Below the pieces are notes generated by a model, which worked only from the letters and a program-made list of their open reading frames with translations, did not search any database and was not told where the DNA came from. A stretch of DNA of 59,730 nucleotides from an uncultured Thermomicrobiaceae bacterium (GTDB lineage Bacteria > Chloroflexota > Chloroflexia > Thermomicrobiales > Thermomicrobiaceae): the NCBI GenBank assembly GCA_938082375.1, contig CALKCJ010000051.1:1-59730 (forward strand), read 5' to 3'. The position numbers were made by a program, and so were the translations under genes. Of the stretch, positions 1-59,730 are shown one piece after another. How positions within the stretch are numbered: position 1 is the first letter of the stretch; each line of letters opens with the position of its first letter.

Positions 1-138
1 ATGGTGATGCCGGGGGACAACGTGAACCTGGAGGTGGAGCTGGACAAGCCGGTGGCGCTGGAGGAGGGGTCGCGCTTTGCGATCCGCGAGGGGGGCCGGA
101 CGGTGGGCGCTGGCGTCGTCACCCAGATCCTCAAGTAG
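1..138 (+). CDS. tuf: Elongation factor Tu, C-terminal fragment (5' end outside window)
   Basis: Frame 1 is open from the first base to TAG at 136-138 and encodes the last 45 residues of EF-Tu. The residues [13 protein letters not shown], the [15 protein letters not shown] strand and the terminal ILK are the conserved end of domain 3. EF-Tu carries aminoacyl-tRNA to the ribosome. Its place directly before rpsJ is the classical str-S10 junction. The true start lies upstream of the window. Confidence 0.95.
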
Positions 139-162
139 CGCGGCCTAGGAGGGTACACGGTT

Positions 163-480
163 ATGTCCCGACGCCCTACGCAAAAGATTCGGATCCGGTT
201 GAAGTCGCACGATCACCGGATTCTCGATCAGTCGGCGCGCCAGATCGTGGAGACGGCGGAGAGCACGGGAGCGAAGGTCGCCGGCCCGGTTCCGTTGCCG
301 ACGAAGATCGAGCGGTTCACGGTGATCCGCTCGCCGTTCATTGACAAGGACTCACAGGAGCACTTCGAGATTCGCACGCATAAGCGGCTCATCGATGTGC
401 TCGAGCCCAGCCACGCGACGATTCGAGCGCTCATGCGACTGACGTTGCCGGCTGGCGTAGACATCGAGATCAAGTTGTAG
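163..480 (+). CDS. rpsJ: 30S ribosomal protein S10
   Basis: 105 residues, the normal S10 length, with conserved [13 protein letters not shown] near the start and [19 protein letters not shown] in the second half. S10 sits in the 30S head and, in other bacteria, also serves in NusB antitermination. An AGGAGGG site at 147-153 precedes the ATG by 9 nt. It opens the S10 block 24 nt after tuf, so it is probably co-transcribed with tuf. Confidence 0.97.
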
Positions 481-572
481 CAGTGCGCTGAACGCAGCGG
501 GATCACGCTCTCGCGCATGCGCAGCAGCGCGGGCAAGGGTGCCTGGAGCTGCCACCGAGAGGGGGAGAGCTG

Positions 573-1220
573 ATGATCGAAGGACTACTCGGCCGTAAGC
601 TGGGTATGACCCAAATTTTCGATGAAGCGGGGCGTGCCGTGCCGGTGACGGTCTTGGAGGTCGGGCCGTGCGTCGTTACCCAAGTTAAGACACGCGAGCG
701 CGACGGCTATCAGGCCGTCCAGCTCGGTTTCGGCCGGAAGAAGCGCCTCAACAAGCCGATGCAAGGGCATCTCAAGGCCTCGGGAGCGCAGCCGCGGTAT
801 CTGCGCGAGGTCAAGGTCGACGATCCGGCGGCGTACTCCGTTGGCCAGGTCCTCGATTGTAGCCTGTTCGCACCAGGTCAACTGGTGGACGTGACCGGCT
901 GGCGGAAGGGCCGGGGCTTCCAGGGTGTCGTCAAGCGGCACGGCTTCGCTGGCGGGCCGAAGACGCATGGCCAGTCGGATCGCCTGCGTGCCCCTGGTTC
1001 GATCGGCTCGACGACGACGCCTGGCCGCGTGCATAAGGGCAAGCGGATGGCTGGGCGGATGGGTGTGCAGCGCGTGACCGTGCAGAACCTTCAGGTGATG
1101 AAGGTTGACCCCAGCCGGAACCTGGTGCTGGTCAAGGGCGCGGTGCCGGGCGCGAACGACGGCCTGGTAATCGTGCGCCACGCGGTCAAGCGGCGCAAGC
1201 GCGCCGCGGCGACGGCGTGA
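573..1220 (+). CDS. rplC: 50S ribosomal protein L3
   Basis: 215 residues, starting [16 protein letters not shown] as L3 typically does. The conserved core loop [16 protein letters not shown], which reaches towards the peptidyl-transferase centre, is at about residues 115-130. L3 is an early assembly protein of the 50S subunit. A purine-rich GAGAGGGGGAGAG site lies just before the ATG. The 92-nt gap after rpsJ is one of the longest in this cluster, and no promoter is obvious in it. Confidence 0.97.
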
Positions 1221-1234
1221 GAGGGAGGCGAGCG

Positions 1235-1873
1235 GTGCAAGTTGCGGTATATGATCTCCACGGCCAGCAAGTCGGCCAGACCGAGCTGGCGGACTCTGTC
1301 TTCGGCATCGAGCCGCACGTGCCGGTGATGCACCAGGCTCTGCTGCGGCAACTCGCCAGCGCTCGCGCCGGAACGCACGAGACGAAGACGCGGGGCGAGG
1401 TCAGCGGCGGCGGCCGCAAACCGTGGCGCCAGAAGGGCACCGGCCGTGCGAGGCAAGGGAGCATTCGGGCGCCGCATTGGAAAGGTGGCGGCGTCGTCTG
1501 GGGGCCACACCCGCGCAAGTACACCCAGGCCATGCCCAAGAAGATGCGGCGACTGGCCATTCGCTCGGTCTTGTCGGCCAAGCAGCGCGAAAACCAGCTC
1601 GTCGTGGTCGAGGGACTGGGCGAGATCGAGCCACGCACGAAGGTGATGAAAGAGGTGCTTGGCCGGCTACCACTCGGGGATGCGCGTTCCACACTGATCG
1701 TCGTCGATCGGCCGCGTGACAACGTCTACCGTGGGGCCGGTAACCTGGAAAACGTCAAGGTGCTGATGGCTCAGTACATGAACGTCCGCGATGGGCTGAA
1801 GTACGAGCGAATGATCCTGATGCGCGAGGCGGTGGAAGAGATTCACCGGCTCTGGGCACAGGAGGGGAAATAG
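1235..1873 (+). CDS. rplD: 50S ribosomal protein L4
   Basis: 212 residues from a GTG start. GGAGG at 1224-1228 lies 6 nt before this GTG, which favours it over the in-frame ATG at 1217 that overlaps the end of rplC. The conserved loop GGGRKPWRQKGTGRARQGS lines the exit tunnel in known structures. In enterobacteria L4 also represses the S10 operon, but nothing here shows that this happens in this lineage. It follows rplC by 14 nt. Confidence 0.95.
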   Translation: MQVAVYDLHGQQVGQTELADSVFGIEPHVPVMHQALLRQLASARAGTHETKTRGEVSGGGRKPWRQKGTGRARQGSIRAPHWKGGGVVWGPHPRKYTQAMPKKMRRLAIRSVLSAKQRENQLVVVEGLGEIEPRTKVMKEVLGRLPLGDARSTLIVVDRPRDNVYRGAGNLENVKVLMAQYMNVRDGLKYERMILMREAVEEIHRLWAQEGK

Positions 1874-1875
1874 CC

Positions 1876-2178
1876 ATGGAATACCAGGATGTCCTGAGGC
1901 GTCCACTGATCACTGAGAAGAATACCCGCCTCATGGAAATGAACCAGTACACCTTTGAGGTGGCGCCCGACGCCAACAAGATTCAGATCAAAGAGGCGGT
2001 CGAGCGGACGTTCAATGTGAAAGTGAAGAAGGTCAACACGATGAACGTGCGCGGTAAGCCCCGTCGTCGCGTACGCCGACGTGGGCGGTTACCCATCATT
2101 GGCCGGGAAGCCTCGAGGAAGAAGGCAATCGTGACCCTGGAACCCGGCTACACGATCGAGCTGTTCAGCCAGCTTTGA
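1876..2178 (+). CDS. rplW: 50S ribosomal protein L23
   Basis: 100 residues, standard L23 size, with DVLRRPLITEKNT at the N-terminus and the basic loop RGKPRRRVRRRGR near residue 60-72. L23 is at the tunnel exit, where trigger factor and SRP dock. It starts 2 nt after rplD stops; the AGGAGGGG at the end of rplD supplies its ribosome-binding site. Confidence 0.97.
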   Translation: MEYQDVLRRPLITEKNTRLMEMNQYTFEVAPDANKIQIKEAVERTFNVKVKKVNTMNVRGKPRRRVRRRGRLPIIGREASRKKAIVTLEPGYTIELFSQL

Positions 2179-2205
2179 TGCCGGGCCTGGAGAGGGAGCG
2201 CTTCG

Positions 2206-3039
2206 ATGCCTATCAAGAAGTATAAGCCGACCTCGCCCGGGCGCCGCAACATGTCGGTGCTCACGTTCGAGGAGATTACCAAGAAAGAGCCTGAGAAGAG
2301 CTTGATCGAGCCGCTGAAGAAGCACTCAGGCCGGAATGCTCAAGGCCGGATCACGGTGCGTCATCGCGGCGGGCGCAACAAGCGCTTCTACCGGCGGATC
2401 GACTTCCGGCGAGACAAGCACGGGATCCCAGCCAAGGTGGCGGCGATCGAGTACGACCCAAACCGGTCGGCGTTCATCGCGCTGCTCCACTACCGCGACG
2501 GTGAGAAGCGCTACATTCTTGCGCCACTTGGGCTCAAAGTAGGTGATGTGGTAGAATCAGGGCCGACGGCGCCGGTACGCGTGGGCAACGCGCTGCCCCT
2601 GGCGAACATACCGCTGGGCACGCAGATCCACAACATCGAGCTGTATCCGGGTCGTGGCGGGCAGCTCGTCCGATCAGCCGGCGCAGCGGCGCAGCTTCTC
2701 GCCAAACAAGACGACTACGCCCAGATTCGCTTGCCGTCCGGTGAGGTCCGGATGGTGCGTGTCGAGTGTATGGCGACGGTTGGCCAGGTGGGCAACCTTG
2801 ACCATGCCAACGTGCGTATCGGGAAAGCTGGCCGCAAGCGGCACATGGGTTGGCGGCCGACCGTGCGCGGCTCGGCGATGACGCCCCGCGACCACCCGCA
2901 TGGCGGCGGCGAGGGCAAGGCGCCCACCGGGATGCCACCGAAGACGCCGTGGGGCAAGCCCGCGCTCGGCTACCGGACGCGGCGCAACAAGCGGACGGAT
3001 CAGTTCATCGTGCGGCGCCGCTACGAAGGGCGCTCGTAG
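2206..3039 (+). CDS. rplB: 50S ribosomal protein L2
   Basis: 277 residues, the usual L2 length. Recognisable are the N-terminal RNA-binding part ([11 protein letters not shown]), the SH3-like barrel, and the C-terminal [16 protein letters not shown], whose histidine region is important near the peptidyl-transferase centre. A GAGAGGGAG site precedes the ATG. It lies between rplW and rpsS as expected. Confidence 0.97.
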
Positions 3040-3067
3040 CCGGTGCTGGGACAGGAGGCGAGGGAAC

Positions 3068-3352
3068 GTGGGGCGGTCATCGAAGAAAGGGCCATACATC
3101 GATCCGAAACTGAAGCAGAAGATCGATGAGCTCAACCGTACGGGGGAGCGACGAGTCATCCGCACCTGGGCGCGCGATTCGACGATCTTCCCAGAAATGG
3201 TCGGGCACACTGTGGCGGTGCACGATGGTCGGCGGCACGTTCCCATTTTCATTACGGAGCAGATGGTGGGGCACAAGCTTGGTGAGTTCGCGCCGACGCG
3301 GACGTTCCGCGGTCATGGCAAGGACGCCGAGCGGGCCACGCGACGCCGTTAG
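3068..3352 (+). CDS. rpsS: 30S ribosomal protein S19
   Basis: 94 residues from a GTG start preceded by AGGAGGCGAGGGA. It begins (M)[14 protein letters not shown], the canonical S19 N-terminus. The reading frame is open further upstream, but that part overlaps rplB and has no S19 similarity, so the GTG is chosen. S19 pairs with S13 in the 30S head and contacts the 23S rRNA A-site finger. Confidence 0.95.
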
Positions 3353-3383
3353 GCGAGCAGCTCGAGGGAGACGGTAGCGAGTC

Positions 3384-3728
3384 ATGGAAGTGACGGCGAA
3401 AGTCCGTGAAGTCCGGGTCTCACCGCGTAAGGCGAGGCTGGTGATTGATGCCGTACGCGGCAAGCCTGTGTCTGAGGCGATGGCGATCCTGCGCTTCCTG
3501 CCGCAGAAGACTGCCCCCATCGTGCTCAAGCTGCTCAAGTCTGCAGCGGCCAATGCCGAGCACAACTACGACTTGGATCCGTCGCAGATGTACGTCAAAC
3601 GGATTCACGCTGACGACGGGCCGCGGTACAAGCGCTGGCAGCCGAGAGCTCGTGGGCGTGTCGGGCGCAAGTGGCATCGCACAACGCACATCACGGTCGT
3701 TCTCGACGAGATGCAGAAGGGGGCCTAG
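3384..3728 (+). CDS. rplV: 50S ribosomal protein L22
   Basis: 114 residues. It opens [24 protein letters not shown] and ends with the tunnel-lining beta-hairpin region ([20 protein letters not shown]). L22 narrows the exit tunnel together with L4. It starts 31 nt after rpsS, and rpsC begins one base after its stop. Confidence 0.97.
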
Positions 3729-3729
3729 C

Positions 3730-4413
3730 TTGGGCAGGAAAGTTAACCCGATCGGTTTCCGGCTCGGCATCGTGCACGACTGGAAGTCCAAGTGGTTTGC
3801 CGAGAAAGATCGGCACTACCGCGAGCAGCTCCACGAAGACGTGGCGATCCGGAACCTGATCCATGAGGAACTGGCCCGAGGTGGGATCTCCAAGATCGAG
3901 ATCCAGCGCGCGGTGAACCGGGTCGATGTGACCATTCATACCTCGAAGCCGGGCGTTGTGATCGGCAAGCAGGGGGCGAACGTCGAGCGACTGCGTCAGC
4001 TTTTGGAAGCGAAGGTGGGGAAGAAGGTGCACCTCAATATCCAAGAGGTGCGCAAACCAGAGTTAGACGCGCAACTCGTCGCAGAGAGCATTGCCGAGCA
4101 GATTACCCGGCGTGTCTCATACCGGCGGGCGATGAAGCACGCCGCGGCGCAGGCGATGCGGGCTGGAGCGAAGGGCGTCAAGATCAAGGTCAAAGGGCGC
4201 CTGGGCGGAGCGGAGATGAAGCGCGCCGTGACCGAGATGGTCGGGCGCGTGCCGCTGCAGACGCTGCGGGCGAACATCGACTACGCTCAGGTTCATGCCC
4301 CGACGACCTATGGTCAGATCGGCGTGAAGGTCTGGATCTACCACGGCGACGTGATTCCGGAGAAGGCTGGGCATGCAGCGGAGGCCGGTGAAGCGGTTGC
4401 CGTCGCCGACTAA
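3730..4413 (+). CDS. rpsC: 30S ribosomal protein S3 (TTG start)
   Basis: 227 residues from TTG at 3730, giving (M)[13 protein letters not shown], the exact family N-terminus. There is one base between the rplV stop and this codon. The ribosome-binding site AGAAGGGGG lies inside the end of rplV, so the two are probably translationally coupled. The KH domain signature [14 protein letters not shown] is at about residues 77-90, and the C-terminal domain ends near [13 protein letters not shown]3 forms part of the mRNA entry channel. Confidence 0.95.
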
Positions 4414-4432
4414 CCAGGGATAGGACACGACT

Positions 4433-4873
4433 ATGCTGATGCCGAGGCGAGTCAAACACCGTAAGCAGCACCGTTACCGGACGCGGGGGATTGCCACTCG
4501 CGGCAACACCGTGGTGTTCGGCGAGTACGGGATCCAAGCGCTGGAGCCGGCCTACGTTACCGCCAGGCAGATCGAGGCGGCACGACGTGCAATTACCAAC
4601 GCGGTGCGGCGTGGCGGGAAAGTCTGGATCCGTATCTTCCCCGACAAGCCGGTCACCAAGAAGCCGGCTGAGACACGGATGGGGGGCGGTAAGGGCAACC
4701 CCGAATACTGGATGGAAGTCGTCAAGCCCGGGCGTATCCTCTTCGAGCTTGCCGGGGTGCGAGAAGATCTCGCAGAGGAAGCCCTGACGCGAGCCATGCA
4801 CAAGCTACCGTGCAAGTGCCGCATCGTGAAGCGGGAGACGGTTACCGAGGCCGCACCCGCGACGGAATCGTAG
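4433..4873 (+). CDS. rplP: 50S ribosomal protein L16
   Basis: 146 residues starting [14 protein letters not shown], the typical L16 start. The conserved [18 protein letters not shown] occurs at about residues 82-99. L16 shapes the A site of the 50S subunit and assembles late. A second in-frame ATG lies 6 nt downstream, but the longer form matches the family best. Confidence 0.97.
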
Positions 4874-4890
4874 GCCTGAGGGAGGTCGCC

Positions 4891-5172
4891 GTGAAGCCGG
4901 CAGAGATCCGTGCCCTATCGAGTGACGAACTCCGGCGCAAACTCGATGAGCTGCGCTCGGAGTGGCGAGATCTCCGCTTCGACGCAGCCCTGGGCCGACT
5001 CACGAACCCGATGCGGATCCGGCAGATTCGCAAGGATATCGCGCGGATCTACACGATCCTGACTGAACGTGAGCGGGAGGCACTGGCGGCGCAGGGTCTT
5101 CTGCCGCCACCGAAGCTCACGCGCCGAGAGCGCAAGAAGCGCACAGCCCGTCAGATGCGGCAGCAGTCGTAG
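4891..5172 (+). CDS. rpmC: 50S ribosomal protein L29 with basic C-terminal extension
   Basis: 93 residues from GTG at 4891; GGGAGG at 4880-4885 precedes it. The first 65 or so residues are the L29 helical hairpin ([21 protein letters not shown]... then [21 protein letters not shown]). L29 is usually 60-70 residues. Here a basic tail of about 25 residues ([18 protein letters not shown]) follows. The frame is open upstream into rplP, but that part is not L29. Confidence 0.93.
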
Positions 5173-5184
5173 GTGGTGAAACAG

Positions 5185-5523
5185 ATGGAAGCAAGCGCAC
5201 AGGCCGCGAGCCAGGGACGACCCAAGCGAAGGCTGACGAAGGTCGGCCGGGTGGTATCGGATAAGATGGACAAGACCGTGGTGGTGGCCGTCGACTATTT
5301 CCGGCGTCACCCGGTTTACAAGAAGACGGTTCGGCGCACGAGTAAGTTCAAGGCTCACGACGAGTACAACCGCTGCCGGATCGGCGACCTCGTCATGATC
5401 GAGGAGACCCGGCCGCTCAGCAAGACGAAGCGCTGGATCGTACGCCAGATCCTGGAGCGGGCGACGCCGGAAGTCGCTGCCGAAATCGCGGAGGAGGAAA
5501 CGGAGCAGGAGGCGAAGCCATGA
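5185..5523 (+). CDS. rpsQ: 30S ribosomal protein S17 with acidic C-terminal tail
   Basis: 112 residues from the ATG at 5185, which has AGGTGG at 5171-5176 ahead of it. GTG at 5173 in the same frame is the alternative start and would add four residues. The OB-fold core includes [23 protein letters not shown] and [19 protein letters not shown]. The last 20 residues are acidic ([14 protein letters not shown]), beyond the usual end of about 85 residues. The stop overlaps the rplN start by 4 nt. Confidence 0.93.
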
Positions 5524-5888
5524 TCCAGCCGCACACGCGACTGGTTGTTGCCGACAACACCGGTGCGAAAGAGATCATGTGCATTCGGGTGCTGGGGGGC
5601 TCGGCGAAGAAGTACGCGACCGTCGGCGATGTGATCGTCGCCTCGGTGAAGTCGGCACAGCCGCACGCCAGCGTCAAGAAGGGTGATGTTGTCCGAGCTG
5701 TGGTCGTGCGTACTGCGCAAGGGTACCGGCGAGCGGACGGCTCGCATATCAAGTTCGATGACAACGCGGCCGTCCTGATCACTCCGCAGGGAACCCCGCG
5801 TGGGACGCGCATCTTCGGGCCGGTTGCCCGGGAGCTGCGCGAGCGCCAGTTCATGCGCATCATCTCGCTCGCGCCGGAAGTACTGTGA
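5520..5888 (+). CDS. rplN: 50S ribosomal protein L14
   Basis: 122 residues, exactly the family length. It starts [27 protein letters not shown] and ends [13 protein letters not shown]-like ([12 protein letters not shown]). L14 forms an intersubunit bridge with 16S rRNA. The ATGA overlap with rpsQ implies coupled translation. Confidence 0.98.
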
Positions 5889-5901
5889 GGGGGCGCTCTC
5901 G

Positions 5902-6246
5902 ATGGCGGAGAAGATCGTGACCGGAGACGAGGTGATCGTCCTGCGAGGAAAGGATCGCGGCGCCCGCGGGCGCGTCCGGCGCAACCTGCCGCGTGAGGAT
6001 CGGGTCATCGTCGAAGGGGTCAACATCGTCAAGAAGCACCAGCGTGCCATTCCCGGTGTACGGCAAGCCGGGATCATCGAGATGGAGGCGCCTCTTCATG
6101 TCTCGAAGGTGATGCTCATCTGCCCGCACTGCGGCAAAGCGACCCGTGTCGGCTTCCGCTTCACCGAGGCGGGGCAGAAGGTTCGCTACTGTAAGAAGTG
6201 CGATGCCGTGATCGAGAAGCCGGTGCCCTCGAGGGCACGCGCGTGA
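5902..6246 (+). CDS. rplX: 50S ribosomal protein L24, zinc-ribbon form
   Basis: 114 residues from the ATG at 5902, preceded by GAGGGGGCG. The KOW motif (TGDEVIVLRGKDRGARGRV) is at residues 7-25. Two cysteine pairs, CPHC near residue 75 and CKKC near residue 97, mark the zinc-ribbon variant. L24 is an initiator of 50S assembly. The frame is open upstream within rplN, but that is not L24 sequence. Confidence 0.95.
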   Translation: MAEKIVTGDEVIVLRGKDRGARGRVRRNLPREDRVIVEGVNIVKKHQRAIPGVRQAGIIEMEAPLHVSKVMLICPHCGKATRVGFRFTEAGQKVRYCKKCDAVIEKPVPSRARA

Positions 6247-6261
6247 CAGGGCTGAGCAGGT

Positions 6262-6834
6262 ATGGGAACAGAGGTCAAGGAGCGCGTCGAGCCCAGGCTC
6301 AAGAAGCTGTATCGGGAAGAGGTGGTACCCAAGCTGATGGAGGAGTTCGGGTACCGGCATCGCTATGAGGTGCCGCGGCTGGAGAAGATCGTCCTCAACA
6401 TCGGCTTGGGCGAGGCCGTCAGCAACCCACGAGCGATCGACGCGGCGATGAACGATCTCGCATCGATCAGTGGACAGCGCCCCGTAGTGACGCGGGCGCG
6501 CAAGTCAATCGCCGCTTTCCGGCTGCGCAAGGGAATGCCGATCGGGGTGATGGTGACCCTGCGCGGCAATCGCATGTACGATTTTCTGGATCGGCTGATT
6601 TCGATTGCGCTGCCGCGGATCCGCGACTTCCGCGGGCTATCGCCGCGCTCTTTCGACGGGCGGGGGAACTATTCGTTGGGGCTGCGGGAACAGCTCGTCT
6701 TTCCGGAAGTCGACTACGACAAGATCGACCGCGTGAGGGGGCTGGAGGTGAGCATCATCACCACGGCCCGCACAGATCGGGAGGGGCGCCGTCTCCTCGA
6801 GCTACTGGGCATGCCCTTCCGAGACGAACGGTGA
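6262..6834 (+). CDS. rplE: 50S ribosomal protein L5
   Basis: 190 residues, slightly longer than the common 178-180 because of a charged N-terminal extension ([20 protein letters not shown]). Conserved blocks include [38 protein letters not shown] and the [19 protein letters not shown] loop. L5 binds 5S rRNA together with L18. Confidence 0.97.
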
Positions 6835-6846
6835 CCAGGAGGAGCG

Positions 6847-7032
6847 ATGGCAAAAAAGTCAAAGATCGTCAAGGCGATGAAGCCACAAAAGTACGCCGTG
6901 CGACAGCACAACCGCTGTAAGCTCTGCGGTCGGCCACGGGCGTATATTCGGAAATTCGGGGTCTGCCGGATCTGCTTCCGGCAACTCGCCTTGCAGGGTT
7001 TGCTGCCCGGTGTGAAGAAGGCGAGCTGGTGA
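6847..7032 (+). CDS. rpsZ: 30S ribosomal protein S14, zinc (type Z) form
   Basis: 61 residues, the length of the short zinc-binding S14. The cysteines lie in [20 protein letters not shown], spaced C-x2-C-x12-C-x2-C. The sequence ends [11 protein letters not shown] as in other type Z proteins. AGGAGGAGCG precedes the ATG. It is in the usual place between L5 and S8. Confidence 0.97.
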
Positions 7033-7074
7033 ATTGGCGGACAGGCGTTGGAGCGGAGCGAGGCAGACTGGACG

Positions 7075-7473
7075 ATGACGATAACTGACCCGATCGGTGA
7101 CATGCTCACGCGGATTCGGAACGCTGGGATGGGCCGGAAGGCCGAGACGAGTGTGCCGGCCTCGCGCATCCTGGTCGAGATCGCTCGTATCCTGAAAGAA
7201 GAGGGCTATATCGCGGACTACACGGTGGAGCCGGCCGAGCCACGGCCGATTTTGAGGATTCGCTTGAAGTATACGCCGGAGAAGCGACACGCTATCCGTG
7301 AGATCAAGCGCGTTTCGAAGCCTGGCTTGCGCATCTATGCGGGGAAGGACGAGTTGCCGCGCGTCAAGAACGGGCTCGGGATCGCCATCCTCTCCACCTC
7401 GCAGGGGGTCATGAGTGATGCGGAAGCCCGGCGGCGTGGCGTCGGCGGCGAAGTGCTCTGCACCGTCTTCTGA
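7075..7473 (+). CDS. rpsH: 30S ribosomal protein S8
   Basis: 132 residues from ATG at 7075, the standard S8 length, beginning [18 protein letters not shown]. An in-frame TTG at 7048 would add nine residues that do not match the family. The C-terminal [26 protein letters not shown] is diagnostic. S8 binds helix 21 of 16S rRNA; in enterobacteria it is the spc-operon repressor. Confidence 0.95.
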
Positions 7474-7508
7474 TCGTCCGACCGAGGCTGTGACGGGAGG
7501 TAGCCGGC

Positions 7509-8054
7509 ATGTCGCGTATCGGAAAGCGGCCGATTCCGATTCCCGCCGGGGTCGAGGTAACCGTCGACGCGGGACTGGTTCGCGTCAAGGGCCCGAAGGG
7601 TGAGCTGGAACTCCAGATCGACCCGGAGATCAGCGTGACGCGCGCCGATGGCACGCTGTTGGTGCAACGGCCGTCGGATGAACGACGGCACAAACAACTG
7701 CACGGTCTCTACCGGACGCTCATCGCTAACATGGTGCAGGGCGTGACTGAGGGGTACCGGAAGGATCTGGAGATCCACGGCGTCGGCTACCGCGCCGCGC
7801 TGGAGGGGAAGACGCTCGTCTTGAACGTGGGCTATTCCCATCCGGTGCGGATCGAACCGCCGCCTGGCATCAGCTTCGTGCTCGAATCGCCCACGCGGAT
7901 CGGGGTGGTGGGGATCGACAAGCAGCTTGTCGGTGAGATCGCAGCGCAGATTCGCCGGGTGCGACCGCCGGAGCCATACAAGGGCAAGGGGATCCGATAC
8001 CTCGGCGAGCAGATCCGGCGCAAGGCCGGCAAGACCGGTAAGGCGAAGAAGTGA
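7509..8054 (+). CDS. rplF: 50S ribosomal protein L6
   Basis: 181 residues starting [17 protein letters not shown]. The second L6 domain ends with the conserved [20 protein letters not shown], followed by the basic tail [13 protein letters not shown]6 lies near the factor-binding centre. CGGGAGGTAG precedes the ATG. A 100-nt gap with predicted RNA structure follows before rplR. Confidence 0.97.
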
Positions 8055-8063
8055 GGAAGACGA

Positions 8064-8137
8064 GAGAAGCGGGGCTCGAAAGTGCATCGGCCGGTGCGGG
8101 CACGGCCGGGCCAGGATCGAGTATCCCGACGCTTCTC
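8064..8137 (+). promoter_or_regulatory. Nested RNA hairpin in the L6-L18 intergenic region
   Basis: In an operon where gaps are mostly under 40 nt, 8,055-8,154 holds nested inverted repeats. The outer arms GAGAAGCG (8064-8071) and CGCTTCTC (8130-8137) are perfect. Inside, CGGCCGGTGC (8088-8097) pairs with GCACGGCCG (8100-8108), with one bulge. The GGGAGG that probably serves rplR begins directly after the outer 3' arm. This could modulate rplR translation or be a partial attenuator. Function is inferred only. Confidence 0.4.
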
Positions 8138-8154
8138 GGGAGGTTCGAACAGCG

Positions 8155-8529
8155 ATGCGCTACCACTTCAAACGGCAGCTTTCACCGCGCCAGCGGCGCC
8201 ATCTGCGGGTGCGCGCGAAGGTCTCTGGGACGCCGGAGCGACCACGGTTGAACGTGTTTCGTAGCAACGAGCACATCTACGCACAGATCATCGACGATAC
8301 CGCCGGGCATACGCTGGTCGCCGCGTCGACCCTGGAGAAAGAAGTGCGCGAGCGTTTTCCCGCGGAGCATCCAAAAGTGGTCGAAGCTCGGGTCGTGGGG
8401 CAGGTGATCGGCGAGCGCGCGAAGGCCAAGAGCATCAGCCGGGTCGTGTTCGACCGGGGTGGGTACAAATACCATGGCCGAGTCAAGGCGCTGGCCGAGG
8501 GTGCCCGCGAAGCGGGGCTCGAGTTCTAG
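8155..8529 (+). CDS. rplR: 50S ribosomal protein L18
   Basis: 124 residues from ATG at 8155. Conserved features are [21 protein letters not shown], followed by [16 protein letters not shown], and the end [27 protein letters not shown]18 binds 5S rRNA. The frame is open further upstream but carries no L18 similarity there. GGGAGG about 10 nt upstream supports the chosen start. Confidence 0.95.
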
Positions 8530-8548
8530 TGAGACGAGGTGAACGACG

Positions 8549-9106
8549 GTGAGCACAAGCCTAGCCGTGAGCCAGATACACCGTGTCAGGCCTGAGGAAG
8601 TTGGGGAACTGCGCGAGCGAGTCGTCCAGATCAACCGAGTCGCCAAGGTTGTCCAAGGGGGGCGACGGTTCCACTTCAGCAGCGTCGTCGTCGTCGGCGA
8701 CGGCGAGGGGCATGTGGGCGTGGGGATCGGGAAGGCGGGCGAAGTGCCCGACTCGATCCACAAGGCGGTGGAGAACGCGAAGAAGCGATTGATCCGGGTT
8801 CCCCTCGAAGGGCGGACGATTCCACACGAGGTGGAGGTCAAGTTCAAGGCGACGCGGGTGATGCTGAAGCCGGCAGCGCCGGGCACCGGCGTCATCGCTG
8901 GCGCGGGAGTGCGTGCGGTCGCGGAGGCAGCGGGTATCCGTGACCTGATCGCCAAGACACACGGGAGCAATAATCCCGTCAACGTGACCCAGGCGGCGCT
9001 CCTGGCGTTGAGCCAGTTGGAGGCGGCTGAGGACGTCGCGCATCGCCGATCGATTCCGGCCGAGCGGTTGCGAGTGAGGAAGCGGGCAGTGGGCGATGAG
9101 CGGTAG
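8549..9106 (+). CDS. rpsE: 30S ribosomal protein S5
   Basis: 185 residues from a GTG start with GAGGTGAACGAC just before it. The double-stranded-RNA-binding N-terminal domain holds [20 protein letters not shown] and the loop [18 protein letters not shown]. The C-terminal domain includes [22 protein letters not shown]5 affects decoding accuracy. Its 3' end overlaps the rpmD start by 11 nt. Confidence 0.97.
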
Positions 9107-9356
9107 CCGGACACTTCGGATCACGTACGTGAAGAGTTGTATTGGGTATCCAAGGGATCAACGCGACACGCTGCGCTCGCTCGGATTACGTCGACTGCAC
9201 CAGACCGTCGAGAAGCCGGACACACCGTCGATTCGTGGTATGGTGAATAAGATACGCCACCTTGTGCGGGTCGAAGAGGTCGAGGCAGCAGCCACGCCCG
9301 TCGGTTCGAGCAGTTGGAGCCGATCGCGGAAGGGTGCCGAGCATGAAACTGCATGA
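9096..9356 (+). CDS. rpmD: 50S ribosomal protein L30
   Basis: 86 residues. The first 60 are canonical L30: [28 protein letters not shown], then the [24 protein letters not shown] block. Here the motif is split to show the two conserved parts. About 20 extra C-terminal residues follow. It overlaps rpsE upstream by 11 nt and rplO downstream by 14 nt, so translation is probably coupled. The ATG at 9096 is the only sensible start. Confidence 0.93.
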
Positions 9357-9783
9357 CTTGAAGCCTGCACCCGGCTCGCGGAAGCCGAAGACGCGGGTCG
9401 GCCGCGGGATCGCAGCCGGCAAAGGGAAGACAGCTGGACGGGGGACAAAGGGCCAGAAGGCCCGCGGCAAGGTGCGGCCGGGCTTCGAGGGCGGGCAGAA
9501 CCCGCTGTATCTCCGGCTCGGCTACCGGCGCGGGTTCACGAACATCTTCAAGACCGTCTACGAGGTCGTCAATGTCGGTCGGCTTAATGAGCTGGAGGTC
9601 GCGGGGCCGATCACACCTGAGGTGCTGTACCAGATGCGGATCGTCCGCGATGACAAGGCGCCGGTGAAGGTGCTGGGCGAAGGTGACGTCACCCGACCGC
9701 TCCACGTGCGCGCTCATCGGTTCTCCGCCACAGCCCGCGAGAAGATCGAGGCTGCTGGCGGAACGGCGGAGGTCATCGCGTAA
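9343..9783 (+). CDS. rplO: 50S ribosomal protein L15
   Basis: 146 residues from ATG at 9343, reading [20 protein letters not shown], the expected L15 start. The glycine- and lysine-rich N-terminal arm ([20 protein letters not shown]) is intact. The frame is open upstream, but that part overlaps rpmD and lacks similarity. The stop shares one base with the secY ATG. Confidence 0.96.
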
Positions 9784-11081
9784 TGCTGCAGGCAGTCATC
9801 AACGCGTTTAAGATCCCGGATCTGCGGCGGAAGATGCTGTTCACGCTCGGTCTCCTGGTAATCTTCCGCTTTGTGGCGACGATCCCGGTGCCGGGTGTTG
9901 ACCAGGAGGCCCTGCGGAGGCTGCTCGAGTCGAACCAGCTTCTGGGCATCCTCAACCTGTTCTCTGGGAGCACATTGACGAACTTCTCGATCGTGGCGAT
10001 GGGGGTCTATCCGTACATCACCGCCTCGATCATCATGCAGCTCCTGACGCCGGTGATCCCGCGGCTGACCGAGCTTTCCAAGGAAGGCAACATCGGGCGG
10101 GCGAAGATCAACCAGTACACGCACTGGCTGACTGTCCCCATCGCCCTGTTGCAGGGGTACGGCCAGGCCGCCCTGATGACCCAGGCCGGTGTGCTCCGCG
10201 ATTTCGGGCTCTTCAGCGCTGATACCGCGCTGCGCAGTATCGCGCTGCTCCTAACAATGACCGCTGGCACCGTGTTTCTGGTCTGGCTCGGCGAGCTCAT
10301 CACCGAAAACGGGATCGGTAACGGCGTGTCGATCATCATTTTCGGTGGCATCGTGGCAAGCCTGCCGAGCTCGGTCGGCAACCTCTTGACCGGTGGGACG
10401 CTGACGCAGAACCTGATCGGCACCGTGACCTTCCTGGTCATTGGCCTCTTGACGATCGTGGGCATCGTGTTGATCAACGAGGGACAGCGACGGATTCCGG
10501 TGCAGCACGCGCGCCGAATCCGGCGCGGCCGGGTCTACGGTGGTGGCACGACGTTCATCCCGCTCAAAGTTAACTCCGCAGGGATGATCCCTCTGATCTT
10601 CGCGATTAGCATCCTCGTCTTGCCGGGTATGATCGCGAACTTCTTGACCACGTCGGAGCGACCGTGGCTTCGCGAGCTCGCGGGCGGCATTGCGGCGGTC
10701 TTCAACCCGAACAGCGCGCCGTACCAACTTGCCTACTTTGTACTGGTCGTCGCGTTCACGTACTTTTACACCATGATCCTGTTTCAACAGCAGAATATCG
10801 CCGAGACCCTGCAGCGACAGGGCGCGTTTATCCCGGGTATCCGGCCCGGTCGCACCACCGAGCAGTACCTGACGCACGTGCTCATGCGCATCACGTTGGT
10901 TGGCGCGCTCTTCCTCGGATTTGTCGCCGTGCTCCCGTACATCGCCGCGAAAATCACCGGCGTGACGGTCTTGTTCCTCAGCTCCACCTCGCTTCTGATC
11001 GTCGTCGGTGTAGCCATCGACACGATGCGACAGCTCGAGGCCCAGTTGCTCATGCGGAACTATGAAGGCTTCATCCGCTAG
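9783..11081 (+). CDS. secY: Preprotein translocase subunit SecY
   Basis: 432 residues with about ten hydrophobic spans, the size and topology of the SecYEG channel subunit of the inner membrane. Landmarks are RFVATIPVPGVD near the first membrane segment, TNFSIVAMGVYPYITASIIMQL in the plug region, the cytoplasmic loop INEGQRRIPVQHARR, and GFIPGIRPG-like FIPGIRPGRTTEQYL. SecY exports unfolded proteins with SecA. It starts on the last base of the rplO stop codon. Confidence 0.97.
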   Translation: MLQAVINAFKIPDLRRKMLFTLGLLVIFRFVATIPVPGVDQEALRRLLESNQLLGILNLFSGSTLTNFSIVAMGVYPYITASIIMQLLTPVIPRLTELSKEGNIGRAKINQYTHWLTVPIALLQGYGQAALMTQAGVLRDFGLFSADTALRSIALLLTMTAGTVFLVWLGELITENGIGNGVSIIIFGGIVASLPSSVGNLLTGGTLTQNLIGTVTFLVIGLLTIVGIVLINEGQRRIPVQHARRIRRGRVYGGGTTFIPLKVNSAGMIPLIFAISILVLPGMIANFLTTSERPWLRELAGGIAAVFNPNSAPYQLAYFVLVVAFTYFYTMILFQQQNIAETLQRQGAFIPGIRPGRTTEQYLTHVLMRITLVGALFLGFVAVLPYIAAKITGVTVLFLSSTSLLIVVGVAIDTMRQLEAQLLMRNYEGFIR

Positions 11082-11089
11082 AGGAGGAC

Positions 11090-11773
11090 ATGACAAGCAA
11101 GCGCACGCATGTGCTGATCATCGGGCCGCAGGGGTCTGGCAAAGGCACCCAGGCAGCCCTCGTTGCCCCGCGTCTCGGCCTGGTGCACCTGGCGACTGGT
11201 GACCTCTTCCGCGCCTTAATAGCATCGGAGAGCGAGCTTGCCCGCGAGGTACGTTCCTACTACGAGCGTGGCGCGCTCGTGCCCGACGATCTGACGGTGC
11301 GAATGTTGCTCTCCCGGCTCGAGGAGCTCGATCGCTGTGACCCGGACTATCGTGGAGTGCTGCTCGATGGCTTTCCCCGTAACCGCGCACAGGCTGAAGC
11401 GCTCGATGCGGTACTCAAAGAGCGGGGAGACGAGCTGCTAGCAGTGATCCATCTGGTCGTGCCGCGGGACGTCCTGATCGAACGCTTGAGCGGGCGGTTG
11501 GTCTGCCAGCGGTGTGGCGTGACCTATCATCGCACCTTCAATCCACCTCGGCAGCCTGGGATCTGTGACCGTTGCGGCGGACCGCTGATCCAGCGGAGCG
11601 ATGACACGCCGGAGGCGATCGCACGCCGGCTCGACATCTACGAAGAGCAGACCGCGCCGCTGCTGGACTACTACCGGCAGCGCGGCCTCCTGATCGACAT
11701 CAACGGTGATCGGCCCATCGACGAGGTGAGCCGCGCGATCCTGGCTGCACTCGCCCCTCGTCTAGGAGCTTGA
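11090..11773 (+). CDS. adk: Adenylate kinase, long-lid zinc form
   Basis: 227 residues. It catalyses ATP + AMP to 2 ADP in the cytosol. The P-loop reads IIGPQGSGKGTQ, with Gln where most have Pro (GAPGSGKGT). LATGDLFRALI and LLDGFPRNRAQAEAL are the AMP-binding blocks. The lid carries CQRCGVTYHRTFNPP and CDRCG, a four-cysteine zinc site. GAGGAGG lies 9 nt after secY ends. The secY-adk-map-infA order is conserved in many bacteria. Confidence 0.96.
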   Translation: MTSKRTHVLIIGPQGSGKGTQAALVAPRLGLVHLATGDLFRALIASESELAREVRSYYERGALVPDDLTVRMLLSRLEELDRCDPDYRGVLLDGFPRNRAQAEALDAVLKERGDELLAVIHLVVPRDVLIERLSGRLVCQRCGVTYHRTFNPPRQPGICDRCGGPLIQRSDDTPEAIARRLDIYEEQTAPLLDYYRQRGLLIDINGDRPIDEVSRAILAALAPRLGA

Positions 11774-11775
11774 GC

Positions 11776-12525
11776 ATGCCGGTCATACTCAAGTCGGCGC
11801 GGGAGGTCGAGCTGATGCGCGTGGCCGGCCAGATCGCCGCGACGGTGCTCGACGAGCTGGCGCAGGCTGTCCGCCCCGGCGTGACGACTGCCCAGTTAGA
11901 CGAGCTGGCGTGCGCGCGGGTCCGCGAGCTGGGTGGCCGACCGGCGTTCCTTGGATACCGGGGCTATCCGGCCTGCATCTGCACGTCGGTGAACGAGGTG
12001 GTACTGCATGGTATCCCGGGAAAGCGTGTGCTTCGTGAGGGGGATCTCCTGTCACTCGACCTCGGCGTCGAGTACCGCGGCGTGTTTGTCGATGCGGCGG
12101 TCTCGCTGGTCGTGGACAGAGGGAATGAGCTTGCGCAACGCTTGGTGGCGGCAGTGGTAGGCGCATTTCGCGCGGGGCTCGAGATGGCTGTACCAGGCCG
12201 ACGGCTTGGCGACATTGGGGCAGCTATCGAGGCATACGCGCGCCTGCAGGGTTTCAGTGTCATCGAGGGGTACGCGGGGCATGGCATCGGGCTCGCACTC
12301 CACGAGGAGCCGACGGTGCCGAACACCGGCCCGGCGGGACGCGGCATGCGGCTGCGTCCTGGCATGACCGTGTCGATCGAACCGATGCTGAGTGCTGGGC
12401 GCCCGGAAACGGTGGTGGCGAGCGATGGCTGGACGGTCTCCATGCGTGACGGGAGCCTGTCGGCGCACTACGAGCACACTGTCTGGATCAGCGCGGACGG
12501 CCCGGTCATCTTGACGGCGCGGTAG
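11776..12525 (+). CDS. map: Methionine aminopeptidase, type I
   Basis: 249 residues from ATG at 11776. TAGGAG at 11763-11768 is 7 nt upstream of it, which rules against the in-frame TTG at 11770. The enzyme removes N-terminal methionine. The five metal ligands of the pita-bread fold are present: Asp in LSLDLGV, Asp in FVDAAVSL, His in GYAGHGIG, Glu in SIEPML, Glu in AHYEHTV. It overlaps nothing and sits 2 nt after adk. Confidence 0.96.
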   Translation: MPVILKSAREVELMRVAGQIAATVLDELAQAVRPGVTTAQLDELACARVRELGGRPAFLGYRGYPACICTSVNEVVLHGIPGKRVLREGDLLSLDLGVEYRGVFVDAAVSLVVDRGNELAQRLVAAVVGAFRAGLEMAVPGRRLGDIGAAIEAYARLQGFSVIEGYAGHGIGLALHEEPTVPNTGPAGRGMRLRPGMTVSIEPMLSAGRPETVVASDGWTVSMRDGSLSAHYEHTVWISADGPVILTAR

Positions 12526-12533
12526 CGCTCGTG

Positions 12534-12542
12534 TGTTATACT
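12534..12542 (+). promoter_or_regulatory. Probable extended -10 promoter before infA
   Basis: TG-T-TATACT (TG at 12534-12535, hexamer 12537-12542) is a good extended -10 element. TTGACG at 12511-12516 is upstream but 20 bp away, too far for an ideal -35. The predicted start, near 12549, is about 40 nt ahead of the infA GTG. It could boost infA and the following alpha-operon genes independently of the long upstream transcript. Confidence 0.45.
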
Positions 12543-12589
12543 GTATGTTTGTGATGCGTGCGAGCAATCGCGCGTAATTGAGGTGTCGC

Positions 12590-12811
12590 GTGCCGAAGAA
12601 GGATGTCATCGAGGTCGAGGGAACGGTGACCGAGGCGCTGCCGAACGCGATGTTTCGCGTGGAGCTGGACAACGGTCACGAGGTGCTGGCCCACGTCTCC
12701 GGGAGGCTGCGGATGCACTTTATCCGGATTCTTCCGGGAGACCGGGTTAGGGTTGAGCTGTCACCCTACGACCTCACGCGGGGGCGGATCACGTACCGTC
12801 TGCGCGGCTAA
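12590..12811 (+). CDS. infA: Translation initiation factor IF-1
   Basis: 73 residues from GTG at 12590, beginning (M)[25 protein letters not shown] and ending [14 protein letters not shown]. This is a complete S1-like OB fold. IF-1 occupies the 30S A site during initiation. A TTG 12 nt upstream is in frame but would add residues absent from the family. It lies 64 nt after map, behind the candidate promoter. Confidence 0.95.
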
Positions 12812-12857
12812 GACCCTTGCGACACGCGGTGCATGAATGCCGGAAGGACGAGACAGC

Positions 12858-12971
12858 GTGAAGGTGGCGGCATCGGTCAAGCGGCGCTGCGACAAGTGCC
12901 GGGTTATCCGGAGACGTGGGGTCGTGCGGGTGATCTGCTCGAATCCCAAGCACAAGCAGCGACAAGGTTAG
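12858..12971 (+). CDS. rpmJ: 50S ribosomal protein L36
   Basis: 37 residues from GTG at 12858: [17 protein letters not shown] and so on to HKQRQG. The zinc ligands C-x2-C-x12-C-x4-H (CDKC, then C, then H in CSNPKH) are all present. L36 is the smallest ribosomal protein and stabilises 23S rRNA. Its place between infA and rpsM is conserved. Confidence 0.95.
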
Positions 12972-12983
12972 GAGCTGAACGGT

Positions 12984-13370
12984 ATGGCGCGGATCGCTGG
13001 GGTCGACCTGCCGAGGGATAAGCGCGTCGAGATTGCGTTGACATATATTTATGGTATTGGGCTACCGACCGCCAAGAAGCTTCTCGCTCGTACTGGGATC
13101 AACCCGGACACGCGAGTGAAGGATCTGACCGACGACGAAGTCCAGCGCCTGCGCGACATCATCGAGAAGGAGATGGTCGTCGAAGGTGACCTTCGTCGCG
13201 AGGTCAGCATGAACATCAAGCGGTTGATCGATATTGGATGCTACCGCGGGATACGACATCGTCGAGGCTTGCCTGTCCGCGGCCAGCGAACCCGGACGAA
13301 TGCGCGGACACGCAAGGGGCCGCGGCCGCGCATCGGTGGGGCGCGGCGGAGCCGCCAGACCGGTTCATGA
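12984..13370 (+). CDS. rpsM: 30S ribosomal protein S13
   Basis: 128 residues starting [26 protein letters not shown]. The helix-two-turns-helix region is followed by the basic C-terminal [21 protein letters not shown], which reaches the P-site tRNA. TTAGGAGCTGAACGGT precedes the ATG. It starts 12 nt after rpmJ. Confidence 0.97.
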
Positions 13371-13435
13371 GACCGGCGGGCCAGCTAGCCGGTTGGGTCT
13401 GATGCAGAGGGCGGAGATCGGGAGGGTTTGATCAG

Positions 13436-13846
13436 ATGGCAGAGCGGCGACGCGGTGCCGGGCGCACGAGAGGGCGACTGCGCCGCAGGGAGCGCAAGAA
13501 TATCCCGCGCGGGCGGGCGTACGTCCAGGCGACTTTCAACAACACGATCGTGACGTTGACTGACCCGAACGGCAACGTCATCGCCTGGGCCAGTGCTGGC
13601 TCGTCCGGGTTTAAGGGGTCGCGCAAGAGCACGCCCTATGCAGCCCAGGTGGCCGCGGAGAACGCCGCACGCAAGGGCATGGAGCACGGCTTGCGGCAAG
13701 TGGACGTGTTCGTCAAGGGGCCGGGGGCGGGGCGCGAAATGGCGATTCGCTCTCTCCAGGCGGCCGGGCTGCAAGTCCTCTCGATCACCGATGTGACGCC
13801 GGTGCCGCACAATGGCTGCCGGCCTCCGAAGCGGCGTCGCACGTAG
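13436..13846 (+). CDS. rpsK: 30S ribosomal protein S11
   Basis: 136 residues. The N-terminus is basic ([19 protein letters not shown]). The core has [22 protein letters not shown] and the end reads [19 protein letters not shown], the conserved S11 tail. S11 helps form the mRNA exit platform. A 65-nt gap separates it from rpsM. Confidence 0.97.
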
Positions 13847-13902
13847 GCGTTCGACTGCTCAATCACGGACACAGAGTCGCCCGATGGGGCGAGGGAGGCT
13901 GA

Positions 13903-14550
13903 ATGGGACGTTATACCGGGCCAGTGTGCCGGCTGTGCCGACGAGAGGGGATGAAGCTCTACCTGAAGGGCGAGCGGTGTCTCGGCCCGAAGTGCCCGAT
14001 CGTCAAGCGGCAGCCGAACAAGAACTATCCACCAGGTCAGCACGGGCAGAAGCGAACCCGGCGCCCGTCAGAGTATGCATTGCAGCTGCGAGAGAAGCAG
14101 CGCCTCAAGCGGGTCTACGGAATACTAGAGCGGCAGTTCCGCCGGCACTTCGAGGAAGCGGAGCGCCGGCCGGGGTTGACTGGTGAGAACTTGCTGCAAA
14201 TCCTGGAGCGGCGGCTAGACAACGTCGTTTACCGGCTCGGCTTCGCCGACTCGCGCCGACAGGCTCGCCAGCTCGTCACGCACGGGCACTTCCTGGTCAA
14301 TGGTCGCAAGACGGATATCCCGTCGTACCTGGTTCGACCAGGTGACATCATCGCCGTGCGGCCTGAAAGTCGCGACCGCGAGTACTTCAAGGTGGTGCAG
14401 GAGACCGCCCAATCGAAGGCGGTGCCCGCCTGGCTCACGCGCGATCTAGAGACGATGAGCGGCCGGGTTGTGAGCTTACCGACGCCGGATCAGATCGAGA
14501 TTCCGCCGATCAATACGCAGCTGGTCGTCGAGTACTACAGCCGCCGCTAG
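13903..14550 (+). CDS. rpsD: 30S ribosomal protein S4, zinc-binding form
   Basis: 215 residues starting [20 protein letters not shown]. Four cysteines (C-x2-C, then C-x4-C in ERCLGPKC) make the zinc site of the C+ form. The S4 RNA-binding domain is at about residues 105-165 ([29 protein letters not shown], shown here only as the family signature region). S4 starts 16S rRNA assembly and in some bacteria represses the alpha operon. Confidence 0.96.
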
Positions 14551-14603
14551 CCGGCGGACGTCCGACGATCGGCGAGCCAACGAGCTCAGGAGGGCTGTGA
14601 AGC

Positions 14604-15620
14604 GTGCTGGAGTTCGCCCGACCTCGCGTCAAGCAGACTCATGCTGCGCCCACCTATGGGCGCTTCGTCATCGAACCGCTCGATCCCGGCTACGGGACGA
14701 CCCTGGGGAACGCCCTGCGCCGGATCCTGCTGCGCTCCCTGCCAGGCACGGCTATCACGCGGGTGCGCATCGCCGATGTCTGGCATGAGTTCTCGACGAT
14801 CGAGGGCGTCCGGGAAGACGTGACCGAGATCGTGCTCAATCTGAAGAGCGTACGCCTGCGCGCCGTCACCGACTTTCGGGAGGTGCGAGCGACACTCTTC
14901 GCCCAGGGTGAGGGCGTGGTACGTGCCGGGGACATCGACTGGCCCGGTGAGGTCGAGGTCGTCAATCCGGATCACGTCATCGCGACGCTCGACAATGAGG
15001 ATGCGCGGTTGGAGATGGATCTCGTCATCGGCCGGGGACGGGGGTACGTGCCGGCCGAGCAGCAAGGCGTCTTCTCGCTCGGCGAAATCCCGATCGACGC
15101 GCTCTACACCCCCATCGTCAAGGTCAATTACGTGGTGGAGCACACGCGCGTCGGCCAGATGACCGATTACGACCGGTTGATCATGGAGATCATCACCGAC
15201 GGAACTCTTGACCCGGCCGATGCTCTCAGCGCGGCGGCCCGCATCCTGGTCGATCACGCGCGCATCATTGCGGAGTTCGAGCGTGAAGGTGTGGCGGATG
15301 AGGCCGAGGAGGTCGCGGTCGTACGGGTCGAAGATAACCGTCTCCTCTCGGAGCTGGGGCTCTCGCAGCGCGTGCTGAACGCGTTGCGTGCTCGCGGCAT
15401 CGAGCGCGTCTCGCAGGTGCTCGCCCTGCGGCCGGAGCAGTTGCTAGGGATCCGGAACTTCGGCCCGCGCGCACTGCAGGAACTGCGCGAAAAGCTCGTC
15501 GAGTCTGGCTACACCGGAGGGCCGGTATTCGCCGACGTCGGGGTGCCGCAGTCGGCCGAGGTCAGCGGCGGGGCAGACAAGGAGAGCACGGAGGTGTCGG
15601 ACGAGGAAGAGGAGTCCTAA
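14604..15620 (+). CDS. rpoA: RNA polymerase alpha subunit
   Basis: 338 residues from a GTG start behind CAGGAGG. The N-terminal assembly domain shows PLDPGYGTTLGNALRRILL, the dimerisation block. The C-terminal domain (from about residue 250) includes LSQRVLNALRARGIERVSQVL and GIRNFGPRALQELREKL, helices that contact UP elements and activators. The last 20 residues are acidic. It ends 3 nt before rplQ. Confidence 0.97.
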   Translation: MLEFARPRVKQTHAAPTYGRFVIEPLDPGYGTTLGNALRRILLRSLPGTAITRVRIADVWHEFSTIEGVREDVTEIVLNLKSVRLRAVTDFREVRATLFAQGEGVVRAGDIDWPGEVEVVNPDHVIATLDNEDARLEMDLVIGRGRGYVPAEQQGVFSLGEIPIDALYTPIVKVNYVVEHTRVGQMTDYDRLIMEIITDGTLDPADALSAAARILVDHARIIAEFEREGVADEAEEVAVVRVEDNRLLSELGLSQRVLNALRARGIERVSQVLALRPEQLLGIRNFGPRALQELREKLVESGYTGGPVFADVGVPQSAEVSGGADKESTEVSDEEEES

Positions 15621-15623
15621 CCC

Positions 15624-15977
15624 ATGCGGCACCGGAAGGCAGGCCGGAAGTTCAATCGCAATACGAACCAGCGGAAAGCGCTCTTTCGAAACCTTGCGGT
15701 CTCGCTGATCCTTAACGAGCGGATCAGGACGACTGAAGCCAAAGCGAAGACGATCCGCCCGATTGTTGAGCGCTTGGTCACCCTGGCACGCGATGACACC
15801 GAGCACCACCGGAGGCTGGCGCTGGCGCGCCTTGCCGACGAGCGGGCGGTCGCCAAGCTGTTCGACGTGATCGCGCCGCGCTTCGAGGGGCAACCGGGCG
15901 GCTATACCCGCATCTACAAGCTTGGGCCGCGGCGGGGCGACGGCGCGCCGATGGCCGTCATCGAGTTCGTCGCCTGA
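15624..15977 (+). CDS. rplQ: 50S ribosomal protein L17
   Basis: 117 residues, [20 protein letters not shown] at the start and [21 protein letters not shown] at the end, both diagnostic. L17 sits near the tunnel exit. It follows rpoA after 3 nt, with GAGGAAGAGGAG at the end of rpoA as ribosome-binding site. Confidence 0.97.
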
Positions 15978-16004
15978 CCACGGTGTGAGGACGGCGGCCG
16001 TGGC

Positions 16005-16838
16005 ATGGATGTCGGGCTCTTCCGCTTCGAGATCGGCTACGACGGCACGAACTTCGCTGGCTCGCAACGGCAGCCCGGTCGCCGAACCGTGCAGGGCGTC
16101 CTGGAAGAGGCGCTGCATGGGCTTACCGGTCGAACAGTCGCGCTCATACTGGCAGGGCGCACCGACCGCGGCGTCCATGCGGTGGGCCAAGTGGCGAGCG
16201 GGGAACTCGCATGGCAGCGAGCGCCGGACGACCTGGCCCGGGCGCTCAACGCCGTGCTCCCTGACGATGTGGTCGTGTACCGGGTCCAGCGCGCGCCGGC
16301 CGGGTTCCATGCGAGACGCTCGGCTCGCTACCGGGAGTACCGCTATCGCATTTGGGCGGGACATGCACCGCCACTCCTGTTCCGCCGGTATGTGTGGCAC
16401 CTTTGCCGCGCGCTGGATGTCGATGCCATGGCGGCAGCGGCGCAGGTGTTGCTCGGTACACACGAATTCCGGACCTTCGCGGGAAAGGGGCTGGGCCTCC
16501 CAGGTACGGGCAGGCGTACAGTTCGGACGGTCAGTTGCGCGCGGTGGCAGGCCTTGGAGGTCGCCGTCGATCGCGCCGAGCCAGGCACGCGGCTCATTGA
16601 GTTCCAGATCGGGGCCGACGCGTTTCTCCCCCACATGGTGCGAAACATCGTCGGTGCCATGGTGGCTGTCGGAACGGGGCAGCGGACGCCTGAGTGGATC
16701 GGCGAGCTTCTCGCGGCGGGCGATCGCCGTCTCGCGCCAAGCCCGGCCCCGCCGCACGGGCTCGTCCTCTGGCGGGTGGCCTATCCGGGTGAGGAACTCG
16801 GTGACGAGAGCGGGCGTGAACGGCATGATCCACTATAG
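16005..16838 (+). CDS. truA: tRNA pseudouridine(38-40) synthase TruA
   Basis: 277 residues. The catalytic aspartate lies in the AGRTDRGVHAVGQVAS motif near residue 50. GTHEFRTFAGKG and the late FLPHMVRNIVGAMVAVGTG are further family blocks. TruA modifies uridines 38-40 in the anticodon arm. Its place between L17 and L13 is common in Firmicutes and Chloroflexota. The rplM start follows after 25 nt. Confidence 0.95.
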   Translation: MDVGLFRFEIGYDGTNFAGSQRQPGRRTVQGVLEEALHGLTGRTVALILAGRTDRGVHAVGQVASGELAWQRAPDDLARALNAVLPDDVVVYRVQRAPAGFHARRSARYREYRYRIWAGHAPPLLFRRYVWHLCRALDVDAMAAAAQVLLGTHEFRTFAGKGLGLPGTGRRTVRTVSCARWQALEVAVDRAEPGTRLIEFQIGADAFLPHMVRNIVGAMVAVGTGQRTPEWIGELLAAGDRRLAPSPAPPHGLVLWRVAYPGEELGDESGRERHDPL

Positions 16839-16863
16839 ATTTCTTGGGTGAGGGGAGAAACAG

Positions 16864-17331
16864 ATGGCCGTCACTCCGAAACAGAAAGCGAAGATTCAAC
16901 GAACCTATGTCGCGAAGCCGGGAGAGATCGAGCGTAAGTGGTACCTCGTCGACGCAGAGGGTAAAACGCTCGGGCGCCTGGCCTCACAGATCGCAGCAAT
17001 CTTGCGCGGCAAGCACAAGCCGACTTACACGCCGCACATCGATGTCGGTGACTTCGTCGTCGTGATCAATGCTGCCAAAGTGCGCGTGACTGGGACGAAG
17101 GATGTGGACAAGATCTACTACCGGCATTCTGGCTATCCGGGAGGGCTGAAGGCTATCGCGTTCCGTGACCTGATCGCCAAGCATCCGACTCGGCCGATCG
17201 AGCTCGCCGTCCGGCGGATGCTCCCCAAGGGCCCGCTCGGCCGGCAGCAGTTTAGAAAGCTCAAGGTCTACCCAGGGCCGGCTCATCCCCATGCCGCACA
17301 GCGGCCGGAGAAACTCGAAATCGACGCGTAG
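16864..17331 (+). CDS. rplM: 50S ribosomal protein L13
   Basis: 155 residues with [36 protein letters not shown] and the end [20 protein letters not shown]13 is an early 50S assembly protein, and in E. coli it represses its own operon. GAGGGGAGAAACAG precedes the ATG. A weak TATAGA at 16834-16839, overlapping the truA stop, could be a -10 element but has no convincing -35. Confidence 0.96.
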
Positions 17332-17347
17332 GGAGGACGTAAAGACG

Positions 17348-17779
17348 GTGGTGGAGGCGAGGGCGGCACAGCAAGTCCAGCAGACGAAAGAGCGTTACTT
17401 CCATGGCGTAGGGAGGCGTAAGACCTCCGTCGCGCGCGTGCGGCTCTACCCCGGCAACGGCCGCATCATCATCAATAATCGCCCGGTAGAACAGTACTTC
17501 GGCGGCCGTGAGCTCTATCGGGTCATGATCACCGAACCGCTCCGACTGACGAACCTGCTGGATCGATTCGAGGTGCGAGCTCGCGTCGTCGGCGGTGGGC
17601 TTTCCGGTCAGGCCGGCGCGGTGCGCCATGGTATCGCCCGGGCGCTCGTACGCTTCAACGAGGAGTTGAAGCCAGTGCTGCGGCGCGCGGGACTACTCAC
17701 ACGAGACCCACGGGTGAAGGAGCGCAAGAAGCCCGGTCTCAAGCGGGCACGCAAGGCACCGCAGTACACGAAGCGGTAG
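17348..17779 (+). CDS. rpsI: 30S ribosomal protein S9
   Basis: 143 residues from GTG at 17348 (a second GTG follows directly); GGGAGG at 17331-17336 is upstream. The core starts [20 protein letters not shown] and ends with the P-site tail [17 protein letters not shown], whose last Arg contacts tRNA. It closes the ribosomal cluster; the next genes are on the other strand. Confidence 0.94.
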
Positions 17780-17830
17780 GCTATCGCTGGCGATTACCCA
17801 TTCGGACTCGCTCGCGTCGTGGTGGACACC

Positions 17831-17849
17831 CCAGGAGAGCGCTTCCTGG
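17831..17849 (+). terminator. Weak hairpin after the ribosomal cluster
   Basis: CCAGGA (17831-17836) and TCCTGG (17844-17849) form a 6-bp stem around a 7-nt loop that itself contains AGCGCT. It lies between the stop of rpsI (+) and the stop of the convergent gene at 17,873 (-). No T-run follows, so intrinsic termination is uncertain. Confidence 0.3.
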
Positions 17850-17872
17850 CGTGTGTGTGTCCTGTGTGCTCG

Positions 17873-18742
17873 TCAGCCCACTTCGTGCCTGCGCTGCGGC
17901 TGACCAGGAGGCCGCTCTCCGGCACTCGGCTGCCGGAGGTTCCGACAGAAGGCGATGGCTGCCCGAAGCTGCTCAATCACGTGCGAAGGACGTGGGAATC
18001 CGAACGCGAGTGGGCTCAGCTCCAGCGTCAGGTAACCGGAATAGCGCCGGCGCTCAAGGAGGCGTAGCAGCGGTACGAGCGGTAGGGTGCCGTGGCCGGG
18101 GAGTTGGTGATCGCGGAGCAACGAATTCGCCAGGCTGAAGGCGTAATCTCGACCGGCCGCGTCGCTCAGATGGACATTCGCCAGCCGAGGCAGGAAGGCG
18201 CTGGCCGTGGCCAGCAGATCCCATCCGAAGCTGGCCGCATGTGCGGTATCGAACGTGAAGTGCAGATCCCACTCCTCGGCCACGCGGAGCAGGTACTCGA
18301 GCTGGTCAAACACACTCGAGCGCTGCCCGTGACACGAGAGATTCTCGAGCGCGAGGCGAAATCCGCTCTCCGAGGCGATGTCGAGGGCGCGAGCGACAGC
18401 GTCGAACCAGTGCTGCGCCCCGCGTGCCTGCGGGTGGATGGTTGAAGGCGGATGGATGACAAGGGCAGCGCAGCGTTCCAGCCGGGCTGCCAGGCGTGCC
18501 GATTCCACGATATCCTCAGCGAGCTGCTCTGGAGGGGAAAACGGGATGCGTAGGATCGCGTGCACCGTTCGGACGGGAACCTCGTGCTGACGCTCGAGCT
18601 CACGGATGACTCCGGCACCTCGCCGCGCAAGACGAGGGGTCAACAGCAGCTCGAGTCCATCAACCCCTGCGGCGCGCGCGATCGCGAACCGTGTGGAGAG
18701 CGGGAACCAGGCGAGCGATCCAGTCGAGACGAGCACCTGCAT
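17873..18742 (-). CDS. Sugar phosphate isomerase/epimerase-like TIM-barrel protein
   Basis: 289 residues from the ATG at 18742 (GGAGTGG upstream); an alternative start 60 nt earlier adds residues without similarity. The xylose-isomerase-like TIM-barrel family (AP endonuclease 2 superfamily) is indicated by VDGLELLLTP, VIHPPSTIHP, LALENLSCHG, FTFDTAHAASFGWD, NVHLSD and LTLELSPL. The acidic and His residues at these strand ends are the likely divalent-metal ligands. The substrate is unknown; isomerase, epimerase or endonuclease-like roles are possible. It heads away from the convergent ribosomal operon. Confidence 0.75.
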   Translation of the reverse strand: MQVLVSTGSLAWFPLSTRFAIARAAGVDGLELLLTPRLARRGAGVIRELERQHEVPVRTVHAILRIPFSPPEQLAEDIVESARLAARLERCAALVIHPPSTIHPQARGAQHWFDAVARALDIASESGFRLALENLSCHGQRSSVFDQLEYLLRVAEEWDLHFTFDTAHAASFGWDLLATASAFLPRLANVHLSDAAGRDYAFSLANSLLRDHQLPGHGTLPLVPLLRLLERRRYSGYLTLELSPLAFGFPRPSHVIEQLRAAIAFCRNLRQPSAGERPPGQPQRRHEVG

Positions 18743-18846
18743 CGACGCGACCACTCCGTGCAGGCTTGGGCCACAGGCGGCACAACGGCAGCTACCGAGC
18801 ACTCGCCTGAAACCCAGTGTATCACCTTCGATCGGCGTTCCGGTAC

Positions 18847-19782
18847 CTACGGAGCGTGCCGAACACTGCGGACGATCGCCTGCTCCATCGCCAGCTCCGC
18901 AGCGACCGAGGCGACCAGGACGCGCTCGTGGGTCGCCCGATCCTCACGCGAGGTGAGGACGAAGACCGTGTCGCCGTCGTACAGGGTGTGAGCGGGGCGA
19001 ATCGCCCGCGCCAGCCCGTCATGGGCTGCGATCGCCATGCGCGTCAGCGCGTCGCGGTCAAGCGGGATATCGGTGGCGACGACGGCGATCGTCGTATTCG
19101 TCCCCGTAAACGGCGGCGACGAAGCGAGCGAGAGCAGCAACATCCGGCTGTCGACCCATTCCGTACCGTCTTCGTGCCTGGCGCCTGCGATGATTCGGCC
19201 GCGCTCTGGATCGACGAGGTCTCCGACTGCGTTGACCGCGACCAGCGCGGCGACGGAACCGAAGGCGGTCTCGACCTTTGCGGCACCGAGGCCCGCTGGC
19301 GTCGATCGCTCGCGGCCAGCGAACTTGCCCACCCGAGCGCCGGCTCCGGCTCCGATACGGCCAGCAACCCAGCCGTCGGCCACTGCGGCCGCCGCTGCCC
19401 GGTAGCCGCCCTCGGCATCCGGTCGCGGAGAGTCCGGTTGTTTCAGATCAAAGAGCACTGCAGCGGCGACAATTGGTATAGGTACGATCTCGGTTGGGAA
19501 CCCCCGGCCATGCTCGCTCAGCCAGTGGGTCACGCCATCGGCGGCTGCCAGACCGAAGGCACTACCGCCTGTCAGCAGCACTGCGTCGACCCGTTGCACC
19601 AGCATGCCCGCTTGCATTAGCTCGGCTTCCCGCGTGCCGGGGGCGCCGCCCCGCACGTCAGCGACCGCCAGTGCGGGCCGCTCAGCGATGACGACACTAC
19701 AGCCGGTTTCCCCGCTTGGATGAGTCCAGTGGCCGACGAGGAAGCCTTCGAGCGAGAACGGAGGAGCGACGATCCTGGTCAC
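18847..19782 (-). CDS. P1 family (S58) peptidase, DmpA-like
   Basis: 311 residues from GTG at 19782, with AAGGAGGT 5 nt upstream; the frame is open further but the strong site decides the start. DmpA-type proteins are aminopeptidases activated by self-cleavage. Typical blocks are GVLLTGGSAFGLAAADGV-like VLLTGGSAFGLAAADGV, GRIGAGAGARVGKF and NTTIAVVATDIPL. In this family the Thr of the last block becomes the N-terminal nucleophile after cleavage. Substrates are usually D-amino-acid or beta-peptide amides. It shares its direction with the two genes upstream, with gaps under 110 nt. Confidence 0.8.
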   Translation of the reverse strand: MTRIVAPPFSLEGFLVGHWTHPSGETGCSVVIAERPALAVADVRGGAPGTREAELMQAGMLVQRVDAVLLTGGSAFGLAAADGVTHWLSEHGRGFPTEIVPIPIVAAAVLFDLKQPDSPRPDAEGGYRAAAAAVADGWVAGRIGAGAGARVGKFAGRERSTPAGLGAAKVETAFGSVAALVAVNAVGDLVDPERGRIIAGARHEDGTEWVDSRMLLLSLASSPPFTGTNTTIAVVATDIPLDRDALTRMAIAAHDGLARAIRPAHTLYDGDTVFVLTSREDRATHERVLVASVAAELAMEQAIVRSVRHAP

Positions 19783-19875
19783 CGTGGACCTCCTTCCACC
19801 ACCAGTGCCCGGGCAGCGAGCGCGGCACCCACCCACGTCTCCATCGATGGGGGTACTTGGCTCGAGACCGAGCGC

Positions 19876-20658
19876 TCACTCGATCACGACTGTCAGGCCT
19901 GGGGCCGCGATGTCGACAGGTTGGCCGAATGCGTCTTCTGCCTGGTGCCGCAGCTCGTCCACGCCCCAGGTGGCCCAGTAGTGTGTCAGCACCAGCCGCC
20001 GCACGCTGGCAGCAGCCGCGAGTTCCCCGGCCTCGCGCGCGGTCAGATGGCCACGGGTGCTGGGTCGATGCTCGAGCGGTGCCTCGCGAAACGTCGCTTC
20101 GCAGATCAGCAGGTCTGCCTTCTCCGAGAAGGGGACGAGATCGGGATCGGGGCCCGTATCCGCGAGATAGACGATGACCCTGCCGTCTACCTCGATACGG
20201 AATGCCCAGCACGGGATATAGTGGTGGGTCGGCTGGAAGCGGATCTGGAACTCCCCGAGCTGGAGCCGGTCGTCGGGAGCGTACTCGGCGATCATGAAGA
20301 CCTCATCGAAGAACCCCTCGGCCCCTTCCTCCCCTCTCGCGAGCGCCGAGGCGAGACCGGCGAGGAAGACGCGTCCGCCCGGTGGCATCCAGAGAGGCAG
20401 TGGGCGGCGCATTAGGCCAGGCATGTACTTAAGGCCGTAACGCAGGGGAACCAGATCGAGGACATGATCGGCGTGCAAGTGGGAGATCAGCACGCTGTCC
20501 AGTGCATCGAGCCGAACGTACTGTTGCAGAGTCGTGAGTGTATCGGCCCCGCAATCGAGGAGAATGCGCTGTCCGGCTGCTTCGAGCAGGTATGCCGAGC
20601 AGCCCTGACCAGGATTGGGGCAGGCAGCGGCGCCGCCGAGAACCGTGACTCGAACCAT
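19876..20658 (-). CDS. Metallo-beta-lactamase-fold hydrolase (RNase Z-like)
   Basis: 260 residues. The zinc motif HLHADH is at 60-65, and further metal residues lie in YLADTGPD and the LTHYWATW strand. The short N-terminus (MVRVTVLGG) and the layout resemble the RNase Z/ElaC branch, but the exosite arm of true tRNA 3'-nucleases is not evident. A phosphodiesterase or arylsulfatase-type activity is equally possible. The gene is in a minus-strand run with the P1 peptidase and nth. Confidence 0.75.
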   Translation of the reverse strand: MVRVTVLGGAAACPNPGQGCSAYLLEAAGQRILLDCGADTLTTLQQYVRLDALDSVLISHLHADHVLDLVPLRYGLKYMPGLMRRPLPLWMPPGGRVFLAGLASALARGEEGAEGFFDEVFMIAEYAPDDRLQLGEFQIRFQPTHHYIPCWAFRIEVDGRVIVYLADTGPDPDLVPFSEKADLLICEATFREAPLEHRPSTRGHLTAREAGELAAAASVRRLVLTHYWATWGVDELRHQAEDAFGQPVDIAAPGLTVVIE

Positions 20659-20734
20659 CTCGCTCCACTTCCCATCCCATGCGTTTCGAGACGAAAGCCC
20701 GCTCGCAACCGTGCCCGGTCGCTGCGACGGGTGA

Positions 20735-21532
20735 CTACCCCTGAGACCCTCGATGAGGGTCGACAGGCTGGCGAGCGACCGGCTGCGCTCCCCGCGCGCC
20801 GGGCCGCTCCCGGGTCGGGTGGCTTGCCCGCTGTGCTCGATTGTAGTAGTCGCAGTCGTGACTGATCACACAGCGTTCGCAGGTCGGACGGCGAGCGCGA
20901 CAGACAGCGCGCCCGTGGCGGATGAGGAGCAGATGAAACCGGAATACGTCGTCGGGAGGCACGAGGGGTTCCAAGTAGCGGTGAGCGGCACTCGCCGAGA
21001 TGCCTGGTGGAAGAAGTCCCAGGCGTTGAGAGACCCGGTAGACATGGGTATCGATGGGAAGTGCCGGGCGGCCGAGAGCGAAGAGTAGGACGCAGGCGGC
21101 GGTCTTCGGACCCACCCCGGGCAGCGATTGGAGCCAGGCACGTGCTTCCTCCAGTGGGGCTTCACGGAGCCAGCGCACTCGTTCCTCGTACTCGTCGTCG
21201 AGAAGCGCCACGACCGCTGCCCGAATCGCGGGTGCCTTGTGGCGACTCAAGCCAGCCGAGCGTATAGCCTCGGCGATCTCGTCGTCGCTTGCGCGGGCGA
21301 GGTCGCTCCAGTCCGGGAATGCCTGGCGCAACGACCGGTAGGCCCGTTCGCTGTTGACGTCCGAGGTGTTCTGGGAAAGGATAGTGCCGACGAGCTCTTC
21401 CAGGACGTCCCCGTGCTGGTGGTGAACGGGCCGGCCGTAGCGGGCCTCGAGCGCAGCGAGGATCTGCTTGATTTTCTCGCGGTCTTCAACGTGGGCGGCT
21501 TCGTTCACCGCCTTAGGGCTGCTCAGGTTCAT
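20735..21532 (-). CDS. nth: Endonuclease III
   Basis: 265 residues. The helix-hairpin-helix LPGVGPKTAACVL carries the catalytic Lys (K143), and the catalytic Asp is D161 in LPIDTHVYRV. The iron-sulfur ligands are C211, C218, C221 and C227 with spacing C-x6-C-x2-C-x5-C. It removes oxidised pyrimidines and nicks abasic DNA. It is divergent from the ribonucleotide reductase gene, with 209 bp between. A TATACT at 21600-21595 on the minus strand is a possible -10 without a clear -35. Confidence 0.92.
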   Translation of the reverse strand: MNLSSPKAVNEAAHVEDREKIKQILAALEARYGRPVHHQHGDVLEELVGTILSQNTSDVNSERAYRSLRQAFPDWSDLARASDDEIAEAIRSAGLSRHKAPAIRAAVVALLDDEYEERVRWLREAPLEEARAWLQSLPGVGPKTAACVLLFALGRPALPIDTHVYRVSQRLGLLPPGISASAAHRYLEPLVPPDDVFRFHLLLIRHGRAVCRARRPTCERCVISHDCDYYNRAQRASHPTRERPGARGAQPVARQPVDPHRGSQG

Positions 21533-21741
21533 CGAGCGTCTCCCAGCGAACGGCCCGGGTCGGAGCGAAGCGGTGAGCCGGTGTCGCCCAAGAGAGTATA
21601 CCGGCGGCGCAGCCGAACCCCTCGATCGAGCTCGCGCTCACGGCCGGAATCCGAGGTTCGGTATCCTTGCGCGTGTACCATGCGTCGTGAGAAGCGAGGC
21701 TGCTACTGCGTCCACGCAGTTCGTGAGTATCGGAGGCGACC

Positions 21742-23526
21742 ATGGCGCTCGAGTTGTCCGAGACAGCACGACAACTCCTGCGAGCCCGCTACCTGCGGCG
21801 GGATGAGCAAGGGCAGGTGATCGAGACAGAGGAGGAACTTTTCTGGCGTGTGGCGAGAGCGATCGCGGCGGCGGAGGGCGCCTTCCCTGGTAGGCACGAG
21901 GAGCAGGCCGTTGCGGAGCAGTTCCACGAGCTGATGACCACCCGTCGCTTCCTACCGAACACTCCGACCCTGATTAATGCTGGCACAGAGCTCGGGCAAT
22001 TACTTGCGTGTTTCGTCCTACCGGTACCCGATTCTCTCGACGGCATCTTCAAGGCCCTGCGAGACGCAGCCATTATCCAGCAGAGCGGCGGCGGTACAGG
22101 GTTTACCTTTACCCACCTGCGGCCGCGCGGCGACCTCGTCCGCTCGACGAAGCGCCCGTCCTCGGGCCCGGTGTCGTTCATTCGGATCTTCGATGTCGCC
22201 AGCGACGTGATCGCGACCGAGAGCGTGCGCGGTGGGGCCAACATGGCCGTTCTGCGCTTCGACCACCCCGATGTGCATGAGTTCATCGCCGCGAAGCGAG
22301 ATCCGCAGGCGTTCACCCACTTCAATTTCTCCGTGCTGGTGACCGATGCGTTCATGGCCGCAGCGGCGGAGGGGCGAGAGGTCGAGCTGATCAATCCGCG
22401 CACCGGTGCCGCGCAGGCGAGGATCAACGCGCAGGCACTGCTTGATGAGATGGCCGAGAACGCCTGGACGGTCGGCGACCCGGGGTTGCTTTTCTTCGAC
22501 CGTATCGAACGCGATAATCCGACTCCAGTGCTCGGCCCGCTGGAAGCTACCAACCCCTGTGGAGAGGTGCCGCTGCTTCCCTACGAGGCCTGCTGCTTGG
22601 GGTCGCTTAATCTCGCCGCGTTTATCCAGGAGCAGGATGGTCGGGCATCCCTCAACGAGGAGGAGCTGGCTCGAGCCGCTGGCATCGCGATCCGGTTTCT
22701 CGATAACCTGCTCGAGGTCTCGCGCTATCCGACTCCGGAAATTGAGGCGATGTGCAAGGCGAACCGGAAAGTCGGACTTGGCATCATGGGCTTTGCCGAT
22801 CTCCTGCTCCACCTCGAGATCCCCTACGGCTCACCACCTGCTGTGCAAGTGGCCGACCGGGTAATGGGGCTGATCCAACACGCGGCGGTGGCGGCGAGCC
22901 AAGCTCTGGCGAGCCAGCGAGGGCCGTTCCCCAACTTCCCGATCAGCCGCTATGCCAGTGCAGGACAGCAGCCACGACGGAACGCCACGGTGACGACGGT
23001 TGCGCCGACCGGGAGTATCAGCATCATCGCCGGATGCTCCAGCGGGATCGAACCACTCTATGCGCTGGCTTACCAGCACGTCGGGGAATTCATCGGGGTC
23101 ATTGAGCCGCATCCGCTCCTACTCCGCGCGCTGCAACGCTTAGGGCGACTCGATCCCGAGCTCCTGCGCGATATTGAGGTGACCGGAACCATCAGCCACC
23201 GGGACGACCTGCCAGAGTCCCTGCGCAGGCTCTTTCGGGTGGCGAACGAAATTTCGCCAGCCGAGCACTTGGCGATTCAGGCTGCTGTCCAACGTCACGT
23301 GGAGAACGCGGTGAGCAAAACGATCAACCTGCGCCAGGAGGCGACGGTCGATAATGTCCGTCAAGCATTCACGCTGGCACACCAGCTTGGGTGTAAAGGT
23401 GTGACTGTCTTTCGCGAGGGCTCTCCGCGCGGCCAGGTTCTCCAGGTGCTCGGCCACTGCTTGAGTTGCCTCGGCGAGGAGACCGTCCCGGTCGAGGTGC
23501 CGATGAACCGACGGCTCACAGGCTAG
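21742..23526 (+). CDS. nrdJ: Ribonucleotide reductase, class II (adenosylcobalamin-dependent)
   Basis: 594 residues, shorter than most class II enzymes and without an N-terminal ATP cone. Active-site residues fit the NrdJ pattern: C90 (LLACFVLP), N271-P-C273-G-E275, and C284 eleven residues after C273. The PTGSISIIAGCSSGIEP block is near 422-438. A C-terminal redox pair C573/C576 (HCLSC) would take electrons from thioredoxin. It makes deoxyribonucleotides using cobalamin and needs no oxygen. GGAGGCGACC precedes the ATG. No cobalamin riboswitch is apparent in the leader. Confidence 0.9.
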   Translation: MALELSETARQLLRARYLRRDEQGQVIETEEELFWRVARAIAAAEGAFPGRHEEQAVAEQFHELMTTRRFLPNTPTLINAGTELGQLLACFVLPVPDSLDGIFKALRDAAIIQQSGGGTGFTFTHLRPRGDLVRSTKRPSSGPVSFIRIFDVASDVIATESVRGGANMAVLRFDHPDVHEFIAAKRDPQAFTHFNFSVLVTDAFMAAAAEGREVELINPRTGAAQARINAQALLDEMAENAWTVGDPGLLFFDRIERDNPTPVLGPLEATNPCGEVPLLPYEACCLGSLNLAAFIQEQDGRASLNEEELARAAGIAIRFLDNLLEVSRYPTPEIEAMCKANRKVGLGIMGFADLLLHLEIPYGSPPAVQVADRVMGLIQHAAVAASQALASQRGPFPNFPISRYASAGQQPRRNATVTTVAPTGSISIIAGCSSGIEPLYALAYQHVGEFIGVIEPHPLLLRALQRLGRLDPELLRDIEVTGTISHRDDLPESLRRLFRVANEISPAEHLAIQAAVQRHVENAVSKTINLRQEATVDNVRQAFTLAHQLGCKGVTVFREGSPRGQVLQVLGHCLSCLGEETVPVEVPMNRRLTG

Positions 23527-23553
23527 CCGGGGCGCGTTCCATCGCGCCCCGGC
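23526..23553 (+). terminator. Strong bidirectional hairpin between nrdJ and hsp20
   Basis: Perfect 11-bp stem GCCGGGGCGCG (23526-23536) and CGCGCCCCGGC (23543-23553) around TTCCAT. It begins on the last base of the nrdJ stop and stands 20 bp before the convergent hsp20 stop, so it can serve both genes. It is followed by only two T residues, so it may be Rho-assisted or a mRNA end stabiliser. Confidence 0.7.
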
Positions 23554-23572
23554 TTCGGTCGGCAGGTCGGAC

Positions 23573-24001
23573 TCAGGAGCGCACCTGAATGGGGATGCGG
23601 CGCTGCGGGGCTGGCTCGGCCTTCGGCAGGCGGATCTCCAGCACACCGTGCTCCAGCGATGCCTGCGCCTGATCTTCCTTCACTGGCGCTGGCAAGGTCA
23701 CGGCACGATAGACGGTGCCAACCCGCCGCTCCTTGAGGTGCCAGGTGCCGCCAGTCTCCTCACGCTCTTCGCGGCTCTCGCCCCGAATGGTGAGGACGCC
23801 CCGGCTGACTTCGACGGCGATCTCCTCGGGCTTGAAGCCGGGCATGGACGCACGAACCACGATCGAGTCCGCCGTTTCCTGCACATCGAGCGGCACCGTT
23901 AGCATACCTTCTTCACGGCCGGTGAGTTCCGACACCAACCGATCGAGCCGCTCACGCAACGTCTCCAATTCACGGAGTGGTGACCAGCCAGTGATGCTCA
24001 T
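23573..24001 (-). CDS. Small heat-shock protein, Hsp20/alpha-crystallin family
   Basis: 142 residues from ATG at 24001 behind GGAAGGAGG. The frame is open far upstream on this strand, but that stretch lies opposite two real genes. The alpha-crystallin domain runs about 35-125: PLDVQETADSIVVRASMPGF, GVLTIRGESR, and the closing motif GVLEIRLPK. The IPI motif near residue 136 docks between dimers in oligomers. It holds unfolding proteins without ATP. It is divergent from the hibernation-factor gene at 24,191. No CIRCE element was seen. Confidence 0.92.
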   Translation of the reverse strand: MSITGWSPLRELETLRERLDRLVSELTGREEGMLTVPLDVQETADSIVVRASMPGFKPEEIAVEVSRGVLTIRGESREEREETGGTWHLKERRVGTVYRAVTLPAPVKEDQAQASLEHGVLEIRLPKAEPAPQRRIPIQVRS

Positions 24002-24112
24002 CGACAGCCTCCTTCCGACACACAACCCTCGTGGGCGACTGCAGCAAGTGTACCCGCTATCCAGGTCAACCGGCATCGTTGCTCGTGCCCCGCGTGCGCC
24101 TGTGCAGCATGC

Positions 24113-24118
24113 TATGCT
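24113..24118 (+). promoter_or_regulatory. Possible extended -10 element before the hibernation factor
   Basis: TG (24110-24111), one base, then TATGCT (24113-24118) fits an extended -10. No -35 is recognisable. The predicted start is about 65 nt upstream of the gene at 24,191. Confidence 0.3.
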
Positions 24119-24190
24119 CAATCGACGACACGTGAGATGTCGCTGGGACACATTGCCGGGGTCGACTGGACGCAGTTGATAGGAGGAGTG

Positions 24191-24562
24191 ATGCAGTTTC
24201 GGTATCATGACCTGGGTGTCGAGCAGGCGAAGGTTCAAGACGTCGTCGAGCGCGAGATTCGCGTGCTCGAGCGGCGCCTGGCCGACCTTCCCGACGATCT
24301 GCCCCAGCTCGATATCACGATGGAGCATCACCAGCGCAGCGATACTTATACTGCGCGCTTGCTCTTGCGTGTCCCCGATCGTGATCTTGTGACTCGCGGT
24401 GAGGGACGGAATCCGGCACAGGCGCTGCGGGATGCTTTCAGCGACCTGTATGACGAGATCGAGCGCTTCTTTTCGAAGCTGCGCCGTGAGGATGCAATCC
24501 GCCGGGCACGCCAGCATCCTGGGACGGTGAAGCCGCCGGTGCCACCCGAGAGCAGCGAGTGA
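24191..24562 (+). CDS. Short ribosome hibernation-promoting factor (HPF/RaiA-like)
   Basis: 123 residues from ATG at 24191, preceded by AGGAGGAGTG; the frame is open 54 nt upstream without family similarity. The S30AE beta-alpha-beta-beta-beta-alpha fold is suggested by DVVEREIRVLERRLADLP, LDITMEHHQRSDTYTARLLLRVP and ALRDAFSDLYDEIERFFSKLRRED. Short HPF/RaiA proteins bind the 30S decoding region and keep idle ribosomes inactive. No long-form dimerisation domain is present. Neighbours are Hsp20 (divergent) and a sigma-like gene 118 nt downstream. Confidence 0.75.
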   Translation: MQFRYHDLGVEQAKVQDVVEREIRVLERRLADLPDDLPQLDITMEHHQRSDTYTARLLLRVPDRDLVTRGEGRNPAQALRDAFSDLYDEIERFFSKLRREDAIRRARQHPGTVKPPVPPESSE

Positions 24563-24680
24563 ACCCTGTTCGATGGCGTAGCGTTCGAGCTTCGGTAGCG
24601 CGCTGGTACTAGGCGCGAGCGACCCGCCTGAAGCCAGGCGCGCAACGACGACTTTATAGGATACTAAGGGGGGATTTGAG

Positions 24681-25412
24681 GTGTCTGTCGAAGACCGCGG
24701 CGCGCCCGACCCGGAGCGGGAGCTGGAACAGCGACTACTCGATCGGCTGCAGACGCACATCGAGCGAGAAGCGATGGTAGGAGAAGAATCTTCGGGCGAG
24801 ATATCGCTTGCCGAGCAGCGGAGGGTGCTCGCGGCGCAACTGGTCGAGCACCTGCGACCGCTTCGGCGGTTCATTCGCCGGGAGCTGGCGCGGTCGGTCA
24901 GCTTGGGTACGATCCCGCCCAACACGCTCAGCGAGGACGAGCTCATCGATACCGTCCTGGTCCGTGCCTTGCAACATGCAAACGATGCCCCGCAGCAGGG
25001 CTTGTTCCGCTGGTTGCGTCGCCTCGCACGGCGGGTGATCAGGAGCTCCATCGATGCCGAGCGGAGACGGATCGAGTACGAGCGCTCGCTCGAGGAACCG
25101 GTGGCGCTGGTCGGCGAGGACTGGCCCGACCAAGTGGTGCGCCTGATCGACATTCTGGCCGACCCGCGCGCGGAGTTGCCAGAGGAGATGCTTCTCACGC
25201 AGGAGATTCAAAGTATCCTGGATCAGGCCCTCGATCGCTTGCCGGAGCTCTGGCGTGAAGTGTTCCTGATGCGCACTGTCGACCGCTGGGACGATGCCGT
25301 CATCGCTTCGGCTGAGGGAATACCAGTCGACCAGGTACGCTCGATCGTGGAGATCAGCCGAGCGTTCTTAGCCGAGGCGTTGCGGGAACTGAGGTACTCT
25401 GAAATCGCCTAG
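24681..25412 (+). CDS. Sigma-70-like protein of uncertain function
   Basis: 243 residues from a GTG start behind GGGGGG. Residues 82-131 (SEDELIDTVLVRALQHAND, then a basic FRWLRRLARRVIRSSIDAERRR) resemble sigma region 2. Residues 178-238 (ILDQALDRLPELWREVFLMRTVDRWDD, then a helix pair with VDQVRSIVEISRAFLAEALRE) resemble region 4. The -10-recognition aromatic cluster is poor, and the N-terminal 80 residues are acidic. It may be an ECF-like factor, or a sigma-derived HTH protein that does not bind core polymerase. It follows the hibernation factor, suggesting shared stress control. Confidence 0.6.
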   Translation: MSVEDRGAPDPERELEQRLLDRLQTHIEREAMVGEESSGEISLAEQRRVLAAQLVEHLRPLRRFIRRELARSVSLGTIPPNTLSEDELIDTVLVRALQHANDAPQQGLFRWLRRLARRVIRSSIDAERRRIEYERSLEEPVALVGEDWPDQVVRLIDILADPRAELPEEMLLTQEIQSILDQALDRLPELWREVFLMRTVDRWDDAVIASAEGIPVDQVRSIVEISRAFLAEALRELRYSEIA

Positions 25413-25459
25413 TACTGGGCACTCGACGAGATCAGACGAGATCAGAAGGACGTGCTCGC

Positions 25460-26824
25460 ATGCCTCCGACACCGCACGAGGTCGCGCTGTCGACGGATCT
25501 CTACGAGTTGACGATGGCCGCCAGCTACCATGCCTTGGGGATGCAGGGCAAGGCGGTCTTTAGCCTGTATGTCCGGAGACTTCCGCCGAACCGGAGTTTT
25601 CTGGTGGTAGCAGGCATTGTGGAAGCGCTCCGGTACCTGTCGCAGCTTCGCTTCGACCCAGACGCCCTCGCGTACTTACGCTCGCTTCCGGTGCTGCCGC
25701 GTGAGTTCGTCGATAGCCTGGCGGACTTCCAGTTTACCGGCGATGTGTGGGCAGTGCGTGAAGGTACGGTGCTGTTTCCAGACGAGCCGATACTGGAAGT
25801 GGAGGCACCGATTCTTCAGGCGCAGCTTATCGAAACCGTCGTCCTCAACGCGATCCACTATCCGAGCTTGGTCGCGACGAAAGCGGCGCGCTGCCGGTTA
25901 GCAGCTCCTGGCAAGACCTTGGTGGACTTCGGTCTGCGACGGACGCCTAGCCTGGATGCGGGGCTAGCTGCAGCGCGGGCGGCTTATTTGGCTGGCTTTG
26001 CCTCAACGAGCAATGTACTGGCCGGGGAGATTTACGGAATCCCGGTCACGGGCACGGTCGCTCACTCGTTCATCGAGGCCTTCCCTTCCGAGCTCGAGGC
26101 CTTTCGGGCCTTCGCACGCACCTATCCGGGGGATCCGGTGTTGCTCATTGATACGTACGACACGCTCCGCGGCGCACAGCACGCGGTACAGGTTGCGCGT
26201 GAGCTGCGGGCGGAGGGCCGGCGGGTACGCGCGGTGCGCCTGGACAGCGGCGACCTAGTTGCCCTCAGCTATCAGGTTCGGCGGATCCTGGACGAAGCGG
26301 GATTCCCGGAGATTCAAGTCTTCGCGAGTGGAGGGCTCGACGAGTACACGCTGGCAGAGTTCACGCGAGCCGGCGCGCCCATCGACGGCTACGGTGTCGG
26401 TTCCCGGCTCGGCACCTCCGATGACGCTCCACTCGTCGATATGGCCTACAAACTGGTGGAATACGCAGGTCATCCGGCATTGAAGCTCAGTACCGGCAAA
26501 CAGACCCTCGTCGGGGCGAAGCAGGTCTGGCGGCACACTGCGAAGGACGGGCGGTACGATGGAGATGTGATCGCCGTGCGCGAGGAGGCACCGCCGGGGC
26601 CCGAATGGCACCCGTTGCTCCAGCCAGTAATGCGTGGTGGGCAGGTGCTGGAGCTTCCATCGCTGTCGGTGCTCCGCGCGGAGCACCTTGCTGAGATGGA
26701 GCGCCTGCCGGAAGCGCTGCGACGCCTTGATCGGGTGGAGCCGTACCCGGTACAGCTCAGTCCCCTCCTCCGGGCACGTCAGCAGGACGCCGTCGCGATG
26801 ATCCGGACGCGCGAGGGGATTTGA
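25460..26824 (+). CDS. pncB: Nicotinate phosphoribosyltransferase
   Basis: 454 residues. It joins nicotinate and PRPP to nicotinate mononucleotide in NAD salvage, in the cytosol. Motifs are ALSTDLYELTMAASYHALG at 9-27, DFGLRRTPS at 156-164, GTVAHSFIEAF with H202 (the phosphorylated His of the family), RLDSGDLVALSYQVRRILDE, and GVGSRLGTSDDAPL. AGAAGGACG lies before the ATG. It overlaps the upstream frame of the next gene but ends 44 nt before that gene's chosen start. Confidence 0.93.
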   Translation: MPPTPHEVALSTDLYELTMAASYHALGMQGKAVFSLYVRRLPPNRSFLVVAGIVEALRYLSQLRFDPDALAYLRSLPVLPREFVDSLADFQFTGDVWAVREGTVLFPDEPILEVEAPILQAQLIETVVLNAIHYPSLVATKAARCRLAAPGKTLVDFGLRRTPSLDAGLAAARAAYLAGFASTSNVLAGEIYGIPVTGTVAHSFIEAFPSELEAFRAFARTYPGDPVLLIDTYDTLRGAQHAVQVARELRAEGRRVRAVRLDSGDLVALSYQVRRILDEAGFPEIQVFASGGLDEYTLAEFTRAGAPIDGYGVGSRLGTSDDAPLVDMAYKLVEYAGHPALKLSTGKQTLVGAKQVWRHTAKDGRYDGDVIAVREEAPPGPEWHPLLQPVMRGGQVLELPSLSVLRAEHLAEMERLPEALRRLDRVEPYPVQLSPLLRARQQDAVAMIRTREGI

Positions 26825-26868
26825 CGAAATGTCAGCGGCCCGGCGCAAGCCGGTTAAGGAGCGCGCCC

Positions 26869-28113
26869 ATGTTGCATCGTGTCGATCTCACCCCGCTACC
26901 GTTGGATTCCTACCAGCCGCTCATCGGCGAGGAGGTGATCACCCGGTTGCGCGCACTGTCAGACCGACTGCGCGGTGTCCGAATGGTCCACATCAACGCC
27001 ACCCCGTACGGGGGAGGCGTCTCCGAACTTCTTCGTTCGGAGGTGGCCGTGCTCCTCGGGCTCGGCCTGCACGTAGACTGGCAGGTGATTGCCGGTGACA
27101 CGCACTTCTTCGAGGTGACGAAAGGGATTCATAACGCGCTGCAAGGCGGACGCTACACGCTGGCCCCCGAAGCGCAGGAGATCTACCTGCACAATAGTGC
27201 GGCCAACGCCGGCCGGTTGGACGGGAACTACGATGTCTACATCGTCCACGACCCGCAGCCAGCCGCTATCAGGCGTTTCCAAGCACACGCGCAAGGGCGC
27301 TGGATCTGGCGGTGCCATATCGATACCTCCGAGCCCAACCGTGAGGTCGCCGACTTTCTCACTCCCTTGCTGGAGCCGTACGATGCGTTCATCTTCACCT
27401 TGGAATCGTTCGTCTTGCCCTCGTTGCGGCACAGGCGGGTTCGAATCATTCCTCCCGGGATCGATCCGCTCAGTCCCAAGAACATCGGACTGCCGGCCGA
27501 AGTCTGCGAGCGCATCGTCACCTGGCATGGTGTCGATCGGCGTCGCCCGCTCCTCCTCCAGGTCTCGCGCTTCGATCCGTGGAAGGATCCACTGGGGGTG
27601 CTAAGAATTTACCGTGCTGTCCGTGAGGCCGTGCCGGGGCTCCAGCTCGCCCTGCTCGGCTCGATGGCTCACGATGACCCGGAGGGCTGGTATCTCTATG
27701 AGCAGATACGAGCTGACGCGGGTGACGACCCTGATATCCACGTGGGCAGTAATCTCACCGGGATCAGCAGCGTAGAGGTGAACGCCTTTCAGCACTGTGC
27801 CGATGTCGCGATCCAGAAGTCGATTAGGGAGGGATTCGGCCTCGTGGTCAGCGAGACCTTGTGGAAGGAGACGCCTATCGTCGCGGGGCGCACCGGTGGG
27901 ATAGCGCTGCAGGTGCCAGCGGCTGCCGACGCGCTGCTGGTCGATCCGCTCGACGAGCCGGGCTTCATCGAGCGTGTGCGGTACCTGCTTGACCATCGGG
28001 ACGAAGCTCGACGGTTGGCGCGCCGAGGCAAGGAGCATGTGCGCCGCCGTTTCCTGATCACGCGAATGATTGAGGACGAGCTAGCATTCATCTGTGAGCT
28101 ACTGGGTCGCTAG
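26869..28113 (+). CDS. GT4 glycosyltransferase, trehalose synthase TreT-like
   Basis: 414 residues from ATG at 26869, where AAGGAG lies 7 nt upstream; an in-frame TTG at 26821 overlaps pncB. Two Rossmann domains: the first has VHINATPYGGGVSELLRSEV and WRCHIDTSEPNREVADFL, the second has LLLQVSRFDPWKDPLGV and the donor-binding REGFGLVVSETLWKETPIVA (E-x7-E). TreT links NDP-glucose to glucose, making trehalose, a compatible solute. The layout fits TreT of thermophiles, but other retaining GT4 activities cannot be excluded. Confidence 0.78.
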   Translation: MLHRVDLTPLPLDSYQPLIGEEVITRLRALSDRLRGVRMVHINATPYGGGVSELLRSEVAVLLGLGLHVDWQVIAGDTHFFEVTKGIHNALQGGRYTLAPEAQEIYLHNSAANAGRLDGNYDVYIVHDPQPAAIRRFQAHAQGRWIWRCHIDTSEPNREVADFLTPLLEPYDAFIFTLESFVLPSLRHRRVRIIPPGIDPLSPKNIGLPAEVCERIVTWHGVDRRRPLLLQVSRFDPWKDPLGVLRIYRAVREAVPGLQLALLGSMAHDDPEGWYLYEQIRADAGDDPDIHVGSNLTGISSVEVNAFQHCADVAIQKSIREGFGLVVSETLWKETPIVAGRTGGIALQVPAAADALLVDPLDEPGFIERVRYLLDHRDEARRLARRGKEHVRRRFLITRMIEDELAFICELLGR

Positions 28114-28238
28114 CGCTCCTGGCGCAACGCGTGTGGATGGGCACAAGCGGCGGAGGTTCCTTTCACAGAAGTGCAGCATGACAGCTGGTGGCCAGGATCC
28201 CGTGAAGGAGGACAAGTCGCAGCGCGAGGGAGGATAGT

Positions 28239-28634
28239 GTGTCCGGGGCATTGGATCCCGCGTGGCTCGAGGTGATGCGGCAACGTTTACTCGAGCACAA
28301 GGCGCAGCTCGAACGGCAGCTCAACGATCTCCGCTCCGTCGTTCAGGCCGAGTCACAGTACCAGGACGAGGAGGGGCCGGTCGCTAACCACCCCGCTGAT
28401 GAGGCGTCCGATCTGCTCGCCGCAGAAATGGATACCACGATTGGTCGGGCGCTCGAGGACGAGCTGAAGGCGGTGAACATGGCGCTCAAGCGTTTCGACA
28501 CCGGTAGTTACGGGATCTGTGTCGACTGTGGTCGACCGATCGAGCGCGAGCGGTTGGAAGCTATCCCTTGGGCACTTCGGTGCGTCCGGGACCAGCAGAA
28601 GCTGGATGCCGCCCGATCACGTCGTCGACCGTGA
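28239..28634 (+). CDS. DksA/TraR-family protein with incomplete zinc knuckle
   Basis: 131 residues from a GTG start behind GGGAGG. The N-terminal half is a coiled-coil hairpin (residues 8-85, including acidic ADEASDLLAAEMD). The zinc region YGICVDCGRPIERERLEAIP has C94 and C97, and the second half has C115 with D118 (CVRDQ) where the family usually has Cys. DksA proteins enter the RNA polymerase secondary channel and act with ppGpp. The tip acidic residues cannot be placed with certainty. The gene stands alone, convergent with the UbiB-like gene 17 bp away. Confidence 0.8.
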   Translation: MSGALDPAWLEVMRQRLLEHKAQLERQLNDLRSVVQAESQYQDEEGPVANHPADEASDLLAAEMDTTIGRALEDELKAVNMALKRFDTGSYGICVDCGRPIERERLEAIPWALRCVRDQQKLDAARSRRRP

Positions 28635-28651
28635 CAGGCGGTGTTCTCGTG

Positions 28652-30337
28652 TCACCGGCCGCGGAGAACTCGCCAGGCAAGCAGCACGCTGGTTGCTAAC
28701 AGCACTGCTACGCCGACACCCATCAGCGGCCCCAACCAGCCGATCAGCCAGTCGGGATGCCAGACCGAGAGCAGCAAGCCCAGGCTGATCAGGCCGGCAG
28801 CGACGAGGATAGCGATGACGAGCCGGTTGATCATGGCGCTCAGGCGCTGGATGATCTGCTGTACTTCGGCGATGTGCATCGTGACCTCGATATCCGAGTG
28901 CTCGAGCTGGCGCAGCAGCCGGTCGATGCGACGAGGGAACTCCAAGATCAACCTGATGCTGTCGTCTGCTGTCTCGGTCACTCTCGGTAGCCAGCTCTGA
29001 GGCAGGTATCGTTCCAACAGGGTGCGGCGGACATACGGCTCGGCTACCGTGAATGGCTGGAAGCCTGGATCGAGGTGCCGGCCGACTCCCTCGTGCATCA
29101 TCAAGGTCTTGAGCACCAGCATCAACTCAGTGGGCAACACGAGGTGTCGCCGGCGCACGATGGCGAGCAGGTCGCTCGCGATCTCCTGCAGCCGGTACTC
29201 TCCGAGAGCCATACCGTAGTATCGGTCGAGCAGGTGTTGCAAGTCGCGGCGCAGGCCGGCACGTTCGGCCTCATGACGGATGATGTTCAGCCGGCTCAGG
29301 GCGTCGATCACGCGGTCGGGCTCCTGGCGAATGACACCGACCAGCGCGTCGAGCAGGTTGTCGCGGGTGAGCGGGTCGAGGCGGCCGACCATGCCGAAGT
29401 CATAGGCGACGATACGGCCATCAGGGAGGACCGCGAAGTTACCCGGGTGGGGATCGGCGTGGAAGAACCCGTGAACCAGTATGGCGTCGAGGACGATCCG
29501 GGCGGCTCGCTGAGCGAGCGCAGCGCGATCGATCCCGGCGCGATCGATCGCGGCGACGTCGTCGATCGGGATCCCGTCGATCCGTTTGAGCGTGAGCACG
29601 GATTCGGCCGTTCGCTCCCAGATCACTCCCGGAATTACGATATCGGCGTTATCGCTGAACTGCTGCCGTAGCTTGTCGGCGTTGCGGCCCTCGCGCCGGT
29701 AGTCGAGCTCAGCACGGATTGTCCAGGCGAACTCGTCGACTAGCCCGATCAGATCGTAGAACTCGGCCAACGGGGCGCGCCGCTGTGCTGCCCGTGCCAG
29801 CTGGGCCAAGATGGCCAGGTCTTCCTCGATCGTCTCGGCTATGCCAGGTTTCCGGACTTTCACGACGACGGTGGTGCCGAGATGAAGCCTGGCCGCATGC
29901 ACTTGCCCGATGGAGGCTGACGCCAGCGGCTCCGGGTCGAACTCAGCGAAGAGCTGAGCCAGCGGCCGGCCGAACGTGCGCTCGATCTCCTGGACAATCC
30001 GGTCGGCAGGCATTGGCGGAACACGATCGCGCAGCCGGGCGAGCTCGCTGATGTACTCGGCAGGAAGGAGGTCTTCTCGTGTCGAGAGTATCTGGCCAAT
30101 CTTTATAAAGGTCGGACCGAGTTCCTCGAGAGCCATGCGGAGGTGAGTTGCTCCGGCCACGCGGTGATCGAGCCGTACGCCGCGTAGGCGGCCTCGCTCG
30201 CGGGCCGCGAGCGTGCCGAAGCCCAGTTGGTCGAGCACCCAGCCGAAGCCGTGCCGTGACAGCACCGCGACGATCTCGCCCACTCGGCGGCGGTGATGGA
30301 GAAACTCGCGCGGGAAGAAACCCTTGGGCGTTACCAT
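28652..30337 (-). CDS. UbiB/ABC1-family atypical protein kinase, membrane-anchored
   Basis: 561 residues. Family motifs are the KxGQ block FIKIGQILSTREDLLP near 75-90, the Ala-rich loop ASASIGQVHAA, the Lys of VVVKVRKPG, the catalytic HADPHPGNFAVLPDG and metal-binding AYDFGMVG. Two hydrophobic spans near residues 500-520 and 530-555 anchor it to the membrane. UbiB proteins are ATPases that support isoprenoid quinone or other lipid pathways. No quinone genes are nearby. The start is kept at the 5'-most GTG (30,337); the next start inside would clip conserved sequence only slightly. Confidence 0.88.
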   Translation of the reverse strand: MVTPKGFFPREFLHHRRRVGEIVAVLSRHGFGWVLDQLGFGTLAARERGRLRGVRLDHRVAGATHLRMALEELGPTFIKIGQILSTREDLLPAEYISELARLRDRVPPMPADRIVQEIERTFGRPLAQLFAEFDPEPLASASIGQVHAARLHLGTTVVVKVRKPGIAETIEEDLAILAQLARAAQRRAPLAEFYDLIGLVDEFAWTIRAELDYRREGRNADKLRQQFSDNADIVIPGVIWERTAESVLTLKRIDGIPIDDVAAIDRAGIDRAALAQRAARIVLDAILVHGFFHADPHPGNFAVLPDGRIVAYDFGMVGRLDPLTRDNLLDALVGVIRQEPDRVIDALSRLNIIRHEAERAGLRRDLQHLLDRYYGMALGEYRLQEIASDLLAIVRRRHLVLPTELMLVLKTLMMHEGVGRHLDPGFQPFTVAEPYVRRTLLERYLPQSWLPRVTETADDSIRLILEFPRRIDRLLRQLEHSDIEVTMHIAEVQQIIQRLSAMINRLVIAILVAAGLISLGLLLSVWHPDWLIGWLGPLMGVGVAVLLATSVLLAWRVLRGR

Positions 30338-30535
30338 CGCCCGCGCAGTCCCACTCGCCTCGCACAGCGGCCGAGACCCCGATGGCCAGTCACCGCCTGT
30401 ACCACTGTCCCCCTATCGGGTCCGGGCCTGCTGGTCAGCGACCAGCTCGCGGCGCCGAACCGCTTTACGCTCGCCCAGCTGCGCTGGCGCGGCATCGCCA
30501 CATCCTCGGTAACTGTAGCCGCTTCTCAGCGAGAG

Positions 30536-30541
30536 TATAAT
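30536..30541 (+). promoter_or_regulatory. Probable -10 element for htpX-pspAB
   Basis: A perfect TATAAT stands at 30536-30541, 36 bp before the htpX ATG. The region 17 bp further upstream (CTGTAG at 30513-30518) is a poor -35, so an activator or alternative factor may be needed, as expected for an envelope-stress operon. Confidence 0.5.
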
Positions 30542-30577
30542 TCCCGAGGTTAGCGGACGCCGTTAAGGAGCTTGGCA

Positions 30578-31489
30578 ATGGCGTATTCGATGCGCCGGGT
30601 AGTCAAGTGGAGCAGCGATCCGGGCCTCGCAGCTCGGATGGTCATCGTCATGGGCTTGCTGGCATTCGTCTACCTGGCCTTCATGGCGGTGCTGGTGGCC
30701 GCCGGGGCCGACGCGGTCACCGTGCTGGTCATCGCGGCGATCCTGGCCGGGTTCCAGTACTTCTTCTCCGATAAGATCGCGCTCTTGAGCGTCGGCGCTC
30801 GGGTCGTGGAGCCGCAGCAGGCCCCCGATCTCCACGCCATGGTCGAGCGGCTGGCCGCGCTAGCCGACGTGCCGAAGCCGAAGGTCGCCATCGTCGACAC
30901 GCCGGTACCGAACGCCTTCGCGACCGGGCGCAGCCCGCGCGCGGCGGTGGTGGCCGTGACGACCGGGCTCCTGGACACCCTGGAGCCGCGCGAGGTGGAG
31001 GCGGTGCTGGCGCACGAGATCAGCCATGTGCGCAACCGCGATGTCATGGTGATGACGATCGCCAGCTTCTTCGCGGTCGTGGCCCAGCTTGTCCTGCGTT
31101 GGGCATACTGGGGCAGTGCCTGGGGCGGCAGGCGGGACCGGCGAGACGGCAATGCATTCCTCATCATCTATCTGGCGTCGTTGCTGGTCTGGGTTATCAG
31201 CTTCTTCTTGATCCGCGCGCTGTCGCGCTATCGCGAGTTCGCGGCCGACCGCGGCGCGGCCCTGATCACCGGCGCGCCGTCGCAGCTCATGTCCGCGCTG
31301 CTCAAGATCAGCGGGGTCATGCAGCGCATTCCCGACCGTGACCTGCGCGAGGTCTCCGAGCTGAACGCCTTCTTCATCATCCCGGCGATCAAAGGCAGTT
31401 CGTTGGCGGAGCTCTTCTCGACCCACCCGTCGCTCGAGCGGCGTCTGGAGCGACTGCGCGAGCTGGCCCGCGAGATGGAGGGGCTGTGA
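30578..31489 (+). CDS. htpX: HtpX-like membrane zinc metalloprotease
   Basis: 303 residues from ATG at 30578, with AAGGAG 7 nt upstream. Two N-terminal membrane spans (about 20-42 and 46-65) are followed by the M48 zinc motif HEISH at 146-150, a further membrane region (about 160-176, 187-205) and EFAADR, whose Glu is the third ligand. HtpX degrades misfolded membrane proteins. It overlaps pspAB by 4 nt; that pairing is known for PspA-linked envelope-stress systems. Confidence 0.93.
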   Translation: MAYSMRRVVKWSSDPGLAARMVIVMGLLAFVYLAFMAVLVAAGADAVTVLVIAAILAGFQYFFSDKIALLSVGARVVEPQQAPDLHAMVERLAALADVPKPKVAIVDTPVPNAFATGRSPRAAVVAVTTGLLDTLEPREVEAVLAHEISHVRNRDVMVMTIASFFAVVAQLVLRWAYWGSAWGGRRDRRDGNAFLIIYLASLLVWVISFFLIRALSRYREFAADRGAALITGAPSQLMSALLKISGVMQRIPDRDLREVSELNAFFIIPAIKGSSLAELFSTHPSLERRLERLRELAREMEGL

Positions 31490-32058
31490 AGCGCCTGCTG
31501 GACATCTTGCTCGGGCGGTCGCAGCCACCGCCGGCTCGCAGCGAGGGGCTGATCGCGCTCTCCACGGCGGTCGTCACCATGGAGGCTCAGCTCGGCTTCC
31601 GGCCCGGGCAGGAGGCGGCCCTCGTCTTCCGCCCGGTCGAGTCTCCGTATTTTGACCGGGCAAGCGAAGAGCTCGATGGTCTGCTTGCGGTCAGCGCGCG
31701 TGAAGCTGGTAGCGCGTACCGCACGCTGGTCGACCGCTATCGCTACCGCTGGGTCATCCTGAGTGATCCCGACTTCGAGGACCTGATCACGACCGTCCAC
31801 ATGCTGGCGCAGACGCTGCTTGAGCAGGGGTTCGGGGAGCAGCTTCTGGCTGCGGTCTTTCGCTTCACTTCGCCGGACGGCCAGCCCTTCTACTGGATCT
31901 ACCAGTACAAACGGGGACGCTTCACACCGTTTGCGCCGCGTGGCGATCAGCAGCGCGACCACGCGCTTGAGCTACGCCTAGCCAACGCGCTCCAGCGCGA
32001 GCTTCCGGTGGAGCCGGAACTCGAGCGCTGGTATCCTCTGTGGGGTATCCCCTTTTGA
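31486..32058 (+). CDS. pspAB: PspA-associated protein PspAB
   Basis: 190 residues. It matches the PspAB family by length, by the N-terminal LLDILLGRS, the central DPDFEDLITTVHMLAQTLLEQGFG, and FYWIYQYKRGRFTPFAP. Molecular function is not established; in other genomes the gene neighbours htpX and pspA. The ATG lies in the end of htpX (4-nt overlap), so translation is coupled. No signal peptide or membrane span is visible. It converges on pspAA, 60 bp away. Confidence 0.82.
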   Translation: MKRLLDILLGRSQPPPARSEGLIALSTAVVTMEAQLGFRPGQEAALVFRPVESPYFDRASEELDGLLAVSAREAGSAYRTLVDRYRYRWVILSDPDFEDLITTVHMLAQTLLEQGFGEQLLAAVFRFTSPDGQPFYWIYQYKRGRFTPFAPRGDQQRDHALELRLANALQRELPVEPELERWYPLWGIPF

Positions 32059-32118
32059 CTCGAGCAGGCTGCTGCGTGCCGCTCCAGTGGACGGCTGTTG
32101 CATTCGCCGCGGCCTGTG

Positions 32119-32397
32119 TCAACCGGGTATTAGGCCCTCGCTAGCGAACAGCTCTCTCGCTTCCTCGAACGTCGTATCGGGCGGGGGCAGGATGATGTCG
32201 GATTCGACAAACTCGTCAGTGGGCACCGGCTGCCCGTGCTGGCGTACCAGGTCGAGCATCCTGTGCAGGAGAATCCGGAAGCGTTCCTCGTCACCGACGG
32301 CGATCGCCTCGACCAGCGCGTTGTCGACACTGTTGAGCTGATCGAGATAGGCGCTCTCCAGCCGGTACTGTCCTTCGGTAGCGATCCGCACGATCAT
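32119..32397 (-). CDS. pspAA: PspA-associated protein PspAA
   Basis: 92 residues, MIVRIATEGQYRLESAYLDQ at the start, then LNSVDNALVEAI and a charged GDEERFRILLHRMLDLVRQHG. The family motif DIILPPPDTTFEEARELF occurs near the end. PspAA is a small partner of PspA. Its ATG overlaps the pspA stop by 4 nt, so the two are cotranscribed and translationally coupled. The exact biochemical role is not known. Confidence 0.85.
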   Translation of the reverse strand: MIVRIATEGQYRLESAYLDQLNSVDNALVEAIAVGDEERFRILLHRMLDLVRQHGQPVPTDEFVESDIILPPPDTTFEEARELFASEGLIPG

Positions 32398-33134
32398 GAA
32401 CTGCTCCCCTCCCCGAGTTGCTTGGGCTGCTCGGGCTGCCCCAGCTCGCGGCGCAGTGCCGCCAGCTCGGCCTCGACAGACTCGCTGACGGTGACCCGTG
32501 CCAGCTCGCGCTCGATCGTGTCTTGCGGCCCGGCCGTGAGGTCCTCAAGAGCGCCCGAGGCGAGCAGTTCGTCGATGGCGCCGGCTCGCGCCTGGAGCTG
32601 CTCGGTCTTTTGCTCGGCGCGTTCGAGCGCCAGACCGACATCCGCCATCTCTTCGGAGATGCCGGTGACAGCCTCGTTGATGCGGACTTGCGCCTCGGCC
32701 GCGGAATACTGCGCCTTGATGACTTCCTTCCGTGTGCGGAAGCTCTCGACCTTCGCGCGCAGCCTTGTCTCCGCCTGTTCCAGCTTGGTCTGCTCCTGTT
32801 CCAGGCCGGCTATCTGCTGGTCAAGCGTGGCGACCTGCTGCTGGGCCACGGCCTTGCGCTCCAGCGCCAGCCGCGCGAGGTCTTCGCGGCCGACGGCCAC
32901 CGCCTGTCGTGCCTGCTGGGTGAGCTTCTCCAGGCTCTCCTGGAGTTTGGCGCGCTGGAGCTCGAGCCGACGCTTTGACGTGGTGACATCGACGATGCCA
33001 CGACGTACCTCCTGCAAGAGCTGGAGCTGCCGCTCATAGGCGTAGTCGAGCGTCTCTCGCGGGTCTTCGGCCCGATCCAGCAGTCGGCTCAGCTTGACTT
33101 TGATCAACGTGGTCATCCTGGAGATCAATCCCAT
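32394..33134 (-). CDS. pspA: Phage shock protein A (PspA/IM30/ESCRT-III-like)
   Basis: 246 residues, nearly all coiled coil. It starts MGLISRMTTLIKVKLSRLLD, the amphipathic membrane-binding helix, followed by DPRETLDYAYERQLQLLQEV and long heptad helices with ARLALERKAVAQQQVATLDQ. PspA polymerises on damaged membranes and protects the proton motive force. AAAGGAGAAGAG precedes the ATG. It heads the pspA-pspAA transcript and faces htpX-pspAB. Confidence 0.92.
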   Translation of the reverse strand: MGLISRMTTLIKVKLSRLLDRAEDPRETLDYAYERQLQLLQEVRRGIVDVTTSKRRLELQRAKLQESLEKLTQQARQAVAVGREDLARLALERKAVAQQQVATLDQQIAGLEQEQTKLEQAETRLRAKVESFRTRKEVIKAQYSAAEAQVRINEAVTGISEEMADVGLALERAEQKTEQLQARAGAIDELLASGALEDLTAGPQDTIERELARVTVSESVEAELAALRRELGQPEQPKQLGEGSSS

Positions 33135-33172
33135 GATGCTCTTCTCCTTTCCGCCCTGGACTGCCGAAGACG

Positions 33173-33178
33173 ATTATA
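33173..33178 (-). promoter_or_regulatory. Probable -10 element for pspA
   Basis: On the minus strand TATAAT reads 33178 to 33173, 39 bp upstream of the pspA ATG. The bases about 17 bp further (TTTCCT) match a -35 weakly. No sigma-54 GG-N10-GC site was recognised. Confidence 0.5.
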
Positions 33179-33349
33179 GGGGAGGGCGGGAGTCTAGGAA
33201 AGCGATGTCGCAAGCCAACCGGCTCCAACACTCGATAGGCTCTCTTGCCGATCTCTCTTCTCTTCTGTTAGCCTGTCGCCGTCGTCTCGGCTCGCAGGGG
33301 ATGACACGATCAGGCACCAGTCGGTCAGCGCGAAGGGCAGGTCAAGGAT

Positions 33350-34204
33350 ATGGAACTCATTGGCCTCCTGTTTTGGCTCTTGCTTCTCTTCTCCGCTCTC
33401 ACTCCGGTGGTGCAGCGTCGTCTGCTGGACGCGCAGCGTCTGCGAACGATCCACTTGATTGAGCGCCGTCGCGGCACGCGCGTGATCACGTTGATTCACC
33501 GCCAGGAGTCGATCTCGTTTCTCGGGTTGCCGATAGCCCGGTACATCGATATCGAGGATGCCGAAGCGGTGCTGCGGGCTATCCGTCTGACGCCGGACGA
33601 CCTACCGATCGATCTTATCCTGCACACACCGGGCGGGCTCGTCTTGGCGGCAGAGCAGATCGCCCAGGCGCTCGTACGTCACCGTGGGAAAGTGACGGTG
33701 TTTGTACCTCACTACGCGATGTCGGGCGGGACGCTGATCGCGCTGGCGGCTGATGAGATCGTGATGGACGAGAATGCCGTGCTCGGGCCGGTCGACCCGC
33801 AGATCGGACAGTTCCCGGCTGCGTCGCTGCTCCGAGTTCTCCGCGAGAAACCGATCGCCGAGATCGATGACCAGACGCTCGTGCTCGCGGACATCGGTGA
33901 GAAGGCGCTCCGACAGGTGAGAGCCGCCGTGATCGAAATCCTCACCCACAACGGAATGCAGCGAGAGCAGGCCGAGCCGTTGGCCGACGCCTTGGCCTGT
34001 GGCCAGTGGACGCACGACTATCCAATCGCGCTCGAGGAGGCCAAGGCCCTGGGCCTGCCCGTCGCGGCTGGCGTTCCTGAAGAGGTGTACCAGCTCATGG
34101 AGCTGTATCCGCAGACCACACAGCGGAGGCCATCGGTGCAGTATATTCCGCTCCCCTATGAGCCGCCGCAGCGCGACCGTGGTCGCGGTGAGCGACAGCG
34201 ATGA
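33350..34204 (+). CDS. Membrane-anchored Clp-fold serine protease (SDH family)
   Basis: 284 residues. One N-terminal membrane span (residues 3-20) is followed by a ClpP/crotonase-type domain: LPIDLILHTPGGLVLAAEQI, then VPHYAMSGGTLIALAADEIV with S125 as likely nucleophile, and NAVLGPVDPQIGQFPA. These are the blocks of the SDH (Ser-Asp-His) or DUF114 branch, related to signal peptide peptidase A. Likely role: membrane-associated quality control. It is divergent from pspA with 215 bp between, consistent with envelope stress. ATATGG with GGTCAAGG upstream supports the start. Confidence 0.85.
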   Translation: MELIGLLFWLLLLFSALTPVVQRRLLDAQRLRTIHLIERRRGTRVITLIHRQESISFLGLPIARYIDIEDAEAVLRAIRLTPDDLPIDLILHTPGGLVLAAEQIAQALVRHRGKVTVFVPHYAMSGGTLIALAADEIVMDENAVLGPVDPQIGQFPAASLLRVLREKPIAEIDDQTLVLADIGEKALRQVRAAVIEILTHNGMQREQAEPLADALACGQWTHDYPIALEEAKALGLPVAAGVPEEVYQLMELYPQTTQRRPSVQYIPLPYEPPQRDRGRGERQR

Positions 34205-34514
34205 ATGTTCGCGCCGCTGCGGCGAGGGTGAGCAGCCAGGGAACGAGGCAGAGGACGGCGGTCTGGAAGTGAGCACCGGTTGAATACCTTCTGACCAAGA
34301 GATGAGCACCGGTTGAACACCGCCGTGCCTGGCCAGCGCATTGGGGGCGGGCATAGACTGGGCCATGGACTGACTGCGGGCGCCGGTGTCATGCCCGGCC
34401 TTCCGAAACGAACACCCCCCTCTGGGGCAGGTTGCTCTGGGGCAAGTCCCCGATCGCCTGGGTTCGCTCGCTAGCGCGGATGTCTCCCTACTCGACCGGA
34501 CGCGGTGTCTTCAG
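34205..34514. other. Gene-free stretch with a 19-bp direct repeat
   Basis: No convincing coding region is seen in these 310 bp. The stretch holds the repeat pair described separately (34,270-34,321). It is less codon-like than its flanks, and short open frames here resemble nothing recognised. Confidence 0.5.
34270..34321. repeat. Pair of 19-bp direct repeats, 33-bp period
   Basis: TGAGCACCGGTTGAATACC (34270-34288) recurs as TGAGCACCGGTTGAACACC (34303-34321), with one mismatch. Each copy is centred on the palindrome ACCGGT. The period of 33 bp is about three helical turns, so bound dimers would lie on the same DNA face. It may be an operator for the downstream phosphatase or a relic of a mobile-element end. 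Confidence 0.6.
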
Positions 34515-35534
34515 ATGTCGATGAGCGCGCGGCTGATTCGACCCCAGGCCAAGCTTCGGCTTATTCTTCCCGTCATAGCGCTGCTGATCACGCTGCTCGC
34601 TGCTAACTGTGGCGCACCGGTCGATGGGCCGAGCTCACCTGGTAGACCCCTGGGTGTGGAGACACCGGTAGCACCGGGTGACCCGAGCGCGCCGTCAGGT
34701 GAGGGAGCACAGGGACCGCAAGGCAGGGTGGAGCAAGCGGATGCAGTGCTCTTCGCGGTGGGGGACATCGCATCCTGCAAGAGCAGTGGTGACGAGGCGA
34801 CTGCGGCGCTCCTCGACGGGCAGCCCGGGGTAATCGCCGCACTCGGCGACGAGGTGTACGAGTCGGGGAAGCCGGAGGAGTTCACGCGCTGCTTCGCTCC
34901 TGCCTGGGAGCGGCACAAGGAGCGGATTCGCCCCGCGGTGGGCAACCACGAGTACCGGACGCCGGGTGCGTCCGGCTACTTCGCCTACTTCGGAGAGCAG
35001 GCCGGCGAGCCGGGCAAGGGCTATTACTCATACGATCTCGGTCGTTGGCACATCATTGTGCTCAATTCGAATTGCAAGCAGGTTGGCGGCTGCGACGCCA
35101 ATTCCCCCCAGGTGGAGTGGCTACGGAGCGACCTGGCGGCGCATCCGACCCAGTGCGCCCTGGCCTACTGGCACCATCCCCGCTTCAGCTCGGGCCAGCA
35201 CGGGAATTTCCCCTCGATGCAGACAATCTGGGAGGTTCTTTACGAGCATGGCGTCGACGTGGTGCTGGCCGGTCACGACCACGACTACGAGCGCTTCGTG
35301 CCGTTGAACGACCAGGGGCAGGTGGACTCGGAGCGCGGCATTCGCTCCTTCGTGGTCGGCACCGGCGGGCGCAGCCTGCGGCGGTTCGGGGCGATCCACC
35401 CGGCGAGCGAGGTGCGGGCTAACCAGAGCTATGGCGTCTTGAAGCTGACCCTCCGCCCGGACTCCTATGAGTGGCAGTTCATCCCGGTCGCCGGTGGCAC
35501 GTTCACCGACGCCGGGCAGGGAACCTGCCACTAG
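34515..35534 (+). CDS. Secreted metallophosphoesterase (possible lipoprotein)
   Basis: 339 residues from ATG at 34515; the frame is open 129 nt upstream, but only this start gives a clean signal peptide (basic RLIRPQAKLR, then a hydrophobic stretch at 16-29). LLAANC (27-32) resembles a lipobox, though Asn before Cys is unusual. A Pro/Gly/Ser linker follows. Calcineurin-type motifs are VGDIASC, LGDEVYESG, VGNHEY, YWHHPRFS and GHDHDYER, which bind two metals. It resembles purple-acid-phosphatase-like enzymes and probably acts outside the cell on phosphate esters. Confidence 0.85.
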   Translation: MSMSARLIRPQAKLRLILPVIALLITLLAANCGAPVDGPSSPGRPLGVETPVAPGDPSAPSGEGAQGPQGRVEQADAVLFAVGDIASCKSSGDEATAALLDGQPGVIAALGDEVYESGKPEEFTRCFAPAWERHKERIRPAVGNHEYRTPGASGYFAYFGEQAGEPGKGYYSYDLGRWHIIVLNSNCKQVGGCDANSPQVEWLRSDLAAHPTQCALAYWHHPRFSSGQHGNFPSMQTIWEVLYEHGVDVVLAGHDHDYERFVPLNDQGQVDSERGIRSFVVGTGGRSLRRFGAIHPASEVRANQSYGVLKLTLRPDSYEWQFIPVAGGTFTDAGQGTCH

Positions 35535-35696
35535 CGTCTCGACGCGCTCCTGCCGGTTCGATACAGCGAAGCCGGTCGACCTCCATTGACGGCGCTCTTT
35601 GGCCCGAATCCTCATTGTCGGGTGGTCCGCACGTGCGGGCGTGCCTGCACTTGAGCGTCCGTGAAACTGCCAGGCGAGCGCCGGAATCTCACGTCT

Positions 35697-35702
35697 TATA
35701 AT
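35697..35702 (+). promoter_or_regulatory. Possible -10 element before the nitrilase
   Basis: A perfect TATAAT (35697-35702) lies about 100 bp upstream of the nitrilase start. No recognisable -35 hexamer is spaced properly. Confidence 0.35.
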
Positions 35703-35803
35703 GCCAGAGAGCCGAATCTCCGGCGTCGGCTGGCCGCTTCTCGGTGCATGCCACTAGGGCACGGCATGATCAGCCCGTTGCGAGACATGTGGGAGGTGTG
35801 GCG

Positions 35804-36802
35804 ATGACCGTCGTCCGTGCAGCCGTGGTACAGGCGGCCCCGGTCGCCTTTGACGTCGCCCGAACGCTCGAGAAGGCACAGCGCCTGCTGGATGAGGCTG
35901 CCTCGAGTGGCGCTCGGCTGGTCGTCTTCCCCGAAGCGTTCGTCACCTGCTACCCGCGCGGTGTGACCTTCGGAGCGACGATCGGCGAACGCACACGCGA
36001 GGGGCGGGAGCTGTTCCGACGCTACTGGGAGTCTTCTATCGACGTGCCTGGCCCGGTGACGGATCGACTGGGCAAGATGGCCCGTGAGCATAGCGTCTAC
36101 CTGGTGATCGGCGTGATCGAGTGCGCGGGCGGCACGCTCTACTGCACGGCACTCTTTTTCAATCCCGCCGGTGAGCTCATGGGCAAGCATCGCAAGGTGA
36201 TGCCGACCGCGGCCGAGCGGCTGGTGTGGGGTTACGGCGACGGCTCGACTCTCCCGGTCTTCGAGACCGAGATCGGCCGGCTGGGCGCGGTGATCTGCTG
36301 GGAGAACTACATGCCGCTGCTCCGGATGGCGATGTACCAGAAGGGGATCCAGCTCTACTGCGCGCCGACGGCCGATGCCCGGGACACCTGGATCGCCAGC
36401 ATGCGGCACATCGCGTGCGAAGGGCGGTGCTTCGTGCTCTCTGCCAACCAGTTCGCTCGCCGCCGCGACTATCCTGAGGACTACCCGATCGAGGGTACAC
36501 AGGATCCTGATGCCGTCCTGTGCCGGGGAGGCTCGCTCATCGTCTCGCCGCTGGGAGAGGTATTGGCTGGCCCGGCGTTCGACGGCGAGGCCGTGCTGGT
36601 GGCCGACCTCGACCTTGGCGAGATTGTTCGCGGGAAGTACGACTTCGACGTGGTCGGGCACTACGCGCGGCCGGACATCTTCCGGCTGCACGTCGACGAC
36701 GTGCCCAAGCCGGTAGTCGTCTTCAGCGGTGAAACTGGCATGCCGCTGCGGGCGGTGCAGGAACCACCCGGCGAGTGCGGCGAGCATCAATCCACCCGGT
36801 AG
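35804..36802 (+). CDS. Nitrilase/carbon-nitrogen hydrolase
   Basis: 332 residues from ATG at 35804, with GGGAGGTG 6 nt upstream; an earlier in-frame ATG at 35744 lacks similarity. The Glu-Lys-Cys triad is visible: E44 in [15 protein letters not shown]131 in GKHRKVMPT and C165 in [10 protein letters not shown]. The FPEAF-x-x-YPRG form is typical of true nitrilases, which turn R-CN into acid and ammonia, rather than amidases. Its end overlaps the convergent enolase-superfamily gene by 16 nt. Confidence 0.88.
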
Positions 36803-37956
36803 CGATTGAGGGTCTCACGGTTCAGTTCCACCCCCAAGCCGGGCCGTCGAGGCAATGGGAGAACCCCGTCAACCAATGTGAAGTCTTCCGTCAGTAGCTC
36901 TCGACGCAACGCGGACTCACAAAGGGTGGACGGGAGGAACTCGATGTACGGGCACCGCTCCGTGGCAGCAGCGAGGTGAAGGCTGGCAGCAATACCAAGA
37001 CCCGTCTTCCAGCAGTGTGGTACGATAAGCCGCCCGTGGTCAGCCGCGATCTGACAGACTTTCCGAGCCTCGGTGAAGCCACCGACGCGGCCGACGTCCG
37101 GTTGCAGCACATCTACCTTCGCGTGCTTGACCAGATCCAGGAACTCCCAATGGGTGTTCTGCCATTCGCCTGCGGCGATACGGATCGGAGAGTGTTCGTG
37201 GAGAAATGCGTAGCCGTCCAGATCGTCGATGTCCAGCGGCGTCTCGATGAAGTAAATGTCATACGGCTCGAGCCGTTGGATCACTCGTAGCGCACGTTTC
37301 GCGTCCGACCATGCGTAGGCAACATCGACCATCAGCACGAACCCGGGGCCCACTGCCTCCCGGCAAGCGTAGACCGTCTCCACGATCGCGTCATCACTCT
37401 CCTGGAGACCCTGATGGGAATAGGGCCCGTTGAGGCAGACCTCCAATTTTGCCGCTCGGAAACCGAATTCCTTCGCTCGCCGTAACTTCTCGACGAGCGA
37501 GCTCTGATATTCGGCAAGCGTGCTTCCAGTGGGTAGAAGCGACGCATAGGGCGTGACGTATTCCTGCACCGCGCCTCCGAGGAGAGTGTAGACGGGAACG
37601 CCGAGGGCCTTACCCTTGATATCCCAGAGTGCCATGTCGATGGCACCCATAGCACAGATGAACGAACCACGCCGTCCTGTCATCTTGGAGCCGGTGTACA
37701 ACCTGTGCCAGATTGCCTCAGGCTCAAGCGGGTCGGCGCCGAGAAGCATTTCCTCGAGGCCGAGCCCCATCACGTGCGTTCCGCGTGCTCTGATGCACTC
37801 ACGGGCAATCCAGGGGTTGGTGTCGGTCTCACCTATACCGGTAATGCCCTCGTCAGTATGGATCTCGATGACCAGATTGTCCTGAGCTGAGGAGACGGCC
37901 GATGGATCGTAATTCGGCACAACCAGGACATGGTAGTCAATCTTCGTGATTCGCAC
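36787..37956 (-). CDS. Enolase-superfamily enzyme, mandelate racemase subgroup
   Basis: 389 residues from GTG at 37956, with AAGGAGG 7 nt upstream. The capping domain (1-120) precedes a TIM barrel. Metal ligands are Asp in LMVDVAYAW, Glu in YFIETPLD and Glu in IAAGEWQN. The Asp-His pair of the MR subgroup is in [10 protein letters not shown] and IVPHCWKTG. The K-x-K motif reads AAKLEV, so the second Lys is Glu. It abstracts the alpha proton of a carboxylate, probably an acid sugar dehydratase or racemase; the substrate is unknown. It is the last gene of the leftward unit. Confidence 0.85.
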
Positions 37957-38220
37957 CGAAAGTCCTCCTTGGCTAGGCCACACCCAGGGATCGGGCCAAC
38001 GCTCCGCACTCAGTCACGGCAAGGCACGGGTATCGCTGCGACAGATCTCGCACGGCCGAGGCGCACAGTTCGCGATCTTGAGGAACCGGGTGGGTGCGGC
38101 TACAGCCTGTGACCTCCGCAAACATGTTTCCGGTAGCTCTGCACGATGCCAGCGGGGGCATGGAATACCGATAGAGCTATCAGCAAGATGGTCTCCGGTG
38201 GTCATCCCCCTTGATGCCCT

Positions 38221-39474
38221 TCAACGATGTGTCTCCAAATACTGTCGTAGCGCCTCGACAGTGGGCTCCACATACAACGGTTGTCCCGTGAGCTGGGCGA
38301 GCGTATCAGGCCATTTGATGCCGGCAGCGGTCAACAGGCAGACGACTACTTCCGAGGAATCGATTTTCCCGGACCGAGCCAGCTTGGCAGCACAAGCCAC
38401 CGGGAGAGCGGAGGCTGGCTCAACAGCGAATCCTTCATGACCAAGACTTCGCATCGCATCGAGAATCTCATCGTCCGTTGCAGTCGGAGCCCCTCCTTTC
38501 GATTCGCTGACAACCTCGACTGCGTGCAGGCCGACTGAGCGTTCCCGTACTGAGATAGCGATGGACTGGGGCTGGTCGAGGATCGCTGAGGCTTGTCCCC
38601 CCCTCTGCAGCGTGAGCTCGAGCGCGTTCGCACATGCTGGCTGGCATCCGTACATGCGTGGCAGTCGATCGATTAGGCCGAGGTGCCTGAGCTCCTTGAA
38701 ACCCTTCCAGATTCCGTACAATGTGTCTCCGCCAGCGCAAGGAACGAAGATCCGATCTGGCACCACGCCCAGGTCACGGATCAACTCGTAGGCAATCGTC
38801 TTGTACCCCTCCACACCGAACGGATTTGGATGGAAGGAAAAGTTCGGGTCCATTGTCGTTGCCGGATACCAACCATCGTGAGCGACGAGCCATCGTCCGA
38901 AATCCTCGCGCGCGTCCCATTCGGTCAGGATCACGCGTGCCCCATAGCTCTGAATGAGATGCAAGAGCGCTGGTGAGGTCTCTGGCGGGCAGAGAACCAA
39001 TGCCTCGAGCCCGGCACGACGGGCATACGCAGCAGCGGACGCAGCATGATTACCGGTCGAACTGGTGACGACGCGACGGTAGCCCAGCGCGCGAGCTAAG
39101 GCGATGGAAACGACATGGCAACGGTCCTTGTGCGACCACGTCGGGTTGATGCTCTCGTTCTTGAAGTAGAGGTGGTCGAGTCCGATTTGGGCACCGATCG
39201 AGCGAGAACGGATGAGCGGAGTGTTGCCTTCGCCCAGCGAGAGCTCTGCTCCCTCAGCTCCGGCTGGGAGGAGAGGTGCATACTGCCAGATCGATTGCGC
39301 TCTTTCGGTCCAGAACTCTCGAGCAAGCCTGGCCGCGATCCGATGATAGTCGTAATCTACCTCGAGCAGGCCGCCTTGACCGGCAGTCGCGCAGGCCGAA
39401 CAGGTTGTAGGCGCGAGATCGAGCGCATAGGTGGCGCCACAGCGACGACAGCGGAGATACGTGTGCGGATTCAT
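38221..39474 (-). CDS. PLP-dependent threonine synthase-like enzyme
   Basis: 417 residues from ATG at 39474 (GAAAGG 9 nt upstream). A zinc-ribbon-like N-terminus has C9, C12, C25 and C28. The fold-II PLP core follows: GEGNTPLIRS, PTWSHKDR with K116 as likely Schiff-base Lys (usually SFKDR), SSTGNHAAS and PCAGGDTLYG. Threonine synthase, threonine dehydratase or cysteate-synthase-like activities are all possible. Linkage to a flavin oxidase and hydrolases points to a catabolic paralogue, not threonine biosynthesis. It starts 5 nt after the flavoenzyme gene ends. Confidence 0.8.
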   Translation of the reverse strand: MNPHTYLRCRRCGATYALDLAPTTCSACATAGQGGLLEVDYDYHRIAARLAREFWTERAQSIWQYAPLLPAGAEGAELSLGEGNTPLIRSRSIGAQIGLDHLYFKNESINPTWSHKDRCHVVSIALARALGYRRVVTSSTGNHAASAAAYARRAGLEALVLCPPETSPALLHLIQSYGARVILTEWDAREDFGRWLVAHDGWYPATTMDPNFSFHPNPFGVEGYKTIAYELIRDLGVVPDRIFVPCAGGDTLYGIWKGFKELRHLGLIDRLPRMYGCQPACANALELTLQRGGQASAILDQPQSIAISVRERSVGLHAVEVVSESKGGAPTATDDEILDAMRSLGHEGFAVEPASALPVACAAKLARSGKIDSSEVVVCLLTAAGIKWPDTLAQLTGQPLYVEPTVEALRQYLETHR

Positions 39475-39479
39475 GATGG

Positions 39480-40742
39480 TCAACCTTTCTCTGTAGTGGG
39501 ATGCTCTCCGGTCGCGGGGCTACCGGGAAATTCGTCTCTTTCCTCCGCAGAATCACGTTCACCCCGGTAGCGGGACGCCTCCCCGGCAGCCATATGACTG
39601 GCAGCAGTTCGCCAGCCGAAGCGCGCGCGATAAGGGTTGGGAGTATCCTCAAGGGTATCGGCGATAAGACCGCCCAGGATTGGCGCGAATTTAAAGGCAT
39701 GGCCACTGTCTCCCGCAGCGATCGTCAGTCCAGGTCGCTCGGGATGCCGCGCGATCAAAAAATCGCCATTCGGTGTGTCGCAATAGAGACAACAGCGGGT
39801 CTTTACCAACCGCGCCCCTACTAGTGCCGGGAGACTTTCGGCAAGGAAAGCATGAAGTCGCTCGCGTTCACGTAATGGAACAGCGCGCACATCGCCAGCA
39901 GGATGCACGGGCCAGCCAGGGCCATGGTTCGCGATCTTGACTACCCGGGCTCGAGGGTGAAGCGGGAAGCCGTACCAGCCGGTTCGTGAGCTATCGGCGC
40001 TGAAGACGACGAAACGGGGCGGCGTGAAGACTGACGGGTCCGAGGGCTGCAGATAGAAGACAGGTTGGCCCGTCGAACGCAGCATACTTTGCAACTCGGG
40101 GACAAGCAGGGGTGTCCAAGCACCAGCAGCGATCACCACTTCGCCGGCGACAAAACGCTCCCCGTCGATGGTCCGGACACCACGGATGCGGCCATCGATC
40201 ACCAGAAGCTCAGCAACGCCTGTCCGTTCAAAGATCTCCACTCCCTGCCGCCGTGCCTGCGCCAGCAACTGCTCCATGACGCGTCCACTTTCCACATAAC
40301 CATCGTTGGGGTTGAAGTAGCCTTCGACAAAGACCTCCACATTCCAAGCAGGGAACCGCCGGGCGATCTCTACACCGTCCAAGCGTTCGACAGGATACCC
40401 ACAGGCTAAGAGGCTCTGATAGCTCTCGTACTCATAGCTGCCGGGGAGCATCGGCGAGCGAACCAGAAAGACCATCCCTACCTCGTGATACAAATCCTCT
40501 CTGAACAACTCCTCGTTCCATCTCAGCCATCCCGAGCGTGATCGTTCCGCCAAGGTCGTGTATTCTCCATCTGCTCCGTAGTCGATGCGTACCACTCTGC
40601 TAATGTCGGTGGAGGCTCCTCGGTCGTGCGGAAGAGAACCTTGGTCGACGAGCGCAACTCGGTAGCTGCGGGCGCAGAGTTCCAAGGCTGCCGTCACCCC
40701 GAAGACTCCTGCTCCCACGATCAGTACATCGTATGCTCGCAT
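39480..40742 (-). CDS. FAD-dependent amine oxidase, sarcosine oxidase-like
   Basis: 420 residues from ATG at 40742. The frame is open 147 nt upstream into the regulator gene, but the Rossmann motif VLIVGAGVFGVTAALEL begins directly after this ATG. The C-terminal CCLYCDTPNGDFLIARHP and AAGDSGHAFKFAPILGG match monomeric sarcosine oxidase and N-methyltryptophan oxidase. There a Cys in the first block carries FAD covalently. Expected reaction: oxidation of an N-methyl or secondary amine to glycine-type amine, formaldehyde and H2O2. The substrate here is inferred only. Confidence 0.85.
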   Translation of the reverse strand: MRAYDVLIVGAGVFGVTAALELCARSYRVALVDQGSLPHDRGASTDISRVVRIDYGADGEYTTLAERSRSGWLRWNEELFREDLYHEVGMVFLVRSPMLPGSYEYESYQSLLACGYPVERLDGVEIARRFPAWNVEVFVEGYFNPNDGYVESGRVMEQLLAQARRQGVEIFERTGVAELLVIDGRIRGVRTIDGERFVAGEVVIAAGAWTPLLVPELQSMLRSTGQPVFYLQPSDPSVFTPPRFVVFSADSSRTGWYGFPLHPRARVVKIANHGPGWPVHPAGDVRAVPLRERERLHAFLAESLPALVGARLVKTRCCLYCDTPNGDFLIARHPERPGLTIAAGDSGHAFKFAPILGGLIADTLEDTPNPYRARFGWRTAASHMAAGEASRYRGERDSAEERDEFPGSPATGEHPTTEKG

Positions 40743-40782
40743 CTGGTTCACCTGTCCTAGCCTTGTGCACGTTCGGCCGCGC

Positions 40783-41508
40783 CTAATCCTTTGTCGTGGG
40801 GTGCGAGTCAGCCAGATCATCTGGTAACTCGCCAAGCCGATGGGCGGAGTGCCGAAGATGGTCAAGCATCTTGCGGCGAGCTTTCTCAACGTCTCGCGCC
40901 TTAATCAGTTCATACAGCTCGCGGTGCGCCTCGATCTCCCAGTGGAGGAACTCCGACCCGGCCTTGAGCTCCCCTCGGGCTCGCAGCAGGCCATAGATCG
41001 AGCGCATGAAGTTCAGGAGCACCGTGTTGTGTGCCGCCTCAGCAAGGTGGATGTGAAAGAGTGCCGAGAATTCGTGCGTGGGCTGGTGCCGCGCAAGCGC
41101 ACGGGAGGCTGCTTCCAACGTCTCAGCGATTCGTTGGAGATCAGCAGGGCTTGCTCGTTGTGCGGCGAGGCCAGCGATCGCGACCTCGATGGTCTCGCGC
41201 GCTTCGAGGAGTTCACTCGCGAGGCAGTCGTTCATCAGGGCGGCGTACACATCAGGCCGCAGATACGAGCCGAAATCAACCGGTCTGACGACGGTACCGA
41301 CCCCCGGGCGTGCCTCGAGCAAGCCCATGCGGGTCAAGCTCTGCAGCGCCTCACGTACGGTCGAACGCCCGACGTTGAATTGCGCCATGAGCTCCCGTTC
41401 GGCTGGGAGGAGATCGCCAGGCCGGAGCTTGCCACGGCGCATCTGGTCGAGGAGCTGCTCGGCGACTGAATCGGCGAGCGTGGTGCGCGTTACCGGCTTC
41501 AGCTCCAT
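40783..41508 (-). CDS. GntR-family regulator, FadR/FCD subgroup
   Basis: 241 residues from ATG at 41508 (AAGAGGAACGGG upstream, start MELKPVTRTTLADSVAEQ). ATG codons at 41526 and 41571 are in frame and cannot be excluded. Residues 10-75 are the winged helix (LLPAERELMAQFNVGRSTVRE, cut here at 21 residues in the protein, ending in the recognition helix). Residues 85-225 are the all-helical FCD ligand domain with the metal-type histidines of FHIHLAEAAHN. It probably represses both divergent units and releases on binding a carboxylate ligand. Confidence 0.9.
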   Translation of the reverse strand: MELKPVTRTTLADSVAEQLLDQMRRGKLRPGDLLPAERELMAQFNVGRSTVREALQSLTRMGLLEARPGVGTVVRPVDFGSYLRPDVYAALMNDCLASELLEARETIEVAIAGLAAQRASPADLQRIAETLEAASRALARHQPTHEFSALFHIHLAEAAHNTVLLNFMRSIYGLLRARGELKAGSEFLHWEIEAHRELYELIKARDVEKARRKMLDHLRHSAHRLGELPDDLADSHPTTKD

Positions 41509-41642
41509 CCCGTTCCTCTTCCCCATTTCCCGCCTCATCCTGATTCGACATCTGCTTGCCTGGTGACGCACCCAACCAAGGCAAGAGTGCTCGCCAGGCG
41601 GTTACCGCGAGCGATCTGCGAAGAGCAGCGGTGTACGGATGC

Positions 41643-41671
41643 TTGACAAACACCGCTGCCCGTAGTATAAG
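41643..41671 (+). promoter_or_regulatory. Sigma-70 promoter for the rightward hydrolase/transport unit
   Basis: TTGACA at 41643-41648 is separated by exactly 17 bp from TATAAG at 41666-41671. This is the best promoter match seen in the window. The predicted start is near 41678, about 180 nt before the creatininase-like gene. A FadR-type operator covers the start region. Confidence 0.75.
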
Positions 41672-41692
41672 GGACGTGGGTTGGTCTGACAA
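41664..41692 (-). promoter_or_regulatory. Sigma-70 promoter for the leftward regulator unit
   Basis: On the minus strand TTGTCA (41692-41687) is followed after 17 bp by TATACT (41669-41664). Its -10 overlaps that of the opposite promoter, and its -35 is inside the operator. Predicted start near 41657, about 150 nt before the GntR start codon. Confidence 0.65.
41682..41692. promoter_or_regulatory. FadR-type (GntR/FCD) operator
   Basis: TGGTCTGACAA fits the TNGTNNNACNA consensus of FadR-like repressors. It overlaps the leftward -35 and the rightward start point. Flanking it, TCTGA-CAA-TCAGA (41685-41697) forms an inverted repeat, and AATCAGAT occurs twice (41691-41698 and 41700-41707). The regulator is encoded next to it. 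Confidence 0.65.
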
Positions 41693-41858
41693 TCAGATTA
41701 ATCAGATATCAACGGCGCGGGCGTGACGGTACCCAAGGAAGGTGTCGCTGGTGAATCGAGGGGCTCCAGTAATCGCCGCGGTCGAAACAGTCCCAGGCTA
41801 TCCATCACGGTAGAGCAAACCGAGGCTCCGCCGGGTGATCACCCAGGGGAAGGCAGCC

Positions 41859-42668
41859 ATGAGTGAGAAATACCTCTATGCCAAGATGACTCATGACGAA
41901 GTCAGTGACGCTGTTCGGGAGAGGCGAGTAGTCCTGATCCCGGTAGCTCAGCTCGAGACACATGGCCCACACCTTCCGATCGACGTTGACGTCGTGCAAG
42001 CCCAGTACATCTGTGAGGAGGCCGCTCGGCGCGCCCCAGACGCACTCCTGGCCGCGCCTCCCGTCTGCTATGGGTTCTCTGAGCACGTGATGGATTTTCC
42101 CGGCACGATGACGATTCGACCTGAGATCCTCATCGAGTACCTTTTCGACATCGGGCGCAGCTTCGCTCGCCAGGGTTTCGAGCGCGTCGCGCTTGTCAAC
42201 GGCCACGGCAGTAACCGCCCGATCTGCGAGATCGCTGCCCGACGGATCACGAACGAGACTTCGGCGTACTGTGCTACGCTCAACTGTTTGAGCCTGGCGC
42301 GCGAGGTGATGCGACAGGTCTGTGAGTCTCCAGTCGGTGGAACCGCGCATGCCTGCGAGGTCGAGACGTCGACCTACCTGTATCTCTTCCCAGAGCTCGT
42401 TGAGCGGGACAAGATCGAGGACGAGTATGCGCCAGACTACCGGCCGTGGCGGTGTGACGATTTCCGCGAGGATAGCGGGCCTGTGCATTTTATGGAGTTC
42501 TGGAGTCAGCGCTCGAGAACGGGAGTGGAAGGAGCTCCCTCTTTTGCAACTGCCGACAAGGGCAAAGTCATTCTGGAGACGGCTGTCGCGAAGTTGATCG
42601 AGTTTGGTCGATGGTGGAGGGAGCTTGAATTCCCGCCACGCCATAGCCTTATCGTCACACGGGCCTGA
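41859..42668 (+). CDS. Creatininase-family metal-dependent amidohydrolase
   Basis: 269 residues from ATG at 41859, with GGGGAAGG upstream; an earlier start at 41835 is less well placed. Residues E33, H35 and D44 in LETHGPHLPIDVD match Glu34, His36 and Asp45 of creatininase. H115 is in VNGHGSN, and Glu residues are in AHACEVETS. The position equal to creatininase Glu122 appears to be Ser117, so creatinine itself may not be the substrate. The family opens cyclic amides and related C-N bonds. First gene of the rightward unit. Confidence 0.85.
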   Translation: MSEKYLYAKMTHDEVSDAVRERRVVLIPVAQLETHGPHLPIDVDVVQAQYICEEAARRAPDALLAAPPVCYGFSEHVMDFPGTMTIRPEILIEYLFDIGRSFARQGFERVALVNGHGSNRPICEIAARRITNETSAYCATLNCLSLAREVMRQVCESPVGGTAHACEVETSTYLYLFPELVERDKIEDEYAPDYRPWRCDDFREDSGPVHFMEFWSQRSRTGVEGAPSFATADKGKVILETAVAKLIEFGRWWRELEFPPRHSLIVTRA

Positions 42669-42723
42669 GCCGGCGGCCGATTTGAGCGCTACGTTCTTCA
42701 CTGAATGAGGGGAAGACAGAGCC

Positions 42724-43989
42724 GTGCGCTACGCCGAGCTCGCCCACATCTATGACCGGTGGATCGGCTATCCCGGCTACCCGCTCGAGCGGGACTTTTC
42801 TGCTGAGGAGTACCAACTCCGGATTCGCCGGGCCCGGGAGTTGATGATGGAGGCGGGGCTCGACGCGCTAGTCATCACCTCGAGCAGCGTGGGCCGCTGG
42901 TTCACGAGCGAGCTTGAACCGCACGAATGGCATGACCTCTGCCCTGTGCGCTCGGCCTGGTACATCCTGACACACGACGGTGACTACCTGTATATGACGC
43001 CGACAGGAGGCGGCGAGCACTTCAACACCACCCGTCGCAGCACCTGGGTCACGCATATCCGGGCCATCGTCGAGCGCACGGAGTGGCCCCGTTGGGAGAT
43101 CTGGGATCTTCAACAGGTACCGCAGATCTTCGCCGAACTCGGGCTCTCACGTAGTCGCCTCGGGTTCGAACTGGGCGACTGCATGACCCTTGGTATCAGC
43201 GTCAACGACTTCCTGCGGCTGCGCGAGATGATGTCCCACGCCGAGTTCGTCGATGCGTCGCCAGTGATCCGCCGCCTGATGAGCGTCCATACACCGGAAG
43301 AGATCGAACGGGTCCGACGGGCCTGTCAGGCAGCGGTCTGGATTCACGAGCAAGTTCCCTCCGTGTTACGTCCCGGTCTGAGCGAGTGGGAGTTCGTCAG
43401 TCAGCTCGCAAAGCTCTTCTGGCAGCGGTACAGCAAGGATTACGTCTATCGACCAGATGGCGCATGGGATGTACGCAACCCCAAGAGCGGAGATTCCAAC
43501 TTCTATCACGCCGTGATCACCGATCGCACGTTTAGGCGTGGCGACCTGATTGCGCGCGCCTTCAGCGGCGTGAGCTACCGAGGATATCCTGCGGACGTTG
43601 ATCGCGTCTGGTATTTGGGCGATCCCCCGGAGCAGGTCCGCTATTGGTACCGGGTGACTTGGGAGTGCAACCGCGCCATGGCCGAGGCGATCAAGCCGGG
43701 CATCCGTTGCTCCGACATCTACGCGGCCTATGCCCGCGTCGAGGAGAGGTACGGCCTGCCCAAGCGGCTTGTTGGTCGGCTCGGCCACGGACTCAGAAAC
43801 ACAGGAATGCTCTCGGTCCATCCGGACAACCACACCGTGCTCGAACCGGGGATGATCATTTCGGTCGAGCCAATGTTTGGCAACGAGTACGGGTGGTTCG
43901 TCTTGGAGGATCAGTATCTCGTGACCGAGACGGGGCACGAACCGCTGCATGAGCTAGCCCCAGAGGAGCTACCGGTTATTGGCGCGTGA
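42724..43989 (+). CDS. M24-fold hydrolase with incomplete metal site
   Basis: 421 residues from a GTG start preceded by GAGGGGAAGACAGAGCC. The N-terminal creatinase/prolidase domain (about 1-185) precedes a pita-bread domain. Of the five M24 metal ligands, Asp in YPADVDRV, His in LGHGLRN, Glu in SVEPMFG and Glu in VLEDQYLV are seen. The first Asp is missing (GDLIARAFSG in place of a GDLVxxDxG pattern). His262 in NFYHAVIT lies where creatinase has its catalytic His. It may be an amidinohydrolase-like enzyme and not a peptidase. Confidence 0.78.
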   Translation: MRYAELAHIYDRWIGYPGYPLERDFSAEEYQLRIRRARELMMEAGLDALVITSSSVGRWFTSELEPHEWHDLCPVRSAWYILTHDGDYLYMTPTGGGEHFNTTRRSTWVTHIRAIVERTEWPRWEIWDLQQVPQIFAELGLSRSRLGFELGDCMTLGISVNDFLRLREMMSHAEFVDASPVIRRLMSVHTPEEIERVRRACQAAVWIHEQVPSVLRPGLSEWEFVSQLAKLFWQRYSKDYVYRPDGAWDVRNPKSGDSNFYHAVITDRTFRRGDLIARAFSGVSYRGYPADVDRVWYLGDPPEQVRYWYRVTWECNRAMAEAIKPGIRCSDIYAAYARVEERYGLPKRLVGRLGHGLRNTGMLSVHPDNHTVLEPGMIISVEPMFGNEYGWFVLEDQYLVTETGHEPLHELAPEELPVIGA

Positions 43990-44084
43990 ACGCGTTTATG
44001 GCCTCACCACGTGTGCTCTGTAGCGGAGGCAAGTAACATGGCATCCCCGTCAGGTTGATCTTGATAAGGATGAGGAGGTGGCAT

Positions 44085-45911
44085 ATGGCACGGCATGCGA
44101 CGATCGAAGAACTCCTGACCCTCTATTTAAAGGGTTCCATCAGCCGTCGGCGATTTGCCGCTCGCCTTGCGATGCTTGGCCTCTCGCCACCCGCTGTCGC
44201 GACGTTGCTGGCCGCGTGCCGGAGGGCGGAAGAAGGAACCCCAGCTCCCATCGTCGGCACACCGCCATCTGGTACAGCCGTCACTGGTGCGACGCCAAGC
44301 CCAGCGCCATCTGGAGCGGCTAAGCGGGGTGGTACCATCAAGTGGGCTGACTATGAGCCCAACACGCTCAACCCCTACATCGCATCAGAAGCGATCGCCC
44401 GGAGTGTGATCGCGCTTGTCAATCGCGGCCTGGTCGGGGTGAACCCGAATGGCGAAGCCTTCCCAGTTCTCGTGACTGAGATTCCTTCGAGAGAGAACGG
44501 CGGTCTCTCTGACGATGGCAAGGTTGTGACCTGGCGCCTCAAGCCTGGACTGAAATGGTCCGATGGGCAGCCACTTACTTCGGATGACATCAAGTTCACC
44601 TGGGAAGCGGTGCGCCATCCGGAGAGCACCGCCACGCAGACGCAGGGGTTCGATCTCATCGAGCGGATCGAGACTCCAGACGAGTTGACGGCGGTCGTCT
44701 ACTACAAGGAGTTCTGGACTCCCTGGGTGACGCAATTCGCGTTGGGCATCCTGCCAAGGCACGGTACGGGTGACCCAAGCCAGATGGGCAGTTGGAAGTG
44801 GAATCGCACGGTGAATCCCACCAACGGTCCATTTGTGCTTGAGGAATGGCAGGCCGCCGATCACATGACCTTCGCCCGCAATGAGTACTGGCATGAAGAG
44901 GGTAAGCCGTACCTCGATCGCATCCTTTACCCGATCACCACCGAACTCGAGGTGCAGCGCCAGATGCTCCGAACCGGCGAGAACGATATGCACCACTGGC
45001 TCGCGGATGAGTACGTCGACGAGGTGAAGAGTTGGCCCAACGTCACGGTCAAGGAGGGGCCATCACCGTACTGGTATCGGGTCCAGTTCAACCTGACCGA
45101 TCAGGGGAACCTGAACAAGCCCCATCCGATCTTAGGCGATGTGCGTGTGCGCCGCGCGCTTGGTCTCGCGCTCGATCGGCAGAAGATCCTCGCCCATTGG
45201 AAGAAGGTCGAGTTTATGTCCTCGATGTTCCGCGGACCGTTTGCCTGTGATCTTCCGCCCTACGAGTACAACCCCGAGAAGGCGAAGACCCTCCTCGAAG
45301 AGGCTGGTTGGGTCGACCGGGATCGTGACGGCATCCGAGAGGCACATGGGGCCTTGTACGCGCCGGATGGCACGAAACTTAGCCTGAGACTCTCAAGCTA
45401 CACCGGCTGGAACCGTGAGGACGAGCAAGTCGTGATGGTCGAATTGTGGAAGGCCATCGGCGTCGAGGCGAAGATCCAGAACTACGAGCCGACCGTCCTC
45501 TACGGCACCTGGGGCGAGGGATCACCAGCCCGGAGAGGTGACTTCGATATTCTGTGGTGGGACTACGAACTTGGACTTGACCCCCAAGTCAAGGCTGAGG
45601 ACTTCTATGCCTCCTGGCGCATCCCGAGCGAACAAAACCCTGGTGGCTTCAACTGCACTCGGGTCAACGACCCGGAGATCGACGAATGGTTGAGGATCGC
45701 GGGGTCGTCGACGGACATCGAGGTGCGGCGGGACGCCTACTGCAAGATCGCGAAAAAGATCCAGGAGGAGATCGTCAACGAGTGGGTCTTCGGCGTTGGT
45801 TATGCGTTCTCGGCTAGCTCAGCTCGGGTGAAAGGCTGGGAAATGAACGAGGCCTACACACCGTTCGCGATCTTCGGATGGGATGCCGAGAATTGGTACA
45901 TTGCGGAGTGA
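44085..45911 (+). CDS. ABC transporter substrate-binding lipoprotein, peptide/opine family
   Basis: 608 residues from ATG at 44085, with GAGGAGG upstream. The N-terminus combines a twin-arginine motif SRRRF (20-24), a hydrophobic stretch and a lipobox LLAAC with C45. That suggests Tat export followed by lipidation. The mature protein is SBP family 5 (DppA/OppA): GGTIKWADYEPNTLNPYI, then VTWRLKPGLKWSDGQPLTSDD (truncated here to the key residues VTWRLKPG and WSDGQPLTSDDI). It captures small peptides or similar ligands. It is followed by two permease genes. Confidence 0.9.
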   Translation: MARHATIEELLTLYLKGSISRRRFAARLAMLGLSPPAVATLLAACRRAEEGTPAPIVGTPPSGTAVTGATPSPAPSGAAKRGGTIKWADYEPNTLNPYIASEAIARSVIALVNRGLVGVNPNGEAFPVLVTEIPSRENGGLSDDGKVVTWRLKPGLKWSDGQPLTSDDIKFTWEAVRHPESTATQTQGFDLIERIETPDELTAVVYYKEFWTPWVTQFALGILPRHGTGDPSQMGSWKWNRTVNPTNGPFVLEEWQAADHMTFARNEYWHEEGKPYLDRILYPITTELEVQRQMLRTGENDMHHWLADEYVDEVKSWPNVTVKEGPSPYWYRVQFNLTDQGNLNKPHPILGDVRVRRALGLALDRQKILAHWKKVEFMSSMFRGPFACDLPPYEYNPEKAKTLLEEAGWVDRDRDGIREAHGALYAPDGTKLSLRLSSYTGWNREDEQVVMVELWKAIGVEAKIQNYEPTVLYGTWGEGSPARRGDFDILWWDYELGLDPQVKAEDFYASWRIPSEQNPGGFNCTRVNDPEIDEWLRIAGSSTDIEVRRDAYCKIAKKIQEEIVNEWVFGVGYAFSASSARVKGWEMNEAYTPFAIFGWDAENWYIAE

Positions 45912-45977
45912 AGGTGTGAAACGGATCGCAGGGCTCACCTTGTCGCGCTCACATGAAATCCGACGGGAAAGGCGGCT

Positions 45978-46964
45978 GTGACCCGGTACATCGTGATCCG
46001 GCTCTTACAGGCCATTCCTCTCCTCTTTTTGGTCAGCGCTGCCGTCTTTGCCCTGATCCACCTCGTTCCGGGTGGGCCTATGGGTGTTTATGGCAAGAAC
46101 CCCAACTTGAGTGCTGAGGATTTAGCCAGACTGGAGGAGAAGCTTGGTCTGAACCAGCCCCTCTACGTGCAATATCTCAACTGGCTTACAAAGGTCATCC
46201 GGGGCGATTTTGGCTACTCCTACGACACCAAGCGACCGGTGCTCGACGAGATCGCTGACCGACTCCCGGCGACTGTCTACTTGATGGGGGCTACCTTTGT
46301 GTTCGTTCTCGCAATCGCGATCCCGGTGGGTGCACTCTCGGCCGCCCGGCAGTACTCATGGGTGGACGTCCTGGTCAGCACCCTCACGTTTGCTGGACAA
46401 GCCATACCGGTATTTTGGCTGGGGCTGATGCTTATCCTCCTTTTCTACGGGTGGGCGCGCAACCCGTTTACCGGCGAGCCACTCCTCCCGGCGCGCGGAA
46501 TGTCGACGCTCGGCGCACCGTTCAGCATTGGCGATTACCTCAAGCATCTTATCCTGCCGATGCTGACACTCGGCGTGGGTTGGATCTCGTGGTACTCCCG
46601 CTATCTTCGGTCCAGCATGCTGGATGTCCTTCACCAAGCCTATATCCAAACGGCGCGAGCCAAAGGGCTGGCGGAGCGCACTGTCCTGACGAGGCACGCG
46701 CTGAAGAACGCTGCCATTCCGCTCGTCACTATCGTCGCGCTCGATCTGCCGACCATCGTTAACGGCGCCCTCTATACCGAAATCATCTTCTCCTGGCCTG
46801 GTATGGGCCAGCTCTTTTTCCGGGCCGCCGTTCGGCGCGACTACCCCATTCTGATGGCCATGACGATGCTCAGCTCGGTGATGATCATCCTGGCCAATCT
46901 GCTTGCTGATGTCGCGTACGCGTATCTCGACCCACGGGTGCGCTACGAACGGTCGAGCACGTGA
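45978..46964 (+). CDS. ABC transporter permease, DppB type
   Basis: 328 residues from a GTG start behind GGGAAAGGCGGC. Six membrane spans are predicted by eye. It starts MTRYIVIRLLQAIPLLFLVS, and the EAA loop that contacts the ATPase is ARAKGLAERTVLTRHALKN. The family signature PGGPMGVYGKNP lies in the first periplasmic loop. It forms the channel with the next gene, 14 nt downstream. Confidence 0.92.
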   Translation: MTRYIVIRLLQAIPLLFLVSAAVFALIHLVPGGPMGVYGKNPNLSAEDLARLEEKLGLNQPLYVQYLNWLTKVIRGDFGYSYDTKRPVLDEIADRLPATVYLMGATFVFVLAIAIPVGALSAARQYSWVDVLVSTLTFAGQAIPVFWLGLMLILLFYGWARNPFTGEPLLPARGMSTLGAPFSIGDYLKHLILPMLTLGVGWISWYSRYLRSSMLDVLHQAYIQTARAKGLAERTVLTRHALKNAAIPLVTIVALDLPTIVNGALYTEIIFSWPGMGQLFFRAAVRRDYPILMAMTMLSSVMIILANLLADVAYAYLDPRVRYERSST

Positions 46965-46978
46965 GAGCTACATGACCG

Positions 46979-47905
46979 ATGCTGGATCGTGCACTTGAAC
47001 AGCAGCCTGTGCCGCTCGCCGCCCGCCACCGGCAGGCCGGCATGCTGCAGCTCGTGTGGCGCGACTTTCGTCGCCATCCAATGGCTCTCGTGGGCGTGGG
47101 CATTCTCAGCGTCATCACTCTCATGTCGATCTTCGCCTTCCTCTACCCCTATGACCCCGAGTCAGTCGATCAGCTCAACCGATTTCAGCCCCCTTCCTTC
47201 CAACACCCGATGGGTACAGATCGGAGCGGGCGGGATGTCATGGCGCGAATCCTCTATGGTGGGCGTGTATCGCTCGTCGTCGGTATTGCTGCGATGGCCA
47301 CGGCTCTCGTGATTGGAGCCGCCATTGGTGGCATCGCTGGCTATTACGGCCGGATACTCGACGCCGTCCTGATGCGCCTGACTGATCTTGCCCTGTCCTT
47401 TCCAAGCCTCTTTCTCTTGATCATGTTGTCGTTCCTCCTCCGCGAGACGCACCTTCCCCTGTTCCAAGGCGGAATCGCGAGCATCGCACTCGTTATCGGC
47501 CTGACGTCGTGGATGAGCGTCGCTCGACTGGTGCGGGCAAGCTTCCTGGTCATCAAGGAGCAAGAGTTCATCACGGCAGCGCGCGCCTGTGGAGCCTCGG
47601 ATGCGCGAATCATGGTGCGCCATATGCTTCCGAACGCAGCCGGCCCGCTGATCGTCAATGCGACCCTTGGAGTGGCATGGGCAATTCTGATCGAGTCTGG
47701 CCTGAGTTTCCTCGGCTTCGGTATCCAACCGCCGACCCCGAGCTGGGGTAACATCTTGAACGACGCACAGAAAACGCTCAGCCTCTATCCCTGGCTCTCC
47801 ATCTTCCCTGGTTTGATGATCTTTTTAACAGTGATTGCCATCAACTACATCGGTGATGCTCTACGCGATGCGTTAGATCCATATCATGTGACAGGGAGAA
47901 GATAA
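46979..47905 (+). CDS. ABC transporter permease, DppC type
   Basis: 308 residues. The N-terminal DppC segment (WRDFRRHPMALVGVGIL) is followed by HPMGTDRSGRDVMARILYG, and the EAA loop AARACGASDARIMVRHMLPN. About six membrane spans. No ATP-binding subunit (DppD/DppF) follows, so ATPases must come from another locus. The gene ends the transporter group; a GC hairpin lies downstream. Confidence 0.92.
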   Translation: MLDRALEQQPVPLAARHRQAGMLQLVWRDFRRHPMALVGVGILSVITLMSIFAFLYPYDPESVDQLNRFQPPSFQHPMGTDRSGRDVMARILYGGRVSLVVGIAAMATALVIGAAIGGIAGYYGRILDAVLMRLTDLALSFPSLFLLIMLSFLLRETHLPLFQGGIASIALVIGLTSWMSVARLVRASFLVIKEQEFITAARACGASDARIMVRHMLPNAAGPLIVNATLGVAWAILIESGLSFLGFGIQPPTPSWGNILNDAQKTLSLYPWLSIFPGLMIFLTVIAINYIGDALRDALDPYHVTGRR

Positions 47906-47938
47906 GATGCCTTGAGCTTCTTCGCGCACTGGTACTCT

Positions 47939-47955
47939 GCGCGCCGAGGGCGCGC
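47939..47955 (+). terminator. GC-rich hairpin after the transporter genes
   Basis: GCGCGCC (47939-47945) and GGCGCGC (47949-47955) form a perfect 7-bp stem with a GAG loop, 34 nt after the permease stop. The T-tract is absent. It may attenuate transcription or protect the 3' end of the transporter mRNA; the genes after it share the strand. Confidence 0.4.
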
Positions 47956-48018
47956 TCCATCGGGCTTTCGCATGCAGATGTGTGGATAGGCGACGTTTCA
48001 GTGGGGAGGTGGCAAACG

Positions 48019-48486
48019 ATGGGTGAGGCAACGAGCGCGGTATCGATGAGCAAAGCTGAACTCGATGCTTATCTTGCCCAACCCCTCATTGCTCGCATCG
48101 CGACAGTCCGCAATGATCGACCGCACGTTGTGCCCGTCTGGTACGACTGGGATGGCCAGAGCATCTGGATTGAGACCGGGCTCAACTTCCAAAAGCATAA
48201 GAATCTGATGCGGAATCCAAACTGTGCCATCGTTATCGATACAACTGAAGGCGGACTGCGATTCAAAGGGGTGATTTTCGAGGGGAAGGCCGAGCTCATC
48301 ACCGAGCCCGTAGAGTTCGTACGCGAAACCGTGATTCGTATTTACACGCGCTATCTTGGCGAGGAAGGCATCCTTGCACCGACGCCACAGAAAATGATTC
48401 AGAGTCCACATGTCATTATCAAGCTCACGCCAGAACGCGTCATCAGTTGGGACTATACCAGAGGAGGGCTCGCGCCGATACCGTGA
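48019..48486 (+). CDS. Pyridoxamine 5'-phosphate oxidase-like split-barrel flavoprotein
   Basis: 155 residues from ATG at 48019 behind GGGGAGGTGG. The split-barrel fold is indicated by LIARIATVRNDRPHVVPVWY, IWIETGLNFQKHKNLMRNP and LRFKGVIFEGKAELI. Members bind FMN, FAD, F420 or heme; the cofactor cannot be told here. It could reduce or detoxify an intermediate. True PdxH is unlikely because of the short length and different C-terminus. Confidence 0.75.
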   Translation: MGEATSAVSMSKAELDAYLAQPLIARIATVRNDRPHVVPVWYDWDGQSIWIETGLNFQKHKNLMRNPNCAIVIDTTEGGLRFKGVIFEGKAELITEPVEFVRETVIRIYTRYLGEEGILAPTPQKMIQSPHVIIKLTPERVISWDYTRGGLAPIP

Positions 48487-48518
48487 CGATGAGATGAGTC
48501 GCCCTGAAGGAGATGTGA

Positions 48519-49568
48519 GTGGAACAGGAGAGATCCGGACAGCTCGCCGCGATGAGATCAGGCTCCGCGGAGCACGGAGTCCACAGCGACCAGCCCCTTT
48601 GGGTGATCAGCCAACGGCTCGAGTACGAGACGCTCCCTCTGCGCAGTCGCCGCAGGTTGGCCTACCCCGTCGCCACCCTGGCTGACGGCACTACGCTTGC
48701 AATCCCGATCCTCGTCCTTACTGGCCAGGCACATCGCCCACGACTCATCTGTGTCGCCGGCATTCACGGAGACGAGCACGAAGGCATGACTGCCCAGTTG
48801 GAAGTTTGGGAGGAATTGGAGCCGGATGAAATCGTGGGCACGCTCGTGATGGTACCTGTCGCGAACCCACCGGCGTTTCGTGCCGGTATGCGGCGAAACC
48901 CTGAGGACATGCTCGATATGAATCGCGTCTTTCCAGGCAACGCGTCGGGAACAGTAACTGAGCGGCTGGCCTACCACCTCTTCCACGGTGTCGTCGCCGA
49001 GGCTGATTTTGTCCTCTCGATGCACGGGTGGTCGAGCGGGGCGCGCGTTGTGCCGTATGTTGAATACCCACGCAATTCGCCGGTAGCCGAGGCGAGTCGA
49101 GCTGCGGCGCGAGCGTTCGGGCTGGAGTATGTCGAGGCCTGGGACTGGCCTGCCGGGATGCTCGTCGCCGTCTGTACTCGCTCTGGCATCCCTGCGATCG
49201 AGCCTGAGATCGGCGGGCTGGGATGCACCGTGCCGGAGCAACGTGCGCTCTACAAGCAGGGGATGCGGAACGTGATGCGACACCTTGGCATGCTGCCCGG
49301 TGAGCCAGAGTTGCCAGCGGCGATCCACCGCGTGACCCGTCAGATGCTCTTTGCGCCGTCTGGTGGTTTGGTGCGGCGTCATGTTGAGCTTGGCTGCGCT
49401 GTGCAAGCGGGGGATCTCGTGGCGAGTGTCACCGACTTGACAGGAGTTCCTCTGGCATCGGTCGAGACCCCGATCGACGGGTTCGTGGCCGCTGTGCGCC
49501 TCATGGCCTCGGCCAGCCCAGGGGACTGTCTGGCGGTCATCTTCCAGCCTGTCGAAGTGCTGTCGTGA
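48519..49568 (+). CDS. Succinylglutamate desuccinylase/aspartoacylase-family hydrolase
   Basis: 349 residues from GTG at 48519, 6 nt after AAGGAG. The zinc site of this M14-type family is GIHGDEHEG (His and Glu) plus His in VLSMHGWS; Glu in AIEPEIGG is the probable general base. The C-terminal beta domain contains GGLVRRHVELGCAVQAGDLV. It hydrolyses N-acyl amino acids or related amides to free amino acid. It could release an amine product in this pathway. Confidence 0.85.
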   Translation: MEQERSGQLAAMRSGSAEHGVHSDQPLWVISQRLEYETLPLRSRRRLAYPVATLADGTTLAIPILVLTGQAHRPRLICVAGIHGDEHEGMTAQLEVWEELEPDEIVGTLVMVPVANPPAFRAGMRRNPEDMLDMNRVFPGNASGTVTERLAYHLFHGVVAEADFVLSMHGWSSGARVVPYVEYPRNSPVAEASRAAARAFGLEYVEAWDWPAGMLVAVCTRSGIPAIEPEIGGLGCTVPEQRALYKQGMRNVMRHLGMLPGEPELPAAIHRVTRQMLFAPSGGLVRRHVELGCAVQAGDLVASVTDLTGVPLASVETPIDGFVAAVRLMASASPGDCLAVIFQPVEVLS

Positions 49569-49592
49569 ACGAGCTCGGCAAGGAGAGCGTGA

Positions 49593-50369
49593 GTGAGGCT
49601 TCGCGACAAGGTAGCAATCGTTACTGGTGGAGGGACCGGCATCGGCCGGGCGATCGCCACCCTCTTCGCGCAGGAGGGGGCGCGAGTCGTCGTGGCCGGC
49701 CGCACAGAGGCGACCGGCACCGCGACAGTCGCTGACATCTCTCGACTTGGGGGAATCGCGCTCTTTGTCCGCACGGATGTGCATCGCAGCGAGGACGTTC
49801 TCCACCTGATGAAAGCGACCGTCCGTGAGTTCGGGCGTCTCGACATCCTGGTGAATAACGCCGGCGTTGGGGGGCCAGGCAAACTCCTGGCCGACATGAC
49901 GGAAGAGGAATGGGATACCGTCATCGATGTCAACCTTAAAGGGCACTTTTTGTGCTGCAGGTATGCGATTCCTCACATGCGGGCTGCTGGTGGCGGGGTG
50001 ATTATCAACATGAGTTCGGTGTTGGGATACCTGATGCTCCCCGGCGTGACAGCGTATGCCGCGAGCAAGGCCGGCGTCCTAGCCTTAACGAAGGCGCTTG
50101 CCTTGGAAGTCGCGCGGGACGGCATCCGGGTCAACTGTCTCGTGCCAGGGAGCATCGACACCCCGATGATGTGGGAGGGGCTTACTGAGGAGGAGCGCCG
50201 GGCGGTGGAACCTCTGGTGGCCGAAGCGGAGCCGATCGGCCGGCTCGGCACCCCGGAGGAAATTGCGCGAGCGGCGCTCTTTCTCGCGAGTGAGGACTCG
50301 TCGTTCATGATTGGTGCACCGCTGATTGTGGACGGCGGGCTCTTGGCAAAGATCGCCACGGTGCGATGA
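49593..50369 (+). CDS. Short-chain dehydrogenase/reductase
   Basis: 258 residues from GTG at 49593, 7 nt after AAGGAG. The dinucleotide motif TGGGTGIG is at 11-18, NNAGVGG near 89-95, and the catalytic Ser (INMSSVLGY), Tyr and Lys (TAYAASKAG) are complete. The C-terminal FMIGAPLIVDGG is typical of classical SDRs. It oxidises or reduces a hydroxyl or keto group; the substrate is unknown. It overlaps the upstream frame of the next gene but not its chosen start. Confidence 0.9.
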   Translation: MRLRDKVAIVTGGGTGIGRAIATLFAQEGARVVVAGRTEATGTATVADISRLGGIALFVRTDVHRSEDVLHLMKATVREFGRLDILVNNAGVGGPGKLLADMTEEEWDTVIDVNLKGHFLCCRYAIPHMRAAGGGVIINMSSVLGYLMLPGVTAYAASKAGVLALTKALALEVARDGIRVNCLVPGSIDTPMMWEGLTEEERRAVEPLVAEAEPIGRLGTPEEIARAALFLASEDSSFMIGAPLIVDGGLLAKIATVR

Positions 50370-50394
50370 GTCTGTCGAACTAAGGACACGGGCG

Positions 50395-51513
50395 ATGACA
50401 GGCGCACACCAGCGACGGCTCGCGCGGTTCCGGGCGTTCCTACGAGAGCAGGGGCTTGCGGGCGCGCTCGTCTCACGCGCTCAACATATCTTCTATCTCA
50501 GCGGCTGGCTCGGTAGCGGGCTGCCAGCCTTTTTCGTGGTCGGCATGGAACGGTGGCTCGCCGTGCTTCCGCAGAGTCTCGCCGCCTCGTGGAGCCTTGC
50601 CGACGAAGGCAGGGTTCTCACCTACGTCGATTACTCGCTCCACGAACGTGCGCCACTCGATCACCGAGTTGCCCAGGCGCTCCAGGCTGCGATCATCGAG
50701 CTTGGCCTCCTGGATCAGCAGGTCGGGGTCGAGCTTGCGCACGTCCGCGGCTGCGATCTCCGTGCGCTTGAGCAGCTGTGTGCGATACGAGACCTCGGAG
50801 AGACGTTTGCGCGTCTCAGGCGACGAAAGGATCCAGAGGAGGTTGCTCAGATCCGGGCCAACATCGCAATCCTGGAAACTGCGTTCGATGCTGCCCGTCG
50901 CGTCATCCGGCCAGGAATCACCGAACTGCACGTCTGGGCCGCACTGTATGCGGCCATGGTGAGCAAGGCGGGCCATCCCTTCGTGCTGACTGGCAACCTC
51001 GGCTCCGGCCCGCGCGCACTCGAGCCAGACCCGCTCCCGACGGATCGAGCACTGGCGCTCGGCGACCTGGTGATCATTGACCTGTACCCGATGATCAATG
51101 GGTACTGCGCTGACCTCACGCGCACCTTTGTCGTTGGACAGCCAACTGCCGAGCAGACTTCGCAGCATCGAGTCCTTGAAGAGGCACTTGCAGCGGCGGT
51201 CGCGGCACTCCGCCCCGGCGCACGAGCCTGTGACATCGATGCAATCGTCCGAGCACAGATCGGGGCGAAGGGGTATGCGAGCTACTTCCCGCACCACTCA
51301 GGGCATGGTCTTGGCCTCGATGCCCAGGAAGCGCCGTTCCTGATCCCGGCCGACGACACTCCGCTGCAGGTGGGCGATGTGCTGGCGATCGAGCCTGGTA
51401 TCTATCACCCGGTGACGGGCGGCATGCGGCTGGAAGGCAATTACCTGATCACCCCTGACGGTGCGGTTTCGCTTACCCAGTATCCGTTCGAGCTTCTTGC
51501 TGCCAGGGAGTAA
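50395..51513 (+). CDS. M24-family metallopeptidase (Xaa-Pro type), complete metal site
   Basis: 372 residues from ATG at 50395. The frame is open upstream but overlaps the SDR gene. The N-terminal domain contains RAQHIFYLSGWLGSG. All five ligands are visible: Asp in VIIDLYP, Asp in YCADLTRTF, His in HHSGHGLGLD, Glu in AIEPGIY, and Glu in MRLEGNYL. It should be a true dinuclear-metal peptidase, such as an Xaa-Pro dipeptidase. It is the middle of three M24-fold genes in this locus. Confidence 0.88.
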   Translation: MTGAHQRRLARFRAFLREQGLAGALVSRAQHIFYLSGWLGSGLPAFFVVGMERWLAVLPQSLAASWSLADEGRVLTYVDYSLHERAPLDHRVAQALQAAIIELGLLDQQVGVELAHVRGCDLRALEQLCAIRDLGETFARLRRRKDPEEVAQIRANIAILETAFDAARRVIRPGITELHVWAALYAAMVSKAGHPFVLTGNLGSGPRALEPDPLPTDRALALGDLVIIDLYPMINGYCADLTRTFVVGQPTAEQTSQHRVLEEALAAAVAALRPGARACDIDAIVRAQIGAKGYASYFPHHSGHGLGLDAQEAPFLIPADDTPLQVGDVLAIEPGIYHPVTGGMRLEGNYLITPDGAVSLTQYPFELLAARE

Positions 51514-51576
51514 GGAGAAAGAGCGGGTGGGAAGGAGGCAGCGAACGATGACTGGGTGCGGTGGGGGAGGATAGCG

Positions 51577-52776
51577 ATGCCACCATTCAGCCTTGCTGAG
51601 ATGACACGACGCGTCGAGAAGGTGCGGCGTCTCATGGGAGAGCGTCGGCTCGACTGCGTCATCGCCACATCGTACGTGAATTCGTACTACCTTAGCGGCG
51701 CACCAATTCATCCATTTGGCCGCCCCATGGCGACCGTGGTGCCGTACGAGGGCGAGGCAGCGATGATCGTCTCGATTATCGAAGTAGAGCATGTACGCGC
51801 CCAATCTTGGATTCAGGATATCGAGACATACTATGACTACAATATCGGGCCTGATTACCACGATCCCCAACCTCCACCGGTATCGTTCATCCAGCTCGTA
51901 CAAAAGGTGCTTCGAGAGCGCGAGCTCATCCGTCGTCGAATCGGCATCGAAGATGCCGCGTTACCCTTGTCCTCCTATCTCCAGCTTCGCTCGGCTCTGC
52001 CTGAGGCTGAGCTGGTGGGGGTGTCGGACATGCTCGACCAGGTACGCATGGTACTCTCATCTGAAGAGCTCGAGCTGGTGCGGCAAGCTGACGCGATCGC
52101 TGACCTCGGTCTTGAGCGGCTCATCGCCGGAGTTCGGCCAGGAATCTCGGCTTACGATCTCAGCTCTGACGTCCGCGCAGCGATGGTCGAGGCAATTCTC
52201 GAGCAGCACCCCGACAAGCCGTTTCACCTGCACGTCGGCTGCGGGCTCGGTTCGCTGGAAAAGAGCGCTGGCCACAGCGAATGGACGACGTGGAACCGCG
52301 ATGACCGAGTCAGGCGCGGGCAACTGCTCGAGACGGTGATCTCGGTCTGGCTCTGGGGCTACTGGGGGAACGTCGAGCGGGCGGTGTTCGTTGGTGAACC
52401 CACAGAAGAAGTGCGCCGCGCCTTCGAGATCATGATCGAAGCCAACGAAGAGGCGATCGCAGCAGTTCGCCCAGGCGTTCCGCTCGCAGAGATCGACCGT
52501 ATCACGAAGGGGGTTTTCGCCCGTTATGGGTTCACCACGCGCAGTGGCTCGGGCTGCGGTCGAGGCATCGTCAGCTATGAGGCAAATGCCCGAGAGCTCA
52601 AGATGGACGTGCGGCTGTACTCGGACGTCGTCCTCGAGCCGGGTATGGCGTTCTCGCTCGAGCCAGACTTGTACGTGCCAGGGATAGGGACCTTCCGTCA
52701 CTGTAATACGATCATCGTCACCGAGGACGGGTGCGAAGTCGATTCGCGGCTCCCACGCGGAATGATCTGCGTCTAA
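51577..52776 (+). CDS. Creatinase-like M24-fold hydrolase without metal ligands
   Basis: 399 residues from ATG at 51577 behind GGGGGAGG. The fold follows creatinase/prolidase, but of the five M24 metal ligands only Glu in FSLEPDLY remains. The two Asp positions read TVISVW and GNVERA, the His motif reads GCGRG and the last Glu is His (FRHCNT). Creatinase also lacks a metal and uses His232; here H233 in KSAGHSEW stands at the same place. Cleavage of a creatine-like C-N bond is therefore plausible. Last gene of the rightward unit. Confidence 0.8.
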
Positions 52777-52884
52777 GGGCGAGCGCAAAGCCAACGTACT
52801 TCGTGAGGGGCTGCGTGCCTGACCCGCGATCACGCTTGCGAGAGCCGACCACTGAGGTAGGATGTGGCCGCCCGGAAGCGCCAT

Positions 52885-53136
52885 GCATATGCATATAGTG
52901 ACACGATTCCGGGCCTGTGCTGACAGCGGCGGTAGGTCGATGATATCGAGTACATGCGGGTCGCTGCCGTCCGGATACTGGCGCTCGTACTCCGAGACCT
53001 CTCGATTCGGCCGGGCGCTGACCGGGCGAATCCAGCCGACCCGGTTTCCGTCCTCGTCGATCTCGATGCCGGCTACGCAGCGGCCCGAGAGCTTGCGGGA
53101 GTTGGCGAGACAGACGATCCGCTTGACAGTGGGAAT
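52885..53136 (-). pseudogene. Truncated dual-OB-domain protein, N-terminal part
   Basis: On the minus strand this frame reads [16 protein letters not shown], then [20 protein letters not shown], then [14 protein letters not shown]. That is the conserved start of dual-OB-domain proteins found with defence genes. AGGAGG lies 8 nt before an ATT at 53136-53134; no ATG/GTG/TTG is in frame, so either ATT is used or a base has changed after GTG at 53143. After about residue 75 the similarity stops and the frame runs antisense into the M24-fold gene. It is probably a broken remnant. Confidence 0.6.
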
Positions 53137-53159
53137 GGCTCACCCCTCCTGATCGGCCA

Positions 53160-53495
53160 GGAACCGGGCCTCCTGTGCGCCCCTTTCGCCCTGGGCGCCG
53201 GCCGGGCGATCTCCAGCCAGCCCCGCACGAGCGCGTCGTACGCCTGCGCCTCCTGAGAGCGCTTCTTCCGCTCGCTGATGTCGAACAGCCGGTACACCAG
53301 CTCACTGTGCCCACAGCTTGCGCTCGAGTTCCGTGGTGGCCTCGATCCGCACTCAACGGGTAGGGCAGCCCCCACGGTTCGGGGCTTCTCGACCATGGCC
53401 AACATGGCGAGCTGCTCAGGCTCCGGCCAGCGCGGCCAGCTCCGCTTCCGCTTCCACGCAGAAGATCCTTCTATCCGCGGCGTACACCACGCGTG
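53160..53495 (-). pseudogene. Frameshifted remnant, possibly end of a DUF1156-type methylase
   Basis: Protein-like pieces occur in shifted minus frames: VVYAADRRIFCVEAEAELAA (about 53,490-53,425), RIEATTELERKLWAQ then stop (53,349-53,302), and ELVYRLFDISERKKRSQEA with AYDALVRGWLEIARP (about 53,303-53,190). The last piece resembles the YxLCERKGW...AYNxLVxxW region seen in long DUF1156 methylases. The frame change near 53,303 argues for decay. It lies directly upstream of the dual-OB remnant, suggesting a former operon. Confidence 0.45.
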
Positions 53496-53663
53496 CACGT
53501 GTACCCCAGTTTCGAGCATGCTTCCCTCGCAGAGCGACGACGGGGTTGCGGGCAGTGCTGACGGCTGCTCGAGGGGCGAAGGGATCTCTGCGCCTGTATC
53601 TCGACTGCCGACTCGGTGACACGCACGGCCGCAGGACGCCACTCGGCCTGAGGCGCGGGTATG

Positions 53664-53814
53664 GACGAACCCCCGAAGCGCCAGGAGCAACAAGCGGCGC
53701 GCTACGCCGCGCTCTCCGTCACCGAGACGAACCCCTATGTGCGAGGAGCGATATCCTTGCTGTGCTGTGCCGGGCTCAGCCGGGCCGGCGAACTCCCTAT
53801 GCGCCAGGAGCGAC
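53664..53814. repeat. Three degenerate CRISPR-like repeats, 61-62 bp apart
   Basis: Copies of about 28 bp start at 53664, 53726 and 53787. Their shared core reads GACGAACCCCTATGCGCCAG followed by GAGCGAC. The first and third agree at 23 of 28 positions; the middle has a one-base gap and four mismatches. Intervening segments of 33-34 bp are unrelated. A 28-29 bp repeat with a 61-bp period is typical of type I-E arrays, but the copies are too diverged to be active. The last copy holds the stop codon of the helicase gene. No cas genes are in the window. Confidence 0.45.
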
Positions 53815-56800
53815 GGACGGCTTGGCAGGAGAGGGGGCGGGAGACGCAGGCGAGCGCGGGTCCAGCTCGTGGACGAGCTCCCGCGCCTCTTCGCGCAGCC
53901 GGCGCCAGCGCGCCTTGAGCTGCTCGACCGACAGGCGCGAGAGCTCCTCCCACCGCGGGTCGTCCTCGCGCGCCTCCAGCCCGTCAAGGCCGACCAGCCG
54001 CAGCAAGGCCGTGAAGGGGAACCCGTGCCGCCGCAGGCCGGCCACGGCTCCAGCCCCGAAGCTGAACGGGTATTCCTCCCGGAACAGCTCGGGCCGACGG
54101 CCCAGCGCGATCTCCACCAGCGCCGTCTCCACCAGCAGGCGCCGGCCCCTCGCCGCGAGCTGCGAGCGGAGCAGGTGCTGGGAGCGCTCGGCGCGCTCCT
54201 GCCAGCGCCCCAGCACGGCGGCGCAGCGCTGCTCGAAGTCGCGCCGAGCCGCCTCAGTCGCCTCAGCACTCCACTCTGACTCGTCGGCGTCTAATGCCTG
54301 CTCGAGCGCGACCAGCGAGTCGAGCCACTCGGCGCGGCCAGCGGCCAGCCGGTAGTAGCCGCAGAGCGGCGGGTCGCCCTCGCGCGCGAGCCGGTTCACC
54401 GCCGCTAGCCCGTCGTCCGCTGGCGGCTCCACCGCGTCCAGCAGCTCGGCGAGCAGCGGCTCGCCGTAGGTCAGTAGCCGCACTGTGTCGCTGTGGGTGT
54501 CGAACACCTCCCGGTCGAAGGTGACGGCGTGCAGGCGGTCGCGCCAGCTTAGCAGCCAGGCGCCGGGGATCTCCGGGTGTGGGCGGAAGCGTTCGGCCAC
54601 GCCGGGCAGCGCGGGGACGAGCCGCGCTAGGTCGGCCAGGCTCACCGGCGAGGCCAGGTGCTGCTGGAACTCGGCGTCGTACAGCTCGGCGTCGAGCTCG
54701 AGCAACGCCTGCTCCTGCCTGGCGAGCTTCTGCTCGATCTCCGCTACCTGCGCCTCCAGCTCCTGCTCGCGCTGACGCCGGGGCTGGAGCGCGACCCGCT
54801 CGATCGCGTGCGCCACCTGGCTCAGGATCGGCTGCAGCTCGCCCACCACCGTGCGGAACCAGTCGATCCGGTCGCTCAGGCGGCGGTAGACCTCGGCCTC
54901 GATCGTCCCAACATAGAACAGGTTGCGCACCTGCACCACGGAGTAGCGCTGGCCGATCCGGTCGAAGCGGCCGATCCGCTGCTCCACCCGCATCGGGTTC
55001 CAGGGCAGGTCGTAGTTGACCAGTGCCCCGCAGGTCTGCAGGTTGAGTCCCTCGCTGGCCGCGTCGGTGCAGACCAGGATCTTGACCTGCCCGGCGCGGA
55101 AGGCGTTCTTGATCGCCTCTTTGGTCACTGGCTGCCAGGCGCCGTCGCGCCAGGCCTCACCGCCCCGACCGGAGTAGCACGCCACCTGGCTGCCGTAGAC
55201 CTCGCGCAGCCGCTCGCGCAGCGCGTCCAGCGTGTCGGTGTACTGCGTGAAGATCGCCACCGTCTCGTGGCGGCGGAGTAGCTCCTCCAGCTCGCGCAGG
55301 AGGGCTGCCAGCTTCGAGTCGTCGCCCAGCAGGCCGAGCTCCCAGACGAAGTCCTCCAGGTAGTGCGCCTCGTCTGCGAACGCCTCTCGGAACGCCTCCG
55401 GCAGCTCCTCGCTCACGTCGTGCTCCAGCTCGGCCTGCTCCAGGTCTTCGTCGGCCAGCCCTAGGTCGGGCCGGCGCTGACGCAGGTACTCCAGCCGGCG
55501 CTCCAGGCTACAGCGCACGGCGTAGAAGCTGGAGGTCAGCCGGCGGCGGTACACTGCCATGGCGAAGCCCAGACCCCGACGCTCGGCCTCGTAGCGGGCG
55601 TTGAACTCGGCGATGTACTCTTCGATCCGCTCGTAGAGGGCCCGCTCGGGCGGCGTCATCTCGATCCAGACTGGCCGCGGCTCACGCTCCGGCACCCGGG
55701 CTTCGAGCAGCCCGCGTTCGGCGTAGCGGCGCAGCAGCGGCCGGGTGTGGCGGAACATCAGCCGGGCCAGCGGGGTATGCCGCTTGGCCCCGGCGACCAG
55801 CCAGGCGCGCTGTCGCTCGGCCAGGTGCTGGGGCGCGAGCGAGGAGCGGCCAGTCAGCACGGCCTGCACCTGTTCCCAGCCCACCGCCCCCAGCTCGCTC
55901 TCCGCCTGGCGGCAGAACGAAGGGTCGAGGCCGCTGCGCGCTACCTCCTCGCGTACCAGTGGCAGCACCGCGGCCCAATCGAGCTCCGCCGGGCCGCGCC
56001 GCAGCTCGGCGAAGAAGCGCAGGAACGGTTCCGGCCCGGCGCCCCAGCTCCCGCCCAGCCCCAAGAGCGCGAGCAGATCCCAGAGCTCGACCGGGTGGAG
56101 CTGCATCGGCGTGGCGCTCAGCAGCCAGAGGCCGCGCGTACGCCGGCTGAGGCCCCGCAGCAGCGCCAGCAGCCGGTTTGGGCGGTCGGGCCCGCCGTCT
56201 GGCGCCCGCCGGCGCGCGTGGTGCGCCTCGTCGACGACCACCAGATCCCAGGGGCCGGCCTCCAGCACCTGTTCCGCGCGGTCGCGCCGCTTGACGAGCT
56301 GGCTGGAGGCGAGCAGCAGCGGCTCGCTGGCGAACGGGTTCGGCCCCCGCGGCTCCCGCCCCTCGCCGCGCACCGACCAGAGCCGGCCGTCCTCGTAGCG
56401 CGGCACGTCGAGGCAGAACTTCTCGTCGAGCTCTTCCTGCCACTGCCGCAGCACGCTATGTGGCACCAGCAGCAGGGCGCGCCGTACCCGCCCGCTCAGC
56501 ACCAGTTGCCGCAGCGCCAGCCCGGCCTCGACCGTCTTACCCAGCCCTACCTCGTCGGCCAGCAGGAACCGCTCCGGGAAGCGCTCCACCAGCGCCCGCG
56601 CCACCCGCGCCTGGTGCGGCCAGGGGGTCACTGCCGCCGTCGCCAGACCCAGCCCCTCGGCTCCCACCAGCAGTGGCGCATCGCGCAGGTAGCGAGCCAC
56701 CAGCGCCGCCCGCGACACCGGCCGCTCGACAACGTAAACGCCATGCTCCTCCTCGACCGCGACCGCCTGCTCCAACGGGTCGCGCGCGGGTGGCTGCTCT

Positions 56801-57486
56801 GGCCGGTAGCTCAACAGGCGCTGGCGTACCGCCTCGGGCAGGCGCAGGGCGGCCCAGCCAACCTCCTCGCCGCGCCACAGCCGCTCGAACCGCCGCACGA
56901 CTTGCTCCAGGTACGGCCGCGTGCTGTCCCAGGAGAAGTAGACGGCGAACTGCTCGTAGTTGTGCTGCCAGCCGCGGGCGGACTCGTTGACGCTGCCGCT
57001 GAAAGCGATGCGGTCGCCCGCGGCGTCGGTGAAGACCCCCTCCTTGGCGTGGAAGTACTCCGCCGCCTCGTCAGCCGGCAGCGGGTGGCCCGCGCGGTCG
57101 AGGGGCAGCACCACCCGGACCTCGAGCGTCCCCTCGGCCACCATCCAGGCCAGCGCTGCCAGCCGGTCGCGCATCAGCTCGTCCTCGGGCGTCGTCAGCC
57201 CCGCGAGGAGCCTTCGGCGCACCACCGCCGCCAGCTCCTCGCCGGCCACTACCGCCTGCACGTCCTCCGGCGCGAGCTGGGCGCCGACCAGCAGCCGCAT
57301 CCGCCCGCCGTTGGCGATCAGCCTGGCCAGGCCGGCGGCCGCCACTGCCAGCGCCGAACTGGAGAAGAACCCGGCCGAGCGGTCGTAGCGCACGCTCCGC
57401 TCGAGCGCTGGCAGGTAGAACTCGTGCAACCTGTCGTCGCCTGGGCCGTAGGAGATGCGGAACGGATAGTCGCGCAAGCCACCCAC
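53797..57486 (-). CDS. PLD-domain SNF2-family helicase (defence type)
   Basis: 1,229 residues from GTG at 57486, three bases after the methylase stop, with GGAGGAG inside that gene's acidic end. An N-terminal phospholipase-D-like domain (1-200) carries H146-x-K148 and GSVNES. The SNF2 motor follows: DEVGLGKT at 311-318, VVDEAHHAR at 417-425, LLSATPMQL, and helicase-C with IFTQYTDT and QRIGRFDRIGQ at 836-846. A coiled coil spans about 903-940. Such helicases pair with DUF1156 methylases in antiphage or restriction-like loci. The last residues run into the repeat region, so the original end may have been altered. Confidence 0.88.
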   Translation of the reverse strand: MGGLRDYPFRISYGPGDDRLHEFYLPALERSVRYDRSAGFFSSSALAVAAAGLARLIANGGRMRLLVGAQLAPEDVQAVVAGEELAAVVRRRLLAGLTTPEDELMRDRLAALAWMVAEGTLEVRVVLPLDRAGHPLPADEAAEYFHAKEGVFTDAAGDRIAFSGSVNESARGWQHNYEQFAVYFSWDSTRPYLEQVVRRFERLWRGEEVGWAALRLPEAVRQRLLSYRPEQPPARDPLEQAVAVEEEHGVYVVERPVSRAALVARYLRDAPLLVGAEGLGLATAAVTPWPHQARVARALVERFPERFLLADEVGLGKTVEAGLALRQLVLSGRVRRALLLVPHSVLRQWQEELDEKFCLDVPRYEDGRLWSVRGEGREPRGPNPFASEPLLLASSQLVKRRDRAEQVLEAGPWDLVVVDEAHHARRRAPDGGPDRPNRLLALLRGLSRRTRGLWLLSATPMQLHPVELWDLLALLGLGGSWGAGPEPFLRFFAELRRGPAELDWAAVLPLVREEVARSGLDPSFCRQAESELGAVGWEQVQAVLTGRSSLAPQHLAERQRAWLVAGAKRHTPLARLMFRHTRPLLRRYAERGLLEARVPEREPRPVWIEMTPPERALYERIEEYIAEFNARYEAERRGLGFAMAVYRRRLTSSFYAVRCSLERRLEYLRQRRPDLGLADEDLEQAELEHDVSEELPEAFREAFADEAHYLEDFVWELGLLGDDSKLAALLRELEELLRRHETVAIFTQYTDTLDALRERLREVYGSQVACYSGRGGEAWRDGAWQPVTKEAIKNAFRAGQVKILVCTDAASEGLNLQTCGALVNYDLPWNPMRVEQRIGRFDRIGQRYSVVQVRNLFYVGTIEAEVYRRLSDRIDWFRTVVGELQPILSQVAHAIERVALQPRRQREQELEAQVAEIEQKLARQEQALLELDAELYDAEFQQHLASPVSLADLARLVPALPGVAERFRPHPEIPGAWLLSWRDRLHAVTFDREVFDTHSDTVRLLTYGEPLLAELLDAVEPPADDGLAAVNRLAREGDPPLCGYYRLAAGRAEWLDSLVALEQALDADESEWSAEATEAARRDFEQRCAAVLGRWQERAERSQHLLRSQLAARGRRLLVETALVEIALGRRPELFREEYPFSFGAGAVAGLRRHGFPFTALLRLVGLDGLEAREDDPRWEELSRLSVEQLKARWRRLREEARELVHELDPRSPASPAPSPAKPSVAPGA

Positions 57487-57489
57487 GGC

Positions 57490-59730
57490 CTACTCCTCCT
57501 CCTCCGCTTCCTCCTCCGCGGCATCGCTGGCCTCGCCCAGGAGGGCAAGCTGCTCCACCGCGACCACCGGTCCCGGCTCGGCCGGCGGCGCGATCTCCGG
57601 GAAGAACGCCTGCCGCAGCCGCTCCAGCGTCTCCGCCTCCGGGCGCAGGAAGCGGCCGTCGCGCCCGCGGGTACGCGGCACCGCCTCCAGCAGCGCCTGC
57701 AGGCACTGGCGGAACTCCGCGTGCTCAAGCAGCCCGGCCCGGCGCAGGAAGGCCCCGCAGGCCCCCGGCCCGTCCTCCTCGTAGACCAGCATCGCGGTGT
57801 GGACGGCGTCGACCAGCCGCGAGAAGGCGAGGGCGTTAGGGTCGACGACGCCTCGGCGACGGCGCTCGGCCGGGGTCAAGAGCGCCACCGCGCTCCCCTT
57901 GCGCTGCACCAGCCGCGCGCGGCCGATGACGTCCTCGTCCAGGTCGAGCCCGACGGCCAGGGCCAGCTTGCGCGCCTCGTCGGCCGGGAACTCGACCGCG
58001 CGGAAGGTGTCCCAGGCCAAGAGGTACCAGTCGGTCTCGGGGTCGAAGCGGGCGCGCTGGCCGTGGAGCAGCCGCTCGCGGCGCAGCGCCAGCACCTCGC
58101 GGCGGGCCAGGTCGAGCGCGGTCTCCGGCCGGAGCACCCGGGGCTGGCCGGTCTGCGGGTCGGTCTCGCTGGTCAGCACCGGCCACTGGGCCGAGATGAC
58201 CGAGAGCGCCGGACCGTAGGCGGCCAGGAACAGATCGACCCCGCCCACGCTCAGCGCCGCCAGCTCCCGCGCCCGTTCCCGCACCCGGCGACCCAGCTCG
58301 CCGCGCAGGTCGTCCCACCAGACGGCGCCGTCGCCGGGCGGCCGCTTGCGGCAGACCAGCAGGATGGTGCTCTGGGCGGCGTTCTTCTTCGCCTGGTGCA
58401 GGCTGTGTTCGCTCTCGGTGTGCACTGGCCAGGAGGCGACGATCTGGAAGCCGGCCTGGATCAGCGCCGTGGCCAGGGCGTCCCAGGCGGAGACCCGCTT
58501 GTGGGTGAACATCACGGTGAGGACGCCGTCGGGCCTGAGCACGCGGGCGCACTCGCGGAAGACGGCCGTCAGCTTGCGCTCGTAGTCCTGGTCGGCCAGC
58601 TCGCGGGCGCGGCGGCCCCGGCCCAGGCCGGCGAAGCGGGCCGGGTTGGCCACCGCCTCGTTGTCCTTGTCGGCGAGCGGGGCGGCGAACCAGTCCGGGT
58701 AGAGGTGCCCGGCGGTGCGCTTGAGCCAGACGTAGAAGAAGTCGGAGAGCTCGCCGTACTGGACGTTGTCGTAGTAGGGCGGGTCGATGCAGACCAGGTG
58801 GACGGAGCCGGCGGGCAGATGGGGCAGGTTCCGGGCGTCGCCCTGGGTGACGCGCAGGCGCTCGACCGGCGAGGCGCCGCTCGGCTGCCAGAGCGGGAGC
58901 CGGGCCGGCTGGGCCAGCCGGGCGATGCCGCGGTAGGCGTCGACAACCTGGTCGATGGCCCAGTCGAGCCCCTTGCCCGCCGCCACCACCGCCATCTCGC
59001 CGAAGCTCCACATCATGGCGAAATCGTGCCTATCGAAAGTATTTGCGAGAACTTGCCGCTGCGGAATCCAACGCGCCATCAGGGAATTCCGATCCGCCAG
59101 CTTGTCGACGGCGAGCGCGAGGTAGGTGAGGACGGCACGGGCGCGGTCGGGCGGGAGCTCTGCGCGCAGCTCCGGCTCCAGGGCACGCAGGGCCTCGACG
59201 GTGGCGCCTAGCGCCAGGAGCTGGCGGGGGGCGAACAGGTCGCGCCAGCGGGTCATGCCGTAACGGCGCGGTTCGGCGGTTTTGTTGCCGATGGGGATCT
59301 CCTCGTCGGGCACCAGGTCGCGGGCCAGCCAGCTGGGGAGACGGCGGGCCAGCTCGGCTTCGGCCGCGGCCGCGGCGGCGAGGTCGGCCTCGGTCGGCGG
59401 GCGGAAGTCGACGCCCTTGGCGGTCTTGACGACGACGGCGTACAACTGCTGGCCCATGCGGCCGGCCTGGGCCTCGCGCTTGATATACTCGCCATCCACC
59501 ACCTCGCCCGTCCAGGGGGAGACGGCGACGCCACGGCGGATGGTGCCCGGCTCGGCGACCCGGTCGGCCTCTTGGCCGCGGACGATTTCAAAGCGACAGG
59601 CGGGGAGATCGGGTTGCGCGAGGAGGCGGACGGCGACGCGGGCGCGGTCGTCGCGCTGGAGCCACCAGTTGGGGGAGAGGGGGATCGGCTTGCCCGTCTG
59701 GGGGCAGGCGACGGTGCGCGCCCAGAGGTA
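57490..59730 (-). CDS. DUF1156-type adenine-specific DNA methylase (5' end outside window)
   Basis: 746 residues are visible. The frame continues to the window edge with YLWARTVACPQTGKPIPL, a zinc-less version of the family's WARTV-C segment, so the start is beyond 59,730. The catalytic motif IV is IDPPYYDNVQYGELSDFFYV at 58,785 and downwards, followed by VLTVMFTHKRVSAWDAL. It would methylate adenine N6. The C-terminus is acidic (ASDAAEEEAEEEE), and these codons provide the helicase ribosome-binding site. Methylase and helicase form one transcript. Confidence 0.88.
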   Translation of the reverse strand, partial: YLWARTVACPQTGKPIPLSPNWWLQRDDRARVAVRLLAQPDLPACRFEIVRGQEADRVAEPGTIRRGVAVSPWTGEVVDGEYIKREAQAGRMGQQLYAVVVKTAKGVDFRPPTEADLAAAAAAEAELARRLPSWLARDLVPDEEIPIGNKTAEPRRYGMTRWRDLFAPRQLLALGATVEALRALEPELRAELPPDRARAVLTYLALAVDKLADRNSLMARWIPQRQVLANTFDRHDFAMMWSFGEMAVVAAGKGLDWAIDQVVDAYRGIARLAQPARLPLWQPSGASPVERLRVTQGDARNLPHLPAGSVHLVCIDPPYYDNVQYGELSDFFYVWLKRTAGHLYPDWFAAPLADKDNEAVANPARFAGLGRGRRARELADQDYERKLTAVFRECARVLRPDGVLTVMFTHKRVSAWDALATALIQAGFQIVASWPVHTESEHSLHQAKKNAAQSTILLVCRKRPPGDGAVWWDDLRGELGRRVRERARELAALSVGGVDLFLAAYGPALSVISAQWPVLTSETDPQTGQPRVLRPETALDLARREVLALRRERLLHGQRARFDPETDWYLLAWDTFRAVEFPADEARKLALAVGLDLDEDVIGRARLVQRKGSAVALLTPAERRRRGVVDPNALAFSRLVDAVHTAMLVYEEDGPGACGAFLRRAGLLEHAEFRQCLQALLEAVPRTRGRDGRFLRPEAETLERLRQAFFPEIAPPAEPGPVVAVEQLALLGEASDAAEEEAEEEE

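Follow-up and report, generated by a model that had tools for sequence, protein, structure and literature searches.

The intergenic region between a GntR/FCD regulator gene and a divergently oriented creatininase operon of an uncultured Thermomicrobiaceae bacterium carries a rightward sigma-70-type promoter followed by a predicted operator of the FadR/FCD form, and this pair recurs in two further genomes of the phylum Chloroflexota, there too next to homologous regulators. The letters, the gene order and the conservation of promoter and operator are direct observations, made in the 59,730-nucleotide stretch of DNA that we analysed (the window) and in its relatives. We consider it probable, though well short of certain, that the region is a catabolic divergon in which a single site for the FCD regulator controls both transcription units and autoregulates the regulator gene.

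The features of the region are collected in Table 1. The original prediction had placed a GntR/FCD regulator gene beside the site, and this was borne out by Pfam: the protein, whose likely start is ATG 41508, combines an N-terminal GntR winged helix with a C-terminal FCD domain, both above the cut-off, as in FadR/FCD regulators. The oxidoreductase gene begins ∼40 bp past the regulator stop; beyond the PLP-dependent enzyme there is a gap and then a gene for an enolase-superfamily protein. On the other side, the third rightward gene encodes a family-5 extracellular binding protein, and the two ORFs after it (45978-47905) look like ABC permease genes from their sequences alone. NCBIfam models were matched below cut-off only.

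Table 1. Features of the divergent region and of its flanking genes (window positions)
Feature	Position	Strand	Remarks
Rightward sigma-70-type promoter TTGACA-17-TATAAG	41643..41671	+	11/12 consensus; predicted start ∼41678
Candidate leftward promoter TTGTCA-17-TATACT	41664..41692	-	10/12 consensus; predicted start ∼41657
Predicted FadR/FCD-type operator TGGTCTGACAA	41682..41692	.	fits TNGTNNNACNA form
Perfect inverted repeat TCTGA-CAA-TCAGA	41685..41697	.	read from sequence; lengthens operator rightward
Two AATCAGAT direct repeats, 9-bp period	41691..41707	+	candidate accessory half-site
GntR/FCD regulator, first gene of leftward unit	40783..41508	-	Pfam FCD 1.1e-23, GntR 7e-23
FAD-dependent (DAO) oxidoreductase, second leftward gene	39480..40742	-	Pfam DAO 1.7e-52; likely start 40742
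PLP-dependent, threonine-synthase-like enzyme	38221..39483	-	Pfam PALP 9e-68; 4-bp overlap with DAO gene
Creatininase-family amidohydrolase, first rightward gene	41859..42668	+	Pfam Creatininase 1.6e-65
M24 (creatinase/ectoine-hydrolase-like) peptidase	42724..43989	+	profile match; 66% identical to L048:10437-11717 (G121 locus)

On re-reading, the letters and coordinates originally given for both promoters, the operator and the repeats proved exact, and so did the interlocking of the two -10 boxes. The rightward promoter consists of TTGACA (41643-41648) and TATAAG (41666-41671) on the plus strand, separated by 17 bp; it is the sole 11/12 site and the sole plus-strand site of at least 10/12 in the 59.7-kb window. 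The opposing candidate, with TTGTCA at 41692-41687 and TATACT at 41669-41664, also 17 bp apart, is the sole minus-strand site of at least 10/12. The TATA at 41666-41669 belongs to both hexamers, so that the opposed elements share -10 bases, and theirs is the only interlocked pair in the window with at least 9/12 on each side. Interlocked pairs of any quality arose in 7 of 3000 dinucleotide shuffles of the 350-bp intergenic region, and a summed score of 21 in none. The predicted starts, 41678 and 41657, lie ∼21 bp apart, as reckoned from the -10 positions only. We also observed a perfect 10-bp inverted repeat, GCAGCGGTGT / ACACCGCTGC, with its arms 15 bp apart (41625-41659), which flanks the rightward -35 and overlaps the predicted leftward start. 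A repeat as good was found in 59 of 3000 intergenic shuffles, and this one was not seen in either of the relatives described below; it is possibly a second regulator site or a 5' hairpin in the leftward leader.

The operator shows GT and AC 3 nt apart in a TKGT/ACMA palindrome, the operator form of the FadR subfamily being TKGT-N3-ACMA (PMC4494728). From its midpoint, 41687, it is 179 bp to the start codon of the regulator gene and 172 bp to that of the creatininase gene. The two AATCAGAT copies (41691-41698 and 41700-41707) are the sole ones in the window, a number equalled in 12 of 100 shuffles. The first overlaps the operator and forms the right arm of TCTGA-CAA-TCAGA, a point missed in the original prediction; the second could be an extra half-site, and a similar TCAGATTATCAGA stands beside the operator of one relative (G175), with none in the other (G121). 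Elsewhere in the bacterium's own genome no second site with at most one mismatch to TNGTCWGACAANCAGA was found, nor any further operator sites beyond chance.

Two relatives in the phylum were useful for comparison: G121 (JACAEQ010000078.1; L018, L019 and L048) and G175 (L035 and L046). The regulator of G121 is 59%, its creatininase 72%, its M24 peptidase 66% and its enolase-superfamily protein 75% identical to those of the window. The G175 regulator is 36% identical to that of G121; the gene directly after it encodes a creatininase with 59% identity to the one in the window. In all three genomes a homologous regulator has beside it TTGACA-17-TAnAnn and, 12-13 bp farther on, TCWGACAA, and most invariant columns of the three-way alignment belong to the -35 and -10 hexamers, to the operator core or to the GA in the right arm of TCTGA-CAA-TCAGA. 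The composite promoter–operator pattern occurs once per genome in the three and is absent from the reversed-pattern controls; it was written from these very sites, and the new information is its uniqueness, not its presence. A strict operator pattern, likewise built from these sites, finds exact matches in G121 (two) and G175 (one), all at these loci. Hexamers and operator core thus stand at matched spacing in three genomes, and the 8-mer would be met by chance at any of three offsets with a probability of ∼7e-5 in one relative and 1e-4 in the other; that the whole arrangement is accidental and transcription starts elsewhere is extremely improbable.

Comparison therefore leaves the operator and the rightward promoter well supported as predicted elements, and the conservation in two genomes supports the prediction that a repressor binds at about +5 to +15 in the rightward operon. 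The check originally proposed, conservation of the 65-bp block beside related regulators, gave a divided answer: the rightward promoter, the operator core and their spacing are kept in G121 and G175, but the interlock is absent from G121, beside the one close homolog of the regulator (L019). The G121 divergon resembles the window's in its regulator, in TTGACA-17-TACACT followed by the operator, and in the creatininase, M24 peptidase and enolase-superfamily homologs nearby. Unlike the window, it has two separate promoters, each with its own operator copy and not interlocked; the leftward TTGACA-17-TACACT runs from 1782 down to 1754, and its operator, TCAGACAAATAGACC, occupies 1731-1745. In the same locus, the ORF divergent from the regulator (L019, 1807-1906), aspartoacylase/M14-like by eye, has its first ATG within the spacer that separates the two hexamers of the conserved promoter; its true start is probably a downstream ATG, at ∼1873 or 1903.

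In the divergon that we propose, the product of the regulator gene would bind TGGTCTGACAA(TCAGA) at 41682-41697. Rightward transcription would start near 41678, which would place the bound dimer at about +5 to +20, and the operon for creatininase, M24 peptidase and peptide transporter would stay blocked until an inducer released the dimer. The dimer would also cover the -35 of the leftward promoter, whose -10 has its TATA in common with the rightward one; this promoter most likely serves the genes of the regulator, the DAO oxidoreductase and the PLP enzyme. We propose that in this way one site would control both units and the regulator's own expression.

The part of this proposal that calls for most care is the leftward promoter. 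The operator contains its -35, and its -10 makes use of a palindromic TATA, so that the two promoters do not count as independent evidence. Read in reverse, the operator opens with TTGTCA, a single letter away from a consensus -35, and TATA reads the same on both strands; the leftward match is thus partly automatic. When only the letters outside the rightward hexamers and the operator were randomised, every simulation produced an interlocked leftward match of 9/12 or better, and 37% produced one of 10/12 or better; when the rightward promoter alone was fixed, these values were 5.7% and 0.9%. These results favour the view, which we hold to be a serious but clearly less likely alternative, that only the rightward promoter and the operator are functional, that the leftward match is their by-product, and that transcription of the regulator, free of control by the site, begins at a weak non-consensus promoter closer to the gene. 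The separate promoter with its own operator upstream of the G121 regulator points the same way, as does G175: there an interlocked leftward TTGTCT-16-TATAAC (9/12) is found at the operator despite the regulator being transcribed rightward, and the gene on the left, ∼300 bp away, reads as leuS. A leftward match toward leuS is what a by-product would predict. The G175 pattern is nevertheless compatible with a leftward promoter that functions in the window, where TTGTCA-17-TATACT is the only leftward candidate of at least 9/12 within 41490-41740 and where the 17-bp spacing and TATACT are better than a by-product would need. A leftward or bidirectional promoter driving the regulator, oxidoreductase and PLP-enzyme genes is, on these predictions, probable.

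The palindrome might also act partly as RNA, the 5' hairpin GGUUGGUCUGA-CAA-UCAGAUUAAUC of the rightward transcript stabilising or attenuating the mRNA, and the first 38 nt do fold at -11.2 kcal/mol (z -3.8). The leader of G175 likewise folds better than its shuffles (z -2.5), but that of G121 does not (z 0.04). The three have in common the core TCWGACAA, which fits the FCD operator form, and not the stem. We set the leader hairpin aside as inconsistent across the relatives and regard such a role as improbable.

The divergon that we favour is of a known kind in both layout and logic. Divergent starts that share -10 bases constitute bidirectional promoters, which account for ∼19% of E. coli RNAs (PMC12825309); this contradicts the original claim that such compact control is unusual. 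The class is defined by start distances of 7-25 bp, most often 10, 18 or 23 bp, and has regulated members in PacrA/acrR and PsoxS/soxR (PMC12825309, PMC10268837). As in these two, the hexamer pair in the window shares -10 bases, a regulator gene lies on one side, and the ∼21 bp between the starts falls within the class range; unlike in E. coli, where the starts are mapped, those of the window are predicted, and their distance is not one of the modes. The same study weakens the suggestion that the interlock acts as a mutually exclusive switch, since it finds that promoters at basal activity fire too seldom for polymerases to compete appreciably (PMC12825309). The interlock is an ordinary bidirectional promoter in form and need not act as a switch.

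Single mid-intergenic operators are routine in FadR-type divergons: where these include the regulator gene, single sites lie near the middle of the intergenic region (n=96 FadR divergons with a TF gene; PMC4494728). The window matches this description, with an FCD regulator divergent from a structural operon and one TKGT/ACMA-like site in mid-intergenic position, and it departs from it in that the site is one position off the symmetric TTGTC-W-GACAA and is accompanied by an extra AATCAGAT repeat. Direct repeats beside the site recall E. coli NanR, an FCD protein that binds (GGTATA)3 via three dimers (PMC8012715), and the NanR model is the top NCBIfam match of the regulator, far below cut-off; unlike the NanR array, the window has one extra repeat, which is not kept in G121.

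Wider searches returned few further instances. No ortholog of the regulator was found in three genomes of the same genus or elsewhere in the family, the leader DNA (41680-41858) matched only itself among 40 relatives, and neither a DNA similarity search of the plasmid collection nor a related-locus search with the regulator as query gave a match. Upstream of the ∼36-41% identical homologs from the same order (L008 and L010-L016; L009 and the own-genome paralogs L002, L004 and L005 were left out of the scan) there was no TNGTNNNACNA site. A regulator 46% identical to that of G121, in G172, has neither the motif nor a creatininase neighbour. Of 400 Chloroflexota genomes, 14 matched the composite pattern when its spacing was relaxed, and 4 matched the reversed control.

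Apart from the three genomes compared above, the matches include a group of five Chloroflexota genomes in which a related layout stands just ahead of an amidohydrolase gene (G334, G477, G493, G501 and G222; L083, L084, L085, L086 and L087, respectively), where TTGACA-17-TAAACT is followed by (T/A)TGTCWGACAA. The one amidohydrolase tested, that of L084, is an 8-oxoguanine deaminase by NCBIfam (687 bits against a cut-off of 532). These five genomes yielded no close relative of the regulator at E 1e-20, and a different protein therefore probably uses the site there, which is likely a purine-catabolism operator of the FadR/FCD form. A second copy of the promoter–operator layout in G493 (contig C163, L094) lies upstream of an ABC-transporter substrate-binding protein, of the branched-chain amino acid type by NCBIfam but below cut-off.

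As compact divergent control, the region is an ordinary example. Its interest is twofold. In Chloroflexota, where few FadR-type regulators have been analysed so far (6 of 634; PMC4494728), it provides a conserved promoter–operator module for a creatininase / M24-peptidase catabolic cluster and its uncharacterised GntR/FCD regulator. It also indicates that an operator of the FadR type can at the same time form part of the promoter facing it. Since TTGTC is similar to TTGACA, an FCD operator placed ∼13 bp after a TATA-containing -10 might itself supply the opposing -35, and so create a reverse promoter repressed by its own regulator; we offer this as a speculative generalisation that is more doubtful than the divergon itself. 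If true, it would provide a ready evolutionary route to autoregulated divergons, in which the window would represent the single-site state and G121 the two-site state.
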